From Fimbriimonadia bacterium (GTDB lineage: Bacteria; Armatimonadota; Fimbriimonadia; Fimbriimonadales; JABRVX01), in the NCBI GenBank assembly GCA_039961735.1, contig JABRVX010000010.1, forward strand, positions 1 to 64,000: a stretch of 64,000 nt of DNA. Reading direction: 5' to 3'. Below the pieces are notes generated by a model. It had not been told where the DNA came from. It saw nothing but the letters and a program-made list of their open reading frames with translations, and did no database searches. The position numbers were made by a program, and so were the translations under genes. Numbering within the stretch: the first letter of the stretch is position 1; each line of letters begins with the position of its first letter. Below, in pieces: positions 1 through 64,000 of this stretch.

Positions 1-73
1 CGGCCCACTTCAAAAACTCGCGCCGGTTCAGAGCCCCCGAGTCGCCGCGCTCCTTCTCTTCTCCTTCGGACAT
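1..73 (-). CDS. Tat-exported protein, N-terminus only
   Basis: Only the first 24 codons lie in the window. They read as a charged N-region followed by NRREFLKWA, a twin-arginine motif (R-R-x-F-L-K), so the protein is probably exported folded by the Tat system. The start ATG is preceded by a strong GGGAGGTGAG ribosome binding site. The nature of the mature protein cannot be told from this fragment; Gfo/Idh/MocA oxidoreductases in this lineage often carry such a leader (compare the gene at 53442-54713), but that is only an analogy. Confidence 0.75.
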   Translation of the reverse strand, partial: MSEGEEKERGDSGALNRREFLKWA

Positions 74-249
74 CGGTCTCACCTCCCGACTCCTCATCTC
101 GGAGGCGTTCCAACCTGCATTGTGACACCGGAAGACGGAAAGGGAGTACGAAAGAGTGGGCTTGTCGGGCGCATTTCCTTGACGCCACCTCCGAGTCCCG
201 CGTGCAGCCGAGTCATAATCGGCGAAGTCTGCGGCCTTGGAGGTCTTCG

Positions 250-750
250 ATGGACATCTGTCAGGCGCTGAAAAGCCAGTATCACGCGGCGTTGGCGATG
301 CTCAAGCAGTGCATCGAGCGGTGTCCGGACGACCTGTGGGCTGCGGGGGACCGTCCGCGCTCGTTCTGGCGCACCGCCTATCATGCTCTGTTCTTCACCC
401 ATCTCTACCTGCAGCCGAGCGAGGCGGACTTCGTGCCGTGGGAGCTGCACCGCGGCGAGTACGAAGACATATGGCCCGACGAGTGGCCGGACGAAAAGCG
501 GCCGGTGCCCTACACCGAGCAAGAGTTGCTGCAGTACTGGAGCCAGGTAGATGCCATGGTGGACCCGGTGGTGGACAAGCTGGACCTGGACTCGCCGACA
601 ACCGGCTTTCACTGGTACGACATGCCGAAGCTGGACCACCAAATCATGAACATCCGCCATCTCCAGGGCCACGTCGGCCAGCTCTCGGAGCTGCTAATGG
701 CGGCGGGCGTGGACACGGATTGGGTGGGCGGTCGCCGGGGTGGCAGATAG
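250..750 (+). CDS. DinB-like putative metal-binding protein
   Basis: The 166-residue protein resembles the DinB/YfiT four-helix bundle superfamily, whose members hold a metal with three histidines and often act as thiol-dependent transferases. Visible candidates are the histidine in the AYHALFFTH segment near residue 40 and the HLQGH pair near the C-terminus. I chose the ATG at 250 because GGAGG lies six bases upstream; an in-frame ATG at 202 has no such site. The gene stands alone, divergent from the Tat protein. The substrate is unknown. Confidence 0.7.
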   Translation: MDICQALKSQYHAALAMLKQCIERCPDDLWAAGDRPRSFWRTAYHALFFTHLYLQPSEADFVPWELHRGEYEDIWPDEWPDEKRPVPYTEQELLQYWSQVDAMVDPVVDKLDLDSPTTGFHWYDMPKLDHQIMNIRHLQGHVGQLSELLMAAGVDTDWVGGRRGGR

Positions 751-777
751 CACGGGGGCTCCGAGTTTTCGTGCTGG

Positions 778-850
778 TACCCGGGACGGGATTCGAACCC
801 GCGACCTTCGGCGTGAGAGGCCGATGTCCTGACCGCTAGACGACCCGGGC
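778..850 (-). tRNA. tRNA-Glu (anticodon CTC)
   Basis: A 73-nt cloverleaf can be drawn on the minus strand: acceptor stem GCCCGGG/CCCGGGT, D-arm starting GTCGTCTAGCGG, anticodon arm with the loop CTCTCAC (anticodon CTC), and a T-arm with GGTTCGAATCC. The TCTAGCGG...CTCACGCC pattern is typical of bacterial tRNA-Glu. CCA is not encoded. Confidence 0.95.
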
Positions 851-1152
851 ACCTTGTTTCGGGATAGTGAGCTTACCTCTTGGACGGTCGGAGGGTCAAT
901 CGGGAGCCTTGTGGTATTGCACGAGCCTGCTCGCACTTTCGTCCTGCCACTCTGGAGTCGACCCCTGGGTGGGGAGGCACACTACCAAGGCGCGAGCGGG
1001 CTCGAAGGAAGCGGTCGAGGCACTCCCACGGGCCAGGACGCTGGGCCCAGCTTCGGCAGGGGCGGACGCAACGCCGCCGAACCCAGACCGGTAATCTGCG
1101 TCAGAACCGCAAAGCGCCGCGAGTGACACGCGGCCGTGTCTGGAGACCGAGA
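851..1152. other. Intergenic stretch with short inverted repeats
   Basis: No gene is supported here. It contains the palindrome GAGCCTGCTCG at about 922-933, a motif that recurs near 41216-41229 and 58198-58215, and a related GCGAGCGGGCTCG at about 990. A possible promoter for the tolC-like gene cannot be singled out. Confidence 0.5.
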
Positions 1153-2463
1153 ATGCCCATGCCTGCGTTCGTTCCGCCAACCGTTTGTGTCGTCGCCCTG
1201 CTCGTCGCCACAGCCGCGCCTGCTCAGGATCTGCCCCCAAGCCTCGACCTGCAGTCTGCGGTGCGCATCGCCCTGGAGCGCAACGGCCTGGTCGGGGCGA
1301 GTCGGTTCGACAGCGATGCGGCGCGCGCCAGGGTGATTCAGGCTCGGGCTTCCTACTTCCCGTCCATCGTGCAGAGCTATGACTACACGGACAACGTGGC
1401 GAACGACTACGGCTTGGAGGGCACCTTCGCGAGCCGAAGTTACCGTCAGACGAACCTGAGCCTGAACGTCTCGTGGACCCTGCTCGATTCGGGCCAGCGC
1501 AAGACCTCGTTCGACAGAGCCAACACAGCGTATGCGGCCGCGCGGCTAGAAGAGAGGCAGCAGCGCCGGAACATCATCTACGAGACGACTTCGGGCTTCT
1601 ACGAGGCGCTGCGCGGACAAGAGCTCGTTCGTGTCGCCGAAGCGCAAGTGCAGCGGGCAAAGACCATTCTGGAGATAACCAGGGCCCGAGTCGAGGAGGG
1701 CGACACCGCAGCCAAAGAGATCCTGCAAGCGGAGGCCGACCTGGCCAACGCCGAGGTCAGCCTGATTCAGGCTCGCATCCGTGCAGGCACTAGCGAGTCC
1801 TCGCTGAAGGCGGTAATGGGGATCCCGGAGGACCGGACGCTTCCGCCCCTAGAGGCGCCGCCGGCCCCGAGCGTGCCGGCGCAGCTACCGCCTCTGGATA
1901 CTTATGAGCAGTCGGCCCTCTCGCAGCGGCCGGACCTGCTTGCCCAAGAGCAGAACCTCCGCTCTCTACGCCTCGCAGTGCAGCAGGCCCAGTTGGATCA
2001 ACGCATCACCTTCGAGCTTTCGGCGGGATACTCCCGGCGCTGGGAGACGCAAGCGGGCGACAACCGTAGGCTTACGCTGATGGCGAGCATTCCCATCTTC
2101 GACGCCGGGCTGCGGCGCGAGAACGTACGCGCATCGGTGGCATCCGAGGAGTCCGCACGTCTTCGCTACGTGCAGCAGCAGCGGACCGTGCGGGCAGAGG
2201 TCGAGTCCGGCTACCTGGAGCTGACACTTCGAGCGAGCGCGCTTCGTGCCGCAGAGGTCGCGCTGCGGGCGGCACGGGTGAACTACGAGGCTGCGGAGGA
2301 GGCACGGCGACTCGGTGCGGCGAGCCTGTCCGAAGTGATCAACGCCCAACTTGCACTGGTGACTGCGGAAACGAACTCCGTGCAAGCGGTGTATGACTAC
2401 TATGTGGCCGATAGCAGGTTGGCACTAATCAGCGGGCAGGCGATGATAGGGGAGACGCCGTGA
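1153..2463 (+). CDS. TolC-family outer membrane efflux protein
   Basis: The 436-residue protein has a signal peptide (hydrophobic stretch ending near ATAAPAQ) and two copies of the OEP repeat: [12 protein letters not shown] near residue 35 and a second half beginning after residue 230 with the [16 protein letters not shown] stretch. Long heptad-rich helices follow each. TolC proteins form trimeric channels across the outer membrane and periplasm for efflux or type I secretion. The start at 1153 places a proper signal peptide at the N-terminus; the longer open frame upstream is rich in Arg and Gly and lacks one. It overlaps the next gene by four bases (GTGA), so the two are translationally coupled. 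Confidence 0.88.
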
Positions 2464-3191
2464 GTGTGCTAATCGAAACCCGTAGCATCTACAAAGACTA
2501 TCGCATGGGCTCCAGCACGGTGCACGCACTGCGAGGAGTGGATGTCACGATCGGGGACGGCGAGTTCGTGGCGATCATGGGCCCGTCCGGTTCGGGAAAG
2601 TCCACGTTCATGAACATCATCGGCTGTCTCGACCGACCGACCTCCGGAGAATACATCCTTGCGGGCGAGAAGGTGTCGGACCTAAGCGACAACCGCCTGG
2701 CCGAAGTGCGTAACCGAATGATCGGGTTCGTGTTCCAGACCTTCAACCTTCTAGCGCGCACAACGGCACTGCGCAACGTCGAACTACCACTAGTGTACTC
2801 GGGTGCACGTGGTCGAGCAGCGATTGCCACGCAAGCGCTGCACCGGGTCGGTCTGGCTGATCGCATGCATCACCGGCCCAACGAGCTTTCGGGTGGGCAG
2901 CAGCAGCGTGTGGCGATTGCACGTGCCATCGTGAACGACCCCAAAATCATTCTGGGAGACGAGCCGACCGGCAACTTGGACACGCGAACCGGCGCAGAGA
3001 TCATGGCTATCTTTCAGGACCTGCACCGCCAAGGCAAGACCGTCATCATCGTCACGCACGAGCACGACATCGCGCAGCACTGCGAGCGCATCATTCGCTT
3101 CCGCGACGGGCGCATCGTGGGGGACGAGCGCGTGGAGGCCCCGATTGACGCACGAGACGTTCTTGCTTCCCTGCCACCCGCCGAAGACTAG
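2460..3191 (+). CDS. ABC transporter ATPase, MacB/LolD type
   Basis: A 243-residue nucleotide-binding subunit with Walker [11 protein letters not shown]-loop VFQTFNLL, signature [14 protein letters not shown], Walker B ILGDEPTG and H-loop IVTHEHD. The order and sequence match the MacB/LolD/FtsE group, whose members power extrusion of lipoproteins, peptides or drugs together with a FtsX-like permease. The start is GTG, overlapping the tolC-like stop. Oddly, neither the permease nor a periplasmic adaptor protein follows; the next gene is an unrelated broken secreted protein. The partners may be encoded elsewhere. Confidence 0.9.
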
Positions 3192-3244
3192 ACGCAGCTG
3201 CTGCACGGGGCGGGTAGACTCCTGAAACGATAGGAGGCGCCCCC

Positions 3245-3906
3245 ATGTTGCTTCTCTGCACATTCCTGATCGCCTCGACGCTCTCCACCCAGCCACCCGA
3301 AGATTACACCGAGACCCCCGACCTGTGGAGCTGCGGCGCGTAGGACTGGGCTCCAACGAAGCCCGGCTCTATCCGGTTCCCGACGACGCCCAAGTCGGTA
3401 AGTACGCGCTCGCGCTCAACTACAACTACGGGTACGAGCACTATGCGGTCTTCCCCGAGTGGCGGGATGCGGGCTGGGACCTGCGTACCACCGAATACGT
3501 GGAATTCCAGGTCAAGCTGCCGGCCGAGACGCAGTGGCGTGGCCCCAATCCCACGCTGTACCTGCGCAGCAACGATGGTAGCTTCGTCCGTATTCGCCCT
3601 TCGGACAGGCGATCTCTGCCCGTCGATGCTGCGGGTAAGGGCTGGCAGACCGTTCGTGTTCCACTCGCCGAGTCGCCGGAGTGGGAACGTGTTATCTGGT
3701 TAGGTGGTTCACTGCGGCGAGTGGACTTTATCGAGTTGGCGTTCGTTGGCGGTGGGTCGGGTGGCGCGGCGCACAGCATCCTGATAGACGGAGTGCGCTT
3801 CGGGTCTGCGATGCTGCCCTACACCCCACCGAACGAGGCGATCACTGAAGGGCGAAGAGCGACACTACTACGGCCGGCCGTTAGGTCTTGCGGTGTGGAG
3901 CGATAG
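3245..3906 (+). pseudogene. Secreted carbohydrate-binding-like protein, frameshifted
   Basis: A GGAGG site at about 3233 precedes an ATG at 3245 that opens a clear signal peptide (MLLLCTFLIASTLST), but this frame stops at 3343. The rest of the protein continues in a different frame from about 3325 to 3906. That part looks like a beta-sandwich carbohydrate-binding domain of the CBM11/CIA30 or galactose-binding kind: the KYALALNYNYG, YVEFQVKLP, GWQTVRVPL and ILIDGVRFG segments are characteristic. One base has been lost or gained between about 3310 and 3345, either in the genome or in the assembly. No homopolymer is present at the junction. Confidence 0.65.
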
Positions 3907-3960
3907 TGGGCAGGGAATCGCTGGATGCCCTGCATCGAAACCCGGTGTTCGCCCAATCGA

Positions 3961-6123
3961 TCACTCCACCGTCAGCCACGTCCATCCGCGCGCGGGGATC
4001 TGCACGATGACTTCGATGCACCTATCCCTATCGAGTGCGTAGCACGCAGCATCGCCGTCCTCGATTCGCACGATGGCCTTGTCCGATAGGCCCGTGTAGT
4101 AGAGTGGCAATCGGACGGAACGCGTAATGACCTCACTCAGAGGGTTATAGACCATCGCGAGCGCCTTCGTCTCGAGGTCTGGGTTGACATGCATCATGCA
4201 GTCGTAGTCACGGCCGTCCGGTCTTCGAACGTGGATGATGTCGGAGTTCAGAATGTCACGATAGCGTTTATAGAATGCGACCCAGCGGTGCACGACCAAC
4301 TTCGTAACATCAGTGTCGTAGAGGCGTGGTCCACGATAGCAAGCGACGACTCCGGAGCCGAAGTTCTGCGCGAGGTGGGCCTCATAAGCGTCGAGGTGTT
4401 CTTCCAGGGGCTCCAACGTCGCAGCCGGCCCACCTCCATGATACTCGACGAGGGGTAGCATCATCCAGCCCATGCTCGGGGTCTTCTCCCAGGTACCATC
4501 GTATATGTTCTGTCTGGCGATCACGACCTGAAGCTCTCGTGGGAGAGACCAGTTCTCCTCCCTGTACCCCATGCCGGTTTTGTTACTGCCGGAAAGGAAG
4601 TACCAGTCTGGTGCATTGACGTAGATCCCACGCCTACGGCACTCTTGAAAGAACTCACGCTGACGCTCCCAGTTCACCCGAATGGAATCCTCGTATCCAG
4701 TGTGATACTTGTGCTCGGTCGAGTGGCACGGATATCCGTGGTACGGTCCGTCCGTCTCGATCACATCCATTTCCGTTTCAGTCATGAACCGCCAGAGCCG
4801 CTCGAAGTACGCGTCGCTGTGTGCCGAGCCGAGACATAGGCTGGGTGGATAGACTTGCTGCACGGCGTCGTGCTCGCTGCCATAGCTGGCTGTGGAGCAG
4901 AAGAGTATGTAGCCACCTATCTTGATACCTCGCTGGTGGGCATACGCGAAGTCGGCCTTGTATCGAGCCACCTCTTTCGGATCCTCAGTCAGCATGTCGA
5001 ATCCGCTCCAGAAGGTCAGTATGATCATCTCGAACCCAACCGCTGCACACTGGTCCACAGCACGGCGGATGGAGTCGGAGTCGGAGGCCCGGAGATGCAT
5101 GAAAACTGGATTCTCCTGCACCCAAGGCGCCAACTTGCGATACATCCTTCTGCGTGCGAGTCCTTGGCGTTCACGATCATCGCTGTCGTGGAGCAACTCC
5201 AGCGTGCGAAAAGACGACCACTTCTCGCCCGGGGCTAGCGTCTTTGCAGGGCCCAGTGGATAGCGACTGCTCATTAGAGTCCGGTGATCGCCCATGCCGG
5301 TCTGATGACCATTGTCCTCGTGGTGCCAAAGGTCGTCGAGGCCTTTCGTGGCGATGTGACGTAGCGCATCACGATGGTAGTACTCCTGTTGAGATCCGAA
5401 CGCCGCGGTCACATACTGGGGGTCGTTCTCCCAGCGCGTGGTGACCGTGTTGTGAAAGCTGTAGTCGCTCTCTACCAGCAATCTCGGAGCCTGGTCGGGT
5501 GTCACGGCTAGCTGCTCGCAGGTCAGAGCACCCACTGTCACGGGATGATCGGAGTAGTTCGCGATCGTTACGCGTTTATCGAAACAGGGCAGGCCATCGT
5601 AGAGCTCATAAGCGACGGTGATGCGGATGTCGGCCTCCATCGATTTGGGAGCCTCGAAGTCGAGCAGTAGTCTGATGCCCTTCGGAGGCCAGGGTGTGTC
5701 GGGTGCGCCGTACTTTGGCGCCCACGGAAGGGATGCGGATGGTCGCTCGACCCGGTGCCGCACGTATTGGAAACCAGTGACATCGGGTTTCAGATCACTC
5801 AGCCATGCTGCGTCGAGGTAGCCGTGGTCACGAAGACCTACGAGCCCGCCGACCTGGTACGGCTGGCCGTCCAGCGTGACGATTGCCTCAGGACGAATCG
5901 AACGAAGGAACTCCATACCACTTCGCAGTTCGACCATGCTGTAGCATCCGAGCCCCGGCTTCAGTCGCCAGATGCGACGAACCAACCCATTCTGCAAGAC
6001 GAGATTGCTGCCATCAGTGGTTACTCGAGCTATGAATCCGGTGTCTCGAACGAGCCAGTCCTGCATAGTCGGCAGAGGCTGATCGGCGGCTAGACAGATC
6101 ATGCAAGCTATCTCCAACAACAT
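3961..6123 (-). CDS. GH36/GH27-like glycoside hydrolase (alpha-galactosidase-type)
   Basis: A 720-residue protein with a short hydrophobic N-terminus, an N-terminal beta-sandwich (about residues 30-330) and a TIM barrel (about 335-640). This arrangement and the barrel motifs fit clan GH-D enzymes, which remove alpha-linked galactose or N-acetylgalactosamine. The likely nucleophile is Asp458 in VIETDGP; the DWYFLSGSNKTGMGYREENW segment near residue 520 is a strongly conserved-looking loop. The exact family and substrate are not certain. It is the last of four large minus-strand genes and has its own promoter-like TATACT six bases before the ATG. Confidence 0.6.
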   Translation of the reverse strand: MLLEIACMICLAADQPLPTMQDWLVRDTGFIARVTTDGSNLVLQNGLVRRIWRLKPGLGCYSMVELRSGMEFLRSIRPEAIVTLDGQPYQVGGLVGLRDHGYLDAAWLSDLKPDVTGFQYVRHRVERPSASLPWAPKYGAPDTPWPPKGIRLLLDFEAPKSMEADIRITVAYELYDGLPCFDKRVTIANYSDHPVTVGALTCEQLAVTPDQAPRLLVESDYSFHNTVTTRWENDPQYVTAAFGSQQEYYHRDALRHIATKGLDDLWHHEDNGHQTGMGDHRTLMSSRYPLGPAKTLAPGEKWSSFRTLELLHDSDDRERQGLARRRMYRKLAPWVQENPVFMHLRASDSDSIRRAVDQCAAVGFEMIILTFWSGFDMLTEDPKEVARYKADFAYAHQRGIKIGGYILFCSTASYGSEHDAVQQVYPPSLCLGSAHSDAYFERLWRFMTETEMDVIETDGPYHGYPCHSTEHKYHTGYEDSIRVNWERQREFFQECRRRGIYVNAPDWYFLSGSNKTGMGYREENWSLPRELQVVIARQNIYDGTWEKTPSMGWMMLPLVEYHGGGPAATLEPLEEHLDAYEAHLAQNFGSGVVACYRGPRLYDTDVTKLVVHRWVAFYKRYRDILNSDIIHVRRPDGRDYDCMMHVNPDLETKALAMVYNPLSEVITRSVRLPLYYTGLSDKAIVRIEDGDAACYALDRDRCIEVIVQIPARGWTWLTVE

Positions 6124-6129
6124 GCTCGC

Positions 6130-6160
6130 AGTATACAGGTAACACTGGGATACGAGTCAA
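6130..6160 (-). promoter_or_regulatory. Probable leaderless promoter
   Basis: On the minus strand TTGACT (6155-6160) and TATACT (6130-6135) are 19 bases apart, and the ATG of the glycosidase follows the -10 hexamer after only six bases. There is no Shine-Dalgarno sequence, so transcription would begin at or next to the start codon. Confidence 0.5.
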
Positions 6161-6172
6161 ACCACGGTGCAA

Positions 6173-9100
6173 TTAGCGACGGATCGGTCGAACGCTGACA
6201 GAGGAATAGGCGACGTGACCTCGGCAACTCAGCAGTCCGACGTACCCTGTCTGCCCTTCCTCCAATCTCACAGCGAGAGGGAGGTCCGTGCCGATCTTCT
6301 TGCCGTTCACCCAAACGTCGTAACTGCCTCTGCTGTTGTACACGTCTATCGCGAGGGTGTGAGGTGTGGAGTCGCGTACGGTGATGTCGGTGTTCAGCAC
6401 ATGCTTCAAGCTGAAACCGCCCTGCAGCGGTCCACACCACACTTGCTCTGGACCGGAGAACCGTACCATCTGACTCTGGGTGATGGCATAACGCGACGCC
6501 GAGTTAAATACGAAACCGGTCTCGTAGATGCCCTCGACCAGATGCGATACGGCCTCCACGCGGTAGTCTCCCGTCAGCTTGACGTTGAGCGTGCTACAGA
6601 AGTCGTATCCGTTGGACGACAGCTCGTGGTACTCGCCGCCTTGTACCTGCCAGGAGCCGGAGATAGGCAGCCAAGCCGGCAGGCCCATACTTCCATTGGG
6701 ATAGCGACTGAAGTCGTCCTCGTAGGTACCGTTTCGGCCCTGGTCCTCGAATGCATTGCTTGCAGATCCGGCTGCTCGCCTGACGAGCGCGTCTCGCACT
6801 GTGGATGTCACATGGGGCTGGGTCAATCGCGATGCGAGGTCCGCGAGCGACTGGGCGTCGAGGTCTGCGAGTGTAGCCAGGAAGAACCCCTTGCCGATCG
6901 GCTTGCCTACTATCGTAGCAGCGCCAGGCTCGGTCGAGGGGTGGGCCAGCGCGCCGAGTCCGCTGAACACGTACATGCCCGACGCCTTCGTCTCGAGCAG
7001 TCCCAGAGATGCTAGTACACCCTCTGCTCCCGTAGCCGGCACGCTCGGTGTCTGAGGCGAGGGTAGCACAGCATATCGCGCCTCCGATAGCAGGTTCCCG
7101 AACCACTCGGACGACGTCTCACCCGGTTTCACGAGCGCCACCACGCCACCAGCGAACATGTACTCGCTCAGTAGTCGTGAAAGCTCTGGATCGCCCCACC
7201 ACTTCGCATACTTGAGCGAGTCCGTTACGGAACGTGGGCCCATCAGGAACACCTTGGCATTCGGACTGCCGTCCGGACGCAACAGAAACGGGCGCAACCA
7301 ATCGGGACTAGCCGGCATGAAGGGTGTAATGATTCGTGTACGTAGCTTGTCCTTCAGCAGATCGTAGGTCCTAGCGTCTTGCGGGCTCGTCTTGCGCGGC
7401 TCCTGCAACCACAGCACGACGTCGTGGAACGGCACCTTGTCGGGTACGACGTAACGGTACCTCTCTCGCACTGGTTCGACTGGTTTCACTTCGCCAGGCT
7501 CGTACCGGACCTCGATCTGAGTGGGACGAGAACCGAGAGCGATAGCGAAGGTCGCCGTCGAGACATCCCATCGGTTGCGCGGTGCCACCCACACCTCCTT
7601 GCCGCTCACTCGGACCGACAGAATCGTGGCATGCGGTATCTCGGTGGTGAAGGCGATCTCTGGTGGCTGCCCCCCAGCCCAAGTTAGGACGTACTTACGA
7701 GCCGAGCCATCGTCGGTGACTCGGATCCCGAGGCGGCCCTTGCCGACTCGTTGGTTGGTCACGCTCATCTCTTTCCACCCACCAGGCAATCGTGGGCAGA
7801 GCGAGATGCTGTCACGACCGACGTCGGGGTCGAGGCCCGTTAGGTAGTAGAGTGCGGCGTCTGCGTTGATACCACCCTCCCAAGGGCGTATGCGATGACC
7901 GAGGAAGTCCGTGCGGTATCCGGTCGGCTCGGTTAGGTGCTTTTCCGTGTACTCCCCGCTCGGAGAAGCTACGGCTACCATGGCGCTCAGCGTCTTCTCC
8001 GCGAGAGGATGATGCACCGCTGCGAGGTTGTACAGGAACATGCCTGGCAGCATACCGACGTACACCTTGAGTGTCTCTGTGGCGTCGAGCAGTCCGTTGG
8101 GGTTGTATGTGTACTTGATGGTCTCTGTAAGATTGGAGATCGCCTTCGGTTCTTCCGGCCTCAGATACCCTATCCACAACGGGTTCAGATTGACTGCGGT
8201 AAACGGAGGCTGGTGTCGATCGAGCGAGACCATGCCCATTGCAGGGGAGTAGAACCCTCGCTCCGGCATCCAGTAGTCTCGTTCGCATGCGGCCCGACTG
8301 TCCCGAGCGATCTTGCGGAACTGCTCGGCTTCTGATTGTTTGCCTAACAGCTTGGCGAACTCGGTCAGGATTTCGGCAGAAACTACGAACTCCCACGTGC
8401 TATCCGCGCTGTACTGATCCCAGTGCACGTGGTCGTTTGGCTCTGGGAAGACGGGGGAGTTGAGCACCTCGAATCCGGGGTAGATCCAGGTCTCGTCACC
8501 GTGGTGGGGGAAGCGATAAAGCGTGTTCGGGATCGGCTCGATGTATGCATAGTTGATCGTAGTGTAAGGTACGCCCTTCTCGTCTATCAACTGGCCCATC
8601 AGGCAGCGCTTCAGGTACTCCCAGTGCTCGCGTATCGGTGCCAGGTCACCCGTGAAGCGGTAGTACCACGCATGTTGCATGATCAACCACGAAGGCGTCT
8701 CCACTCGATCTGTGCGTACTGCTGACCAGTCGAGTTCGGGGTCCACCGGTCGAGCGACGTCTATGTCCATCGGGAACCAGTTGGGGATGACCTTGTTGTA
8801 TGCCGAGGCTCGATAGTAGAACTCCAGCATCTTGCGTGCCGTCTCGAAGTCACCTATTCGAAGGTAGTACTTGAAAGGTCCGACCGAATCGCGCACCCAT
8901 ACCCCGGCAAAGAACTCCATGGGGCCCGCCGCTTTCTGCGGGTCCGCAGTCTGTACGCGGACCGATACGGCCGTCTCCTCCAGCAGGTCAGTCAGCCGCT
9001 TGTCGGGGCAGTCTAGTCGAACTGTCGTGGCCAGCCACTGCCTCCACCCATCGGCACATCGGGCCATGAGTGTGGAGGCCGGCTGTCGGAGATCAGCGAG

Positions 9101-9808
9101 TGTATGCTCGTGGTCGTCATCCTCCGCCATGCTAAAGACCAGGTACTGCGTGCGAACGGCCTCGGCACCCGGCGCAATGGTGCCGATTTCGGTGGAGATC
9201 ACACCCACTCGGTCCGGCGTGGAGCTGGCCTCGAATGGCTCTAAGAACCCGGAGAACAGCTGCCTGGTAAGCCCCATTGCGTGACCATCCGTCGAGCCCT
9301 TGAAACTGTCGAACAGCCTGCCATCCTTCACCTCCGTGCGGTGCACCGAGGCAGTAATTCGGATGGGACCGATCGGCGTGTCGCCGAGGTTTCGCACCGA
9401 CACCGTTCGCAGCAGTGCCTTGGTGCCGAAGGGCGCATAAGTGAACACGCGCATGGCGACGTTCTCGGCTGTCAGGTCTACCACCACGATCCCCGTACCG
9501 CGGATGCGTGACATGGTAGCAGATTCGAATGTTACGTTTTCGCCGCCCACTGACAGCGCGACGGTACTCGGCCCGAAAGCGGACGTGTTGTTCATCACGC
9601 CGGCGAGCATGATGTGCGGCCCCGTGATCTGGTGGAGAGCGGCGGCCCAAACGTTGGGTCCCATATAGCCGAACACCAACCCATTGCCGACGGGACGCCA
9701 TCCACGAAGTTCCTGCCCGGCCTGCACCGTCTCGCTCCACACGCTTGCATCTTGGGTGCCTTGTAAGGCGACTCCGACCGTCGCCAGAAGAATAGTTACG
9801 AAATGCAT
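6173..9808 (-). CDS. Secreted six-hairpin glycosidase with C-terminal LamG-like domain
   Basis: The 1211-residue protein begins with a signal peptide (MHFVTILLATVGVALQG). An N-terminal beta-sandwich (about 30-270) is followed by an (alpha/alpha)6 barrel (about 270-690; FAGVWVRDSVGPFKYYLR, WLIMQHAWYYRFTGD and RPWEGGINADAALYYL are typical six-hairpin pieces), a beta-rich part to about 780, a further region to about 1000, and a concanavalin/LamG-like domain at the end. Families GH94, GH65, GH63 and GH78 share this barrel; I cannot fix which one applies. The C-terminal domain resembles the N-terminal domain of the next upstream gene. I chose ATG 9808 over GTG 9817 because the AGGTAGGTGG site fits it. 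Confidence 0.7.
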   Translation of the reverse strand: MHFVTILLATVGVALQGTQDASVWSETVQAGQELRGWRPVGNGLVFGYMGPNVWAAALHQITGPHIMLAGVMNNTSAFGPSTVALSVGGENVTFESATMSRIRGTGIVVVDLTAENVAMRVFTYAPFGTKALLRTVSVRNLGDTPIGPIRITASVHRTEVKDGRLFDSFKGSTDGHAMGLTRQLFSGFLEPFEASSTPDRVGVISTEIGTIAPGAEAVRTQYLVFSMAEDDDHEHTLADLRQPASTLMARCADGWRQWLATTVRLDCPDKRLTDLLEETAVSVRVQTADPQKAAGPMEFFAGVWVRDSVGPFKYYLRIGDFETARKMLEFYYRASAYNKVIPNWFPMDIDVARPVDPELDWSAVRTDRVETPSWLIMQHAWYYRFTGDLAPIREHWEYLKRCLMGQLIDEKGVPYTTINYAYIEPIPNTLYRFPHHGDETWIYPGFEVLNSPVFPEPNDHVHWDQYSADSTWEFVVSAEILTEFAKLLGKQSEAEQFRKIARDSRAACERDYWMPERGFYSPAMGMVSLDRHQPPFTAVNLNPLWIGYLRPEEPKAISNLTETIKYTYNPNGLLDATETLKVYVGMLPGMFLYNLAAVHHPLAEKTLSAMVAVASPSGEYTEKHLTEPTGYRTDFLGHRIRPWEGGINADAALYYLTGLDPDVGRDSISLCPRLPGGWKEMSVTNQRVGKGRLGIRVTDDGSARKYVLTWAGGQPPEIAFTTEIPHATILSVRVSGKEVWVAPRNRWDVSTATFAIALGSRPTQIEVRYEPGEVKPVEPVRERYRYVVPDKVPFHDVVLWLQEPRKTSPQDARTYDLLKDKLRTRIITPFMPASPDWLRPFLLRPDGSPNAKVFLMGPRSVTDSLKYAKWWGDPELSRLLSEYMFAGGVVALVKPGETSSEWFGNLLSEARYAVLPSPQTPSVPATGAEGVLASLGLLETKASGMYVFSGLGALAHPSTEPGAATIVGKPIGKGFFLATLADLDAQSLADLASRLTQPHVTSTVRDALVRRAAGSASNAFEDQGRNGTYEDDFSRYPNGSMGLPAWLPISGSWQVQGGEYHELSSNGYDFCSTLNVKLTGDYRVEAVSHLVEGIYETGFVFNSASRYAITQSQMVRFSGPEQVWCGPLQGGFSLKHVLNTDITVRDSTPHTLAIDVYNSRGSYDVWVNGKKIGTDLPLAVRLEEGQTGYVGLLSCRGHVAYSSVSVRPIRR

Positions 9809-9817
9809 CTCACCCAC

Positions 9818-12800
9818 CTACCTGGACAGCCGGAAGTAGCCATACTCGCAGCTTCCGAACATCTCGAACGCGTAACCCGGATCGGCGTCTCGCTCCGTGG
9901 CCGGTAGGCTTGCACGCACCCACAGCCGAATACCCATCTCCTTACCGGGCTTCGGCGTCAGCCCAACTGCGTCACACCGTGGGATCGCAATCTCCATGCA
10001 GTACCACCCTTCGGCATCGCGCCCCCATGCCCATTTGGTGTCACCTGCTTTGTCATAGAGTGCATTCGTCCAATCGGGCACACCCCTCTGCTGAACCGGC
10101 TCCACGTTGTTCCACACCATGATGCCTTCGGCCCGGCGCACTTCGTTGGCAGGTGCAGAGGTTTCGTCTCGCGGTATCTGAACATGCAGGCGCAAGTTGT
10201 CCGCTCCGTGGAAGTATCCATCCGCGTTGCAGTCGAGCTGTGGGGACAACAGGAAGCGGAAAGGCGCACGTGCCGCGATGTATAGGTGCTCATCGTCCCA
10301 GTTGAGATACGTCTGCATCCGGTAATCGGCCCCGGGCGGCGGCGGCATGGCAGTACGATAGATCGACCCCCTAGGAAATGGGGTTACCGCGTTAGGTGTC
10401 GTGGCGAAAACGTCCCACTCTCCCGAATCCAACTTGCCATCGATCTCGGGGGACCTCTTCGGCCGATCGTAGGCATAATCGAACACGGCAAAGGGGTATT
10501 TCAAGTCGAATTGCTTCACCAGCATCGGATGCTCGTGGCCGCGAACCGCTGGGTGCATCGTAGACGCCGTTAGATTCTGCAGGTCGTTCAAACCATTGCG
10601 GTACGAGTTCGGATCGTTCTGGTTCGTACCGGCCCGCTTTTCGTCCCATATCGCTCGCGGCTCGTCGTCCGGCACGCCGTCGGCATCTCTGTCGGCTGTC
10701 ACGACCAACTTCCCGAACGCTAGGTTGAGAAAGCTATCACGCGGCATCACGCGGAGGGTGTATGCCAGGAAGTCGTAGTTCTCGCCAAAGCGGCCGGCCA
10801 AGCCCCACGGCATGTCAGCACTCTGGTAGCCTCGCGTGCCGGAAGCACCCATCCATCCCTCGGTCAAGTGGTGAAACTCGTGGGTGCTCAGCCACATGTC
10901 ACCGCCACCGGCAAAGCAACATCCCGTGGTATGAGTGAGCTTGCCTCCCCACCACGGAGTAGGCCACGGATACGCATAGCAGCAGTTCCCGCCGATTACT
11001 ATCACGGCCCCGAAGTCCGTAGGCTGCAAACCCTCCCGTGTTGCCAGCGTAAGAACGTCGCGGAACACCTCTTCGCTGCTGGAGCCGAGGTGGGTGAAGT
11101 CCACCGGACGCTCCACCTTCAAGTACATGCACTTGGGGTCCAGGCGGAACATCGAGTTGGTCCAGTAGAACATGCGCATACCCTCGTGGGTCCGGACCAC
11201 CTGATCGAACCAGGCGTCGTCACGTACGGTGGGCGGCGGGACCGTGCCAGAGGGATCACGCTGACTCTCGAAGGTGACGTTAGCATACGCGATCACCGCG
11301 ACCGGGACCTCGGAGTATGCCATCATCCCCTTGGGTGGCAACGTAGTGAATCGGTAGTTAGTGGAGAGACCCTCGGCAGGGATGGCACGCACCGGGGAAG
11401 ACACGGCATAGGTGTATCGAGTGGCCGGGCTCAGCCCCTTGATCTCTACCTTGTGGTCTGTTCGTGACTTGCCGTCACCGAAAACCTTTGCGTATGAGTA
11501 GTCCGCAGAGGGAGGTAGCGTTGCACCCACATGGATGTCCAAGAGGTGCAGCTTCGTGGGAGTGGGCAGGTCGGTACGCCAGCTAACGGTTGCAGAGTCA
11601 GTTCCTATTCTGCTTACCACCGGCTTCGTCTCCGTGAGCTTGGGCGATAGGATTACGATTCGCTTTTGCCACCCATCGGCCACGACGAACTGCCCGGAAG
11701 AGTCAATGGCAATCTGCTCGGCGAAGACACCTCCTGCCATCGAGCCCTCGTAACTCGCGATTCGCTTCCCGTCGGTACCAAACGTCTCGACCCGCTCACC
11801 CGTCGAGACGACGAGATTGCCTCTTCGATCAGCGGTGACTGCCCGGACGGGCACTTTCAGATCGATGGCATCCGCCATGCCACTTGCCAGGTCGACGATG
11901 TGACACCGAGAGCCGTCTGCAACGTACAACTTGGAGCCGACGATGCTCAAGTGCCTAGGGTAGCCGAGCCCGACTTCCTCTCCCTTTCTGGACGCCACCA
12001 CCCCTGAGCTAGTTAGGCGATAGAGAGCGCGACCAGGCGGATCGGAGAGCCAAATATCGCCGTTGGGGGTAACCGCGATGCCATAAAGGGCACTCGACCC
12101 GGGCACATCCCACTCGCCAGAAGAACTACCATCTGCTCGGAACTGCTTGAGCCGGTTGTCGCCGGCATCTACCACGTAGATAGTACCCTGAGCATCACAA
12201 GCCACAGCGACGGGGGAGTGCAGCACTCGGTCGCCCAACTCCTTCACCAACACCCCATCGGGAGTTACCACCTGCACCACTCCAAGTGTGCGCACCGGAT
12301 ACGCGATGTTGCCATCCGGTAACACCGTTACCGACTCCACCCACTCGGGCATCACCTTGCCACGCGGCTTCGCCCGCCAATCCACGCCCTCTGGGACCGA
12401 CACGCGAACGTCATCGAACTGGCTGTGACCCATCGAGGATTGCAGGCCCACATAGCCCGCTCGATGGTACATAGGCGCCGCGTCTACGATCTTTCGCCCG
12501 TCCCAGTACACGTCGAAGGTGCCACGCGAATTCCACACGTCCATGCGCATCTCGTGCCATGTACCGTCAGCATACAAGGACCCGGACGCACCTCCCGATC
12601 CGAGGAAGTAGCGCCCCTTCATCCAACCGTACATGATAGGCACACTGCCATCGAAACGAAGCATGTTACCGTTTTCGCCGGTGCGCTGATCTGCCACGTT
12701 CCAGTAGAGCCCGCTGCCTGCGCCTCCGCCTACCAGACGCACGCGAGCCTCGATACGGTGGTCACAACGCAGGTACATGTCGCGTACCACGGCACCGAGA

Positions 12801-13009
12801 TCGTATCCGCTGTGATCCTGGTTCAATACTCCGTCCTGCACATACCAATGGCCTGCGAAAGCAGACCAGTTCCTAGCGAAAGCCTCGTCACCGGCCGAGA
12901 AGTCGTCCGAGAAAATGGTCGTCCAGCCCGCGTCCTGGGGTGCTGCTGGGGCCGAACTAGCGGCGAGAAACAAAGCATAGCTAACGAATGCCGCAAAGAT
13001 ATGCATCAT
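9818..13009 (-). CDS. Secreted multidomain protein: LamG, NHL propeller, FN3, HExxH, CBM9-like
   Basis: A 1063-residue secreted protein. In order: signal peptide; LamG/concanavalin-like domain (about 35-205); NHL-type beta-propeller (about 215-455, repeated VAVACDAQGTIYVVD-like strands); fibronectin type III (about 460-560); a domain with a zinc-peptidase HExxH motif, His710-Glu711-Phe-His-His714, in STHEFHHLTEGW (about 560-850); and a CBM9/DOMON-like carbohydrate-binding end (PEIDGKLDSGEW to about 1060). The peptidase function is inferred from the motif alone; no third zinc ligand was assigned. The start overlaps the GH89 stop (ATGA) and has GGGAGG upstream. The neighbours suggest it works on glycoproteins or proteoglycans. 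Confidence 0.65.
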   Translation of the reverse strand: MMHIFAAFVSYALFLAASSAPAAPQDAGWTTIFSDDFSAGDEAFARNWSAFAGHWYVQDGVLNQDHSGYDLGAVVRDMYLRCDHRIEARVRLVGGGAGSGLYWNVADQRTGENGNMLRFDGSVPIMYGWMKGRYFLGSGGASGSLYADGTWHEMRMDVWNSRGTFDVYWDGRKIVDAAPMYHRAGYVGLQSSMGHSQFDDVRVSVPEGVDWRAKPRGKVMPEWVESVTVLPDGNIAYPVRTLGVVQVVTPDGVLVKELGDRVLHSPVAVACDAQGTIYVVDAGDNRLKQFRADGSSSGEWDVPGSSALYGIAVTPNGDIWLSDPPGRALYRLTSSGVVASRKGEEVGLGYPRHLSIVGSKLYVADGSRCHIVDLASGMADAIDLKVPVRAVTADRRGNLVVSTGERVETFGTDGKRIASYEGSMAGGVFAEQIAIDSSGQFVVADGWQKRIVILSPKLTETKPVVSRIGTDSATVSWRTDLPTPTKLHLLDIHVGATLPPSADYSYAKVFGDGKSRTDHKVEIKGLSPATRYTYAVSSPVRAIPAEGLSTNYRFTTLPPKGMMAYSEVPVAVIAYANVTFESQRDPSGTVPPPTVRDDAWFDQVVRTHEGMRMFYWTNSMFRLDPKCMYLKVERPVDFTHLGSSSEEVFRDVLTLATREGLQPTDFGAVIVIGGNCCYAYPWPTPWWGGKLTHTTGCCFAGGGDMWLSTHEFHHLTEGWMGASGTRGYQSADMPWGLAGRFGENYDFLAYTLRVMPRDSFLNLAFGKLVVTADRDADGVPDDEPRAIWDEKRAGTNQNDPNSYRNGLNDLQNLTASTMHPAVRGHEHPMLVKQFDLKYPFAVFDYAYDRPKRSPEIDGKLDSGEWDVFATTPNAVTPFPRGSIYRTAMPPPPGADYRMQTYLNWDDEHLYIAARAPFRFLLSPQLDCNADGYFHGADNLRLHVQIPRDETSAPANEVRRAEGIMVWNNVEPVQQRGVPDWTNALYDKAGDTKWAWGRDAEGWYCMEIAIPRCDAVGLTPKPGKEMGIRLWVRASLPATERDADPGYAFEMFGSCEYGYFRLSR

Positions 13010-15282
13010 CGCCTCCCAAAGCGCTGGGCTCGTGTTCGTCGAGGGCTCCGTGTATCCTGCTGGAGTAAGGGACTGATTGCCTTGCGAACGGAGGCGACGA
13101 CTTCCGGATAGGAGGTCGTGGGCTCTTCGGGAGACTCCTCGATGAAGCGCCTAGCGATGTCACGGCACGCATCGTGCAGCCACTTTGCCGAAGGTTGCAT
13201 GCCTGCCCTGCGGCACTCTCTCAGGTGCTCGATCAGGATCTGTATTCGTGGCCGATAGTAGTGCTTCACGAGCTCGTACATATCACGCCTGGCGTAGTCT
13301 AGTAGCGTATCGTAGTGCTCGAAGTCTATCAATACCGTATAACGTGTGCGTATCTCGCGCTTCGCCTCGTCGCGCGCTATCTCGAAAGGCGGTGCGACCG
13401 CTCGTTCGATCTCCTCCTGAATCCGATACTCGGGCAGCAGTGCAGCAATCTGCTGAACGGCGTCCAGACCTTGCAAAACCTGCCTTGCTGTCGTCTCGAA
13501 CTCCTCCTCATGCTGCACGGACCATAGCCGAACGATAGTAGCCGTCACGAAATTGCCGGCATACTCCTTTGAAATGTCGACCAAGTCTCGTCGATAGCAG
13601 GCCTCCGACTCTAGTAGGTACGCTGCGGCCAGAGCAGCCTCCGTGGCCTCACGCAAGGCAGGCACGAAGCCGGCTCGCTTACGCCACCAAGGCTTGTCCG
13701 GTTCGACGGGCGTGAACTGATACACAGGTCCATGCCAATCGTTCGTGTCGTACCAGGAGTAGACGGTCTCGATAAGTCGCTCGAGAGCGAGAAGCATCGC
13801 ATCCGCTCCCTCCTCGCCATATCGTCGAACGGTATAGTCCCTCAGGAAATCCGCCAACGAAACACCCTCGGGGTTCCAGGCCAACTGACATGCGAGATCG
13901 TAGTAGAGCGCATTGTGACGTATCGCCTCGGGCGCATGATACGACCACTTTGCGGATGGGTACCCGGTGGCTTCCCGCGCGCCTTCTATCAGGCCCCGCA
14001 CGTCGCCGTGCAAGTGCGTGTTCCCACCGAAGCAGTGAAAGACCGTCCAACCCCAAGTCTTGCCGAAAAACCCATCGGTCTCGCGATATAGCTTCGTGAG
14101 CCCGTCGCTGGTAGTGTAGTTAGCAGTGAGGTCGTTCAGCACCAGCATATCGTCCGGAAACGGTTCCAGCACAGCCTCGATGTGCTCCAGCGGCCAGTAC
14201 TTGCGCTCCACGAACCCCCACCCGCTCACGATCCACTTCGCATCGGGGTTGTGCCCCCGCAGGGCGGAGACTGCGGCCCGCGAGAATGCCCTCTTGGCCT
14301 CTTCGCGCTCCTTCGGCGTGCCGGGCGGCTCCATCTCCGCATATACGTCCAACGAGTACAGGTCGGATGGGCCGTATAACTGATCCGCAAGACTCAGCCT
14401 CGTGGATAGTAGTTGCTCGAATAGGGGATCGGATGGATGCAAGAAGAGCTGCGGCGCATAGTCGAACCACTGCATCTCGAAGTAGGTCGCCTGTGGGTGA
14501 ACTTTTCGAAACGCCGGTGGTACGAGTCCGGTCGTACCCGCTGGTGTCACGACCCGGAGTCCTAGGTCGCGTGCATACTGCGCACACTGCCAGCCCAAAT
14601 CCGCATGCACACGCTCCATTCGATTGGGTGAATCCGCCGGAACACTCATCGCTCGGAGAGCCTCATGGTCGAGAACCTTGGCTCCAAGCGATATATGCAG
14701 AACATTGAAACCTCGCTTGACGCTCCACTCGATCTCACGTCGCCAATCGGCCCAGCCCCAGAAGCATGAGGTATAGAATGCCGAACAACCCTGCAAGTTC
14801 TGACGACCATCGAACCGAGGTAGCCTAACTTGGTCGATCTGGGGCAGCGTGAGAGTGTTTCGAACTGGCACCCGTTCGTGATCCCCGAAGAAGCCGACAT
14901 GGCAGTATTGGGCTAGCAGATGATAGACCGCGTACAGACATGCAGGCTCCCGTCCGCACGCCAGTAACAGGCATGGCGCACCCCGATGTCGTGTGCTGAC
15001 CAGTGTAAAGCCGTCTGTCCTGTCGAGCCCATCGGGCAAAGTAATCGATCCGGCGCCATGCAGCTCGGCGATGATCGGATGAGTGTATGGCATTCCTAAC
15101 AGGATGTTCGTTATATCCTGGTCGAACCGGTCGCAAATCGGCAGGCAATGGCCGGTGATAGCATGAACGTACTCGCTTAGCTCCTCGGCTGCGCGTCGCT
15201 CCAGGCGCGAGGCGTTGGCAGAAAGTACGATGCCGGCAACCGGCCCGTCGTCTGTCACGATAGGTAAAGTGCTGGGCGTCAT
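13006..15282 (-). CDS. GH89-type alpha-N-acetylglucosaminidase
   Basis: The 758-residue protein follows the layout of NAGLU-like GH89 enzymes: a small N-terminal alpha/beta domain (about 1-140), a TIM barrel (about 155-470) and an all-alpha C-terminus. The barrel motifs align with known members: FWGWADWRREIEW, SLDVYAEMEPP with the first catalytic Glu316, KWIVSGWGF, FHCFGGNTHLHGD, and YHAPEAIRHNALYYDL with the second Glu452. GH89 enzymes release terminal alpha-linked GlcNAc from heparan sulfate or mucin-type glycans. No signal peptide is seen from ATG 15282, which has GGAG seven bases upstream; a longer frame to 15441 would not add one. It leads the four-gene run. Confidence 0.8.
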   Translation of the reverse strand: MTPSTLPIVTDDGPVAGIVLSANASRLERRAAEELSEYVHAITGHCLPICDRFDQDITNILLGMPYTHPIIAELHGAGSITLPDGLDRTDGFTLVSTRHRGAPCLLLACGREPACLYAVYHLLAQYCHVGFFGDHERVPVRNTLTLPQIDQVRLPRFDGRQNLQGCSAFYTSCFWGWADWRREIEWSVKRGFNVLHISLGAKVLDHEALRAMSVPADSPNRMERVHADLGWQCAQYARDLGLRVVTPAGTTGLVPPAFRKVHPQATYFEMQWFDYAPQLFLHPSDPLFEQLLSTRLSLADQLYGPSDLYSLDVYAEMEPPGTPKEREEAKRAFSRAAVSALRGHNPDAKWIVSGWGFVERKYWPLEHIEAVLEPFPDDMLVLNDLTANYTTSDGLTKLYRETDGFFGKTWGWTVFHCFGGNTHLHGDVRGLIEGAREATGYPSAKWSYHAPEAIRHNALYYDLACQLAWNPEGVSLADFLRDYTVRRYGEEGADAMLLALERLIETVYSWYDTNDWHGPVYQFTPVEPDKPWWRKRAGFVPALREATEAALAAAYLLESEACYRRDLVDISKEYAGNFVTATIVRLWSVQHEEEFETTARQVLQGLDAVQQIAALLPEYRIQEEIERAVAPPFEIARDEAKREIRTRYTVLIDFEHYDTLLDYARRDMYELVKHYYRPRIQILIEHLRECRRAGMQPSAKWLHDACRDIARRFIEESPEEPTTSYPEVVASVRKAISPLLQQDTRSPRRTRAQRFGRR

Positions 15283-15447
15283 GGGGTTCTCCGAAACCCG
15301 ACTCGGTGTCCCCTCTCGATTCGACACGGTGCCGAGGCCTCCCTCGGGCTGCGAAGCGAGGGGGTCGGCCGGAGTTGCGCTTGCTCCTGGAACTTCCGCA
15401 GCGATGCAACTACGCTGGCTCGACGTGAACCCGGTTCGCATTTATTG

Positions 15448-15581
15448 GTCGCAGCAACCGCCCCGCTAACAAGGGGACTGAAACATAGATTGGGGAAAAG
15501 CGAAATGGTGATGAGGTCCTCTGGAGTGGGCCCGGAGGGCTGCAGTCGCAGCAACCGCCCCGCTAACAAGGGGACTCAAAC
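15448..15581 (+). CRISPR. Two-repeat CRISPR remnant
   Basis: Two 37-base copies, 15448-15484 and 15545-15581, begin GTCGCAGCAACCG, contain the hairpin CCCCGCTAACAAGGGG, and end GACTGAAAC or GACTCAAAC. Only that one base differs. The GAAAC end and internal palindrome are usual for CRISPR repeats, and the changed end of the second copy fits a terminal repeat. The interval between them is 60 bases, longer than common spacers. No further copies occur nearby. Two CARF genes start 80 bases downstream. Confidence 0.7.
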
Positions 15582-15660
15582 CGTCATCTCGCTCTGGGGC
15601 AGTGCTCCTACTGTACGTAGCACCTACTCGGCATTCAAGGTTCGGAGATAGGAGGTACCC

Positions 15661-16971
15661 ATGTCAAAAACTCTCATCGTCACAGTCGGTGGATCGTTCC
15701 AGCCCGTCGTAACGGCCATTAAGAAACTTCGGCCTACGCGAGTTCTCTTCGTCTGTTCACAGAAGAGCCGGAACCAGGTGGTTGGCGAAGGCACTCCTTG
15801 CGAGGTTCGTGAGGGCTGCGAGGTCCGTCGGTTACCCAATATCGTCAAGCAGGCAGGCATCGAGGAGCGCTTTGACGCAGAGAAGGATGTACTGGTCCTG
15901 GAGCACGAGGATGCGCTAGAGGACAGTTACGATGCTATCGCTGACGCGATCCGAGCGGTACAGTCGCAGGACCCCGGGGGCGAAGTGCTTGCGGACTATA
16001 CCGGGGGTACGAAGACCATGTCCGTTGCGCTGGCGATGGCCGCGTTTGACCTCGGTGTCATGCTGTACATCGAAGCTGGCCCGCGCAGGGATATCGAGCG
16101 CGTGCACGGCGGCGAGGCGCCGATTTTGGTCGGAACGTCTAGCCTTCGTGTGGCGCGGGTCGTGAACCAGTGGGTTCCTAGCCAGCTGGAGAAGTACGAC
16201 TACACTGGGGCAGTTACACAGCTCGACGGATTGCTACGTTCGACGCAACTCTCGCCGGGATTGCAGTCCCGGATCCGCGACCTCGCATCGCTCTGTCGGG
16301 CCTTCGAGGCGTGGGACCGATTGGACTACGAGGGCGCGATGTACCTGTTGGAGCCGCACATGGAGAGCGATCAGATCCGCCCTCTGGGGGTCTTCTTGCA
16401 GAAGCTTATCTCCGCGCGCCGTGGTATGGATGCTGCTGCCGACGATGCGAGCTTCGGGAAGAGCACCGGATATGAGCTTGCCGAGGACCTAGTACGCAAT
16501 GCGGAGCGCCGTGCGGCTACAGAGCGATATGACGACGCGGTGGCCCGGCTCTACCGAGCGGTCGAGCTAACAGCGCAGGTACGCTTGCGCACGGCGTTTG
16601 GCATTGACAGCGCCGACGTCCCAATAGAGCGCTTGCCGGCCGAGCTTCAGCCGAAGTATGAAGGTAGGCGCTCTGCGAATGGGAAGATCCAGGTGAGCCT
16701 CGTGCAGGCGTATGAGCTGCTTACCGACCTTGGAGACGAAGTCGTTGCCGATGTCTGGCGTGAGAAAAAGGAACGGATTCTGGACGCACTGGATGTGCGT
16801 AACAACAGCTCGATGGCCCATGGCTTACGACCCATAGCCGAGGAGCAGTATCAACATGTCTATGCGGATCTCGTATCGCTGATGGAGCGCGTGATAGCGG
16901 GCGCGACGAAGCAAGACCCGCCGATCGGCGCTCCCCAGATCCCGACTCGTCTATCGCTATCCAAGAGTTAA
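15661..16971 (+). CDS. CARF-HEPN protein, Csm6/Csx1-like (Cas02710 family)
   Basis: The 436-residue protein opens with a CARF Rossmann-like domain (about 1-160): TLIVTVGGSFQPV is the first strand-loop, and DYTGGTKTM near residue 118 is the ligand-loop signature. The C-terminal part carries a HEPN ribonuclease motif, Arg380-N-N-S-S-M-A-His387 (R-x6-H). Proteins of this type are type III CRISPR ancillary RNases switched on by cyclic oligoadenylate. AGGAGGT precedes the ATG. It lies between the CRISPR remnant and a second CARF gene 15 bases downstream. No Cas10 or other cas gene is in the window, so its activator would have to come from elsewhere. Confidence 0.8.
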   Translation: MSKTLIVTVGGSFQPVVTAIKKLRPTRVLFVCSQKSRNQVVGEGTPCEVREGCEVRRLPNIVKQAGIEERFDAEKDVLVLEHEDALEDSYDAIADAIRAVQSQDPGGEVLADYTGGTKTMSVALAMAAFDLGVMLYIEAGPRRDIERVHGGEAPILVGTSSLRVARVVNQWVPSQLEKYDYTGAVTQLDGLLRSTQLSPGLQSRIRDLASLCRAFEAWDRLDYEGAMYLLEPHMESDQIRPLGVFLQKLISARRGMDAAADDASFGKSTGYELAEDLVRNAERRAATERYDDAVARLYRAVELTAQVRLRTAFGIDSADVPIERLPAELQPKYEGRRSANGKIQVSLVQAYELLTDLGDEVVADVWREKKERILDALDVRNNSSMAHGLRPIAEEQYQHVYADLVSLMERVIAGATKQDPPIGAPQIPTRLSLSKS

Positions 16972-16986
16972 TGTGAGGATTCGAGA

Positions 16987-18039
16987 ATGAAGACCTTTAT
17001 CGTCACTGTGGGCACATCGCTGCTCACCAACAAAGGCCGACCGTGGGAGGGTCGCGACAGAGATAATTCGCTCCCAAACTCGGCCGAAGCCACTCATTGG
17101 CTCCGAGGTGCCGATCCTGTCACCGCTTCTGCCGAGACCAACACCCTAAACAAGGTAGGACTCGAGACAGGTGACGCGATCGCATTTCTGCACACGGCCA
17201 CTGACGAGGGGCGCTGGTGCGCCGAGGTGCTAACCAAGTATTACGAAGGACGGGGTTTCCGCACGCAAGCTCACGAGATCAGCGGCCTTAACTACAAGAC
17301 TGGTGACGTAACGGATCGAGGACTGCGCGCTCTGGTGCATCTCATGTTCGACCTACATCGCAAAGCACAGAAGGTCGGCTCAGGAACCATCTTCTGCGCG
17401 ACAGGTGGGTTCAAGGCGGAGACAGCATACATGTATCTTGCTGCTACGCTCCTTGGCTGCCGCGTGTGCTACGTACACGAGTTGTATAAGGAGTTGGTGT
17501 GGCTTCCGGCGCTACCGGTGAAGCTGGACATGTCTCTGGTACGTGACAACGAGGACTTCTTTGCCAAGTTACAGGATGATGTAACCAGAGCCGACGAAAT
17601 CAATCACGGAGGCTGGCTGCAGGGTACTCCGCAACTCCGCTTTTTGGTTGACGAGGCCGATGGTCTCATGCAACTCAACGCTGCCGGCATGCTCCTCTGG
17701 GAACTCTATCGCGGCGCAGCGGGTGAGGTCTCGGGTCAGGCTGGGTCCAGCAACAAGAATCGACTTTCCAAGAGTGAGATGCACCACTGGCAACCTCATA
17801 GCACCAAGTTGCTAAGTCTAGACGATTGCGACTTCGTGGAACGATACGAGTATCCGCACGAGAACGTGCCAACGTCACCAAAGAAGGGTTTGGTGAGGTC
17901 CGACTATGAGAAGAAGGCAGTCTTCGTTCGAGCGATGCATGGTGACAACAGCGTCCCCCTGAAGGTCATAACGATCGAGATGCCCGCTGACCTTTTCAAA
18001 CTTGCTGCACGTCACATCGGGGAAATCTTCGAGAGTTAG
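16987..18039 (+). CDS. CARF-domain protein, APE2256/TIGR02619-like
   Basis: A 350-residue protein whose first 190 residues form a CARF domain: FIVTVGTSLLTN at the start and FCATGGFKAETAYMYLA near residue 135 match the Cas_APE2256 group, which includes Sulfolobus ring nucleases that cleave cyclic tetra-adenylate. The remaining 160 residues contain a helix-rich piece (LQLNAAGMLLWELYRG) and a beta-rich end. That end could be a winged helix plus a second domain; a RelE-like toxin fold is possible but only a guess. It is cotranscribed with the CARF-HEPN gene. It may turn the signal off (ring nuclease) or be a second effector. Confidence 0.72.
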   Translation: MKTFIVTVGTSLLTNKGRPWEGRDRDNSLPNSAEATHWLRGADPVTASAETNTLNKVGLETGDAIAFLHTATDEGRWCAEVLTKYYEGRGFRTQAHEISGLNYKTGDVTDRGLRALVHLMFDLHRKAQKVGSGTIFCATGGFKAETAYMYLAATLLGCRVCYVHELYKELVWLPALPVKLDMSLVRDNEDFFAKLQDDVTRADEINHGGWLQGTPQLRFLVDEADGLMQLNAAGMLLWELYRGAAGEVSGQAGSSNKNRLSKSEMHHWQPHSTKLLSLDDCDFVERYEYPHENVPTSPKKGLVRSDYEKKAVFVRAMHGDNSVPLKVITIEMPADLFKLAARHIGEIFES

Positions 18040-18261
18040 TCTGGTAAACGAACCTCGCTAGCAGTCAACGGTGGAGTGGGTGTCACAAGCCGTAAGACCC
18101 AGGTTGCGGCTGCCGAGCCCCGGCGAGTCGCGCCAGGGTAAGATGATGGGCACCACGCACGATGGCGCGAGGAGGTTCTCTACGCCACGTTCCGATCGAC
18201 TTCAGCACTTCGATTTTGCAGCACACGAGGCGGAGTCTGCGGACCGGACATGATCCGCGAT

Positions 18262-18493
18262 CTAGATGCTCAGCGATAACAGGTTATCCTCGAGCAGATC
18301 CATCGTCCGCGGCCCGATGATAGGCGAAGTGATGCTAGGCTGCGACGCGCACCATGCCAGTGCCAGTTGACCGGGTGGCACTCCGCGCTCACGAGCATAG
18401 TTGCCCAAGTTCTCGGTGCCCATCCGAAGTTCGTGCACCCCAGGCCAGCTTGCTCACCAGTACATCGGTTCTGCCCCATGCGATGTATTCCAC
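18262..18493 (-). pseudogene. Aldo/keto reductase remnant with the middle deleted
   Basis: From a GTG at 18493, preceded by AGAGGA, the sequence reads VEYIAWGRTDVLVSKLAWG, a good aldo/keto reductase N-terminus. A shift of frame then gives TNFGW, the next conserved piece. Immediately after comes the C-terminal end in another frame: YARERGVPPGQLALAW, then TSPIIGPRT, then LEDNLLSLSI and a stop at 18262. About 230 bases remain of a gene that is normally near 950, and the catalytic Asp-Tyr-Lys-His region is missing. Both ends are still recognisable, so the loss looks fairly recent. Confidence 0.72.
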
Positions 18494-18854
18494 CTGATTT
18501 CCTCTTTTGTGCATGCTGCTGTATGGACCAGAGCTCGCAGGGTCACACCTATGAGGGGTCGGCATGATCGGCGGACTACCGCGCGCAGGCGCATCTCGTG
18601 GCTTCTATGTGATAGGGTATGGGTAGCGGGGTTAGTTACCGAATCCATGCCCCAGTGAGTGCTCGTAGGGGCCTCTTGTGTCGCGGAACTCGCTCAGAGG
18701 CTCCTATCTTGACTTCTCGGGTGGCTCGGAGAGATGGAAAAACGGCTATAGATAGAGTCGCAGTCCCTTTCATCTGAGCTTCCACCTGCCCGCTCGGCTG
18801 CCACGCCCACGACCATCCCCTTCAACCCCGAAACACCCCTTTTGCAACGGGCAT

Positions 18855-18919
18855 CTGCGCGGGAACGACAGGGGATAACACACTCTCGCCGTGTGTATCG
18901 TTCCCGCGCAGGCGGGAAC
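18855..18919. repeat. REP-like inverted repeat
   Basis: CTGCGCGGGAACGA (18855-18868) is repeated inverted as TCGTTCCCGCGCAG (18898-18911), and the right copy also forms a hairpin with GCGGGAAC (18912-18919). It belongs to the TTCCCGCG-(n)-CGGGAA palindromes also found at 21536-21597, 58421-58594 and 58646-58672. Confidence 0.6.
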
Positions 18920-19009
18920 CCAGAGTCGTGTCAATCCTGGTGCTGAGTCTTGGAACCGTAGATGCCTCTCCGGAAGCGGCGGAGGCATCACTGCCATGAT
19001 GTCTCGACC

Positions 19010-19579
19010 CTACATCCCCAAAAAGTACGCGTGGATGGTGGGGTCGGAGGTGAGTTCGGGGTGGAAAGTGGTGCCGAGCAACGTCTTCGTGCGTACTGCG
19101 ACCGGCGTATCCTCGTGCACTGCGAGCACTTCGACGCCGGGGCCGGCCTCTCGAATGACCGGTGCTCGGATGAACACGCCCCGAATGATCTCGCCTGTCG
19201 GGCGGAACTCGAAGTTCGCCTCGAAGCTGTCCAGTTGCCTTCCATACGCGTTCCGCTCGACGGTCACGTCCAGTAGGCCGAGTGGCGAGACCGGACGGTT
19301 CGTAACACGCTTGGCCAGCAGGATGAGCCCCATGCAGGTGCCCCAAATGCGCATGCCTCTCTCCGCGCGTCGCAGGATCGCTACATCCAGTCCCTCGAAG
19401 GCCAGCAGGCGCGAGACCGTGGTACTTTCCCCTCCCGGCATGATGAGGCGCTCGGCCCGTTCGAGGTCGCGAACCGTTCGCACCTCGACGGTCCGAGCGC
19501 CGATGCGTTCCAGCGCCTGCACGTGCATGGCGAAGTCGCCCTGCAGAGCGAGGACGCCGACGGGCGGGTTACCACCCAC
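19010..19579 (-). CDS. pdxT: Pyridoxal 5'-phosphate synthase glutaminase subunit
   Basis: A 189-residue class I glutamine amidotransferase that supplies ammonia to PdxS for making pyridoxal phosphate. The start [10 protein letters not shown] and the PGGEST loop near residue 50 are typical. The nucleophile is Cys82 in GTCMGL (usually GTCAG), and the His-Glu pair is in TFHPELT near the end. It overlaps the end of pdxS by 11 bases, so the two subunits are coupled in translation. Confidence 0.95.
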
Positions 19580-20471
19580 GAGGCGCTAACAGCTCCTCTT
19601 CCCGCAGCGAGCTCGCCTGAATGCCAGACATCGGCGTGCCGAGGCCTTCGGAGATCTCCGCCAGCTTGGCGGGATCGTTATAGTGAGTCACGGCTTGAAC
19701 GATGGCTTTCGCCCTGCGCGGCGGGTCCTCGGACTTGAAGATGCCGCTGCCCACGAACACCGACTCGGCACCGAGTTTCATCATGAGCGCCGCGTCCGCG
19801 GGAGTGGCGATGCCGCCCGCCGAGAAGTTCGGCACTGGCAGCTTGCCCTCGCGCTTCACGTCCACGACGAACTCGTACGGTGCCTGGAGCTCCTTCGCGA
19901 TGGCGCTCAGCTCGAAATCGGGAGCATTCAGGATGCGGCGGAAGTCGCGCATGATGGAGTTCATGTGGCGCACGGCTTCCACCACGTCTCCGGTTCCCGC
20001 TTCACCCTTCGTGCGCACCATGGCCGCGCCTTCCGCAGCCCTTCGCAGGAACTCGCCCAGGTTTCGTGCGCCGCAGACGAAAGGCACGTCGAAGGCGTGC
20101 TTGTCTACGTGGTGCTCTTCGTCGGCAGGGGTGAGCACCTCGCTCTCGTCAATGAAGTCCACCTTCAGGGCCTGCAGGATCTCGGCTTCCACGAAGTGCC
20201 CAATACGGCACTTGGCCATCACGGGGATGGAGACCGCTTCCTGAATCTCGCGGATGATCTTGGGGTCGGACATGCGCGCGACCCCGCCCTGAGCTCGAAT
20301 GTCGGCCGGCACCCGCTCCAGGGCCATTACGGCGACCGCGCCCGCGTCTTCGGCGATGCGGGCTTGTTCGGCGGTGGTGACGTCCATGATCACTCCGCCT
20401 CGCAGCATCATGGCGAGCCCGACCTTGGTCCGCCAAGTTGACTTTTGCCTATCGGAATCGGCCGCAGCCAT
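19569..20471 (-). CDS. pdxS: Pyridoxal 5'-phosphate synthase lyase subunit
   Basis: The 300-residue synthase subunit builds the coenzyme from ribose 5-phosphate, glyceraldehyde 3-phosphate and ammonia. Almost the whole protein is recognisable: [13 protein letters not shown], the active-site lysines in MAKCRIGHF and [10 protein letters not shown], and [14 protein letters not shown]. Usual length. The gene is first in the pdxS-pdxT operon, with a TATAAT box and a good ribosome binding site. Confidence 0.97.
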
Positions 20472-20477
20472 CTCGGT

Positions 20478-20498
20478 TCACCTCTCGACGGGATTATA
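20478..20498 (-). promoter_or_regulatory. pdxS promoter -10 box and ribosome binding site
   Basis: On the minus strand TATAAT (20493-20498) is followed by GAGAGGTGA (20478-20486), seven bases before the pdxS ATG. This is a normal short leader, unlike the divergent gene beside it. Confidence 0.6.
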
Positions 20499-20553
20499 CC
20501 GAGCAGCCTGGCCTTGCCTGGAACCCCGTCTGGGACAGCGAGAGGCGGCCGAG

Positions 20554-20559
20554 TATCAT
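20554..20559 (+). promoter_or_regulatory. Probable leaderless promoter (-10 TATCAT)
   Basis: TATCAT ends seven bases before the ATG at 20567. GGGACA sits 16 bases upstream as a weak -35. No Shine-Dalgarno sequence is present. Confidence 0.45.
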
Positions 20560-20566
20560 AGAGCGC

Positions 20567-21487
20567 ATGGTTGCCATATCCACTGCTCTCAATGCACGGC
20601 ATCGGGGCTCGGCCCGAGAGGTTTTCGAGGAGCTAAAAGCGCTCGGGTACGAGCAGTTCGAGGTGAACGTGCACTTCTCGGAAGAGATGGTGGAAGAAAC
20701 CGAGCGCATGGTGCGGGCGGGGGAGATCGAGATCGTTAGCGTGCACAACTACTGCCCCGTGCCGCCTGGCATCGAAAGGACGCGCAGTGGGGGTGACCTT
20801 TTTCACTTCTCCGCGGAAGAGGCCGAGGTGCGTGGGCAGGCGCTGAAGTGGACACTGCGATCGATCGAGACCGCAGCTCGGCTCGGAGCACGCTTCTTGG
20901 TTGGTCACTGGGGGATAGTGCCCGTGGAGGACGGCAAAGAGGTGCAGCACGCAGCGCTGGAGCGCCTACGCCGCGGCGAACCGGGCGTGCCCGAGATGGT
21001 CCGAGAGGCGGTGGAGCGGCGCCAGGCGATGGCCAGGCCGTATGTGGAGCGGGCGCTAGACACGTTCAGCCAGCTGTTGCCCACGGCGCGGGAACACGGC
21101 GTTCGCCTGGGTGTCGAATGTCGAAACTATTTCCACGAGATACCTTCGCTGGAGGAGGTCGGCGAGTTCCTCGCCCTGGACCCCGCTGTCATCGGCTACT
21201 GGCACGACATCGGACATGCGGAGATACTGGAGTTTTTGGGCGTCGTTCCCGAGAGGTCCTTCGCAGCGCGTTGGGCGGACCGTGCCATCGCCGTGCACGT
21301 GCACGACGTAAAGCAGGGTGCCGACCATCGGCCGATGGGTGAAGGCGACATAGACTTTCGTGCCGAGCTGTCGCCGTTTCCCGCTTCGGCACCCTGGGTC
21401 ATCGAGGTGCACTCCGGGGACGCTATGACGATGCGTCGGATGGGCGAGGAGTTGCGGCGAATTTGGTCGGAGATTCACAACGCTTGA
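20567..21487 (+). CDS. Sugar phosphate isomerase/epimerase-like TIM-barrel protein
   Basis: A 306-residue xylose-isomerase-like (AP endonuclease 2 fold) protein. The expected metal-binding pattern is visible: LVGHWGIVP, Glu in RLGVECRNYFHEIPS, YWHDIGHAE, VHVHDVKQG and the final VIEVHSG. Such proteins isomerise or epimerise sugars or, in some cases, cut DNA at abasic sites; the substrate cannot be told. The ATG at 20567 was chosen because the protein starts there with the first barrel strand (VAISTALNA) and because a -10 box lies just upstream. It is divergent from pdxS. Confidence 0.75.
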   Translation: MVAISTALNARHRGSAREVFEELKALGYEQFEVNVHFSEEMVEETERMVRAGEIEIVSVHNYCPVPPGIERTRSGGDLFHFSAEEAEVRGQALKWTLRSIETAARLGARFLVGHWGIVPVEDGKEVQHAALERLRRGEPGVPEMVREAVERRQAMARPYVERALDTFSQLLPTAREHGVRLGVECRNYFHEIPSLEEVGEFLALDPAVIGYWHDIGHAEILEFLGVVPERSFAARWADRAIAVHVHDVKQGADHRPMGEGDIDFRAELSPFPASAPWVIEVHSGDAMTMRRMGEELRRIWSEIHNA

Positions 21488-21535
21488 GGGGTTGCGGCGA
21501 TCGCGGCCAGGGCATGGAAATGACATCGAGCTCGC

Positions 21536-21597
21536 GCCTTCGCGGGCATAGGACGCGCTAGCCCACTTCCACAACACATTGTCATTCCCGCGAAGGC
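21536..21597. repeat. REP-like inverted repeat
   Basis: GCCTTCGCGGG (21536-21546) and CCCGCGAAGGC (21587-21597) are perfect 11-base inverted copies; the right one is part of GTCATTCCCGCGAAGGC, the dispersed palindrome of this genome. It lies between convergent genes. Confidence 0.65.
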
Positions 21598-21644
21598 AAG
21601 AAACCAGTCCCTGCAGCGTCGTAAGTAACACGCCGGGAGCCCCG

Positions 21645-22214
21645 TTACATGATCAGTTCGTACACGCAGTGCTTGTAGGACTCGAAGTGGGCCGCGTACT
21701 GGCGGCAACTGCGGTAGTTCTGCCACAGGTGCACTACCGCCACACGCTCCTCGATGACGGCGTCATCCAGAGTCATCGCCCCGAGGAAGCCAGGGGCCAC
21801 CACCATCGAGTCCGTGATGCCCTCGAGCCTCTGCATCGTCTCCACTTTCATGCCCGGCTGCGCCATCGCAACGATCATCACGACCACGGTCCCCGGTTCG
21901 AGGCTGCCGAGCGTGTTCCCAAGCCGATCGACGATGTGGTGGGTGTGCAGGTTCGGCGTCCCCACCACCACCTGGAGGGCTTCGGCCATCAGGTCCGACT
22001 CGGCCCACGCACGGGAGGCTGCCACCGGTGCTTCCAGAGCGTCCCACTCCGTCACGAGCGCAAAGCGGGTGGGGTCGTCGAAGTGTTTCAGCAGCCGTAC
22101 GCTCCGACAACCCGGCTGGGAAACGTACAGCGTTCGCAGCCGCTCGAACAGCATCAGCTCGGCGTCAACGTATTCTGGGTACACCTCGACTTCGGCAAGG
22201 ACTAGGACGGACAT
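21645..22214 (-). CDS. Antibiotic biosynthesis monooxygenase (ABM) domain protein
   Basis: The 189-residue protein appears to hold two ferredoxin-like ABM domains: the first (about 1-90; VLAEVEVYPEYVDAE, QPGCRSVRLLKHFDDPTRF, LVTEWDAL) is clear; the second (about 105-185; APGFLGAMTLDD, ERVAVVHLWQNYRSCRQY) is more diverged. Members range from haem-degrading enzymes to quinol monooxygenases, and many have no known role. A GAGGTG site lies ten bases upstream. It stands alone between the isomerase and the envelope operon. Confidence 0.72.
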   Translation of the reverse strand: MSVLVLAEVEVYPEYVDAELMLFERLRTLYVSQPGCRSVRLLKHFDDPTRFALVTEWDALEAPVAASRAWAESDLMAEALQVVVGTPNLHTHHIVDRLGNTLGSLEPGTVVVMIVAMAQPGMKVETMQRLEGITDSMVVAPGFLGAMTLDDAVIEERVAVVHLWQNYRSCRQYAAHFESYKHCVYELIM

Positions 22215-22330
22215 TCGGTTTCAGCACCTCGTTGGGCTATCTCCGTTTGTACCTGCAGAGTGGCGCGATATGTTCCGGCTTCCCCGAAAGAAGTTCGTAC
22301 GTGATGCCCGGGCGGGCAGTTGCGGACGTG

Positions 22331-22336
22331 TATAAT
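22331..22336 (+). promoter_or_regulatory. Probable leaderless promoter (-10 TATAAT)
   Basis: A perfect TATAAT ends eight bases before the ATG of the dCMP deaminase gene. The gap is CCGGGGCG, with no ribosome binding site, so the mRNA probably begins at or beside the start codon of this five-gene operon. Confidence 0.55.
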
Positions 22337-22344
22337 CCGGGGCG

Positions 22345-22797
22345 ATGGGAAGGCCCGACTGGGACGAGTACTTCATGCGGATCGCGCACGATGTGGCTTC
22401 GCGTGCGACCTGCGAGCGACGCAAGGTCGGGGCCGTCATCGTCGCGGAGAAGCGCATTCTCACCACCGGCTACAACGGGGCGCCGCAAGGGTTGCCGCAC
22501 TGCACGGAAGTGGGCTGCAAGATGGAGAACGGCCATTGCATCCGCACTCTGCACGCCGAGCAGAATGCGATCGTGCAGGCCGCTCTCTTCGGCGTCTCGT
22601 GCCAAGGCAGCTCGCTGTACGTGACCTGCCAGCCGTGTAACAACTGTGCAAAGATGATCATCAACGCGGGCATACGTAAGGTCGTGTTCGAAGGCGACTA
22701 TCCAGACCCGTTCGCCCTGGAACTCTTCGGAGCGGCCGGCGTGGAGTTGGTCCGCGTCGTCGAAGGTCGCCCGACGCCCGTTCTCATGCCCCAATGA
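22345..22797 (+). CDS. comEB: dCMP deaminase family protein
   Basis: A 150-residue zinc deaminase that converts dCMP to dUMP, a source of thymidylate. The catalytic signature is HAEQNAI with Cys-x-x-Cys in CQPCNNC downstream; the N-terminal RPDWDEYFMRIA and VGAVIV segments are usual for the ComEB/dCMP deaminase group. The length is normal. The stop overlaps the next start (ATGA). Being first in an operon of envelope-lipid genes is common in Gram-positive-like gene orders but has no known functional reason. Confidence 0.92.
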   Translation: MGRPDWDEYFMRIAHDVASRATCERRKVGAVIVAEKRILTTGYNGAPQGLPHCTEVGCKMENGHCIRTLHAEQNAIVQAALFGVSCQGSSLYVTCQPCNNCAKMIINAGIRKVVFEGDYPDPFALELFGAAGVELVRVVEGRPTPVLMPQ

Positions 22798-23903
22798 CGC
22801 ACGCTCTGTTCGTTGCCGCCATCGCCATGCTCTCGGCGCTGCTGATTACGCCGGCAGTGCGCCGCCTGGCACTGCGATTCGACGTGGTGGACATGCCGGA
22901 CGACCCGCGGCGGGTGCATACGGAACCGACTCCGAGGTGGGGCGGGATTGCCATCTTCGTGTCTTCGGTTATCGCCGTCGCCGTTGGCTTTTGGGTGCTC
23001 GGCATGGCGCCCGGGCGTGACGAATGGCTGCAGTACGTCGGCCTTTACGTCATAGGGCTTCTCGTGTTGGTCGTCGGCGCGCTGGATGACAAGCTGCAGT
23101 TCTCCGCATCCAAGCAGGCCGCGTTTCTGCTGGCATGCGGTATTGGAGTGCAGTTCCTGGGCGTCCAGATCGCTGGGATCACTAAGCCATGGTCCATTGC
23201 ACCAGGGGAGAGCCCATGGCTGCCCCTCGGTTGGCTGGCTTGGCCCGTGACCGCTGTCTGGATGTTCGTGGTGACGAAGACGATGGATACGATCGATGGG
23301 CTGGACGGGCTCGCTGCGGGGATAGCGGCGATCTCGGCTGCTACGCTGTCGGCGATGGCTCTGGTCGGTCAGCCGCAGCAGCTACCCATCGTCGCCGTGG
23401 GAGCCGCCGTGTGCGGTGCTTCACTCGGTTTCCTGCGACACAACTTCAACCCGGCGCGCATCTTCATGGGAACCGGTGGTGCCCAGTTCCTCGGGTTCGT
23501 TCTCGCAGGACTCAGTGTGATCGGTGCATTCAAGGTGGCCGCCGCGGTGACAGTCGGCGTGCCGGTGCTCATCTTCGGGCTTCCGCTCTTCGATGCAATC
23601 TTCGTGGTGACTCGACGCATTCGCCACAAACAACCGATATATGTGGCGGACAAGCGGCACTTGCACCACCGTTTGCTCGAACAGGGCCTGACTCACCGCC
23701 AGACGGTGCTCGTGATGTACGCTCTAGCCCTCGTTCTCTGCGCGACCGCACTCTGGATATTCGGAAGGACCCACCATGGCAAGCAGACAACCGCGGACGT
23801 CTCGGCTATCAGTGATGGCAGTATTCGGTACTCGGCCCGATGCTATCAAGATGGCTCCGGTTATCCGCGAGTTGCGTCGCTTCCCCGATCAGGTACGCCT
23901 TAG
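22794..23903 (+). CDS. Undecaprenyl-phosphate N-acetylglucosaminyl 1-phosphate transferase (WecA/TagO-like)
   Basis: A 369-residue membrane protein with about ten hydrophobic helices. Diagnostic cytoplasmic loops are DMPDDPRRVH near the N-terminus, GALDDK, the catalytic TIDGLDGLA motif, and the HLHHRLLEQGL loop of polyprenyl-phosphate sugar-1-phosphate transferases. It starts lipid-linked glycopolymer synthesis by loading HexNAc-1-phosphate onto undecaprenyl phosphate. The last 40 residues after WIFGRTHH do not look membrane-like and overlap the next gene by 128 bases, so a shorter original end or a late frameshift is possible. Confidence 0.88.
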   Translation: MTHALFVAAIAMLSALLITPAVRRLALRFDVVDMPDDPRRVHTEPTPRWGGIAIFVSSVIAVAVGFWVLGMAPGRDEWLQYVGLYVIGLLVLVVGALDDKLQFSASKQAAFLLACGIGVQFLGVQIAGITKPWSIAPGESPWLPLGWLAWPVTAVWMFVVTKTMDTIDGLDGLAAGIAAISAATLSAMALVGQPQQLPIVAVGAAVCGASLGFLRHNFNPARIFMGTGGAQFLGFVLAGLSVIGAFKVAAAVTVGVPVLIFGLPLFDAIFVVTRRIRHKQPIYVADKRHLHHRLLEQGLTHRQTVLVMYALALVLCATALWIFGRTHHGKQTTADVSAISDGSIRYSARCYQDGSGYPRVASLPRSGTP

Positions 23904-24927
23904 CATCGTATCGAGTGGTCAGCATCGCGAGATGTTGAGACCGGTGCTGGATACCTTCGATATTCAGCCCGATGTGGACCTCGACATCATGGTTCATGGA
24001 CAGACACTTGCCGAACTACTATGTCGCGCGCTTACCGGGCTGGAGAAGTCAATCCGTCAAGTGGGGCCGGACCTGGTCATGGCGCAGGGAGATACCAGTA
24101 CGACCTTCGCGGCTGCCCTCGCTGCCTTCTATGGCAAAGCAGAGTTCGCTCACGTAGAGGCCGGCCTGCGAACCGGTGACAAGTACCAGCCCTTTCCCGA
24201 GGAGATCAACCGCCGCCTGACGGGAGCAATCACCGATCTGCACTTCGCTCCGACGAAGCTGGCGAAAAGCAACCTTCTCGCTGAAGGTGTCCAACCCGAC
24301 CGCATCTGGATCACGGGCAACACGGGGATTGATGCCGTGCGCATCTGTGCCGAGCGGGTGCAGGCGCCAGCACTGCCCACGCGCACACTGTTGGTGACCG
24401 CGCACAGACGGGAGAACTGGGGAGACGGCATTCGGCACATCGCGCAGGCGCTGAAGATCATCCTCGAGCGCTTCGCCGATACCGAAGCTATCGTTTCGAT
24501 GCACAGCAACCCGGACGTTCGGGCGATATGGCAGGCGGAACTCGGCAGCGAGCCGCGCGTCCGCCTGATCGATCCCCCCGCTTACCCCGAGTTCGTTGCG
24601 CTGATGAAAGCGAGTCATCTGATCCTGACCGATTCGGGTGGCATGCAGGAAGAAGCGCCGGGGTTGGGTAAGCCAGTACTCGTGCTGCGAAATACTACGG
24701 AGCGACCGGAGGGTGTCGAGGCGGGTGTCGCCCGGCTGATCGGCACGGACACCGAGCGGATCGTCGAAGAGGCGGCACGGCTGCTGACTTCAACAGATGC
24801 CTACCGAAAGATGGCGCAGTCGGTGAACCCCTACGGCGATGGCAGAGCAGCGGAGAGGATACGTACTGCGATGTTCCGCCACTATGGCATCTCCGCGAGC
24901 GCGCCCGAGGTGGAAGAGTGGCAGTAG
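23776..24927 (+). CDS. wecB: UDP-N-acetylglucosamine 2-epimerase (non-hydrolysing)
   Basis: The 383-residue protein interconverts UDP-GlcNAc and UDP-ManNAc. Conserved parts: VFGTRPDAIKMAPVI at the start, QGDTSTTFAAALAAFY, HVEAGLRT, FPEEINRR, TGNTGIDAV, TAHRRENWG and TDSGGMQEEAP. GGAAGG lies ten bases before the ATG at 23776. It begins well inside the wecA-like gene. UDP-ManNAc would feed a surface polysaccharide built on the lipid carrier of the upstream enzyme. Confidence 0.93.
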   Translation: MASRQPRTSRLSVMAVFGTRPDAIKMAPVIRELRRFPDQVRLSIVSSGQHREMLRPVLDTFDIQPDVDLDIMVHGQTLAELLCRALTGLEKSIRQVGPDLVMAQGDTSTTFAAALAAFYGKAEFAHVEAGLRTGDKYQPFPEEINRRLTGAITDLHFAPTKLAKSNLLAEGVQPDRIWITGNTGIDAVRICAERVQAPALPTRTLLVTAHRRENWGDGIRHIAQALKIILERFADTEAIVSMHSNPDVRAIWQAELGSEPRVRLIDPPAYPEFVALMKASHLILTDSGGMQEEAPGLGKPVLVLRNTTERPEGVEAGVARLIGTDTERIVEEAARLLTSTDAYRKMAQSVNPYGDGRAAERIRTAMFRHYGISASAPEVEEWQ

Positions 24928-26066
24928 AGCGTCTAGACGGGATGGGCTGGTTCGCGCCGGTCTGGAGGGCGATCTGGCGCATCGCCCTCATCGTGCTGCT
25001 GCTGTGGTTCCTGTGGCACACACGCAGTATCATCATTACGCTGCTACTCTCCGCGACGTTGGGTTACTTCGTGTGGTTCGGCGTGGAGTTCCTGGTCCGT
25101 CATGAGTGGTGGGGGGTGCCGAAGACCTGGATGCGTTTCAAGCGCGCCACCGCCTGTCTGCTATGCTACGCGGTGCTGGGTGCATTCGCATGGGGGGCGT
25201 CGGTGCAGATGTCTCTTCCGATCCGCGAAGGGATCACCACCCTGACACATAACTGGAGTAACTACATGAAGATCCTCTCCGATCAGACGGAGGAGGTTCA
25301 GCGGTTCTACCATAAGAACGTGCCGGAGCAGGTGCGCGAGTATATCTCTACCAGCTTGGGGCATGTGTTCGAGGGATGGGGTGCTGCGGCGGCGGGACAG
25401 GGCCGACGCAGCCAAGGTGGTTCCCCGTGGCTCTGGCTGACCTATCTGGTCGAGCTGATCCTGGTACCATTCATCGCCTTCTTCGTGATCGTGGATGGAC
25501 GCGCACTCAAGCGGGAGGTGCTGCAGTTGTTGCCACCTCACACGGTCCGGCCGGTGCTTCGGGTGGCGCGCGAGACAGACCTGGTGATGCGCCAGTACAT
25601 CCTCAGTCAGTTCATCTTGTGTCTGATCGCAGGAGTGGTGACCTATCTAATCTTCGCCATAGGCCTGCCGAGGGCGCACGCGTATGCCACCATTGCCGGC
25701 ATCTATGCAGGTGTGACGCGGGTCATACCCGTAGTAGGCTCCATCATCGGCGGTATTCCGGTCATCCTACTCGCCGGGCTGTCGCAAGGTAGCATCACGG
25801 ATGCTGTGTGGGTGGCGGTGTTGTTCTCCACCATGCACCTGGCGGAGAGCAAGTTCCTATACCCCGCCATCGTAGGCAGCAGAATGGCGATGCACCCTGT
25901 GCTGGTGATCGTGGTGTTGTTAGTGTCGTTCGAGTTCTTCGGAATCGTGGGTATGTTTTTCGGCCCGCCGGTTGCGGCGATAGCCAGGAACGTGTGGCTC
26001 ACCTCGCAGGCACGCAGACGGGCCGGAACGAAGGGGGTTCAGGCGGTGGGCTTTGCCGGGGTCTGA
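24918..26066 (+). CDS. AI-2E family (PerM/UPF0118) transporter
   Basis: A 382-residue membrane protein with helices near the N-terminus (LIVLLLWFLWHT, IIITLLLSATLGYFVWFG), a soluble middle with the usual amphipathic segment, and a C-terminal helical bundle with the family motif VTRVIPVVGSIIGGIPVILLA and a final FEFFGIVGMFFGPPVAAI. Members have been linked to autoinducer-2 export or sodium/proton exchange; most are uncharacterised. GTG start overlaps the wecB stop by ten bases. Confidence 0.87.
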   Translation: MAVERLDGMGWFAPVWRAIWRIALIVLLLWFLWHTRSIIITLLLSATLGYFVWFGVEFLVRHEWWGVPKTWMRFKRATACLLCYAVLGAFAWGASVQMSLPIREGITTLTHNWSNYMKILSDQTEEVQRFYHKNVPEQVREYISTSLGHVFEGWGAAAAGQGRRSQGGSPWLWLTYLVELILVPFIAFFVIVDGRALKREVLQLLPPHTVRPVLRVARETDLVMRQYILSQFILCLIAGVVTYLIFAIGLPRAHAYATIAGIYAGVTRVIPVVGSIIGGIPVILLAGLSQGSITDAVWVAVLFSTMHLAESKFLYPAIVGSRMAMHPVLVIVVLLVSFEFFGIVGMFFGPPVAAIARNVWLTSQARRRAGTKGVQAVGFAGV

Positions 26067-26895
26067 AATCGTTGGTGGCTGGATTGCCCTGCTGATCGCG
26101 CTCGGCTTGGGCGCGATGCAAGGCGTCGCGGAGTTCTTGCCTATCTCCAGCTCAGCGCATCTGATTCTCGCGCGCGACGTGTTCGGCTGGAGCTTCGGTG
26201 ACGAGCGCGCAAATCTCCTCTTCGACGTAGTGCTTCACGTCGGCACGATGCTGGCGGTGGTGATCTTCTTCCGAAAGGACCTCTTGCGCATCTTCGGGGC
26301 CCTGCTCACCCGCTCCGAGGAGCGACGGGTGGAACGCAGGCTGGGGTGGTACATCCTCTTGGGCACCGTTCCTGCCGCGCTTGCGGGAGTGCTGTTCGAG
26401 GACCCTATCGAGCAGTTTTTCAGGCAACGCGTGGACGTGATCATCAGCCTGCTGGCAGGTGTCGGCGTACTGATGTGGATTGCCGACCGACTCGGCAAGA
26501 AGCGTCGTGACATGGGGCAAGTGAGAGTGTGGGACGCGCTGCTGATGGGTGTGGCACAGGCCACCGCCCTCATGCCGGGTGTATCTCGTTCGGGCGCGAC
26601 CATCACGACGGGTCTGGCACTGGGCTTGAGGCGCGAGGATGCCGCGCGGTTCAGCTTCCTGCTCTCGGCCCCCGCCATCGTCGGTGCGGCGCTCTGGACC
26701 CTGAAGGGCGTGGGCAAGATGCAGATGGTGGAGGGCGCTGTTCCGCTGTTGGTTGCCGGATTCCTGGCGTCGCTCGCATTCGGCATGGCGAGTATTGCGT
26801 TCTTGCTTCGCTACCTACAAAGGCACTCGGTGCTAGCATTTACGATTTACCGCATCCTCGTCGCCGTGTGGCTCTACTTCGCACTGGTGCGGTAG
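26053..26895 (+). CDS. uppP: Undecaprenyl-diphosphatase
   Basis: A 280-residue BacA/UppP membrane phosphatase that recycles undecaprenyl diphosphate to the monophosphate carrier used by the WecA-like enzyme upstream and by peptidoglycan synthesis. Both active-site motifs are present: AEFLPISSSAHL near residue 27 and LMPGVSRSGATIT near residue 175. The start appears to be TTG at 26053, overlapping the previous gene by 14 bases. Last gene of the operon; it converges on the sugar ABC permease after four bases. Confidence 0.94.
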   Translation: MPGSEIVGGWIALLIALGLGAMQGVAEFLPISSSAHLILARDVFGWSFGDERANLLFDVVLHVGTMLAVVIFFRKDLLRIFGALLTRSEERRVERRLGWYILLGTVPAALAGVLFEDPIEQFFRQRVDVIISLLAGVGVLMWIADRLGKKRRDMGQVRVWDALLMGVAQATALMPGVSRSGATITTGLALGLRREDAARFSFLLSAPAIVGAALWTLKGVGKMQMVEGAVPLLVAGFLASLAFGMASIAFLLRYLQRHSVLAFTIYRILVAVWLYFALVR

Positions 26896-26899
26896 GCCC

Positions 26900-27862
26900 T
26901 TACCGGAACATGCGGCGGAGGCGCCATTGGTCGGCCGCCACCGCGATGATGATCACGTGCCCGATGATCATTTCCTGCACGAAGTTCGGCCAGCCGAGCG
27001 CGATGCAGCGGTTCCGTAGGTAAGACATCAGGAACGCACCGACCAACGTGCCGACGATGGAGCCCTGCCCTCCGGCCAGCGACGCACCCCCGATCACGAC
27101 CGCGGCGATCACGTCCAGTTCCAAACCCACTGCAACCGTCGGATCCCCCTGGGTGAGTCGCGCGAACTGGAACAACCCGGCGAGGCCGGTCATCAAGCCC
27201 ATCAGCACATAAATGTACACCTTCGTTCGCTCCACTCGCACGCCACATAGCCGCGCGGTCGCTTCGTTAGAGCCGATAGCGAACGCATACCTCCCTAACA
27301 CCGAGTGACGCAGTGCGAGAGCCATGATCACCGCTAGACCTAACATCAGCCAGACTGCGGGCGCGAACACCAACCACGACTGCGAAGGTATCGGCTGCAC
27401 CCACTGGTCCAATCCCTCGGTGGGTGCCGTGATGGGACGGCTGTTCGATATCCACTTCGCCACCCCGCGAAAGAAGCCCAGCGTGCCGAGCGTGGCGATG
27501 AAGGGCGGCAACCGCAACACCGTGATCAGCAAGCCATTGTACAACCCACACAGCGCTCCAGCGCAGAGCGTGACTAGGATGGTAACTGATAGAGGCAGCC
27601 CGCGATCCATCGCTAGCGCCGCGGTGACGCTTGCCAGCGCGATGGCCGAGCCGACGGATAGGTCGATCCCCGCGCTCACGATTACGAACGTCATGCCCAT
27701 CGCTGCGATGGACACGATCACCGTCTGCACGAGGATGGTGCGAAGGTCGAGCAGCCTGACGGCGGGATGCGGAGGGATAGCATAGAACACAGCGACTACG
27801 ATGAGTAGCACGGCGAGGGGCGCGAGAGCCCGCATCGCACGACGCGCCGTGTCTGTGTTCAA
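26900..27862 (-). CDS. Ribose-type sugar ABC transporter permease (RbsC-like)
   Basis: A 320-residue permease of the RbsC/AraH/XylH group with about nine membrane helices. Typical pieces are FVIVSAGIDLSVGS, IATLGTLGFFRG, YAFAIGSNEATARLCGV and VVIGGASLAGGQGSIVGTLVGA. The TTG at 27862 overlaps the ATPase stop (TTGA) and gives the normal length; GGGGGAGG lies upstream. Substrate undetermined among pentoses, hexoses and related sugars. Confidence 0.92.
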   Translation of the reverse strand: MNTDTARRAMRALAPLAVLLIVVAVFYAIPPHPAVRLLDLRTILVQTVIVSIAAMGMTFVIVSAGIDLSVGSAIALASVTAALAMDRGLPLSVTILVTLCAGALCGLYNGLLITVLRLPPFIATLGTLGFFRGVAKWISNSRPITAPTEGLDQWVQPIPSQSWLVFAPAVWLMLGLAVIMALALRHSVLGRYAFAIGSNEATARLCGVRVERTKVYIYVLMGLMTGLAGLFQFARLTQGDPTVAVGLELDVIAAVVIGGASLAGGQGSIVGTLVGAFLMSYLRNRCIALGWPNFVQEMIIGHVIIIAVAADQWRLRRMFR

Positions 27863-29361
27863 GCCGTGCCGCCTCCCCCGGTCGCTTTGAGCACCAACGA
27901 CGCCTCCGACCACTCGGACGCTGGGCGAGGCTCACCGAGCCGCCCCCGGTGCATGACGGCGATGCGGTCACAGATACCTAACAGCTCGGGCATGTAGCTG
28001 CTGACCATCAGCACCGCTTTGCCTTGGGCTGCCAGGTCTCCGATCAGACGGTAGATCTGCGCCTTGCTCGCAACGTCCACACCCCTCGTCGGCTCGTCGA
28101 GAAGCAGGATGTCACAGTCGGTCTCCAAGAGTCTGGCTAGTGCCAGTTTCTGCTGGTTGCCACCCGAAAGGTCACCTGCGAGCTGATCGGGGCCCCGTGC
28201 ACGTATGGACAGGCTATCGAGTAGGCGTAGGGCACTTCGCTTCTCCATCCCACCTCTCACCCATCCGTAGCGCGCATACGCATGCAGATGGCTGAGCGTT
28301 AGGTTTTCGGTCAGCGTGCGGGCGAGTGCCAGTCCCTCGGTCTTTCGATCTTCGCTGAGCAACCCGACCCCTTTCGCCAACATCCGCCAGGGAGTCGTGC
28401 GCTGCAAAGTGATGCCCAGAACGGTAACAGCGCCATCGCGGATCGGGTCTAGCCCGAAGACGGCACGCAGTAGTTCTGTTCGTCCCGCTCCCACCAGCCC
28501 AGCGAGGCCAAGGATTTCGCCCCGATGCAGTGTTATGTCGGCTTGGAGTGGTAGCCGCGAGCCGCTGAGCGCACGCACGGTGAATACCGGCTCACCCACC
28601 TCGTGCGGCACACGCGGGAACATCTCTTCCACTCGACCGCCAATCATGTGCTCCACCATCTGCTCCACGCTCGTGTCGGCCACCACGCCCGTCGCCACCA
28701 CCTTGCCATCGCGGAGCACGGTGAAGCGGTCGGCCACACGCTTAACTTCCTCCAAAAAGTGTGACACGTAGATGACAGAGACACCCTCCTGCTTCAGACC
28801 GCGGATCACCTCGAATAGTTGTTCGATCTCCATTAGCCCGAGGCTGCTGGTAGGCTCGTCCATGATTAGGATGCGAGAACCTGTCAGTAGTGCGCGTGCG
28901 ATCTCCACCAGCTGACGCTCCGCGGGCGAGAGGCGAAGCACCTGCCGATGGATGTCCATGTCCCCCTGTCGCAGGCGAGTCAGTGCCTCGCGGATGGACC
29001 GACGATGCGCCGATCGGCGGATGATGCCCAAGACGCGCGATTCGATCCCGAGCGCCATGTTCTCCTCGACCGTGAGATGTGGCGCGAGGTTGAGCTCCTG
29101 ATAGATCATCGCCACGCCCGCTCTGCGCGATGCCATGGGGTCGGCGGGGGCGAAGGGCTCGCCGTCAATGCGGATGGCGCCCGCATCCGGACGCACGGCG
29201 CCGGAGAGCACTTTGAGCAGAGTGGACTTGCCCGCACCGTTCTCGCCGATCAGCGCGTGCACCTCGCCGGGTAGCACGGTGATGGCTACGTTGTCTAGCG
29301 CTACCGTGGGCCCGAACGCCTTGCAAACGCCGGACACCTCCAGGCGGGGCGGCGAGTTCAC
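27859..29361 (-). CDS. Sugar ABC transporter ATPase, two-domain (RbsA-like)
   Basis: A 500-residue protein with two fused ATPase domains, as in RbsA, MglA and AraG. The first has Walker A GENGAGKST, Walker B ILIMDEPTSS and an LSPAERQ signature; the second has the degenerate GLVGAGRTE in place of Walker A, LSGGNQQK and LLLDEPTRG. That asymmetry is a family trait. ATG overlaps the binding protein stop by four bases. It powers uptake with the permease downstream. Confidence 0.94.
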   Translation of the reverse strand: MNSPPRLEVSGVCKAFGPTVALDNVAITVLPGEVHALIGENGAGKSTLLKVLSGAVRPDAGAIRIDGEPFAPADPMASRRAGVAMIYQELNLAPHLTVEENMALGIESRVLGIIRRSAHRRSIREALTRLRQGDMDIHRQVLRLSPAERQLVEIARALLTGSRILIMDEPTSSLGLMEIEQLFEVIRGLKQEGVSVIYVSHFLEEVKRVADRFTVLRDGKVVATGVVADTSVEQMVEHMIGGRVEEMFPRVPHEVGEPVFTVRALSGSRLPLQADITLHRGEILGLAGLVGAGRTELLRAVFGLDPIRDGAVTVLGITLQRTTPWRMLAKGVGLLSEDRKTEGLALARTLTENLTLSHLHAYARYGWVRGGMEKRSALRLLDSLSIRARGPDQLAGDLSGGNQQKLALARLLETDCDILLLDEPTRGVDVASKAQIYRLIGDLAAQGKAVLMVSSYMPELLGICDRIAVMHRGRLGEPRPASEWSEASLVLKATGGGGTA

Positions 29362-30365
29362 TTCCCCTCGAGAACGGAAAGGTCGGGGTTCAGCAGCTCC
29401 TTCACATCGGGCTGAGACATGTTCTCGGGCGTGACCAGAGTGACGCCAGTGTCTATGCGCGGCTCGACGGGCTTCTTCTTCAGCACGTCGTAGGCGGTCT
29501 TCACGCCCAAATAGCCCATGCGCACGGGGTTTTGCACCACGAGGCCTTCGATCTCGCCCTTCGAAAGCGCTTCCACCAGGCCGGGGCTGGAATCGAAGCC
29601 CACGAAACGGACCTTGCCTGCCAAACCGCGAGAGCGCAGCGCGAGCAACATGCCGAAGGTAGAACTCTCGTTCGGCGTGAAGATGCCCTGCAGATCGGTG
29701 TAGGTGGCGAGCAAGCTCTCGGCGGCATCCTGTGCGGTCGCGCGCGTCGCCCCCGCGTACCGTTTGGGGTCTATCAGCTTGATGCCTGGAGACTTGGCAA
29801 TGGTATCGGTGAAGCCCTTTTCGCGCTGGATGGTGCTTTCGGATCCTTCTTGGTAGCGCAGAAGCAGCACATTGCCATTGCCGCCCAGTGCCTTCGTCAT
29901 CGCTTCGGCTGCGAGCACACCGCCCTTGTAATTGTCGGTTGCGACGTAGCTAGCGAAGTCCTTCCCCACCTCGCCCGCAAGCCCCGAGTCGATGATGACC
30001 ACGGGGATGCCGGCGCGACCGGCCTGTTGAACGGGCGCGAGCAGGGCCTTGTCGTCCAGCGGTGCGAGCACGATGGCATCGTATCCGCCGCTGATCAGGT
30101 TCTCCACCAGCGAGACCTGCTGCTGGCGGTCGTCCTCGCGCTCGGGGCCGGTAAAGGTCACCTCGACGTCTCCCAACTCCTTCTCGGCCTTCACGGCGCC
30201 CGCGTGGATGCTCTTCCAAAAGTCGTGCGTGGTGCCTTTCGGTACGACGGCGATGCGCAGCTTGGGGCCGTCCGTGGCGTCGCCGTTCTTGGTGGCTTGC
30301 TTGTCGCTGCATCCCGCAAGCGTCGTGAGGACGGCAAGCGCAGTCAACATGGTTCGTGCTCTCAT
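29358..30365 (-). CDS. Sugar ABC transporter substrate-binding lipoprotein (RbsB-like)
   Basis: A 335-residue periplasmic binding protein of the RbsB/LacI fold. The N-terminus is a lipoprotein signal with lipobox LAGC, so the protein is membrane-anchored. Family features: RIAVVPKGTTHDFWKSIHAG, NLISGGYDAIVLAPLD, VVIIDSG, TDNYKGG and a C-terminal GYLGVKTAYDVL. ATG 30365 has AAGGTGAG upstream and gives a clean lipoprotein signal; an earlier in-frame start would not. First gene of the three-gene operon. Confidence 0.93.
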   Translation of the reverse strand: MRARTMLTALAVLTTLAGCSDKQATKNGDATDGPKLRIAVVPKGTTHDFWKSIHAGAVKAEKELGDVEVTFTGPEREDDRQQQVSLVENLISGGYDAIVLAPLDDKALLAPVQQAGRAGIPVVIIDSGLAGEVGKDFASYVATDNYKGGVLAAEAMTKALGGNGNVLLLRYQEGSESTIQREKGFTDTIAKSPGIKLIDPKRYAGATRATAQDAAESLLATYTDLQGIFTPNESSTFGMLLALRSRGLAGKVRFVGFDSSPGLVEALSKGEIEGLVVQNPVRMGYLGVKTAYDVLKKKPVEPRIDTGVTLVTPENMSQPDVKELLNPDLSVLEGK

Positions 30366-30651
30366 CTGCTCACCTTGGGCTTTGGGTCTCACCTCTGGTT
30401 TCGTCCCTCCCCGTGCTGCTCCTGCGTGTACACTCCGGAGAGAGGGTTATGGTGAGGGGCTTTGGACAGCGATCTCCGCGAACCTTTTGCGGACTCCGCG
30501 TGACACTTCGAGCGCTGTCGTGCCGCTACCCTGCCACGTCCAAGCTGCAACAAGCGCCAGCTTCGGGCTTTCACGCCGAGCGCACCGAGGCCCCAGAGAG
30601 CGCGGAAGGGTAACGCGTGTAGGTGTGTCCAAGTGGAGGGATTCGGTGGTG
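30366..30651. other. Divergent intergenic region, no gene seen
   Basis: About 290 bases separate the rbsB-like gene from the cysteine desulfurase. They contain no convincing frame with a ribosome binding site. The segment GTGTACACTCCGGAGAGAG at about 30426 resembles one at about 41255, so part of it may be a dispersed repeat. No clear LacI-type operator was found. Confidence 0.4.
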
Positions 30652-30657
30652 TAGAAT
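30652..30657 (+). promoter_or_regulatory. Probable leaderless promoter (-10 TAGAAT)
   Basis: TAGAAT ends seven bases before the in-frame GTG at 30665. An ATG at 30656 overlaps this hexamer, which makes it the less likely start if the box is real. Confidence 0.4.
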
Positions 30658-30664
30658 GCCGGGT

Positions 30665-31777
30665 GTGAGGCGTATCTATCTGGACCACGCGGCGACCACA
30701 CCCCTGGACCCGGTGGTAAGAGAGGCCATGGCGCGGGCGCTGGACGGCCCGTACGGCAACCCCAGCAGCCAGCACTGGGCAGGGCGCGAGGCTGTACGGC
30801 TGCTGGATGATGCTCGAGACACTATCGCCCAGTCACTGGATGCCCAGGCCGCCGAGGTCTGCTTCACATCCGGCGGCACCGAGGCTGCCAACCTCGCCGT
30901 GCTCGGTCGTGCCGTGCAGATGCGTGGTGGCCGTGTGGTCGTAGGTGCCACCGAGCACCATTGCGTTCTTCGCGCCGCCGATCTCGCCGGATCACTCGGA
31001 GGGTCGGTGCACGTGCTGGCCGTCGACTCGCAGGGACTTGTCAACCCGGACGATGTGCGGGACGCCCTGGCCGAGCCCACCGCCGTGGTTTCTGTGATGC
31101 ATGCGAATAACGAGACCGGCACCCTTCAGCCCGTAGCCGACATAGCACGTATCTGTGCTGAGAGAGAGACCGCCTTCTTCTGCGATGCCGTGCAGACCTG
31201 GGGGGTGCTGCCGCTGCCGGAAGCCGACTTGCTCGCCGTATCCGCACACAAAGCGTACGGGCCGAAGGGTGTGGGGACGCTTCGTATCCGACCTGGCACC
31301 CGTGTGCAACCGATGTTGGTAGGTGGAGGGCAAGAGCGCGAGCGGCGAGCGGGAACCGAGAACCTGCTAGGCATCGTCGGAATGGCCGCCGCAGCCATGG
31401 CGCTTCCACTGAATGCTGCCGAACACCTAACCCGTGTTCGTGATGCTTTCGAGACGGAGGTGCTGGAGCGAATGGACGGCGTGCAGGTGTCTTCGGCCGC
31501 GGTGCCCCGTCACCCTGGCATCTGCCATCTCACCATCGAAGGAGTATCTGCGGAGAGCTTACTGATTCGGTTGGATCAAGTAGGGTTAGCAGCGTCGAGT
31601 GGTGCTGCGTGTAGCAGTGGAGCCATCGAGGCCTCACACGTGCTACTTGCCATGGGGTTCTCCCCGCAGCAAGCCGCGACGGGAGTGCGGTTCAGCTTCG
31701 GACGTACCACGACGATAGAGGAGGCGCAGCTGGCGGCAGAGAAGGTGACAGAAGCCGTGAGGGCTCTGCGCCGGTAG
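30665..31777 (+). CDS. Cysteine desulfurase (NifS/IscS family)
   Basis: A 370-residue PLP enzyme that takes sulfur from cysteine for iron-sulfur clusters or thio-modified tRNA. IYLDHAATTPLDP opens the protein; ATEHHCVL and NNETGTLQPV bind the cofactor; the PLP lysine is in SAHKAYGPKGVG; the persulfide cysteine is in SSGAACSSG near residue 320. The GTG at 30665 gives the usual family N-terminus; ATG at 30656 would add three residues. No scaffold (iscU) or mnmA gene is adjacent, so the sulfur acceptor is open. Confidence 0.92.
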   Translation: MRRIYLDHAATTPLDPVVREAMARALDGPYGNPSSQHWAGREAVRLLDDARDTIAQSLDAQAAEVCFTSGGTEAANLAVLGRAVQMRGGRVVVGATEHHCVLRAADLAGSLGGSVHVLAVDSQGLVNPDDVRDALAEPTAVVSVMHANNETGTLQPVADIARICAERETAFFCDAVQTWGVLPLPEADLLAVSAHKAYGPKGVGTLRIRPGTRVQPMLVGGGQERERRAGTENLLGIVGMAAAAMALPLNAAEHLTRVRDAFETEVLERMDGVQVSSAAVPRHPGICHLTIEGVSAESLLIRLDQVGLAASSGAACSSGAIEASHVLLAMGFSPQQAATGVRFSFGRTTTIEEAQLAAEKVTEAVRALRR

Positions 31778-31782
31778 GTCAG

Positions 31783-32439
31783 TCACTCCACCCAATAGCC
31801 CCGCGTCATCGAACTGGGGTTCCAAGACCCGATGAACTTCGCGTGTCCGTCGGTGAACACTGCGTTGTAACCGCCGCTGTGGATACCGTTAGGCTGCGCG
31901 TAGGAAGGCCCGGGCCACCACATGCTACCTTTGCCACCATCGGGCATGGAGTTGTCACCCCACTCCTCGGAGGGGTCCATGTCGTCAATCTTGTAGCCGA
32001 AGCAGTAGAGTACGATTAGCTTTGCTGGGCTGCGAACGGTGGCCATCGTGACGCGGCGGGTACCATAACCTAATAGCCAGCTATTGTGTATGTAGTCTAT
32101 GGTGAACTGCCCCGCGCGCACAGAGCTGAGTGGCTTGGACTTGTGGCAGCGGGCGATCTCCTTAGACTTTGCGTAACGCCAATAGGAGCAGAACCAGCCG
32201 GGCTGGTTGGGAAACCTCGCCGCGTCGTAGGTAATGTATCCGAGGAGAGGCGGGAATGCACGGAAGTCTTCTAGGTACATCGTAACGCCGAGGCCGAGTT
32301 GCTTCTGGTTGCTCATGCACTCGGTCTGCTTGGCACTTTCGCGCGCCCGGGCGAAGACGGGAAACAAGATCGCCGCGAGAATCGCGATGATGGCGATAAC
32401 GACGAGAAGTTCTATCAGCGTGAAGCCGGGTCTCCGCAT
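31783..32439 (-). CDS. Prepilin-type secreted protein (DUF1559-like)
   Basis: A 218-residue protein with a type IV prepilin leader: [33 protein letters not shown]. The peptidase cuts after the Gly, leaving Phe first and Glu at +5. The FPVFARARE extension, a [12 protein letters not shown] helix-turn, and a final FTDGHAKF strand are the layout found in great numbers in Armatimonadota and Planctomycetes. Likely a pseudopilin or surface pilin-like protein; function unknown. GGAGG sites and a TAGAAT box lie upstream. Confidence 0.85.
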
Positions 32440-32550
32440 GGCGTGCCTCCGGCCTCCATTCTATCCTACATTCGGAGCTATTGCATGCCGGCATCCGAAT
32501 GATGGGCCTAGGCTACAATGCACCATCGTGTACGAGATGGGGGAAAGGTG

Positions 32551-32967
32551 ATGAGTTTGGAGCAGGTGAGAAGGTCGGGCTACGGCGTCAGCAGGAGCCT
32601 CACGGTGCCATATGAGGAAGCGGTCGAGCGTGCGCGTGCAGCGCTGGCTAACGAGGGCTTCGGGGTGTTATGCGAGATTGACGTGAGAGAGAAGCTGCAG
32701 GAGAAGCTAGGCGTAGACTTCCGTCGGTATGTGATACTAGGCGCATGTAATCCCGCTTTGGCACACAGGGCGCTGGAGAACGAGCTGGAGCTGGGATTGC
32801 TGCTGCCGTGCAACGTAATCGTGTACGAGTCCGAGGATGGTAAGGGGTCGGTGGTTGCCGCCGTGGACGCGAACGCGATGCTAGGTGCGGTGGGGGGCAA
32901 CCCCGCTCTGGTCGAGGTGGCGGCAGAGGTGAGTAGGCTGCTGGGACGCGTGCTGGATAGGCTTTGA
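32551..32967 (+). CDS. DUF302 family protein
   Basis: A 138-residue protein matching the DUF302 domain: YEEAVERARAALANEGFGVL, a central YVILGACNPALAHRAL, and LLLPCNVIVYE. The function of this small alpha/beta domain is not established. ATG 32551 has GGAAAGG upstream, and a TACAAT box lies about 35 bases before it. It is divergent from the prepilin gene. Confidence 0.88.
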   Translation: MSLEQVRRSGYGVSRSLTVPYEEAVERARAALANEGFGVLCEIDVREKLQEKLGVDFRRYVILGACNPALAHRALENELELGLLLPCNVIVYESEDGKGSVVAAVDANAMLGAVGGNPALVEVAAEVSRLLGRVLDRL

Positions 32968-33000
32968 GTCGCCGTCCGGTGTCTCACCGTCACACGCTCC

Positions 33001-33064
33001 GTCATGCTGACCTTCTGTCATGCTGAGCCTGTCGAAGCATGACGGGTGTTGGGCGGTCCCGGCA
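33001..33064. repeat. Dispersed GTCATGCTGAGC-type palindrome
   Basis: GTCATGCTGAGCCTG followed by TCGAAGCATGAC (33017-33043) is the same unit as at 41465-41493 and, inverted, 41547-41573. A partial copy precedes it at 33001 and a GCATGACGG fragment follows. Confidence 0.7.
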
Positions 33065-33092
33065 TGACGGATCGAGGACCTACAGCGAGCCC

Positions 33093-34532
33093 CTACCTCG
33101 CCGGGCGGACGTGGATGTTGCGGAAGCGGGCGGGAGAGGCGCCGTGCGACATCTGGCTGATCTGCATCGGGTCGCCCTTGCCGCAGTTCAACACACCGTT
33201 CTGCACCCAAAACCGCTCGTCGCATACGGCGTCGCAGGAGTTCCAGAACTCTACCGTGTTGCTTTGGTAGGTGACGTTCTTCAGCATCCCCACCTTCTTG
33301 CCGTCCTTGATCCGCCAGAACGCATCGCCTCCGAACTGGAAGTTACACCGCATCTGATCAATGCTGAAACTACCACGTCCTTCGATATAGATGCCGTCTT
33401 TGGTGTCTGAGATCAGCTCGTCCAGGGTTAGAGGCTTCTTACCTGGCATCAGACTTAAGTTAGGTATGCGAACGATGGGTATGCTGCTCCAACTATCCGC
33501 GCGGCACCCGCCGACGCTGCGTTCCAGCCCCACCTCCGATGCCACCTCGCGGCTAGTGGAGTACCCGCTGAACAAGCCATCCTTAACGATGTGCCACGTC
33601 TGGTTCGGCACCCCATCATCGTCGAATCCGTTAGTAGCAAGGCCATGCGGCAGCGTGTTGTCCGCTAACAGGTTGACATGTTCGGAACCGTACTGCAGGT
33701 TGTGCAGCTTGTCGGGGGTGGCGAAGCTGCGGCCGGCGAGGGACTCCTCGTACCCTAAGGCGCGATCCAACTCGGTGGCGTGTCCTACCGACTCGTGGAT
33801 CGTCAGCGATAGATTGAGTGGATCGAGGATGAGGTCCATCACGCCTTCTGGACAGTCGGGAGCATGGAGGTGCTCGACCGCTTCCGTTGCGATGCGCTCG
33901 GTTTCGGCCAGCATCTCCTCGCGGTTCACGTGCTCGTAGCCGATGGACATTTGTGGCGGGGAGTAGGAGCGGCTGCGCGCGTCACCGTTGCCCACCGCGG
34001 TGGCCGTGTACCAATGGCCCGTGGTGACCACTTCGGACGACATGTCCGACCCGTCGGAGTTCAGGTAGACGCGCTCTTCCTTGCGCAGTGTCATAAAGCC
34101 CTCGGCCTTGGCGATGCCGGGGTACGCGAGCAGTCGTTCGTTCACCTCGAGGAGCAGTCCGATCTTGTCGGCGACCGGGACGGCGAGGGGGTCGATCTGG
34201 TAGGGCGTCTTGAAGTGCAGCGAGTGTGCGGGCTCGGGGGTGAGGACCACCGGCTTGCGAAGGGTGCTCGCGCCCGCTTTGGCAATGAGGACGGCTTCTT
34301 TCGCCACTCGCATCGCTTCGTCCCTGGTGAGCCGGCTGGTGCCTGCGAAGCCCCATGCACCGTTGGCCAGCACGCGCACGCCGAGGCCGATGTCTTCGGC
34401 ATCCACCAGGCGGCCGACGCGTTCGTTCTCGCAGTAGATGTTCTGCCTGCGATAGCGATTGACGCGGACGTCCACATAGTCCGCGCCGTACGACTTGGCG
34501 GTGTCGAGTGCGAGCTGCGCGAGTTCCTTCAT
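33093..34532 (-). CDS. tldD: TldD family metalloprotease
   Basis: The 479-residue protein has the TldD zinc motif HESVGHATE (His-Glu-x3-His) near residue 255 and the C-terminal beta-rich domain with a GIYIEGRGSFSID stretch. TldD works with TldE (PmbA) to trim modified peptides such as microcin precursors. Here no tldE partner is adjacent, which differs from the usual pairing; it may lie elsewhere. An AAGGGG ribosome site precedes the ATG. Confidence 0.9.
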   Translation of the reverse strand: MKELAQLALDTAKSYGADYVDVRVNRYRRQNIYCENERVGRLVDAEDIGLGVRVLANGAWGFAGTSRLTRDEAMRVAKEAVLIAKAGASTLRKPVVLTPEPAHSLHFKTPYQIDPLAVPVADKIGLLLEVNERLLAYPGIAKAEGFMTLRKEERVYLNSDGSDMSSEVVTTGHWYTATAVGNGDARSRSYSPPQMSIGYEHVNREEMLAETERIATEAVEHLHAPDCPEGVMDLILDPLNLSLTIHESVGHATELDRALGYEESLAGRSFATPDKLHNLQYGSEHVNLLADNTLPHGLATNGFDDDGVPNQTWHIVKDGLFSGYSTSREVASEVGLERSVGGCRADSWSSIPIVRIPNLSLMPGKKPLTLDELISDTKDGIYIEGRGSFSIDQMRCNFQFGGDAFWRIKDGKKVGMLKNVTYQSNTVEFWNSCDAVCDERFWVQNGVLNCGKGDPMQISQMSHGASPARFRNIHVRPAR

Positions 34533-34553
34533 CGATCCGATCCCCTTCCTTTT

Positions 34554-34609
34554 CGTGGTTCCGGCGTCCTCGCCGGTTCCAGTGCTATCGCCGGGACGGC
34601 GAAACCACG
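34554..34609. repeat. CGTGGTTTCGCC-type inverted repeat
   Basis: CGTGGTT at 34554 and AACCACG at 34603-34609 bound an imperfect hairpin that includes CCGGGACGGCGAAA. The same unit occurs at 58705-58752. Confidence 0.6.
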
Positions 34610-34657
34610 ACTTCCGAGCACCTGAAGCTCCGGGATTCTACCCCTGCTGCTGCCCGG

Positions 34658-35410
34658 TCAGGGCTGCTCGGCGAGTTCCAGAAGGCGGAGGGCGTTGCGC
34701 ACCGCGTGGCCTTCGATGTCGTTGTTGAAATACGCGTACACGTCCCGGCCCTCGACGAGCCAGCCTCGGATGCAAGAAGCATCCTCCTGCAGATGCTCCT
34801 CGCTGTAGCAGCCCGCATATCGCCCGGAAGGCCCGTGCCGCCGCACGTAAACAAATGCCGCATCGTTCGGATGCGTATTCGTGCAAAGCCCGTGGTCTTG
34901 GACGCAGAGGGCTGCGCCGTGCCTCTCGAGCAGGGCACGCGCCTCAGAGGTGAGCCACGCTTCGTTCCGAAACTCCACGGCGATGCGGGCTGCGCCTTCC
35001 GTGACTTGGCGCAGCGCACCCAGCGCGTCATCCAGCAGCCCCATGTCCACCGGCAGCCCGGGCGGAAGCTGCACCAAGATCGGCCCCAGCTTCGGGCCCA
35101 GCCGCGACACGGAACGCATGAAGTCGGCCATCTCCCTCTCGGCGCCCTTCAGTCTTCGCTCGTGCGTCACCCGCCGCCACATCTTCATGGCGAACACGAA
35201 GCCTTCGGGCACGGCATCGCGCCAGCGGTCCACCATCGCTTCGGGCGGCAGGCGGTAGAAGGACATGTTTACCTCCGCGGTGCGGAAGTGCTGTGCGAAG
35301 TAGCCGAGCCACTCGCCCTGCTTCAGTCCCTTCGGGTAGAAGACGCCCTTCGCCCAGTGGGCGTACGACCATCCGCTCGTGCCGACGAAAAGCACTCCCT
35401 CTCGACCCAT
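34658..35410 (-). CDS. DUF72 family protein (YecE-like)
   Basis: A 250-residue TIM-barrel protein of the DUF72/YecE family. Diagnostic pieces: FVGTSGWSYAHW at the start, RTAEVNMSFYRLP, ILVQLPPGL, AVEFRNEAW and the end DVYAYFNNDIEGHAVRNA. The length is normal. The biochemical function of this widespread family is not known. It stands downstream of, and may be read with, the two frameshifted genes. Confidence 0.9.
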   Translation of the reverse strand: MGREGVLFVGTSGWSYAHWAKGVFYPKGLKQGEWLGYFAQHFRTAEVNMSFYRLPPEAMVDRWRDAVPEGFVFAMKMWRRVTHERRLKGAEREMADFMRSVSRLGPKLGPILVQLPPGLPVDMGLLDDALGALRQVTEGAARIAVEFRNEAWLTSEARALLERHGAALCVQDHGLCTNTHPNDAAFVYVRRHGPSGRYAGCYSEEHLQEDASCIRGWLVEGRDVYAYFNNDIEGHAVRNALRLLELAEQP

Positions 35411-35513
35411 GGATGCACCACCACCCGCCCGACGGCGGACGGAGGAATCGTACCGGGCGATCGCGCCATGGGGCGAGTGTTGATCGGATTGCCCCCGGTC
35501 CGATTACGTCGCC

Positions 35514-36262
35514 TCAATCTCCGCTTTTCGAGGCTCCCCTCGGAGAGGGAAGGGAGCGGCACCCCTCATTCGGCGCTTCGACCGGCTTGCCCGGGTGGAT
35601 GTACAGCGGACGGCCGCCCCTCTTTACGAGCTTTCCGTTCTCGTACTCGTCCGGCGTCGCCAAATCGAAGGCCTTGGGCGGCAGAGGCCGATCCCGTCCG
35701 GCCTCTTCGCGACTTCTGATCCTTACGACCTTCAGTCGAATATCGCCTTTCCCTAACCACGCACCTCGCACCTCGGCGAGCTCGCGAAAGCCCAAGCGCC
35801 TCAACCAGTGTTCGTCGTCCCCCCCCCGCGAGGTTGAACCACCAACGACATCTGCTCCGCGTCGTTCTTGGGGAACAGTGAGGGCTCGAGTCTGACCTCA
35901 TCAAACATGGGGCCTGCTACGTCTGGTGCGACGTAGAGAAGGTGGGTCTTGCTGGCCCACACCACCCCAAAGCCCTGCCACCTGCCGCCCCCACCCGGGT
36001 ACTTTCCGTCGGCAGGAGGCGCGGGGGGTATCATCTCCGCTTCCGCCAGCCCCTGGAGCTTATGGCGTTCCGCTACGAGCCTGGGGTCTACGGGCCGGCT
36101 CAGCTCGAACAGGATCTCAGTCCCCGGATTAACGAGGATGCCTTGAACATCGCCCACGTGGCCTGCACCGCTCAGGCCGCCTCTGAGTACAAGCACGAGT
36201 GTTGCTACCACCGCCGCTCCGAAGGCCAAAGCTACAGCGTAGTAGAGTGTGTTTCTGCTCAC
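35514..36262 (-). pseudogene. Membrane-anchored protein, broken at a run of nine G
   Basis: From a GTG at 36262 with GGGAGGAGG upstream, the protein opens with a transmembrane segment (YYAVALAFGAAVVATLVLVL) and an extracytoplasmic part rich in beta strands (about 30-145). In the frame of the start it ends at 35801 just after RGGG, coded by nine G on the minus strand (nine C at 35819-35827). With one more G the frame would continue as GDDEHWLRRLGFRELAEVRG to a stop at 35514, adding about 100 sensible residues (ending PSPRGASKSGD). This is either slippage, with or without phase variation, or a sequencing error. I do not recognise the family. The start overlaps the upstream gene stop (GTGA). Confidence 0.55.
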
Positions 36263-36730
36263 CGTCGGCCTCCTCCCGTGGGATCGGTTAAGGAACAACA
36301 CCCGCCAGGGGTTCGGAAGACCTGCTTCTGGGATTGCTGGGGCCCGCAGTTGTAGCCAGGGAGAGTGCAGATGAGACTCGGGTCGTACGACTGGTGGTAC
36401 GTGAACCACGTGGCAAGCTTGTTGCCGCACAAAACCCACTGGCCGTTCCGACACTCGTAGCAGTCCCACAATTGCATGTGACGGGTCCAACCGCTGCGTT
36501 CGCGGTAGACCTCGTGCTCCAAGCCACCGACTCTGAGCCGCCCCACGTATTCACGCTTGTCGCAAGACGGAGGCAGCACGAACGCCTTATACCTGCTCCG
36601 GTGCTGGACCCTCGAGCGGAAACGGGTCACCTGAAGGCGGTGGCTCCTGGGCTGCGCAGTGTCCGCCAATCACGAGGAATGCGAGGACAACCAAGGGCGC
36701 GAAACAGGGCAGACTAGTCTTTTGCACCAT
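36259..36730 (-). pseudogene. Secreted cysteine-containing protein, frameshifted
   Basis: A signal peptide opens at ATG 36730 (MVQKTSLPCFAPLVVLAFLV, then GGHCAAQEPPP) but its frame stops at 36587, just after EGPAPEQV. A second frame carries on at the same place with YKAFVLPPSCDKREYVG and contains eight cysteines, including WDCYECRNGQWVLCG and TPGGCC, ending at 36259. Together they read as one secreted protein of about 155 residues, interrupted by one base near 36595. The family is not recognised. It overlaps the broken membrane protein downstream by four bases, so the two formed an operon. Confidence 0.5.
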
Positions 36731-36975
36731 ACTGAGAGCCCCCTTTTGGACTAAGCTGCTACTGAATAACACTGAGATCCCTGCCGGCCTGCCACCACTC
36801 GGAAGGTTTCTGGGGCTTTAGCCCCAATCTTGAGCTGAGATGGAACCAAAGGCCGAGCCTGCATCTGTCGTGACACACCAGTGGCTCGACTACACGAGCA
36901 ACGACAACTCCGGGCGCCGGGCATCCGCCTGGGGTACCGCTCGGTGTGTTCCGGAAGAGATGTCGCCCACCCGCC

Positions 36976-37818
36976 TTACAGGGCACGTAGCCCGTGTTCG
37001 CCCTCAGCGATGCCCGCTGCGCGAAGGTCGCCGTTGCGCTGTGCCACCATCTCGTCTGCGGGTGAGCGCTCGCCGGTGCAGGAGATGCGGCGCGGGGCGG
37101 ACTTGGTGCTCACGGTGAAGCCTAGGTCGCGGTAGAGGGCGAGGACCCGCGGCGTCGCCTGGTTGGACGCTACCACGGGACCGGCGTGTGCGGCAAGCCA
37201 CTTCGCCAGACGCTCTTGATCTTCCCAGCCGAAGTCGTCCTTCGCATACCGTGTGAACTCCACGTCGTAGGGCGGATCGGCATAGATGAAGTCGTCGGCT
37301 TCCACAGCGAGGTTCTCGAAGTCACCGACCCTCAGCTCCCAAGAGCGGAGCACCGGCACGTATTCGCGGAAGTCCCGACGATAGGTGACATTCTTGTACC
37401 TGCCGAACGGCACGTTGAACAGGCCCGTCGAGTTGAACCGGCACAGACCGTTGTAGCCGGTGCGGTTGAGGTAGTAGAAGAGCGACGCCGCCTCGGGCCC
37501 GTGCGCCTCGTCTCGAGATATCAGCTCGTTGAACCGTTCGCGGTGCCGATAGTAGAGGTCGTGGTCGTACTCCATCGGGATCTCGACGACGAGCCCCTTC
37601 TGCACCTCGCGCCAGAAGTTGATCAGGTGCTCGTTGCGGTCGGCGAGCAGCGCCCGCTCCGGCCGCAACGCGAGGGCGACGGCCATGCCGCCGACGAAGG
37701 GCTCCACCAGCCTGCGGTGCCGGTGGCGGCTGTAAAGCTCCATCAGGACCGGCGTCAGCCAGCGCTTCCCTCCGGCCCACTTGATGGGGGGCTCCAACCG
37801 GACTTCCATTTCGAGCAC
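36976..37818 (-). CDS. dam: Dam-type DNA adenine N6-methyltransferase
   Basis: A 280-residue D12-class methyltransferase. Motifs in order: PIKWAGGKRWL at the start, EPFVGGMAVAL (SAM-binding FxGG; the usual third Gly is Met), YYLNRTGYNGLCRFN, the catalytic DPPY in IYADPPYDVEF, and the C-terminal APRRISCTGERSPADEM. These match Dam/DpnM enzymes, which usually methylate GATC. No restriction endonuclease gene is adjacent, so it is an orphan methylase. The start is GTG 37818 or ATG 37809; neither has a strong ribosome binding site. Confidence 0.85.
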   Translation of the reverse strand: MLEMEVRLEPPIKWAGGKRWLTPVLMELYSRHRHRRLVEPFVGGMAVALALRPERALLADRNEHLINFWREVQKGLVVEIPMEYDHDLYYRHRERFNELISRDEAHGPEAASLFYYLNRTGYNGLCRFNSTGLFNVPFGRYKNVTYRRDFREYVPVLRSWELRVGDFENLAVEADDFIYADPPYDVEFTRYAKDDFGWEDQERLAKWLAAHAGPVVASNQATPRVLALYRDLGFTVSTKSAPRRISCTGERSPADEMVAQRNGDLRAAGIAEGEHGLRAL

Positions 37819-38042
37819 GTGGTGTGCTTCGCCGCCCGGGACGTATCACCTTCCGTAGCGGGGGGCAGGCGCAGACAGGTACAACAGAAACTGCGCACGC
37901 TGGTCTCCCATTTGTAGCGATGCCCTGCAGCGCAGGAGCCGCGGTGCCCGGGCGAGGATGCCCTCTGCGCACCAGGCCATCGTCGCGAAGGCGGCCCCCG
38001 GCGGCGTGCGACACCATCTACGCAACGAGGCGAAGGAAAAAG

Positions 38043-39173
38043 ATGTCTGACAAAGTAGCAGATTTGGCCGGCCCTGGCATTGGTACCTACGAAGAGATCG
38101 AGAAGGTCCTGCCGAACGATTACTTCCCCCTGCTCGACCCGAAGGAGACTCAGATGGCCATCACCGCTGTAAAGCGGTACATCGAGGACGGGCTGTGCAA
38201 GGAGCTGAACCTGATCCGCGTGGAGGTACCTCTCATCGTGGATCGAGATAGTGGCGTCAACGACTACCTAGACCGTGACGGCTCGCGCACTCCGATCGAG
38301 TTCTACATTCACAACGATCACGGTAAGAACCCCATCCACGCGCAGGTAGTGCAAGCTGCCACCAAGTGGAAGCGAGTTGCGCTCAAACAGTTCGGCTTGA
38401 GCGTAGGCGAAGGACTCGTGACAGACATGCGGGCAGTGCGGAAAGACTACTTCCTCGATCACGATCACAGTGCCTACGTGGATCAGTGGGACTGGGAAAA
38501 GGTGATCACTGCGGAAGATAGGAACCTCGACTACCTAACAGACACCGTAAAGCGCATATGGAAGGTGATAAAGGGCGCCGAGCAATATGCACAAGAACTG
38601 TTCCCAGCGCTCAAGACCGACAAATATCCCAACCTGCCGGATGAACTGACATTCCTGCATGCGGAGGAGATCCTAGAGCGCTTCCCGGACATGCCGCGAA
38701 AACAGCGCGAGACGGCTATCCTGCAGGACTACCCTGCCATCTTTATCTATGGCATAGGGTGGACGCTCGAGGACGGCTACCCGCACGAGATGCGCGCCGC
38801 CGACTACGACGACTGGGTGACACCGACGATCGTGAAGAACGGCAAGCAGATGCACGGGCTGAACGGCGATATTCTGGTATGGAACCCTGTTACCCGCCGT
38901 CGACACGAGCTATCCTCGATGGGCATTCGCGTGAACAAGGAGACGCTGCGCCAGCAGCTCGAAATGACGGGGCAACTCGACTTCCTGAAGCTGCCCTATC
39001 ACCAGGCCATTCTCAACGACGAAATCCCGCTCTCCATCGGCGGTGGGATCGGGCAGTCGCGCACGTTGATGTTGCTTCTTCGGCGCGCACACCTGGGCGA
39101 AGTGAGCGTGACCGTCTGGCCGAAGGTGCTGAAAGAGATGTGCGCGAAGCGCAACATCCACGTGCTGGAGTAA
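38043..39173 (+). CDS. asnA: Aspartate-ammonia ligase (asparagine synthetase A)
   Basis: The 376-residue enzyme makes asparagine from aspartate, ammonia and ATP. It is related to class II aminoacyl-tRNA synthetases. Clear AsnA signatures: KWKRVALKQF, GEGLVTDMRAVR, HSAYVDQWDWEKVI, the PDYDDW-like AADYDDWVTP, HGLNGDILVWNP, SSMGIRVNKETL and GGGIGQSRTLMLLL. It is about 40 residues longer than the E. coli enzyme, mostly at the N-terminus. AGGCGAAGG precedes the ATG at 38043. Confidence 0.95.
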   Translation: MSDKVADLAGPGIGTYEEIEKVLPNDYFPLLDPKETQMAITAVKRYIEDGLCKELNLIRVEVPLIVDRDSGVNDYLDRDGSRTPIEFYIHNDHGKNPIHAQVVQAATKWKRVALKQFGLSVGEGLVTDMRAVRKDYFLDHDHSAYVDQWDWEKVITAEDRNLDYLTDTVKRIWKVIKGAEQYAQELFPALKTDKYPNLPDELTFLHAEEILERFPDMPRKQRETAILQDYPAIFIYGIGWTLEDGYPHEMRAADYDDWVTPTIVKNGKQMHGLNGDILVWNPVTRRRHELSSMGIRVNKETLRQQLEMTGQLDFLKLPYHQAILNDEIPLSIGGGIGQSRTLMLLLRRAHLGEVSVTVWPKVLKEMCAKRNIHVLE

Positions 39174-39241
39174 GCGCCTAAGTCGCATGGCCCAATCTGT
39201 CGGGCCGCGGCAGGTAGGGGGGTTGGTACGGGGAATCGGGT

Positions 39242-39265
39242 GGGGCACGGCGCATGCCGTGCCCC
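39242..39265 (+). terminator. Perfect hairpin after asnA
   Basis: GGGGCACGGC and GCCGTGCCCC form a perfect ten-base stem with a GCAT loop, between the asnA stop and the ribosome site of the next gene. No run of U follows, so intrinsic termination is uncertain. Confidence 0.45.
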
Positions 39266-39292
39266 ATATCTCACCTGCAAGGGAGCCCCGCC

Positions 39293-40117
39293 ATGAGCGA
39301 CAAGCTTCGAATCGGGGTCATGATGACCCTCCGCCCGAACGTGCGCGAGGAGCTGCAGAAAGTCCGAGACTTGGGTCTGGACAACTGCCAACTGAACTGC
39401 TGGGACATGTCACAGTATAGTGACGAAAACGCTACCTCGCTGACCGCGGCGAGCCGCGATTTGGGAGTGGAAGTGACGTCCGTGTGGGCCGGGTACCCTG
39501 GCCCAGCGAAGTGGAACTTCACCGAGGGCCCTAGCACCATCGGCCTCGTGCCACCCGAGTATCGCGAGCAGCGAGTGGCTGCGCTGATCCAGGGTGCGGA
39601 GTTTGCAGCGCGCATCGGTGTACCCAGCATTTCCACGCATGCCGGCTTCGTGCCAGAAAACCCGGCCGACCCGCTCTATTCCGGAACCGTGGATGCGCTT
39701 CGGCAAGTCGCGCAGCGGTGCAAGGAACTGGGTGTGGAGTTGTGGTTTGAAACGGGCCAGGAGACTCCGGTAACGCTCTTGCGACTCATCACCGACATAG
39801 GCACTGACAACTTGGGTGTGAACCTCGACCCGGCAAACCTGATCTTGTATGGCAAGGGCAACCCGGTGGACGCACTGGATGTGATCGGCTCGCATGTACG
39901 AGGTGTGCATGCCAAGGACGGTGAGTACCCTACCGACCCAATGCGGTTAGGGCGCGAGACGGTGCTGGGCGAAGGCAAGGTGGACTTTCCGAGGCTGATA
40001 GGCGGTCTCAAGCGGCTCGGGTACCGTGGGGCACTTACCATCGAGAGGGAGATCAGCGGCGAGCAGCAAGTGGCCGACATCCGCCGCGCCATCGCTCTGC
40101 TCGAGCCTCTGTGCTGA
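39293..40117 (+). CDS. Sugar phosphate isomerase/epimerase (xylose isomerase-like TIM barrel)
   Basis: A 274-residue protein with the metal-binding pattern of the family: VPSISTHAGFVPENP, Glu in LWFETGQET, NLDPANLILYGKGNPVDAL, VRGVHAKDGEY and the last Glu in LTIEREISG. Related proteins act on inositol, hydroxypyruvate, tagatose or similar sugars; the NLDPAN and HAKD motifs are often seen in sugar-catabolic operons of Armatimonadota and Planctomycetes. AAGGGAG precedes the ATG. Confidence 0.82.
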   Translation: MSDKLRIGVMMTLRPNVREELQKVRDLGLDNCQLNCWDMSQYSDENATSLTAASRDLGVEVTSVWAGYPGPAKWNFTEGPSTIGLVPPEYREQRVAALIQGAEFAARIGVPSISTHAGFVPENPADPLYSGTVDALRQVAQRCKELGVELWFETGQETPVTLLRLITDIGTDNLGVNLDPANLILYGKGNPVDALDVIGSHVRGVHAKDGEYPTDPMRLGRETVLGEGKVDFPRLIGGLKRLGYRGALTIEREISGEQQVADIRRAIALLEPLC

Positions 40118-40172
40118 GCAGCCGCTAGCACGGAGGCACGTAACACCGGCATGGTTCGGGAGACGGGAAGGA

Positions 40173-40352
40173 ATGATCGAGCTGCCGGAAGCAGTCATGA
40201 TTGCGGACCGGTTCGAACAATTTCCGGCCGGCTTTCGGCGAGCGCTGCACGCGGGCCTCATAGGCAAGCCCTGCGGCAAGTGCGGTACACCCATCGAGAA
40301 GACTTCCTATCTCGGCGGTGCGTGCTACTTCTGTCCCCAGTACCAGGTGTAG
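40173..40352 (+). pseudogene. Fpg/Nei-type DNA glycosylase remnant with the middle deleted
   Basis: Translation from ATG 40173 begins MIELPEAVMIAD, the N-terminus (catalytic Pro-Glu) of the MIELPEA subgroup of Fpg/Nei glycosylases. Within about 30 codons it passes into GKPCGKCGTPIEK and YLGGACYFCPQYQV, the zinc finger at the C-terminus of the same subgroup. The roughly 200 residues between, with the lyase core and helix-two-turn-helix, are missing. The fourth zinc cysteine is Tyr. The frame is open from end to end, so a 59-residue peptide might still be made. Confidence 0.65.
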
Positions 40353-40382
40353 GGGCAAGACGCATTCGCTCTAGGTTTGTGA

Positions 40383-40388
40383 TACAAT
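40383..40388 (+). promoter_or_regulatory. Probable leaderless promoter (-10 TACAAT)
   Basis: TACAAT ends nine bases before the ATG of the prepilin gene at 40398. A second hexamer, TAGAAT, overlaps the ATG. No ribosome binding site is visible. Confidence 0.4.
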
Positions 40389-40397
40389 GACGTTAGA

Positions 40398-41174
40398 ATG
40401 CGACCCCGTGGAGAAGGCCGGGCCTTCACTCTGATCGAGTTGCTCGTGGTCATCGGGATTATCGCGATCCTCGCGGCAATCCTGTTCCCCGTCTTCGCCC
40501 GGGCGCGGGAGAAGGCGAACGCAACCACCTGCCTGAGCAACATGGGGCAGCTCGGCCGTTCCTTCATCATGTACTGCGACGATAACGGCAACCGCTTCCC
40601 GTCGCCCTATGGTTTCGACGGGGTGCACGCGTGGGTGTGCAACCACCGCGGCTGCGAGAGCTGCAGCAGCGAGTGGTGGGTGCCGGGCATCTCGTGGATG
40701 TGCAGCTACATCGGCGACCCCAAGCTCGGGCAACTGTGGCCCTATGCAAAAGGAGCCGGTATCTACCGCTGTCCCTCGCAGACGAAGCCTGTGAGCAATC
40801 CCTACATGGGTGGGTTGTGGGATCCAGGGAAGGCGTGGACCACTTACTCGATGAACATGTACATGCTGCAGTACCCACAGTCCAACTGGCAGGGACCCAC
40901 CATCAACCAATCGCGCATCACCTTTCCGTCCAACACCTTCCTGCTCTATGACGAAAGCGCGAAGACCATCAACGATGGAGGGTTCTGGCCGGACTACAAC
41001 GACAACCACGGCGATCAGCATACCGATGGGTCGAACCTGCTTCACACCGACGGCCACGCGAAGCGATACCCTCTCATGGCAGTGGGAACATGGAATAACC
41101 GCGGCCCACTCTTCTGCCAGTATCTTCCGACGCGCAAAGAACTCGCACCCGATCCTGTTGACGGATGTAGGTAG
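40398..41174 (+). CDS. Prepilin-type secreted protein (DUF1559-like)
   Basis: A 258-residue protein beginning with the prepilin leader and helix [18 protein letters not shown], then [12 protein letters not shown] and CLSNMGQLG. Downstream are several cysteines (CNHRGCESCSSEWW), an IYRCPSQ segment and the closing LLHTDGHAKRY. It is related in layout to the protein at 31783-32439 but not close in sequence after residue 60. Likely a pilin- or pseudopilin-like envelope protein; role unknown. Confidence 0.85.
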   Translation: MRPRGEGRAFTLIELLVVIGIIAILAAILFPVFARAREKANATTCLSNMGQLGRSFIMYCDDNGNRFPSPYGFDGVHAWVCNHRGCESCSSEWWVPGISWMCSYIGDPKLGQLWPYAKGAGIYRCPSQTKPVSNPYMGGLWDPGKAWTTYSMNMYMLQYPQSNWQGPTINQSRITFPSNTFLLYDESAKTINDGGFWPDYNDNHGDQHTDGSNLLHTDGHAKRYPLMAVGTWNNRGPLFCQYLPTRKELAPDPVDGCR

Positions 41175-41464
41175 GGCGTCTTCAAGGACTTCCGGTTGCA
41201 CACATATGCGAGTGTGCGAGCCCGCTCGCGCTTCGGCCATTCGTTCGCGGCCGTCGTCTACACTCCATCCGAGAGAGAGCCTGGACCGGTAACATGGCCA
41301 GCGCCTTTTGATGCATCGATTCCGCACCCACGGGTCAGGAACTGAACCAGACCGCTACCCCAACTCTCTCTTTCCACCTTCACCCCAAGGCGAGGGAGTT
41401 CTCGATGCTCCACCCTTTATGGCGGATGGAATGATAAGATGGTCATACGCATAGGTTCCTGACT

Positions 41465-41573
41465 CCGTCATGCTGAGCCTGTCGAAGCATGACACCGAGA
41501 GCCGCTTGAAACGGTATCACGATGATAGCCTAGTGGCTGCAGAGTCCATGCTTCGACAGGCTCAGCATGACGG
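41465..41573. repeat. Inverted pair of dispersed palindromes
   Basis: CCGTCATGCTGAGCCTG-TCGAAGCATGAC at 41465-41493 faces CATGCTTCGACAGG-CTCAGCATGACGG at 41547-41573, separated by 53 bases. The arms are perfect over 27 bases, so the transcript could form a long hairpin. Confidence 0.75.
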
Positions 41574-41674
41574 TATGTGTGATGCCTTCGAAGTAACAGT
41601 ATGGCGCAGTCGCCACCAAGGGTGGACGTCGGTACGAGAGTTGGCGAGGTGGCAAGGTGCATCAGGAATCGTGG

Positions 41675-41680
41675 TATGCT
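41675..41680 (+). promoter_or_regulatory. Probable leaderless promoter (-10 TATGCT)
   Basis: TATGCT ends six bases before the sialidase ATG, with no ribosome binding site between. Confidence 0.4.
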
Positions 41681-41686
41681 GCCGGC

Positions 41687-42799
41687 ATGTTGCCACTGAT
41701 AATGATGCTTCTGGCTCAAGACCGCAACGCAGATGGCTGGATTCCACTCGTTGACCTGGCCGGGGACACATCGCGGCAAGTGATCGTGGACCGAGAAGAG
41801 GGGCAGTACCTCGGTCACGTCACCACCGTGCTGCTGGAAGACGGCAAAACCATCCTGTGCGTGTACCCGAAGGGGCATGGCAAGGGTTCCATCGTAATGA
41901 AGTGGAGTGAAGACGGCGGGCTGACGTGGTCGGAGAGGCTCCCGGTGCCGGAGAACTGGGCTACCAGCCAAGAAGTGCCAACCATCCATAGAGTGATCGA
42001 GCCCATCACGGGCAAGAAGCGGCTGATACTTTGGTCTGGCCTGTACCCGGCACGCCTCTCCGTATCCGAGGACGATGGAAAGATCTGGTCTCCACTAACA
42101 CCCGTCGGTGACTGGGGTGGCATCGTGGTGATGGGATCGGTGGAGCAGTTGCGCGACGGCCGCTACCTCGCCATGTTTCACGACGACGGACGTTTTTTCC
42201 GCAAGGGCGGCAAGGTGACCGGCACGTTCACCCTATACCAGACCCTGTCCGCAGACGGCGGCCTCACGTGGATCGAACCAAAATCTGTGTGGTCGGGCAG
42301 TGACATCCACCTATGCGAGCCGGGAGTCGTCCGCTCCCCAGACGGGCGCGTATTGGCGGCTCTGTTGCGCGAGAACAGGCGTGTGAAAAACTCCCACGTG
42401 ATGTTCTCCACTGACGAAGGAGCGAACTGGAGCACTCCCAAAGAGCTGCCGGCCTCGCTCACCGGTGACAGGCACACTGCCGAGTATGCACCGGACGGCA
42501 GGCTGGTAGTATCTTTTCGTGACATGGCGAAAGGGTCGGCCACCTATGGTGATTGGGTGGCGTGGGTAGGCACGTTCGAGGACATTCTGAAGGGCCGTCA
42601 AGGGCAGTACCGCATCCGGCTGATGGATAATCTGGTCGGCGCCGATTGCGCGTACCCCGGTGTGGAAGTACTACCCGACGGAACCTTCGTCTGCACCACC
42701 TACGGACACTGGACGAAGGACGAGCAGCCCTACATCGTCAGCGTGCGTTTCCGGTTGGAGGAGACCGACAGGCTCGCAGGAGGGCATAGTCCGCGATAG
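41687..42799 (+). CDS. Sialidase-like exo-glycosidase (BNR/Asp-box protein)
   Basis: A 370-residue six-bladed propeller protein with a short hydrophobic leader (MLPLIMMLLAQ). Four Asp-boxes are visible: SEDGGLTW, SEDDGKIW, SADGGLTW and STDEGANW. GHVTTVLLEDGKTILCVYP at the start resembles the first blade of GH33 sialidases and their relatives. An arginine triad is likely but was not aligned, so the exact substrate (sialic acid or another sugar) is open. It stands next to the GH95 fucosidase, which supports a role in removing terminal sugars from glycans. Confidence 0.72.
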   Translation: MLPLIMMLLAQDRNADGWIPLVDLAGDTSRQVIVDREEGQYLGHVTTVLLEDGKTILCVYPKGHGKGSIVMKWSEDGGLTWSERLPVPENWATSQEVPTIHRVIEPITGKKRLILWSGLYPARLSVSEDDGKIWSPLTPVGDWGGIVVMGSVEQLRDGRYLAMFHDDGRFFRKGGKVTGTFTLYQTLSADGGLTWIEPKSVWSGSDIHLCEPGVVRSPDGRVLAALLRENRRVKNSHVMFSTDEGANWSTPKELPASLTGDRHTAEYAPDGRLVVSFRDMAKGSATYGDWVAWVGTFEDILKGRQGQYRIRLMDNLVGADCAYPGVEVLPDGTFVCTTYGHWTKDEQPYIVSVRFRLEETDRLAGGHSPR

Positions 42800-42841
42800 C
42801 AGGGCTCCAAGACGTCCATCGCTGCGTCGGCAGGAGAGAGG

Positions 42842-42847
42842 TACACT
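42842..42847 (+). promoter_or_regulatory. Possible leaderless promoter (-10 TACACT)
   Basis: TACACT ends nine bases before the ATG of the fucosidase gene; no ribosome binding site is present. Confidence 0.3.
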
Positions 42848-42856
42848 GCGGCCACT

Positions 42857-45208
42857 ATGATCGGTATCATCCTACCGCTGGTGGTCGCCTTGAACACTGT
42901 GTCTTCCGCCAACCCCCGCTTGTGGTACCGGCAGCCCGCGAACGACTGGAACGAGGCGTTGCCCGTGGGGAACGGTGCGCTGGGCGCGATGGTATTCGGA
43001 CATCCCCAGAATGAGCGCATCCAGCTCAATGAGAAGTCCATGTGGGCCGGTCCGCCGCGTCCGGAGGCGCCGAAGGATGCACACGAGGCGCTGCCGGAGA
43101 TGCGTCGGCTGGCTTTCCAGGGGAAGTATGTGGAAGCCGAGGAGTTGGCGCGCAAGCACTTCTTGGTGGACATGGATTGGCCACGCAGCTACCAAACGTT
43201 GGGGGACCTTCATCTCTCGTTCGTGGGACGAGACGACGTGTCGGACTACACGCGTGAACTGGATCTTCGACGCGGAGTCGTTACGGTTCGCTACACAGCT
43301 GACGAAGCTCGCTGTAAGGAAGAGGTTTTCGCCAATTATCCTGCTAACGTGTTAGTGATACGTATCGAGACCGAGCACCGCGACGGGCTGTCGTTCGACA
43401 TCGCACTGGATCGGCCCGCCGACTTCCTCACCAACACTCTTGGCAACGATGACTTGGTGATGACCGGCCAGGTGACTCAGGGTGGCAAGAAGCCGGGGGT
43501 TCACTATGCGGCAGCTCTACGGGTGCAGGTGGAGCGAGGTAGGTGTGGACCGGGAGAGAAAGGCCTGAGCGTGAGCGGCGCGCGAGCTGTCACCATCCTC
43601 TTCACCGCCGAGACGGATTACAACATGCGGGATATTGTCCATCCGAAGCCGCATGACCTGTTAGCCGCTTGTCAGGAGCGACTCGATGCCGGGAGGAAGC
43701 GAGGCTATCGGCGGTTGCTGGATCAGGCGGTGAAGGACCATTCCGCCTACTTCGGTCGCGTCGAGCTGAGCCTAGGGGAGGACCGTGGCGGCACACCGAC
43801 CGACGAGCGGTTGCGGGCTGTACAGCAAGGCGGCGTGGACGCAGGGCTGGAGGCGCTCATGTTCCAGTACGGGCGATACCTACTCATCGCCTCCTCGCGT
43901 CCCGGCTACCTGCCCGCCAACCTGCAAGGCATCTGGAGCAAGGACATCGAGACCCCGTGGCAGGGAGACTACCATATCAACATCAACCTGCAGATGAACT
44001 ACTGGCCGTCGGAGCCCACCAACCTATCCGAGTTGCACGCGCCGTTCTTCGACTACATAGATGAGTTGGCAAAGCACGGATCGATCACCGCGAGAGACAG
44101 CTACGGCATGCGCGGCTGGGTGGCTAACCATCAGACCGATGCGTGGTTCTACACGGCGCTTGTGGGTGCGCCGCTGTGGGGGATGTTCCCTCTCGGTGGG
44201 GCGTGGTGTACACAGCACTACATCGAACACTATCGCTACACGGGCGACAAAGCGTTCCTACGCGAGCGCGCACTGCCGGTTCTTCGGGGCGCGGTCGAGT
44301 TCCTGTTGGACTGGCTGTGTGAGGACCCTGGGTCCGGCAAGCTGGTGTCAGGTCCCACCACATCGCCAGAGAACACCTTCCAATACGGGGATGGCAAGCG
44401 TGCGTCGCTCACCATGGGGCCGTCCATGGATCAGGAGATTGCCTGGGAGACGCTATCCAACTACATTGAGGCCGCGGAGGTGTTAGGTATCAGCGACGAA
44501 ACGACGCGGCGAGCAGCCATCGCACGCAAGCGATTGCAGCTCCCGCGCATCGGAGCGGACGGACGGCTCATGGAATGGCCCGAGGATCTGTTGGAGGTAG
44601 AGCCGGGACACAGGCACATGTCCCATATCTTCGGCTTGCATCCAGGATGCCGCATCACACCGGAGCGCACACCCGATCTGGCGGAGGCGGTGCGCAAGTC
44701 CATCGAGGGTCGGCTGAAGCATGGAGGTGGGCACACTGGCTGGAGTCGCGCTTGGATCATCAACTTCTGGGCCCGGTTGCTCGATGCGGAGCGGGCACAC
44801 GAGAACGTGCATGCGCTGTTAGCGAAGTCCACTCTGCCCAACCTTTTCGACAACCACCCACCGTTCCAGATTGATGGCAACTTCGGCTACACGGCGGGAG
44901 TGGCGGAAATGTTGTTGCAGAGCCACACGGATGTCATCCGTCTACTACCGTGTCTACCCAAGGCTTGGCCGACCGGAAGCGTGTCGGGCCTGCGCGCACG
45001 TGGTGGTGTGGAAGTCGCGATGAAGTGGAAGGATGGTCGGCTGACCGAAGCGGCGCTCACGAGCGTGTGGGCGGAGGGCGACATCGTCATCGAATTGCCG
45101 TCGGACGTGCGTATCACGTCCGTTGCGGGGGCATCCAAGGGATGGAAGCAGGAGGGTAGGCGAATCGTGTTGTCCGTCGCGCCGGGTCAGATGTACACTC
45201 TGCGGTAG
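42857..45208 (+). CDS. GH95 alpha-L-fucosidase
   Basis: A 783-residue secreted enzyme. After the signal peptide comes the N-terminal beta-sandwich with [27 protein letters not shown] and [11 protein letters not shown], both hallmarks of GH95. The (alpha/alpha)6 barrel has [29 protein letters not shown] (active-site Asn pair) and [17 protein letters not shown] (general-base-assisting Asp). The C-terminal sandwich ends [12 protein letters not shown]95 enzymes act by inversion on alpha-1,2-linked fucose; a few act on alpha-L-galactose. The length is normal. Confidence 0.92.
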
Positions 45209-45371
45209 CCGAACGGGGATTAGAAAGAGGTCCCTCAGTCGCGTGCGGTAGCCCAGGGGCATGCGAAGGGACGGGCACACGCTCCTTCGAGATGACAGAG
45301 GCCTGGTGTGTTCTGCGGTAGGCCTCGGCACTTCGGGCCTCCTATGCAACGATGACGGTGCGAACGCGCAG

Positions 45372-45980
45372 TCATCGGAGTGTGCGGGCATCGAGCCAGC
45401 GGCCAAGGAGCGATAGGCCCCACGGGCCGGAAAGCTCGAGATGAAACTGGCATGCCAGCACGCCGTCACGTTCCATAGCGGCAACGAAGCGTCCCCCATG
45501 GTCGGACCATGCCACCTCCCAGCCCGTGGGAGCGTCTGCAAGACGGTAGGAGTTCGCGAAGTAGCCGTAACCAGACACCAACATCCGGCACCCCTGCTCC
45601 GGCTCCACCCGATTCCAGCCGAGTTGAGGCACTCTGACGCTGTCTGGATACCTCGTTACCATGTGTGGTATTACCCCGAGGCCGGACATTCTGGGTGCCT
45701 CCTCGCTGCCTTCGCACAATAGTTGCAGCCCTAGGCACACGCAGAGAGTGGGTCGCCCGGCAAGGACGCGATCGCGAATCGCTGCATCTAAGCCGGCCGC
45801 ACGTAGTGCATGCATCGCAGCCTCGAAAGCACCCACTCCTGGCAGCACGACGGCCTCCGCGGATGCCACTTCCTCGGGGCGCGACGAGAATGCTGGCTCG
45901 ACACCGAGCCGACGAAACGCAGCTACAACCGAGGCTAGATTCGCCACCCCCGTGCGAACGATGAACGGACTCGCGGTCAC
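45372..45980 (-). CDS. hisH: Imidazole glycerol phosphate synthase glutaminase subunit
   Basis: A 202-residue class I glutaminase that feeds ammonia to HisF. Motifs: VVLPGVGAFEAAM (oxyanion strand), Cys82 in CVCLGLQLL (usually GICLGMQ) and His-Glu in FHLELSG (usually FHPEKSG). The Pro to Leu change beside the catalytic histidine is unusual, but the triad residues are all present. ATG overlaps the hisB stop by four bases. HisF and HisA are not in the window. Confidence 0.93.
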   Translation of the reverse strand: MTASPFIVRTGVANLASVVAAFRRLGVEPAFSSRPEEVASAEAVVLPGVGAFEAAMHALRAAGLDAAIRDRVLAGRPTLCVCLGLQLLCEGSEEAPRMSGLGVIPHMVTRYPDSVRVPQLGWNRVEPEQGCRMLVSGYGYFANSYRLADAPTGWEVAWSDHGGRFVAAMERDGVLACQFHLELSGPWGLSLLGRWLDARTLR

Positions 45981-46561
45981 AGCAATCCCTTGGTGCTGGG
46001 CACTCCCTCGCCGAGCCGCGAGACTGACTGACGCAGGGCCAGAGCGGTGGCCTTGAATGCGGCCTCCGCCTTGTGGTGGTCATTCAGGCCGTCGATCACG
46101 TCCACGTGCAGTGCCATGCGCCCGGCGACGGCCAGCGATGCTAACACGTGGCTGATGTTCTCACACGATAGATCACCTAACCGTTCTCGTCGCAGCCTCA
46201 GGTCTATGCGAGGGAAGGGCCGACCGGAAAGGTCCACTACCGCGCGCGCGAGCGCTTCGTCCAGCGGCGCATAGGCGTGCCCGAAACGGGCTATTCCCGA
46301 TCGATCTCCGAGACACTGATCCAACGCCGCTCCCAGGGCCAGCGCGCAATCCTCGGCGGTGTGATGATCGTCTACGTCCGTGTCACCGCGGCACACGAGA
46401 TGCAAGTCGAATCGAGCATGGCATGTCAGAGTCGTGAGCAGGTGATCGAGAAACCCGATACCCGTGGCGACATCTGCATCGCCCACTCCGTCAATGCAGA
46501 GCGTAAGCTCGACGCGTGTCTCACGCGTCTCACGCACGATCTCCGATCTACGTTCTTTCAT
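45977..46561 (-). CDS. hisB: Imidazoleglycerol-phosphate dehydratase
   Basis: A 194-residue manganese enzyme for the sixth step of histidine synthesis. Both halves of its internal repeat show the metal ligands: FLDHLLTTLTCHARFD with DDHHTAEDCAL, and the second HVDVIDGLNDHHKAEAAFKA. It is the monofunctional form without a phosphatase domain. It overlaps hisC and hisH by four bases on each side. Confidence 0.96.
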   Translation of the reverse strand: MKERRSEIVRETRETRVELTLCIDGVGDADVATGIGFLDHLLTTLTCHARFDLHLVCRGDTDVDDHHTAEDCALALGAALDQCLGDRSGIARFGHAYAPLDEALARAVVDLSGRPFPRIDLRLRRERLGDLSCENISHVLASLAVAGRMALHVDVIDGLNDHHKAEAAFKATALALRQSVSRLGEGVPSTKGLL

Positions 46562-48267
46562 GGCAGCAACCTCTCGACCTCTTCCAGCCGTGTAAGCACG
46601 CGCGCGGCACCCGCTCTCAGGAGCGCAGGTGCCATCACCTCTGGCGTATCTGCAGGTGAAACCACTGCGAGTGGCAGCACACCTGCGGCACGCGCAGCGC
46701 TAACATCGTCCACCAGGTCTCCCACCATCCATGCGCGCTGCACACCTAGTCTGTTCATGGCAAGCAGCAGCGGCTCGGGGCTAGGCTTCTCAGGGGCGTC
46801 CTCCATGCACACCAGCGCACCGAGGCAGCCCAGCAGGCCCACCCCTGACAAGAACCTCTCGGCATGTCTGCGCAACCTCCCGGTAACGATCCCTAACGGG
46901 ATTCTGGCTGCGAGGCTACGGAGCCAGTCCGCGTCCACCAGTAGGCGCTCGTTCCGCCACAGTCCTTGCTCGCCTGCGTACAGAGCCTCGTACCTCTCGA
47001 TTACTTCCGTCAGACTGACGCTAACATCCCGATCCGATAGCAGGCGATGGGTGAGTTCGTAGTCGTTGTTAGCTTGACCCGCCGCCTTGGCACGCACTAC
47101 CTCTTGCGGGTCGAGCGTTACGCCAAAGGATTTTGCCGTCTCGAACACGGCGCGACGGTAGGAGCCGGAGATGTCGGCTAACACGCCGTCCAGGTCCAAC
47201 AGGAGCGCTTGTGGGGCGAACACTACCGAGAGCGACTTGCAGACGCGGTCGAACTGCTCCTCGTCGCCGGGGCAGGTGATGCGCACGCAATCGGCGAGAG
47301 ATTCCCTTCCCGGAAAGGCGCGGATAGCGATTCCCATACCAGCCATTGCATCGCGCAACCACAGCGCATCGGTGTGCCGAGCGAGCACGAAGTTGGCTTG
47401 CGACGGGAAGCTCTCCACGCCGTGAGATACCAACAAACGTTGCAACTCGCCTCGTTCGAACCTAACACGTTCGACGAAGGCACGCATACCCTCGTCGCCT
47501 CGTCGCAGTGCCTCGGACGCAAGCAGGAGCGACGCACGCGACACGGAGTAGGGGCTACCGGCGGCTCGCATCCATGCGATCACCTCGGGTGGTCCAACTG
47601 CGTATCCCACCCTCAGCCCTGCCAGTCCCCATGCCTTCGAGAGCGTTCGTGCCACTACCACGTTGGGTAGAGATAGAGCGAACTGCGTGTCGTCGCGGTC
47701 GGCGAACTCCGCATAAGCGAAGTCGGCTAGGATCAGTGCATGGGGCGCGGCCTCCGACAGCCTCCGAAGGTCCTCGGCGCGCGCAGCGGCTCCCGTCGGG
47801 TTGTTAGGTGACACGAAGCACACCAGCGAGGTGGCTTGCGTAAGTGCCAGGAGAGCCGCCTCGATAGGAAAGGACTTGCCGGGAGGCCAGGCAACGGTTA
47901 CCACCTTCGCCCCGGCCAAGCTCGCGTACCTCGGCAGCATCTCGAAGGTGGGAGAAGGCAGTAGCATCTGGCGGCCGGGAGCCAGCATCGCCCGGCACGC
48001 GCGGTCCAAGGCATCGTCGGCTCCTGCGGTCACTAGCACACGAGTGGGCTCCACACCCAACCGCTCGGCAAGCAGACCTTGCAGTTCGCTCGCATCCGGG
48101 TAACGCTTCATCACCTCGGGACCCGCTTCTGTTAGTGCCGATAGCAGCTCTGCAGGCGGGCGCATGCCCTCGTTGCCGTCCAGCCGAAGGTCGATCGGAG
48201 CGGGGTGCATGGGGACCGCATAGGCCGTTACGTGGGCGAGTGCGGGGGCGGGTTTCAGAACGCTCAT
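46558..48267 (-). CDS. hisC: Histidinol-phosphate aminotransferase fused to a HAD phosphatase-like domain
   Basis: A 569-residue fusion. Residues 1-345 are a HisC aminotransferase: LDGNEGMRPP, FVSPNNPTGA, and the PLP lysine Lys211 in TLSKAWGLAGLRVGY. Residues 350-569 are a HAD hydrolase: DLDGVLADISGSYRRA with nucleophile Asp358 and Asp360, a threonine motif in GIVTGRL, and acidic GDLVDDV. HAD proteins of this look (TIGR01548-like) occur beside histidine genes in several lineages. No hisN or bifunctional hisB is in the operon, so this domain is a good candidate for the missing histidinol-phosphate phosphatase; that is inference. No frameshift lies between the domains. Confidence 0.88.
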   Translation of the reverse strand: MSVLKPAPALAHVTAYAVPMHPAPIDLRLDGNEGMRPPAELLSALTEAGPEVMKRYPDASELQGLLAERLGVEPTRVLVTAGADDALDRACRAMLAPGRQMLLPSPTFEMLPRYASLAGAKVVTVAWPPGKSFPIEAALLALTQATSLVCFVSPNNPTGAAARAEDLRRLSEAAPHALILADFAYAEFADRDDTQFALSLPNVVVARTLSKAWGLAGLRVGYAVGPPEVIAWMRAAGSPYSVSRASLLLASEALRRGDEGMRAFVERVRFERGELQRLLVSHGVESFPSQANFVLARHTDALWLRDAMAGMGIAIRAFPGRESLADCVRITCPGDEEQFDRVCKSLSVVFAPQALLLDLDGVLADISGSYRRAVFETAKSFGVTLDPQEVVRAKAAGQANNDYELTHRLLSDRDVSVSLTEVIERYEALYAGEQGLWRNERLLVDADWLRSLAARIPLGIVTGRLRRHAERFLSGVGLLGCLGALVCMEDAPEKPSPEPLLLAMNRLGVQRAWMVGDLVDDVSAARAAGVLPLAVVSPADTPEVMAPALLRAGAARVLTRLEEVERLLP

Positions 48268-49127
48268 GGTACGATCTGCGCGATCTGGGTGACAACCACG
48301 TCGGTGCCGCCGCGGGCCTTTACGTCCAGTATCACGCGAGAGAGGTCTTCGCGCGGGACCGCGGCCTTCACAGCATAGCCCGCCTCACCGTGCAATTGGG
48401 CGATGGTAGGTTCTCTCATGCAGGGAAGCACCTCGATCACTCGCTCCAACTTGTCGGCTGGCACGTTCACTTCCAGCATCACCCTGCGCCGAGCATCCAG
48501 CACTGAGCGAAGCAGCAACACGAAGCGATCCACCGCTGCACGCTTGGTCGGCTCTCGCATCGCGGCGGGATTGCCATAGAGCCGAGTGGACGAATGCATG
48601 ATCTCACTGACCACTCGCAGATTGTTCGCCTCCAGCGTCGCTCCCGATGCCGTGTTGTCCACGATGCAGTCGGCGTCTTCGGGTGGGAACACCTCTGTCG
48701 CTCCGTAGGACCGGACTACCTTGGCGTCCAGACCCTCGCGCAGAATCCAATCGGTCGCGAGCTTCTCGTATTCCGATGCAACCACGAGTGGACGCGCCGG
48801 CAGCTTGCCGTTCTCCAGCACATCCTCTGGAGCGGCTGCCACCAGTCGGACGGGGTCGAGCCCGGTGTCCAGGATCTCCACAACGTCGGCGTTCATCTCA
48901 GCCACCCAATCTGCCCCCGCGAAGCCGATGTCGCGCGACCCGAGATGCACCATCTCGATGATGTTCTGCGGCTTAAGGATCTTTGCCTCGAAGCCGGGCA
49001 TCCCGATACTGGGCCGATACTCACGTGCACCCGAGCGCACGGGCATGCCCGCATCTTGAAGCAGAGCGAGCACGCCAGCCTCCATGCGGCCTTTCGGAAG
49101 GGCAATCCGAATAATTGGATCGGGCAT
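48264..49127 (-). CDS. hisG: ATP phosphoribosyltransferase, long form
   Basis: A 287-residue enzyme for the first, feedback-controlled step of histidine synthesis. IRIALPKGRMEAGVLALL opens it; DIGFAGADWVAE and the PRPP loop DCIVDNTASGATLEAN are typical. The C-terminal ACT-like regulatory domain (about 212-287) makes it the long form that needs no HisZ. ATG 49127 has GAGGAG nine bases upstream, preceded by a TATCAT box; longer frames would add an Arg/Pro-rich tail. It leads the operon and overlaps hisC by four bases. Confidence 0.95.
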   Translation of the reverse strand: MPDPIIRIALPKGRMEAGVLALLQDAGMPVRSGAREYRPSIGMPGFEAKILKPQNIIEMVHLGSRDIGFAGADWVAEMNADVVEILDTGLDPVRLVAAAPEDVLENGKLPARPLVVASEYEKLATDWILREGLDAKVVRSYGATEVFPPEDADCIVDNTASGATLEANNLRVVSEIMHSSTRLYGNPAAMREPTKRAAVDRFVLLLRSVLDARRRVMLEVNVPADKLERVIEVLPCMREPTIAQLHGEAGYAVKAAVPREDLSRVILDVKARGGTDVVVTQIAQIVP

Positions 49128-49136
49128 CGGTCGGCA

Positions 49137-49160
49137 CTCCTCGGGGAAGTCAGAATGATA
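49137..49160 (-). promoter_or_regulatory. his operon promoter box and ribosome binding site
   Basis: On the minus strand TATCAT (49155-49160) is followed by GAGGAG (49137-49142) and the hisG ATG. The leader is only about 20 bases, too short for a His-attenuator or T-box, so such control is not supported. Confidence 0.5.
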
Positions 49161-49201
49161 CCCCCGGCAGGCCGTAGGGACCCAGCGAGGAACTCGAAGG
49201 T

Positions 49202-49681
49202 ATGGTCGTGGAGCGCATCGTTTCGGGCGGACAAACGGGAGCCGACAGGGGAGGGCTGGATGCGGCGATCGATCTGGGCATCCCACACGGTGGGTGGTGC
49301 CCCGCGGGTCGCCTCGCCGAAGATGGGACGATTCCGGAGCGTTATAAGTTGACGGAGACAGAGTCGGCGGACTTCGCTGTGCGCACCGAACGCAACGTGA
49401 TCGACTCGGACGGCACGGTGTTGTTCACCTACGGCGAGCCTGTCGGCGGGAGCGCTTTGACCGCCGAGCTGGCCTCGGTCCACGACAAACCGCTTCTCCA
49501 CTTGGATCTGGAGGAACATGGCATCAGTTCTGCAGCCGCACAGCTAGCAGTGTGGGTAGCGCAGAACGATGTGCGTGTGCTGAACGTCGCCGGCTCTCGG
49601 GAGAGCCAGGCACCCGGCATCGCCGAGGCAGTGCGGGAAATCCTGCTGATTTCGCTTGGAGGCGATCGGCGGAAGCTCTGA
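49202..49681 (+). CDS. Putative molybdenum carrier protein (SLOG/YpsA-like)
   Basis: A 159-residue Rossmann-like protein of the MoCo_carrier family: IVSGGQTGADRGGLDAA is the nucleotide-loop signature, followed by GGWCPAGRLAEDG, ERNVIDSDGTVLFT and RVLNVAGSRES. Family members were named after a molybdenum-cofactor carrier, but many SLOG proteins instead bind nucleotide-derived ligands, so the role is uncertain. It is divergent from hisG. Confidence 0.8.
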   Translation: MVVERIVSGGQTGADRGGLDAAIDLGIPHGGWCPAGRLAEDGTIPERYKLTETESADFAVRTERNVIDSDGTVLFTYGEPVGGSALTAELASVHDKPLLHLDLEEHGISSAAAQLAVWVAQNDVRVLNVAGSRESQAPGIAEAVREILLISLGGDRRKL

Positions 49682-49748
49682 TGTCGGCGCATGCGGCCGC
49701 AGCCGACATCCCCGGCTTCCATGCCTCCGCCGAAAGTGGGAGGCATGG
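49680..49748. other. Two consecutive hairpins
   Basis: GATGTCGGC/GCCGACATC (49680-49688, 49702-49710) and CCATGCCTCC/GGAGGCATGG (49719-49728, 49739-49748) form two perfect stems directly after the molybdenum-carrier gene. Neither is followed by a U run. They may terminate or stabilise the transcript. Confidence 0.45.
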
Positions 49749-49826
49749 CAGGGGGCGCCGGGCTTTGCTCGGCATGATTGGCCGATTCGAGGCGCAGAGC
49801 CAGCACCCTTAGCCCGCGAGAACGGG

Positions 49827-49832
49827 TATCTT
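49827..49832 (+). promoter_or_regulatory. Probable leaderless promoter (-10 TATCTT)
   Basis: TATCTT ends eight bases before the pckA ATG, and the gap GCCAAGCT has no ribosome binding site. Confidence 0.4.
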
Positions 49833-49840
49833 GCCAAGCT

Positions 49841-51376
49841 ATGCAGAAGCTTGAGATCGCCTACACGGGGGATGTTCACTACAACCTTAGCCCAGCGGAA
49901 CTGATCGAGCACGCCATTCGCAAGGGTGAGGGGAGGCTGGCCTCGACCGGAGCGCTCGTGTGCGAGACTGTTCCGTACACCGGGCGTTCGCCGAAGGACC
50001 GTTACGTCGTCGAGGAGCCGACGACTCAGGAGGACATAGATTGGGGCGCTGTCAACGTGCCCTTCCCGCCGAACCTGTTCGACGAGGCGTACAAGCGCGT
50101 CATTGCGTATCTTCAGAACCGCGAGGTGTACGTGACCGACTGCTACGCGGGTGCGAACCCTCGCTACCGAATGCCGGTCCGGTTCGTGACCGAGCTGGCC
50201 TGGCACGCGCTATTCGTGAAGCAGCTCCTACTGCGCCCGTCTGCTCGGGACCTAGAGCAGCACGTGCCGGAGTTCACGATTATCAACGCCTGCAACTTCC
50301 GTGCTTTCCCCGAGGTGGATGGTACGCGATCCGAGGCCTTCGTGATCATCAACTTCGCTCGCAGGCTCATCCTCATCGGCGGGACGCGCTACGCCGGCGA
50401 GATGAAGAAGAGTGTGTTCACCGTGCTGAACTACCTACTACCAAAACGCGGCATCTTGCCGATGCACTGTAGCGCCAACATCGGACCCAAGGGGGATGTC
50501 GCGCTGTTCTTCGGCCTGTCGGGCACCGGCAAGACCTCGCTCTCGGCCGACCCGTCACGCAAACTAATTGGCGACGACGAGCACGGCTGGGCGGACGATG
50601 GCGTGTTCAACTTCGAGGGCGGGTGCTACGCGAAGTGCATCAACCTCTCGCGCGACAACGAGCCGCAGATCTGGGATGCGATCCGATACGGCTCGGTGCT
50701 GGAAAACGTCGTGCTGAACCTTGCTACGCGGGCCCCTGAATACGCAGACGATACGCTGACCGAGAACACACGCGCCGCATATCCCATCGAGTTCATCGAG
50801 GGTGCAGTGATACCGAGCCATGGGCCGCACCCGAGCACGATACTCTTTCTCACTTGCGATGCATTCGGGGTGTTGCCGCCCATCTCGAAGCTGACGAAGG
50901 AGCAGGCGATGTTCCACTTCCTATTGGGTTACACCGCACGCGTGGCGGGTACCGAGGCTGGGGTCAAGGAGCCGCAGCCGGTGTTCAGCGCCTGCTTCGG
51001 TGCGCCCTTCTTGCCGCTGCCCCCCAACGAGTACGCGCAGATGCTCGGCGAGCGGATCGCCAAGCACAAATCGCAGGTCTGGCTGGTCAACACCGGCTGG
51101 ACCGGTGGCCCCTACGGCATCGGCAACCGCATCAGCATTCAATACACCCGCCAGATGGTCAACGCGGCGATCTCGGGCGAACTGGACGAAGGCGAGTTCC
51201 ACAAGGACCCCGTGTTCGGGCTGATGGTGCCCAAGCACATTCCGGACGTTCCGCCCAAGATGCTCATGCCCGGAGACGCGTGGCCGGATCAGCGCGACTA
51301 CGACCGTAAGGCCAAAGAGGTCGAGGGGATGTTCGCGTCGGCAGCAAAGGCCGCCAGGATCGCCCTGCCCGTGTGA
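49841..51376 (+). CDS. pckA: Phosphoenolpyruvate carboxykinase (ATP)
   Basis: A 511-residue gluconeogenic enzyme converting oxaloacetate and ATP to phosphoenolpyruvate. Conserved: TGRSPKDRYVV, the metal and substrate site in RYAGEMKKSVFT and PMHCSAN, the kinase loop FGLSGTGKTSLSAD, and GDDEHGW with EGGCYAK. These define the ATP-using family. ATG 49841 gives the usual N-terminus; the upstream in-frame extension is Arg/Ser-rich. Confidence 0.96.
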   Translation: MQKLEIAYTGDVHYNLSPAELIEHAIRKGEGRLASTGALVCETVPYTGRSPKDRYVVEEPTTQEDIDWGAVNVPFPPNLFDEAYKRVIAYLQNREVYVTDCYAGANPRYRMPVRFVTELAWHALFVKQLLLRPSARDLEQHVPEFTIINACNFRAFPEVDGTRSEAFVIINFARRLILIGGTRYAGEMKKSVFTVLNYLLPKRGILPMHCSANIGPKGDVALFFGLSGTGKTSLSADPSRKLIGDDEHGWADDGVFNFEGGCYAKCINLSRDNEPQIWDAIRYGSVLENVVLNLATRAPEYADDTLTENTRAAYPIEFIEGAVIPSHGPHPSTILFLTCDAFGVLPPISKLTKEQAMFHFLLGYTARVAGTEAGVKEPQPVFSACFGAPFLPLPPNEYAQMLGERIAKHKSQVWLVNTGWTGGPYGIGNRISIQYTRQMVNAAISGELDEGEFHKDPVFGLMVPKHIPDVPPKMLMPGDAWPDQRDYDRKAKEVEGMFASAAKAARIALPV

Positions 51377-51609
51377 CACTGGCGAACCGGCTCCGGTATT
51401 CTCGGCAGTATCCCCGCAGCCGAGCGGTCCTTACGGCTACTGGGTTTGTCGCCATAAGCACTTGCTTGTACCGGCTAAGTGGTCGGTTGCTCTTGCTGGT
51501 CTGCAGGTCCTTTGGTAGAATGCCGTCAGGTGTCCGCCCGGCGCAGGGACCAGATTGCGCCCGATTCGGGCACTCTGCGTTGACGTTGAGAAAGGAAGTG
51601 GACTTTGCT

Positions 51610-53331
51610 ATGAGCAGACTCGCACGCCTGGTGGGTGTTGCCCTGGCTACGGTGGGCCTTGCGGCTTCCGTGTTCGGGGCGATCACCGAGACCTGGCGAA
51701 AGTTCTATGACGCCGGAAGCGGTCTGGACAGCACCGCCGACATGGTCGTAACCGCCGATGGTTTCGCGTATGTCGTCGGCACCAGCGAACTGAACTTCAA
51801 CACGGACATCTGGGTCGCCAAGTACAACGACCAGGGTACCCGCGTGTGGACGAAGCGTTATGACCGAGCTGGGTCGGACGACGTGGGGATCGGCATCGTG
51901 GTAGATAGCGAGGGGAACGTAATCGTCACGGGTACCACCAAAGACGCCACGTTCAATCGCGACATCACCATCGTAAAGTACAACTCGGCCGGCACGCAGT
52001 TATGGGCCAAGCATTACAATGGTGGTCAGGACACCGCGCGCGCCATCGCGCTCGACACGAACAATAACATCTATGTTGCAGGGGACTACGAGGGCTCCCC
52101 GGGCGCGATAGTGATGCTGAAATACCTCCCGAACGGCAACGTTGACTGGACCCGGTTGCACAGTGCCGCGGGAATTCGCGACGAGGCTCGAGACATCGTA
52201 GTATCGCCTCAGGGCGACGTGTTCACGTGCGGCTATAGCCGACGCCTCGGTTCGCAGGAGGACATGGTACTCATCTCCTACACCACCTCGGGTATCACGA
52301 ACTGGGTGCAGTTCTTCGACGGGCCCGCGGGAGGCAGCGATATCGCGAATGCCGTTGCAGTAGACTCGGCTGGCCGCCCCATCATCACCGGTAGTAGCTC
52401 GGGCGTGGGTACCGACTCCGACATCTGGACTATCAAGCGTCAGGTGAATGGTAGTGCGCTTTGGGACGTTCGACTGGACGGCGGAGTGGGTGGCGGTGAC
52501 TCCGGCAACTCCGTGGTAGTCGACTCCCAGGACAACGTCATCGTCGGTGGTAGGCTCTATACAGGGAGCCGCAGCGATATGGCCACCATCAAATACGACT
52601 CGTTGGGCAATCAGCTCTGGCTGAAGACCTACTCCTCGTCAGGTGGTACCGAGCTCGAGGAGACTCGGCACGTCACAGTAGACCAGTTCGACAACGTGTA
52701 TAGCACCGGCAGCTCGCTGGCGCTTACCTGTATCAAGTACAGCCCGACCGGCACGGTGGTTGGCGTAATGCGCCCCTCGCACAGCGTTCTCGATCGGGGT
52801 GCCGCCTGTGGTGTGGCCTCGATGGGACGCGTGTTCGTAGCAGGGACGTGGTATATCAGTACGTCCAACGAAGACGTGGTGGTGTTGATGTACACTCATA
52901 CCACCGACTTCACCGGACAGCTCACGATGCAGGCGTTGGCCGGGCCGTATCCCACTGTCATCCCTGTAGACATCCGCGAGGCCGGCACGCAGAATGTGAT
53001 ACTCGTCGTGAACATGTCTGTCAACGCGACCGGCGCAATCACGATGCAAGTGCCGCCCGGAGACTGGGACCTGTCGATTCGCTACCAGAACTGGCTGCGA
53101 CGAACCATGCCGCTACTTAGCCCCGGACGCCCGAGCACTGTGAACCCCACGCTGCTCAACGGCGATCCCACTCTGGACAACTTCGTTGACCTGCTGGACT
53201 TGAACGCCATTCTGAGCCAGTTCGCATCCTCGCCTGGGGTCGGGTTCGTAGACCTGGACAAGGACGGGGAAGTGGGTCTGAGCGACCTCGGCGCGTGTCT
53301 CGTGAACTTCGGGCAGCCCGGAGACAACTAG
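51610..53331 (+). CDS. Secreted SBBP beta-propeller protein with dockerin-like C-terminus
   Basis: A 573-residue protein with a signal peptide (LVGVALATVGLAASVFGA). Residues 35-430 contain about seven repeats of the SBBP type: each has a pattern like YVVGTSELNFNTDIWVAKYNDQG, with the aromatic W/KY strand. From about 440 a beta domain leads to NWLRRTMPLL and then two calcium-loop-like motifs, LLNGDPTLDNFVDLLDLN and FVDLDKDGEVGLSDLG. This combination is typical of secreted proteins of Armatimonadota. Likely a surface or extracellular binding protein; no enzyme motif is seen. An alternative GTG start lies at 51598. Confidence 0.8.
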   Translation: MSRLARLVGVALATVGLAASVFGAITETWRKFYDAGSGLDSTADMVVTADGFAYVVGTSELNFNTDIWVAKYNDQGTRVWTKRYDRAGSDDVGIGIVVDSEGNVIVTGTTKDATFNRDITIVKYNSAGTQLWAKHYNGGQDTARAIALDTNNNIYVAGDYEGSPGAIVMLKYLPNGNVDWTRLHSAAGIRDEARDIVVSPQGDVFTCGYSRRLGSQEDMVLISYTTSGITNWVQFFDGPAGGSDIANAVAVDSAGRPIITGSSSGVGTDSDIWTIKRQVNGSALWDVRLDGGVGGGDSGNSVVVDSQDNVIVGGRLYTGSRSDMATIKYDSLGNQLWLKTYSSSGGTELEETRHVTVDQFDNVYSTGSSLALTCIKYSPTGTVVGVMRPSHSVLDRGAACGVASMGRVFVAGTWYISTSNEDVVVLMYTHTTDFTGQLTMQALAGPYPTVIPVDIREAGTQNVILVVNMSVNATGAITMQVPPGDWDLSIRYQNWLRRTMPLLSPGRPSTVNPTLLNGDPTLDNFVDLLDLNAILSQFASSPGVGFVDLDKDGEVGLSDLGACLVNFGQPGDN

Positions 53332-53377
53332 CACTTCTTGCTACCGGATGCAAGGTCCCGCATCCTGACTCAGCCGA

Positions 53378-53408
53378 AGCGGGGTCGCCCGAAGCGGGCG
53401 ACCCCGCT
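53378..53408. terminator. Strong bidirectional hairpin
   Basis: AGCGGGGTCGCCCG and CGGGCGACCCCGCT form a 14-base stem with a three-base loop, between the convergent dockerin-like and oxidoreductase genes. The position suits termination from both sides; the flanking T-run is weak. Confidence 0.7.
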
Positions 53409-53441
53409 GCATCTTGTCTGCCGTGGCCGAGCAGTGAGTTC

Positions 53442-54713
53442 TCAGCGAGGCAATGTGTCGTGGCGCGGGAGGGATGGCTGTGCAGAACGACCCTGCACGC
53501 GGCGCTTCTCCGCATCGAACTCGATGGTCTGCCGCTTGCGATACGCATCCACACCCAGGCCGATTGCTACCATGGTAGCGAGCCCGAGATCGGCGTCACA
53601 ATGTGGTCGCTGCCGCGTGCGCACACACTCCAGGAAGTTGTGCATGTGGTCCGGCCGCGAACGCTCACGAACGCGAATCTCCGGCCGTTGATCCTTGAAC
53701 TCCTCCTCTGGCGCCCTGAGGAAGCCTTCTCCCACGAAGTGCAGGGTGGCTTCGTGGCCGTAGATGGTCTCGTCCAGCGATTGGCGATTGGCCATGGAGG
53801 AGCAGAGGACGACCGTATGTTCGGAGGGGTAGTCGATGAGCATGTGGAACGTATCAGGTACCTCACGGTCGTGTTGCACGTAGATGCCGCCGTGCGCACT
53901 GACGTACTTCGGCATCTCGGGACCGAGCGCTACCAGCAGGTGAGAGAGAATGTGGTAGAAGAGGTCCGTGGCGATGCCACCAGAGTAGTCCCAGTACTTC
54001 CGGAAGCGGAAGTAGCGGTCCGGGTCCCAGGGACGCTTCGGTGCAGAGCCGAGCCACCGTTTCCAGTCCACGTTGTGAGGGCCGGCGTCGGGGTCGATGT
54101 GCCAATTCCACTCACCCTCGCGCGAGTTGCGACAGAAGCTACTCTTCGTCCACAGAACCTTGCCGATCTCGCCCGTGCGGATCCAATCCCTTGCACGCCA
54201 CCACCTATCCTCGGACGTGCTCTGCGCGCCGACCTGCAGTACCCTTCCGGTGGCTTTCACCGTGTCGTACACCTGGAAGCCCTCTTGCCAGGTACGAGTC
54301 ATGGGCTTCTCTAGGTACACGTCCTTTCCGGCGTGCATGGCGTCCATCGCCATCTTGGCATGCCAGTGATCGGGAGTTGCGATCACCACGGCATCCACGT
54401 CGGACCTCGCAAGCATCTCCTCGTACTCGTGGTGGAGACGGGCCTGACTGATCTCCTTCGCCCTTTGCTTACGGGGTTCGTAGATGTCGCATACCCCGAC
54501 GACCTCGACGCCTTCCTCGGGGTTCTTAGACATGTCCACCAAGCGACGAAGGTGCCCGGTTCCCATGCCGCCACAGCCGATTACACCCATGCGAATTCGG
54601 TCATTGGGCGAGACGTTCTTGGACCAAACCGGTCGGCCCGCCGCAACGGCTCCGGCGCCAACCGCCATCGCCTTCAGAAAGTTCCTTCGAGAAATGCCGT
54701 CTGCCTTGCTCAC
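53442..54713 (-). CDS. Gfo/Idh/MocA family oxidoreductase with Tat signal
   Basis: A 423-residue NAD(P)-binding protein. ISRRNFLKAMAVGAGAVAAG is a twin-arginine signal, so the enzyme is exported folded. The Rossmann site is RMGVIGCGGMGTGH; the EKPM motif in DVYLEKPMTRTW holds the catalytic lysine, and SGGIATDLFYHILSH carries the His-type residue of the second domain. Tat-exported members are numerous in Planctomycetes and Armatimonadota, with sugar or sugar-derivative substrates that are mostly unknown. GTG start with GGAGG upstream. Confidence 0.88.
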   Translation of the reverse strand: MSKADGISRRNFLKAMAVGAGAVAAGRPVWSKNVSPNDRIRMGVIGCGGMGTGHLRRLVDMSKNPEEGVEVVGVCDIYEPRKQRAKEISQARLHHEYEEMLARSDVDAVVIATPDHWHAKMAMDAMHAGKDVYLEKPMTRTWQEGFQVYDTVKATGRVLQVGAQSTSEDRWWRARDWIRTGEIGKVLWTKSSFCRNSREGEWNWHIDPDAGPHNVDWKRWLGSAPKRPWDPDRYFRFRKYWDYSGGIATDLFYHILSHLLVALGPEMPKYVSAHGGIYVQHDREVPDTFHMLIDYPSEHTVVLCSSMANRQSLDETIYGHEATLHFVGEGFLRAPEEEFKDQRPEIRVRERSRPDHMHNFLECVRTRQRPHCDADLGLATMVAIGLGVDAYRKRQTIEFDAEKRRVQGRSAQPSLPRHDTLPR

Positions 54714-54883
54714 AGCAGTCGCCTCCGTCTCCGCGATTCGTTGCGGATTCGGTGGATGGGTTTGACGCGGGTCGCGCTATCCCTGCATCGGGCCAAAGAT
54801 TAGGCCGCTCCGAAGAAGCTCTCCCATCGCTGTAGGCAACCGCTTGTTCCTGCAGTTCTACTCTCGTGCGCCGCTTGACCGCT

Positions 54884-55549
54884 CTATGCCACTTGAGCCA
54901 TCAGCGACTCCGAAATCCACTCGTTCAGAACGTCCCGCTCGTCCTGCCCGATATGTACGAAGCGCATGCCGACATCCGAGAAGGTGGCCTGGTCGGGGCA
55001 GGAAGTCGAACGAACCACCTGTCCCATCAGGGCTACCTTCCGCGTCGAGCCGGGGAGCGTGAACGAAAGGGCTAGCATCGTCCCTTTCGCGAGACACTTC
55101 GCCAGTCGCACACGGCATCCGCTGATGCTCAGATCGATGACTCGGCCTCGCATGATACTTACCTGCCCCGTGCGATGCGGGTCTGGTATGTGAACGTCCG
55201 CAGGGAAGTCAGCGGGGAGTCGCTCGCTCGAACGGTGGACGAGTTCGGTCCAGTCAGTCCCGATCGTCACGGTCACCAGCGGATCGATTCGGCTGCCTTC
55301 GGTGCCGGTGATGATGGCCTGCGCCTTGAGCGCGCTGCGGCCACAGTGAACCAGAAGGCCGACGTGACTTCCGACTTTCGGAAGACTGCGAATCCGCTCG
55401 TCGTTGGCGGGCTTGATCCGAAGCTGAGCTTCACCGGGCTCGACAAGAATGAAGCGCGAGATGCGGCGTTCCGTGCCGCCGGCGCCTGCTACCAGGTCCA
55501 CCGGCAGCCCCGGTTTGAGTTTGTCGAGGGCGGAGGTGTTCGTGCTCAT
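54884..55549 (-). CDS. PilZ domain protein (possible c-di-GMP receptor)
   Basis: A 221-residue cytoplasmic protein. The second half (about 105-220) resembles a PilZ barrel: DLSISGCRVRL is the (D/N)xSxxG motif, and FSDVGMRFVHI is the closing strand. The arginine-rich RxxxR motif is less clear; SSERLPADFP lies in its place, so c-di-GMP binding is likely but not secure. The N-terminal half is YcgR-N-like (GLPVDLVAGAGGTERRISRF). Such proteins often adjust flagellar motility, and the che operon lies 3.5 kb away. Confidence 0.75.
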   Translation of the reverse strand: MSTNTSALDKLKPGLPVDLVAGAGGTERRISRFILVEPGEAQLRIKPANDERIRSLPKVGSHVGLLVHCGRSALKAQAIITGTEGSRIDPLVTVTIGTDWTELVHRSSERLPADFPADVHIPDPHRTGQVSIMRGRVIDLSISGCRVRLAKCLAKGTMLALSFTLPGSTRKVALMGQVVRSTSCPDQATFSDVGMRFVHIGQDERDVLNEWISESLMAQVA

Positions 55550-55601
55550 TGCCTCATGGTGATTGTCGGCACGTCCCAGGGATCGGATCAGGCGAAGCGC
55601 C

Positions 55602-56819
55602 TCAGTCTAGGCGGAAGGGCTGGGACGAAAGTGAGCGTATCCTCGTAAGTAGATTCACAACTCGGCGCACCTGTTCGCGCACCTGCTTCGTCATCTCTGC
55701 CATGGTTTGGCCGTTTGCCCGGGCGTCGTCCTCCCCGAACTCCACGAGTGTCACGCCGCGAGCCGCGATACGACCTGGAGCAGGCGCGGACACCTCGTAC
55801 AGCTCCAGCTCCGAATCGAGCAGCAAGTTGAGAGCCGGCAGCATGCCGTTGGCCCGTGAGAGGGGGTCGGCGGGTTCGGGATCGGCCACGAGGCGAACAA
55901 TGCGAAGGTCACCCAGTGTGACCTCTTGGAACTTCGTATCCCCCTCGGTAACCAGCTTGGCCACGGCTCGGTTGCTGCTGGATACGGCGCTGCGACGGAC
56001 GGGCACGCGGTCCTGCGCGAGCATGTGGAGGACATTCGATGCCCGTTCGGCAGTCGGCGGGTGAGTTTGGAAGATGCCCCAGTCCAGCGCAGGCTGCATA
56101 GCGTTCTTCCAGTAAAGCCGCTCCATCATCGTGAGCATGCCCACGGGGTTATAGGGTGACTCGCGGAGCAGCGCGTACGCCCCGATGTCGGCGTCGAGCT
56201 CGGCCTTCAGGATGTAGCGGTTGGTGCGTGCCACCTGATACAGCATGGTGCCCGTAATGATGTTGTAGGTGTTCTCGCTGCCACCGCCTGTCGCCAGCGC
56301 AGCCGCCAGGGCCGCAAGCATCGAGTCGCGGTTCACCTTCGCTTGGTCCTCGCCGACTTTGCGCAGGTGATGATGGGCAGCGTGGATGATCTCGTGCGCC
56401 AGGACCGCTGCCAGCTCGTCGTCCGACTCCACGAAGTCCAGCAGTCCCGAGTGCACGAAGATAAAGCCGCCAGGCATTGCGAACGCATTCACGTCTTTGT
56501 CTTCAATGTAGAAGAACTGGTAGTCGAAGGGTGCTCGGCGGCCATAGCCGTAAGTGGGCTGCAGCTCCTTGCGCTTCGCGATCTCGGCCAGAGCATTGCC
56601 AATGGTGCGGATGCGGGCGAGGATCGCCTCGTCTTTCCCCAGCTTTCCCGAGGCTTGCACTTCGGCTAGGCCCTTCTTGCCCATCTCCACTTCCTGCTTG
56701 TCCTGATCGGAGAGTGCCGGGTCGGAAGGTGGCGTCGCCGCCTGACCCTCTTGGCCGACTACGGTCGTCGCCAAGAAGTTGGTCGCGAGCAGGAGCCAGA
56801 GGACAATCCTAGTGCGCAT
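55602..56819 (-). CDS. M48 family metallopeptidase
   Basis: A 405-residue exported zinc peptidase with a signal peptide (VLWLLLATNFLATTVVG). The zinc site is HEIIHAAHHH near residue 143, with the third ligand Glu in ELDADIGAYALL. Preceding VNAFAMPGGFIFVHSGLLDFV is characteristic of the BepA/YfgC and Oma1 branch, which handles outer-membrane protein quality control. After about residue 270 is a unique C-terminal region without TPR repeats that I can see. ATG 56819 was preferred to GTG 56822. Confidence 0.88.
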   Translation of the reverse strand: MRTRIVLWLLLATNFLATTVVGQEGQAATPPSDPALSDQDKQEVEMGKKGLAEVQASGKLGKDEAILARIRTIGNALAEIAKRKELQPTYGYGRRAPFDYQFFYIEDKDVNAFAMPGGFIFVHSGLLDFVESDDELAAVLAHEIIHAAHHHLRKVGEDQAKVNRDSMLAALAAALATGGGSENTYNIITGTMLYQVARTNRYILKAELDADIGAYALLRESPYNPVGMLTMMERLYWKNAMQPALDWGIFQTHPPTAERASNVLHMLAQDRVPVRRSAVSSSNRAVAKLVTEGDTKFQEVTLGDLRIVRLVADPEPADPLSRANGMLPALNLLLDSELELYEVSAPAPGRIAARGVTLVEFGEDDARANGQTMAEMTKQVREQVRRVVNLLTRIRSLSSQPFRLD

Positions 56820-56923
56820 CACTTACCTATACGTCGAAAGGCCGCATCCGAGGCGCCCGGGGGCAGGAAGTGAGAGCGCACTGGGAGTAGCTCTGGCCCT
56901 AGAGTACCCCCGGAGGATTGGAC

Positions 56924-58171
56924 ATGAATCGCATTCGCATTGCAGGCGTTGGCACGGGCGGCATCTTCGGAGCGCACCTGCGCGCCTACCCCGAAATCCC
57001 TCAGTTCCAGCTTTGCGCCCTCGTGGACCCCAACGAGGACAACATCGGTCGCACGCAGCTCAGCATGTGGCAGCTCTACGAGGAAAAGGCCCAGCAGGCC
57101 GAGGCTGCCGGTGATGCGCGCACAGCCGACCTCCTTCGAAATGACGTGGCCTCGGTCAAGACCTACAGCAGCCTATCTGCCTTGCTTGCCGACGAGAAGC
57201 TCGACGCAGTGGACATCTGTACTCAACCCAAGGATCACGCCCCCTTGGCCATCGAGGCTCTCAATGCTGGCGTCCACGTGATGTGCGAGAAGCCGATGGC
57301 ACGGTCGTACTACGACTGCCTGCGCATCATGGAGGCCGTGCAGCGCTCGGGCAAGCTGTACCAGCACAACGAGAACTGGCTGTGGGAGCCCTTCTACTAC
57401 ACCGCCAAGAAGCTGATTGATGCGGGCTGGATCGGCGAACCGGTTGCGATGTACCTGGCTACCGCGCACGGCGGGCCGGAAGGCAACCCCAACTTCTGGC
57501 AGAGCGGTATCGGCGGCGGGGGCGCGCTGCTGGATTGCGGCATCCACGCAGTGGCAGGCGCGTGGTTCCTCAGCGGCCTCGCGAAGCGGCCCACGATGGT
57601 GAAGGCCGCACAGCCGATCGGCATCACCGTACGCATGCCGGAGCGAATCATAAACGGCAAGTTCGATTCGGTGCGGGTAGAGGACGACGGGCACATACTG
57701 ATCCGTTTCGAGGACCCGGCGACCTCGGCGTGGACCACCGCCCACGTCGAAGGCTCATGGAGCCATCGCGACTCGCCCGAGACCATGGTGTGCGGGACCA
57801 CCGGCTTCCTGCGCATGCACGAGGACGAGAAGGGCAAGCACTGGGCGGTCGTGACGGACGCCAACGGGGCGGAGCGTCGTGTGGCGGCGACCGGACCGAC
57901 GTGGATGCCCTGGCCGAGTAGCTTCTATGGAGAGATTCTCAACTTTGCAGAGTGCATTCGGGCTGGGACGCGTAGCGTGTCGGACGAGACGTTCGGCCTG
58001 GAATGCCAGGTAATCGTCGGCGCTGCATACCTATCGCAGCTTCGGGGCGGGAAGGGCGTGTCGCCCACGGCCTTCCGTAAGTTCGCACAGGACCTGAGGA
58101 AGAGGCATCCGGAGGACGCCGACGACCGATTGGTGGAGGCGCTGCTTTGCGCCGTCCGCCCCTCCGCCTAG
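56924..58171 (+). CDS. Gfo/Idh/MocA family oxidoreductase
   Basis: A 415-residue cytoplasmic oxidoreductase: RIAGVGTGGIFGAHL is the NAD(P) loop, CEKPMARSYYDC the EKP motif with the catalytic lysine, and GGGALLDCGIHAVAG the second-domain His. No export signal, in contrast to the relative at 53442-54713. GGAGG precedes the ATG at the right distance. The substrate is unknown; sugar or inositol dehydrogenases are the usual type. Confidence 0.88.
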   Translation: MNRIRIAGVGTGGIFGAHLRAYPEIPQFQLCALVDPNEDNIGRTQLSMWQLYEEKAQQAEAAGDARTADLLRNDVASVKTYSSLSALLADEKLDAVDICTQPKDHAPLAIEALNAGVHVMCEKPMARSYYDCLRIMEAVQRSGKLYQHNENWLWEPFYYTAKKLIDAGWIGEPVAMYLATAHGGPEGNPNFWQSGIGGGGALLDCGIHAVAGAWFLSGLAKRPTMVKAAQPIGITVRMPERIINGKFDSVRVEDDGHILIRFEDPATSAWTTAHVEGSWSHRDSPETMVCGTTGFLRMHEDEKGKHWAVVTDANGAERRVAATGPTWMPWPSSFYGEILNFAECIRAGTRSVSDETFGLECQVIVGAAYLSQLRGGKGVSPTAFRKFAQDLRKRHPEDADDRLVEALLCAVRPSA

Positions 58172-58420
58172 CGGTTTACGGAACAAGGCTTGGGGCTGCG
58201 CGAGCCTGCTCGCGCGCTTTGGCCCGTGCTACCGTGGCGGCTACTTGCGCATCTGGCCATCTCCCGCCGCGATCTGGGCTTCTGCCTAAGCGCGTGTTGA
58301 GTGAGCGCAGGGGTGTATCACGGCGGGGATGGGATGCCCCGGGGCGGTCCTCACGTTCCAGCCATGGGCTCGGTGGCTGCTAGTCGGCCGACGCGGGTCA
58401 GGCAATCGAGGGTCGAATCT

Positions 58421-58594
58421 GGATTCCCGCCTTCGGGCCTGTTGAAAAAGTCTCTATGCCCTGGCCCGCGTCCGACGACCTGCGCCCACTGAACGCACAC
58501 TGTGAACCTGAGGACCGCGCCGGGGCATGATTCGGACGTGCCGCGCGGGTGCATTCCTTGGCTTTTTCAACGGGCCCCTTCGCGGGAATGAAAG
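58421..58594. repeat. REP palindrome interrupted by the MITE
   Basis: GGATTCCCGCCTTCG (58421-58435) and CCTTCGCGGGAATGA (58577-58591) are the two halves of the genome's TTCCCGCG palindrome, with the loop sequence duplicated by the insertion. Confidence 0.7.
58436..58576. mobile_element. 141-bp MITE-like element with terminal inverted repeats
   Basis: The ends are GGCCTGTTGAAAAAGTC and, reversed, GGCCCGTTGAAAAAGCC, 15 of 17 identical. Direct 6-base copies of CCTTCG flank it (58430-58435 and 58577-58582). Joining the flanks restores a REP palindrome. It holds no gene, so it must have been moved by a transposase encoded elsewhere; the family was not assigned. Confidence 0.75.
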
Positions 58595-58645
58595 ACACTA
58601 TGCTAATTCTATGATACATTGTCATTGCTAATTTCGTGACACGTT

Positions 58646-58672
58646 GTCATTCCCGCGAAGGCGGGAATCCAG
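58646..58672. repeat. Intact REP palindrome
   Basis: GTCATTCCCGCG followed by AAGGCGGGAATCCAG; it lies in inverted orientation to the interrupted copy just upstream. Confidence 0.75.
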
Positions 58673-58704
58673 GTCAGCGGACCGGATTGGTGGTGACAGT
58701 GGCC

Positions 58705-58752
58705 CGTGGTTTCGCCGTCCCGTCGGACGGGGGCAACGCCGGGACGGCGAAA
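58705..58752. repeat. CGTGGTTTCGCC-type inverted repeat
   Basis: TTTCGCCGTCCCG (58710-58722) and CGGGACGGCGAAA (58740-58752) are perfect 13-base inverted arms; the unit is shared with 34554-34609. Confidence 0.65.
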
Positions 58753-59092
58753 GTACCTTTCGTACCCCGGCGATCGCGGAGGAGTTGCGGCAGGGGCTTG
58801 GGGGCTCCTGCCACGCAGCCTCACTGTGGCGAGAAGAAAACGTGACCCGGCTCGTGCAGTCCCGTAGGCAACCCTATGCCTCTATCGGAGGCAGGGGCAT
58901 AGGGAGCCAGGTGAAGAACCGAGCGTCTCCACTTCCAGCACCACCTTCGACGACGAGCGGATGTCCTACGTAGGTATTACGACAGGCGATATCGGTTCCC
59001 AGGCTCACTCCCACAGGCTGCCCCGACCTTTCCGGCACTCCACCGCAGTGCCTCTCGCGCCGAGAATGGGAATAACTGGGAGGGGAATCTCC

Positions 59093-59713
59093 ATGCCTGC
59101 ACAGAGCCTTTCCGACACGGAGCTCGACGTCCTCCGGGAAGTCACCAACATCGGGCTCGGCAATGCGATCACTACGCTTGCCGACATGACCAAGCGCAAG
59201 TTCCTGATGAGTGTGCCGGACGTGCAGGCGGTGGGTCTTGCCGAAGTCCCCGGCTTCTTCGGGAGCGACCAGGCCATCCTGGCTCTGTATATGCCAGTTT
59301 CCGGAGCGCTCGACGGGCACGTGGCGCTCATGCTCCGTTGGGACTCTGCCGGGGAGCTTTGGGACATGCTGCTCGGCTCCCACCCCGAGAACGTGTGGCA
59401 GATGGACGAGATGTACGCCTCGGCTGCGCTGGAAGTCGGGAACATCGTGCTTTCAAGCTTTCTGAACGCCATCGGTTGCCTTGCTTCAGGCACGTGCCAC
59501 GCCTCGCCACCCTATCTAGCGGTAGACAGAGCCGAGGTGCTGCTCGAAAGCATCGTCAGCCAGGCGTGGGCCGAGCAGTCGGAGGTTCTCGCATTGAACA
59601 CCGATTTCCGAGAGGAAGGGCGCGCTGCGACCGGCTACTTCCTCTACATTCCTTCCGAAGGCAGCCTGGAATCGCTGTTCCGGGCCCTCGGGGTGCGAAA
59701 GGAGGCCGCATGA
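59093..59713 (+). CDS. cheC: CheC-type chemotaxis phosphatase
   Basis: A 206-residue CheY-phosphate phosphatase. Both active-site copies are present: the Glu/Asn pair in LREVTNIGLGNA (Glu16, Asn19) and the second in ALEVGNIVLSSF near residue 120. The length matches CheC with two sites. It is the first gene of the che operon, with GGGAGGGG before the ATG, and overlaps cheD by four bases, fitting the known CheC-CheD complex. Confidence 0.92.
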   Translation: MPAQSLSDTELDVLREVTNIGLGNAITTLADMTKRKFLMSVPDVQAVGLAEVPGFFGSDQAILALYMPVSGALDGHVALMLRWDSAGELWDMLLGSHPENVWQMDEMYASAALEVGNIVLSSFLNAIGCLASGTCHASPPYLAVDRAEVLLESIVSQAWAEQSEVLALNTDFREEGRAATGYFLYIPSEGSLESLFRALGVRKEAA

Positions 59714-60234
59714 CCCCACGCAGCGTGAATGTCGGTATGGCCGAAGTGAGATCGTACAAAGGGCCCGCCGCCTACACGTGTTTGGGACTGGGCTCGTGCA
59801 TCGCGGTATGCCTCTTGGACCCTGTGGCGGACGTCTCGGTCGTTGCCCACATCATGCTTCCTCGCAGCTTTCCCGGAAAACCGACGGAAGAGCCGGGCAA
59901 GTTCGCTGACACGGCGGTACCCGAGATCAGGCGCCAACTGGAAGCCCTCGGAGGCAACGTAGCCGATGCCTCCGTCGCCTACGCTGGGGGCGCGCAAGTG
60001 TTCCAGTTCGGGTCTGGCGACAAGAACCGCCTCGACATCGGGGCACGCAACAGCGAGGCGGTGAGACAGGCTCTGACGGAGCAGGGCTTCCGCATCGTCG
60101 CCACCGATATCGGCGGAGCCTCGGGACGATCGCTGGTGTTCGAGAGCGGCACCGGCTCCGTCCGCATACGCTCGTTCACCCAAGGAGAAACCGAGTTGTG
60201 TAATCTGCGCAGGCAAGCACTACGGGCGGCATAG
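59710..60234 (+). CDS. cheD: Chemoreceptor glutamine deamidase
   Basis: A 174-residue deamidase that converts receptor glutamines to glutamates and binds CheC. The catalytic Cys30 lies in LGLGSCIAV and His47 in VAHIMLP; YAGGAQVF and the closing GGASGRSLVFES are family features. Starts within the cheC stop (ATGA). Confidence 0.94.
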   Translation: MTPRSVNVGMAEVRSYKGPAAYTCLGLGSCIAVCLLDPVADVSVVAHIMLPRSFPGKPTEEPGKFADTAVPEIRRQLEALGGNVADASVAYAGGAQVFQFGSGDKNRLDIGARNSEAVRQALTEQGFRIVATDIGGASGRSLVFESGTGSVRIRSFTQGETELCNLRRQALRAA

Positions 60235-60243
60235 GAGGCACCG

Positions 60244-61098
60244 ATGGTACCGCTCACGTTGGATGAAATCGTCAACAAGACCTCCGACCTCCCGTCCATC
60301 CCCGAGGCCGTGCTCTCGGTGGTGCGCCTCTCGGGCGATGCCAACGCCACCGCGTCCAAAGTCGCAGGCAAGATCGCGTACGACCAGTCGCTGACCGCTC
60401 GGGTGCTCCGACTGGCGAATTCCGCCTACTACGGGCTTCCACGGAAGATTACGAGCCTGCAGGAAGCCGTAGTCATGCTGGGCATGAAGACAGTGAGACA
60501 CCTGGCCCTCGTCGCCTCCACCTTCCCGTGGCTGAATCAACCGAGAAAGGGCTACGCGTTGGCGCCGAGGGCGTTATGGGAGCACTCGATAGCCGTTTCC
60601 ATCGGGGCGCAGTTGCTCGCGGCCCGCTCGCGCAAGGTGAGCGGCGAAGAGGCGTTCAGCGCCGGCCTGCTGCACGACCTGGGCAAGGTGGTGCTCAGCA
60701 TGTGGATGGAGGCTCGCCTTGCGGACCTCGTGGTTCGATGCGAGCAAGAGCAGGCGCCCTTCGACCAACTGGAGCGCGAGGAGTTCGGGTTCGACCACTG
60801 CGACGTAGGAGCTTACCTAGCGCAGCGGTGGAATCTCCCCGAGGTGCTGGAGAAGGCAATCCAGTATCACCATTCTCCCGGACGCTGCGACCCGCCGGAG
60901 CTGTTGGTAGACTGCGTGCACATCGCCGACGTGCTGGCGATGACCCTCGGCTATGGCCTCGGTGGCGACGGGCTCTGCTACACCCTCAACACGGGGAGCA
61001 TGCAGCGCCTAGGGCTGGAGGCCGAGGACTACGATTGGGTGCTCGCCGATATGCACCCCGCGGTTGCCAAAGCTCTCGACGCTTATGTCGTGAAGTAG
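60244..61098 (+). CDS. HDOD domain signalling protein
   Basis: A 284-residue protein consisting of an HDOD domain: DLPSIPEAVLSVVRL, LTARVLRLANSAYYGLP and VVMLGMKTVRHLAL open it, and AGLLHDLGKVVLSMW follows. HDOD proteins are non-canonical HD relatives thought to act as protein-protein signalling platforms; enzyme activity is unproven. The HD pair is kept here. It lies inside the che operon, ten bases after cheD and eight before cheB, so a motility or signalling role is likely. Confidence 0.9.
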   Translation: MVPLTLDEIVNKTSDLPSIPEAVLSVVRLSGDANATASKVAGKIAYDQSLTARVLRLANSAYYGLPRKITSLQEAVVMLGMKTVRHLALVASTFPWLNQPRKGYALAPRALWEHSIAVSIGAQLLAARSRKVSGEEAFSAGLLHDLGKVVLSMWMEARLADLVVRCEQEQAPFDQLEREEFGFDHCDVGAYLAQRWNLPEVLEKAIQYHHSPGRCDPPELLVDCVHIADVLAMTLGYGLGGDGLCYTLNTGSMQRLGLEAEDYDWVLADMHPAVAKALDAYVVK

Positions 61099-61106
61099 GT
61101 GCTTGG

Positions 61107-62168
61107 ATGCCCATCCGCGTATTGGTCGTAGACGCCTCGGCCTTCATGCGGAGGCTGATCACGAACTTTCTGCAGTCCGACCCGGCCATACGCGTTGCGG
61201 GCGAAGCCGCCGACGGCCGAGAGGCATTGGAGGTCATCCCCCGCCTTCAGCCGGACGTCATCACGCTGGACGTTGCCATGCCAGAATTGGATGGCATCGA
61301 AACTCTCCGCCGCATCATGTCCTCACGTCCGAGGCCAGTGGTGATGCTGAGCAGCCAGACGATGGAAGGTGCTGCACCCATTATCCGAGCGCTGGAACTC
61401 GGCGCGGTGGACTTCGTTGCTAAGCCACCCCAAGGCGGCGCCCAGGCGATGGCTGCCATGCGAACCGAACTGATCGAAAAGGTGGTCGCTGCTGCTCGCG
61501 TGGATGCGGCGGGACTTCGATCGCTGGCGGATCGCAGTTTCGTGGTTCCGCGCGCCGACCTCTCCCAGGGTTCGCCCGCATTGGGGCGTGATGAGCAGGT
61601 GATCGTCATCGGCGCATCCACTGGCGGACCGAAGGCTCTGACCCACGTCTTCGGGGCACTGCCACACGGCTTCCGGCCGGCCATACTAGTGGTGCAACAC
61701 ATGCCACCCGGATTCCCCGAACTGCTCGCGGTCCGCCTCTCCGGGATCGGCTCTGTGCACGTGCGGATTGCAGCAGACGGAGATCGAGTGACTCCCGGAG
61801 AGGCCTTGCTTGCTCCAGGGGGATTCCACATGCGAGTCTCTGCCGATGGCTCGGTGGTGCTGACGGACGAACCGCCGGTACAGAGCGTTCGCCCCGCAGT
61901 GGACATCACGATGCAGAGTGCTGCCCAGGTCTTTGGAGATCGGGTCGTGGGAGTGGTGCTGACCGGTATGGGCCGCGACGGGACCGCGGGCCTGCAGGCA
62001 ATCCAAGCCCAAGGCGGCTTCACCCTGGCCGAGGCGGAAGAAAGCTGCGTGGTTTTCGGGATGCCGAAGTCGGCCATCGAGGCGGCATGTGTGGACTGTG
62101 TCGTGCCGCTCGACAGCATCGTGCCGACCATTCTCCAGATGAATAGGAGCCTGCATCGCTGTGCTTGA
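61107..62168 (+). CDS. cheB: Chemotaxis response regulator methylesterase
   Basis: A 353-residue CheB with an N-terminal receiver (Asp9, phospho-acceptor Asp55 in ITLDVAMPELDG) and a C-terminal methylesterase: catalytic Ser in IGASTGGPKAL, His in VQHMPPGFPELLA, Asp in TGMGRDGTAGL. It removes methyl groups from receptors. The ATG 61107 start gives a normal receiver; the same frame is open far upstream only as antisense-like coding. Confidence 0.96.
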   Translation: MPIRVLVVDASAFMRRLITNFLQSDPAIRVAGEAADGREALEVIPRLQPDVITLDVAMPELDGIETLRRIMSSRPRPVVMLSSQTMEGAAPIIRALELGAVDFVAKPPQGGAQAMAAMRTELIEKVVAAARVDAAGLRSLADRSFVVPRADLSQGSPALGRDEQVIVIGASTGGPKALTHVFGALPHGFRPAILVVQHMPPGFPELLAVRLSGIGSVHVRIAADGDRVTPGEALLAPGGFHMRVSADGSVVLTDEPPVQSVRPAVDITMQSAAQVFGDRVVGVVLTGMGRDGTAGLQAIQAQGGFTLAEAEESCVVFGMPKSAIEAACVDCVVPLDSIVPTILQMNRSLHRCA

Positions 62169-62976
62169 CAATGGGATGCGGTGGGAACGCTTCAAGCGAA
62201 AGGTCTGGGAGCACGCTGGTGTGGACCTCACTCAGTACCGGGCGTCGCAGATGGACCGCAGGCTGGCTTCGATGGCCGAGCGTGTGGGGGTCGAAGGGCC
62301 TGAGCAGTTCTGGCATTGGCTGACTGCCGAGGATGGCCGCATGCAAGCGTTCATTGACCGCCTATCGATCAACGTGTCCGAGCTGTTGCGGAACCCGGAG
62401 AAGTGGGACGAGCTCCAGCGAGCGGTCCTGCCAATCTTGCTCAACGACCGCTCTTGCTTGAAGGCTTGGAGCGCGGGCTGCTCATACGGGGCAGAGGCCT
62501 ACAGCCTAGCCATGCAGCTTCAGGAGAGCGCGCCGTTGGGTTGGCATACCATCTTGGGCACAGACATAGACCAGGAGGCTCTAGACCGTGCTCGCGACCC
62601 GGAGTTCAGCGAGGCAGACATGCGGTTTGTCTCAGAGGCGCGGCGAGAGGCGTTTTTCGAGAAGCGGGGCGAAGGTTATGTCCCGAAACCCATCCTAAAA
62701 CGCCGGGTCGAGTTCCGACGGCATGACCTTCTGCAGGACCCGTATGGAACCGACTACGACCTGATCCTGTGCCGGAACGTAGCGATCTACCTGAACGATG
62801 CAGCAAAGCAGCGACTCTACCGAGGATTCGTAGAGGCACTGCGTCCCGGCGGCGTGTTGTTCCTAGGTTCGACGGAGCGCATCTCGCGATGCCGTGACTT
62901 GGGGCTCGAGACCTATATGCCGTTCGTGTACCGAAAACCGAAGCGAGGCGAAGACAGATGGCTACGCGCATCCTGA
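62161..62976 (+). CDS. cheR: Chemotaxis protein methyltransferase
   Basis: A 271-residue SAM-dependent methylase of receptor glutamates: N-terminal helical domain (about 1-85), SINVSELLRNPEKW, the SAM site WSAGCSYGAEAYSLAM, GTDIDQEALDRAR and the CRNVAIYL motif. GTG start overlaps the cheB stop. Its own end overlaps cheY by 19 bases. Confidence 0.94.
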   Translation: MLDNGMRWERFKRKVWEHAGVDLTQYRASQMDRRLASMAERVGVEGPEQFWHWLTAEDGRMQAFIDRLSINVSELLRNPEKWDELQRAVLPILLNDRSCLKAWSAGCSYGAEAYSLAMQLQESAPLGWHTILGTDIDQEALDRARDPEFSEADMRFVSEARREAFFEKRGEGYVPKPILKRRVEFRRHDLLQDPYGTDYDLILCRNVAIYLNDAAKQRLYRGFVEALRPGGVLFLGSTERISRCRDLGLETYMPFVYRKPKRGEDRWLRAS

Positions 62977-63323
62977 TTACCGACGACGCGCTGTTCATGC
63001 GGGTTACTCTGAAGAACATCCTGACAAAGGCAGGCTACGAAGTCATCGGGGAGGCCGCGAACGGCGTCGAGGCCGTCGAGATGTACGGGAAGCTGCATCC
63101 GGATATCGTGACCATGGACATCACGATGCCGGAGATGGATGGCATCACCGCGCTCAAGGAGATCAAGGCCCGCTATCCAGACGCGAAGGTGGTGATGTGC
63201 ACGGCGATGGGGCAGCAGGCGATGGTAAAAGAGGCCATTACCTCGGGCGCCAAGGACTTCATCGTGAAGCCCTTCCAGCCGGAGCGCGTGGTCGAGGCGG
63301 TGCAGAAACTGGAGGCTGCATAG
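62958..63323 (+). CDS. cheY: CheY-type response regulator
   Basis: A 121-residue single receiver domain: acidic pair Asp9-Asp10, phospho-acceptor Asp54 in VTMDITMPEMDG, Thr in MCTAMGQQ and Lys in FIVKPFQPE. The sequence is close to the CheY of Thermotoga and Bacillus. It is probably the switch-binding output of the cluster and the target of CheC and CheX. Confidence 0.94.
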   Translation: MATRILITDDALFMRVTLKNILTKAGYEVIGEAANGVEAVEMYGKLHPDIVTMDITMPEMDGITALKEIKARYPDAKVVMCTAMGQQAMVKEAITSGAKDFIVKPFQPERVVEAVQKLEAA

Positions 63324-63336
63324 CGGCGATCTGCAG

Positions 63337-63807
63337 ATGAAGGTAGACCACATCAACCCGTTCATAGCCGCCGCGGTCTCGGTTCTCCGGACCGTGCTGC
63401 GCGTGGAGCCGGAGCGAGGTTCGGTTTCTGCACGCCCTTGCATGTTCACGACCAAGCAATGCAACGTGCTTACCGGTATAGCAGGTGCCGTCGAGGGCCA
63501 GGTGATCTACGGGATGTCCCTCATCACCGCGGACCGCATCGCCACTCAGATGCTTGGCCGACCAGTGGTGACCTTCGACCAAATGGCGGCGAGCGCGGTG
63601 GCCGAACTGGGCAACATGATCACGGGAAACGCCGCCACCCTGCTTGCGGAAGCAGGCGTCCGGACAACGATCACTCCGCCCACCATCCTGCGTGGCACCA
63701 ACGTGCGGGTGTCCACTCTGGATATCCCAGCCCTCGCCATCCCACTCACGCTGGGTGAGCTAGGCGAGTTCGAGTTGACGGTGAGCCTTCGGGAGTATGA
63801 GCCGTGA
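63337..63807 (+). CDS. cheX: CheX-type chemotaxis phosphatase
   Basis: A 156-residue CheC-related protein with a single active site, Glu-Leu-Gly-Asn in AVAELGNMITGNA, as in dimeric CheX. The N-terminal NPFIAAAVSVLRTVL and MSLITADRIATQML helices are typical. Overlaps the next gene by four bases (GTGA). Finding both CheC and CheX in one operon suggests fine control of CheY-phosphate. Confidence 0.9.
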   Translation: MKVDHINPFIAAAVSVLRTVLRVEPERGSVSARPCMFTTKQCNVLTGIAGAVEGQVIYGMSLITADRIATQMLGRPVVTFDQMAASAVAELGNMITGNAATLLAEAGVRTTITPPTILRGTNVRVSTLDIPALAIPLTLGELGEFELTVSLREYEP

Positions 63808-64000
63808 GGATCGAACCTACGACTCCTCCTCCGCAGCATCCCGGTGTGGAACCTGGGGTTCGAAAGTCTCCGCCGCGAGCGACAGAGGCATCCAAAATCT
63901 CGGCGATGCAAGTAGGTGCCTTTCGTAAGGCGCTGAAGGCACAGCAAGAACGGCTTCCTCAGCCGGCCCAAGAGCCGGAGCCCGACGGTGTACGGGGACG
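63804..64000 (+). CDS. Start of a further operon gene (cut by window end)
   Basis: The first 65 codons, from a GTG overlapping the cheX stop, give a Pro-rich stretch and then SAMQVGAFRKALKAQQERLPQ. Short Pro-rich starts followed by a FxxxLxxQ helix are seen in flagellar proteins such as the TIGR02530 operon protein or FliK, but this is a guess from position and style only. Low complexity prevents assignment. Confidence 0.5.
   Translation, partial: MRIEPTTPPPQHPGVEPGVRKSPPRATEASKISAMQVGAFRKALKAQQERLPQPAQEPEPDGVRG

Follow-up and report, generated by a model that had tools for sequence, protein, structure and literature searches.

The genome of a Fimbriimonadia bacterium was found to carry an intact pair of type III ancillary effector genes together with a type III-C complex, and no cyclase-competent Cas10 was found in its nearly complete assembly, which is an unusual combination. 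Both genes are of a familiar type, and what is puzzling is the origin of their signal. The pair lies in the window analysed here, a stretch of 64,000 nucleotides at the start of a 170-kb contig (assembly of 3.24 Mb in 77 contigs, 98.9% complete, 0.36% contamination). We think it probable, with limited confidence, that the effector pair is an ordinary one that no longer lies with its cas operon and acts in trans, and whose signal source is missing from the assembly or was recently lost.

The case is one of type III ancillary effectors without an evident signal maker, alongside a III-C complex of a kind thought to be effector-less. The main published survey confined its search for effectors to the 4 kb around cas operons (PMC11229360), and displaced effectors would therefore escape it. 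Several such displaced effectors are found in the phylum of the window genome.

The gene pair and its two-repeat mini-array

The initial annotation had described two CRISPR-like repeats followed by a CARF-HEPN ribonuclease gene and a second CARF gene, and the repeats and both genes were confirmed at their coordinates (Table 1). Profile searches bore out both CARF assignments. The first protein matched the TIGR02710 family over its full length (1.1e-60; 205.6 bits against a cut-off of 83.9), PF09670 (2.3e-34) and PADLOC CARF_HEPN (1.3e-128, full length covered), and the second matched PF09651 (1.8e-27), TIGR02619 (1.6e-25) and PADLOC CARF7--CARF_DUF2103 (7.9e-73, residues 1-345). All of the motifs originally read from the translations are present: the CARF motif TGGTKTM of the CARF-HEPN protein starts at residue 114 (TGGTK at 114-118), its HEPN motif is intact (R380-x6-H387, RNNSSMAH), and ATGGFK occupies residues 138-143 of the CARF7 protein. 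The base composition of the CARF-HEPN gene is close to the window norm. Searches for viral relatives of this second protein gave none, and no DNA-level relative was found on plasmids.

Table 1. Location of the CARF genes, the repeat copies and the related arrays
Feature	Location	Strand	Remarks
CRISPR repeat copy 1, GTCGCAGCAACCGCCCCGCTAACAAGGGGACTGAAAC	window, 15448..15484	+	37 nt; recurs with 2 mismatches on contigs C8 and C59
Inter-repeat stretch, 60 nt	window, 15485..15544	+	not a typical spacer; resembles decayed leader end of C8/C59 arrays (suggestive only)
CRISPR repeat copy 2	window, 15545..15581	+	37 nt; one mismatch (CTCAAAC end)
CARF-HEPN ribonuclease, TIGR02710 / Csx1 type, 436 aa	window, 15661..16971	+	profile matches, motifs; uninterrupted frame
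CARF7 (APE2256) protein, 350 aa	window, 16987..18039	+	profile matches; uninterrupted frame
Repeat copies, window			n = 2
Four-repeat array	contig C8, 11820-12088		leader-bearing
Four-repeat array	contig C59, 28138-28401		leader-bearing
Leader of C8 array	L012, 11487-11819
Leader of C59 array	L013, 15800-16137

The two repeat copies are identical at 36 of 37 positions with a spacing of 97, and 79 nt separate the end of the second from the ATG of the CARF-HEPN gene. At 60 nt, the gap between them exceeds the spacer length of the sister arrays on C8 and C59 (38-44 nt). In a right-anchored alignment this stretch is colinear with the leader end of those arrays, shuffled sequences doing as well in 0.8% (C59) and 4% (C8) of cases, a resemblance noted after the fact that hints only weakly at a decayed leader. 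The mini-array has no leader upstream of repeat 1 like that of the C8 and C59 arrays, no regular spacers and no recognisable promoter, and it looks like a relic. Phage sequences gave no match to the array or mini-array sequence. Beyond the CARF pair, at 18040-19000, about 1 kb of the window holds no good gene; an apparent decayed oxidoreductase fragment and the dispersed-repeat-like GTTCCCGCGCAGGCGGGAAC were observed there.

Sister arrays and cas genes in the rest of the genome

The window repeat is the GTCGCAGYRACCGCCCC... repeat, of which ten copies were found at three loci in the genome (0 or 2 mismatches over 32 nt). Since the reversed control pattern gave zero copies genome-wide, these are genuine CRISPR repeats, as had been supposed from the two window copies. 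The arrays on C8 and C59 have a common leader, about 330 nt long and containing inverted repeats (GCGGGACTCTC), in which a clear promoter can be read (TTGACA-N18-TACAAT/TAGAAT), and no cas genes adjoin either of them. Both arrays end in a near-perfect fold-back (C8:12057-12165, C59:28370-28482), made up of the sequence after the last repeat and then its inverted copy including the repeat end (GTTTC). The resulting hairpins (-74 and -83 kcal/mol, z about -9) differ in sequence and are alike in design, and they are either a terminator or an assembly fold-back.

A scan of 85,000 genomes for CCCCNNTAANNAGGGGACTGAAAC revealed two further array families. In Coprothermobacterota, 35 copies of GTTGCATCCCCATCCCCGCTAATAAGGGGACTGAAAC lie directly upstream of a III-A cas10 with SGGDD. 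The crRNA handle comes from the 3' half of the repeat. Because this III-A array has the same 3' half as the window repeat, that half is of the type III kind and is used with an active cyclase, so the lineage of the window genome probably has or had a system with GGDD-Cas10.

As the initial annotation had stated, no cas1, cas10 or effector-complex genes lie near the pair: a genome-wide profile search placed all RAMP, Cas1 and Cas10-palm2 matches on other contigs, and no cas genes were found on the window contig. The description of the pair as stand-alone thus suits its neighbourhood and not its genome, which has two more arrays of this repeat and a type III operon in trans. No complete type III locus sharing the repeat was found just outside the window, the other arrays and that operon being on other contigs.

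The RAMP genes are confined to positions 47-53 kb of contig C8 and form the sole RAMP-type system found in the genome, a type III-C operon (cmr1, cmr6, csx11/cas10c, cmr4, cmr5, cmr3) about 34 kb from the array on the same contig. The operon matched PADLOC Cmr3, Cmr4, Cmr5, Cmr6 and Cmr1, and its Csx11 matched PADLOC Cas10c (4.6e-105) and, slightly below the cut-off of 248.95, TIGR02682 (240.4 bits). Among the 291 genomes of the phylum that were searched, Csx11 is present in the window genome alone. Genes for DUF499 and DUF1156 proteins, of anti-phage type, stand immediately upstream of the operon (C8:53139-59014). Csx11 lacks all ten cyclase motifs given by Hoikkala et al. (PMC11229360) and any GGDD variant; no HD is found anywhere in it, and LHMTGK was read where LHDIGK is expected. 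Its alignment to the III-A Cas10 profile was too weak for the residues of the palm to be located, and the loss of cyclase activity is therefore argued from motif absence and from the literature, in which the Cas10 of III-C is cyclase-inactive (PMC11229360, PMC12669027) and III-C has no known effectors (PMC11229360).

The Cas10 palm2 profile gave no match over its cut-off in the whole genome; a weak match at C4:58803 was rejected as a Cas10, being a GGEEF diguanylate cyclase. Cas6 (PF10040) was likewise found nowhere in the genome. With III-C as the only RAMP system, a Csx11 devoid of cyclase motifs and III-C being cyclase-dead, no cyclic-oligoadenylate maker was found in this 98.9%-complete assembly. 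The assembly is fragmented, and an operon could be missing from it. The search for cas10 and for the repeat that the initial annotation had called for thus yielded the III-C csx11/cas10c and the C8 and C59 arrays. Its suggestion of a pair working in trans with a distant type III system is only partly supported, since such an operon does exist elsewhere in the genome but is a III-C operon whose Csx11 lacks cyclase motifs.

Cas1 was found at two other loci, on contigs C42 and C12, where gene names were assigned by reading and not by HMM. The C42 neighbours were read as a type I-C operon with a long array, and the C12 Cas1 adjoins a RuvC-motif protein, read as Cas9, with its own array; the repeats of both arrays are unrelated to the window repeat. 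The cas1 of the I-C-like locus (C42:3628-4497) has an in-frame TAG stop, yet its array has more than 40 repeats.

Homologs in the phylum and the source of the signal

Homologs of both proteins occur in type III operons. The CARF-HEPN protein has homologs within or next to III-A operons in G125, G138, G236, G237 and G219, next to a shorter III-A-like operon in G001, and in plasmid III-B operons with Cas10 in Synechocystis and Thermomicrobium; for the CARF7 protein they are found in operons of type III-A (G178) and III-B (G223, Allomeiothermus). In a count over 291 genomes of this phylum, uncorrected for kinship, an active-type Cas10 palm2 was present in 15 of the 20 genomes with TIGR02710 over the cut-off versus 66 of the 271 others (Fisher p 7e-6), and in 25 of the 34 with strong CARF7 matches (p 3e-11). 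The five CARF-HEPN genomes without a palm2 match are the window genome (G000), G087, G147, G250 and G256; in at least one of them, G250, a short contig holds a fragmentary Cmr operon, so incompleteness accounts for part of them.

In this phylum it is not rare for CARF genes to be displaced. Chromosomal CARF-HEPN genes without a recognised cas gene in a 20-kb stretch were found in G031 (about 66.4 kb on C12), G070 and G087, and in G176 and G177 the stretches around CARF7, of 10 and 20 kb, hold no recognised cas genes. On another contig, G031 has a III-B operon with AGGDD, and G136, which also has a lone CARF-HEPN gene, has a III-A operon with AGGDD. Because the contigs of these genomes are fragments, the distance to cas genes is a lower bound. 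The lone CARF-HEPN gene adjoins a PIG-L-like gene in G070 (L048 9580-10832) and in G087 (L045 9059-10390), and that of G070 is frameshifted. In G136, a two-repeat element (L043 11195-11300), its sole occurrence in that genome, lies about 200 nt upstream of the lone CARF-HEPN gene. The pair of Csx1 and Cami1 is common, being found in 54 of 1113 type III loci, and signalling between loci has been proposed (PMC11229360).

By homology, cyclic tetra-adenylate would be made in an infected cell by a type III complex whose Cas10 is an active cyclase, and it would bind the CARF dimers of both proteins (the cA4 preference being taken from the family only). Activation by cA4 is expected of Csx1-type proteins, and by cA6 of Csm6. 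The HEPN pair of the CARF-HEPN protein would then cut RNA non-specifically, and the C-terminal domain of the CARF7 protein would act on another target; in the cousins of this protein that bear RelE, ribosome-bound mRNA is cut. Under this displacement reading the pair would be fed in trans, and the mini-array would be a leftover of the GGDD-Cas10 III-A-like system that the lineage probably has or had. With no palm2 over the cut-off and no RAMP genes beyond III-C, the partner for this mechanism was not found, and the absence of a cyclase-competent Cas10 is most likely due to missing sequence or to recent loss.

Alternatively, a cyclase-bearing type III operon may have been deleted, so that only the effector pair, two repeats and a decayed leader are left; the proteins would then be dormant and on the way to loss, and III-C would work without signalling. 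The absence of a GGDD Cas10 and of Cas6 from the genome as searched, a mini-array with one degenerate repeat, no recognisable promoter and a stretch like a decayed leader, and the frameshift in the relative G070 are consistent with such a relic; however, both frames are intact with all key motifs, the CARF-HEPN gene does not stand out in base composition, and an operon could hide in assembly gaps. We consider a relic rather unlikely. It is distinctly unlikely that the pair has been kept functional with the cyclase-dead III-C Csx11 as its only Cas10, in which case either III-C signals by a novel chemistry or the pair answers a non-Cas10 nucleotide. III-C signalling or another ligand is possible but contradicted by what is known of III-C. 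A pair that answers another nucleotide from host or phage, independently of CRISPR, would fit the recurrence of cas-less CARF-HEPN genes in three further genomes and the PIG-L-like neighbours in G070 and in G087, the latter without a palm2 match, but it is hard to reconcile with the strong statistical link of the family to Cas10 palm2 and with CRISPR repeats adjoining the genes, and is very improbable.

More improbable still is the III-C complex itself as partner, its Csx11 making or releasing a nucleotide signal without GGDD. Although it is the sole RAMP system in the genome, shares its contig with an array of the window repeat and carries a Csx11 unique among the 291 genomes of the phylum, this Csx11 has neither a known cyclase motif nor HD, and III-C is on record as cyclase-inactive and without known effectors. 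A toxic-type gene preceded at short distance by a two-repeat element, as here (79 nt) and in G136 (about 200 nt), also recalls CreTA/CreR, in which case the element would encode a guide RNA repressing the toxic RNase genes behind it. Partial complementarity to the regulated promoter would be expected of such a guide, but that of the 60-nt stretch to the promoter, 5' region and genes was not above shuffled controls; the guide was rejected and the idea is scarcely credible. The options of a relic or of another nucleotide, both raised in the initial annotation, may still hold, as may a missing Cas10.

Comparison with known systems

The CARF-HEPN protein is like the TIGR02710 / Csx1 proteins of type III systems in its full-length profile match and its intact CARF and HEPN motifs, and it is 40% identical over its full length to the protein embedded in the Synechocystis plasmid III-B operon. 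Members of this family are usually encoded alongside a cyclase-competent type III system, although this does not strictly define them; the gene described here lies far from any cas operon, in a genome in which no active-type Cas10 was found.

The closest solved relative of the CARF7 protein is Cami1 (CARF7-RelE, 8phb/8phj), to which its CARF domain and linker are alignable (profile positions 47-243, E 4.6e-23), whereas its C-terminus (about residues 250-350) is not alignable to RelE and falls in PADLOC CARF7--CARF_DUF2103, a family for which no characterisation was found in the literature. RelE-type PADLOC matches stop by about residue 256 (composite PDLC01033: 315), the last ~100 residues match no PDB chain or Pfam family, and K257, S261, H266, V284, V314 and T329 are kept in seven relatives. 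A single-sequence AlphaFold model (pLDDT 34.7) was too poor to judge a distant RelE fold. A C-terminus that aligns to neither RelE nor PDB chains, its conserved residues and the DUF2103 family membership together indicate that, judged by sequence, the protein is a Cami1-like sensor with a different output domain and not a Cami1. This conserved, uncharacterised domain is a plausible new effector activity. The CARF fold was also aligned with that of 7pq2-type proteins (profile positions 2-193), which we take to be, with their relatives, Sis0811-type CARF ring nucleases; unlike these, the CARF7 protein has an extra linker and a C-terminal domain, and its ring-nuclease activity is only putative. 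Finally, III-C loci on record lack a cyclase and are without known effectors, whereas in this genome CARF effectors are present elsewhere.
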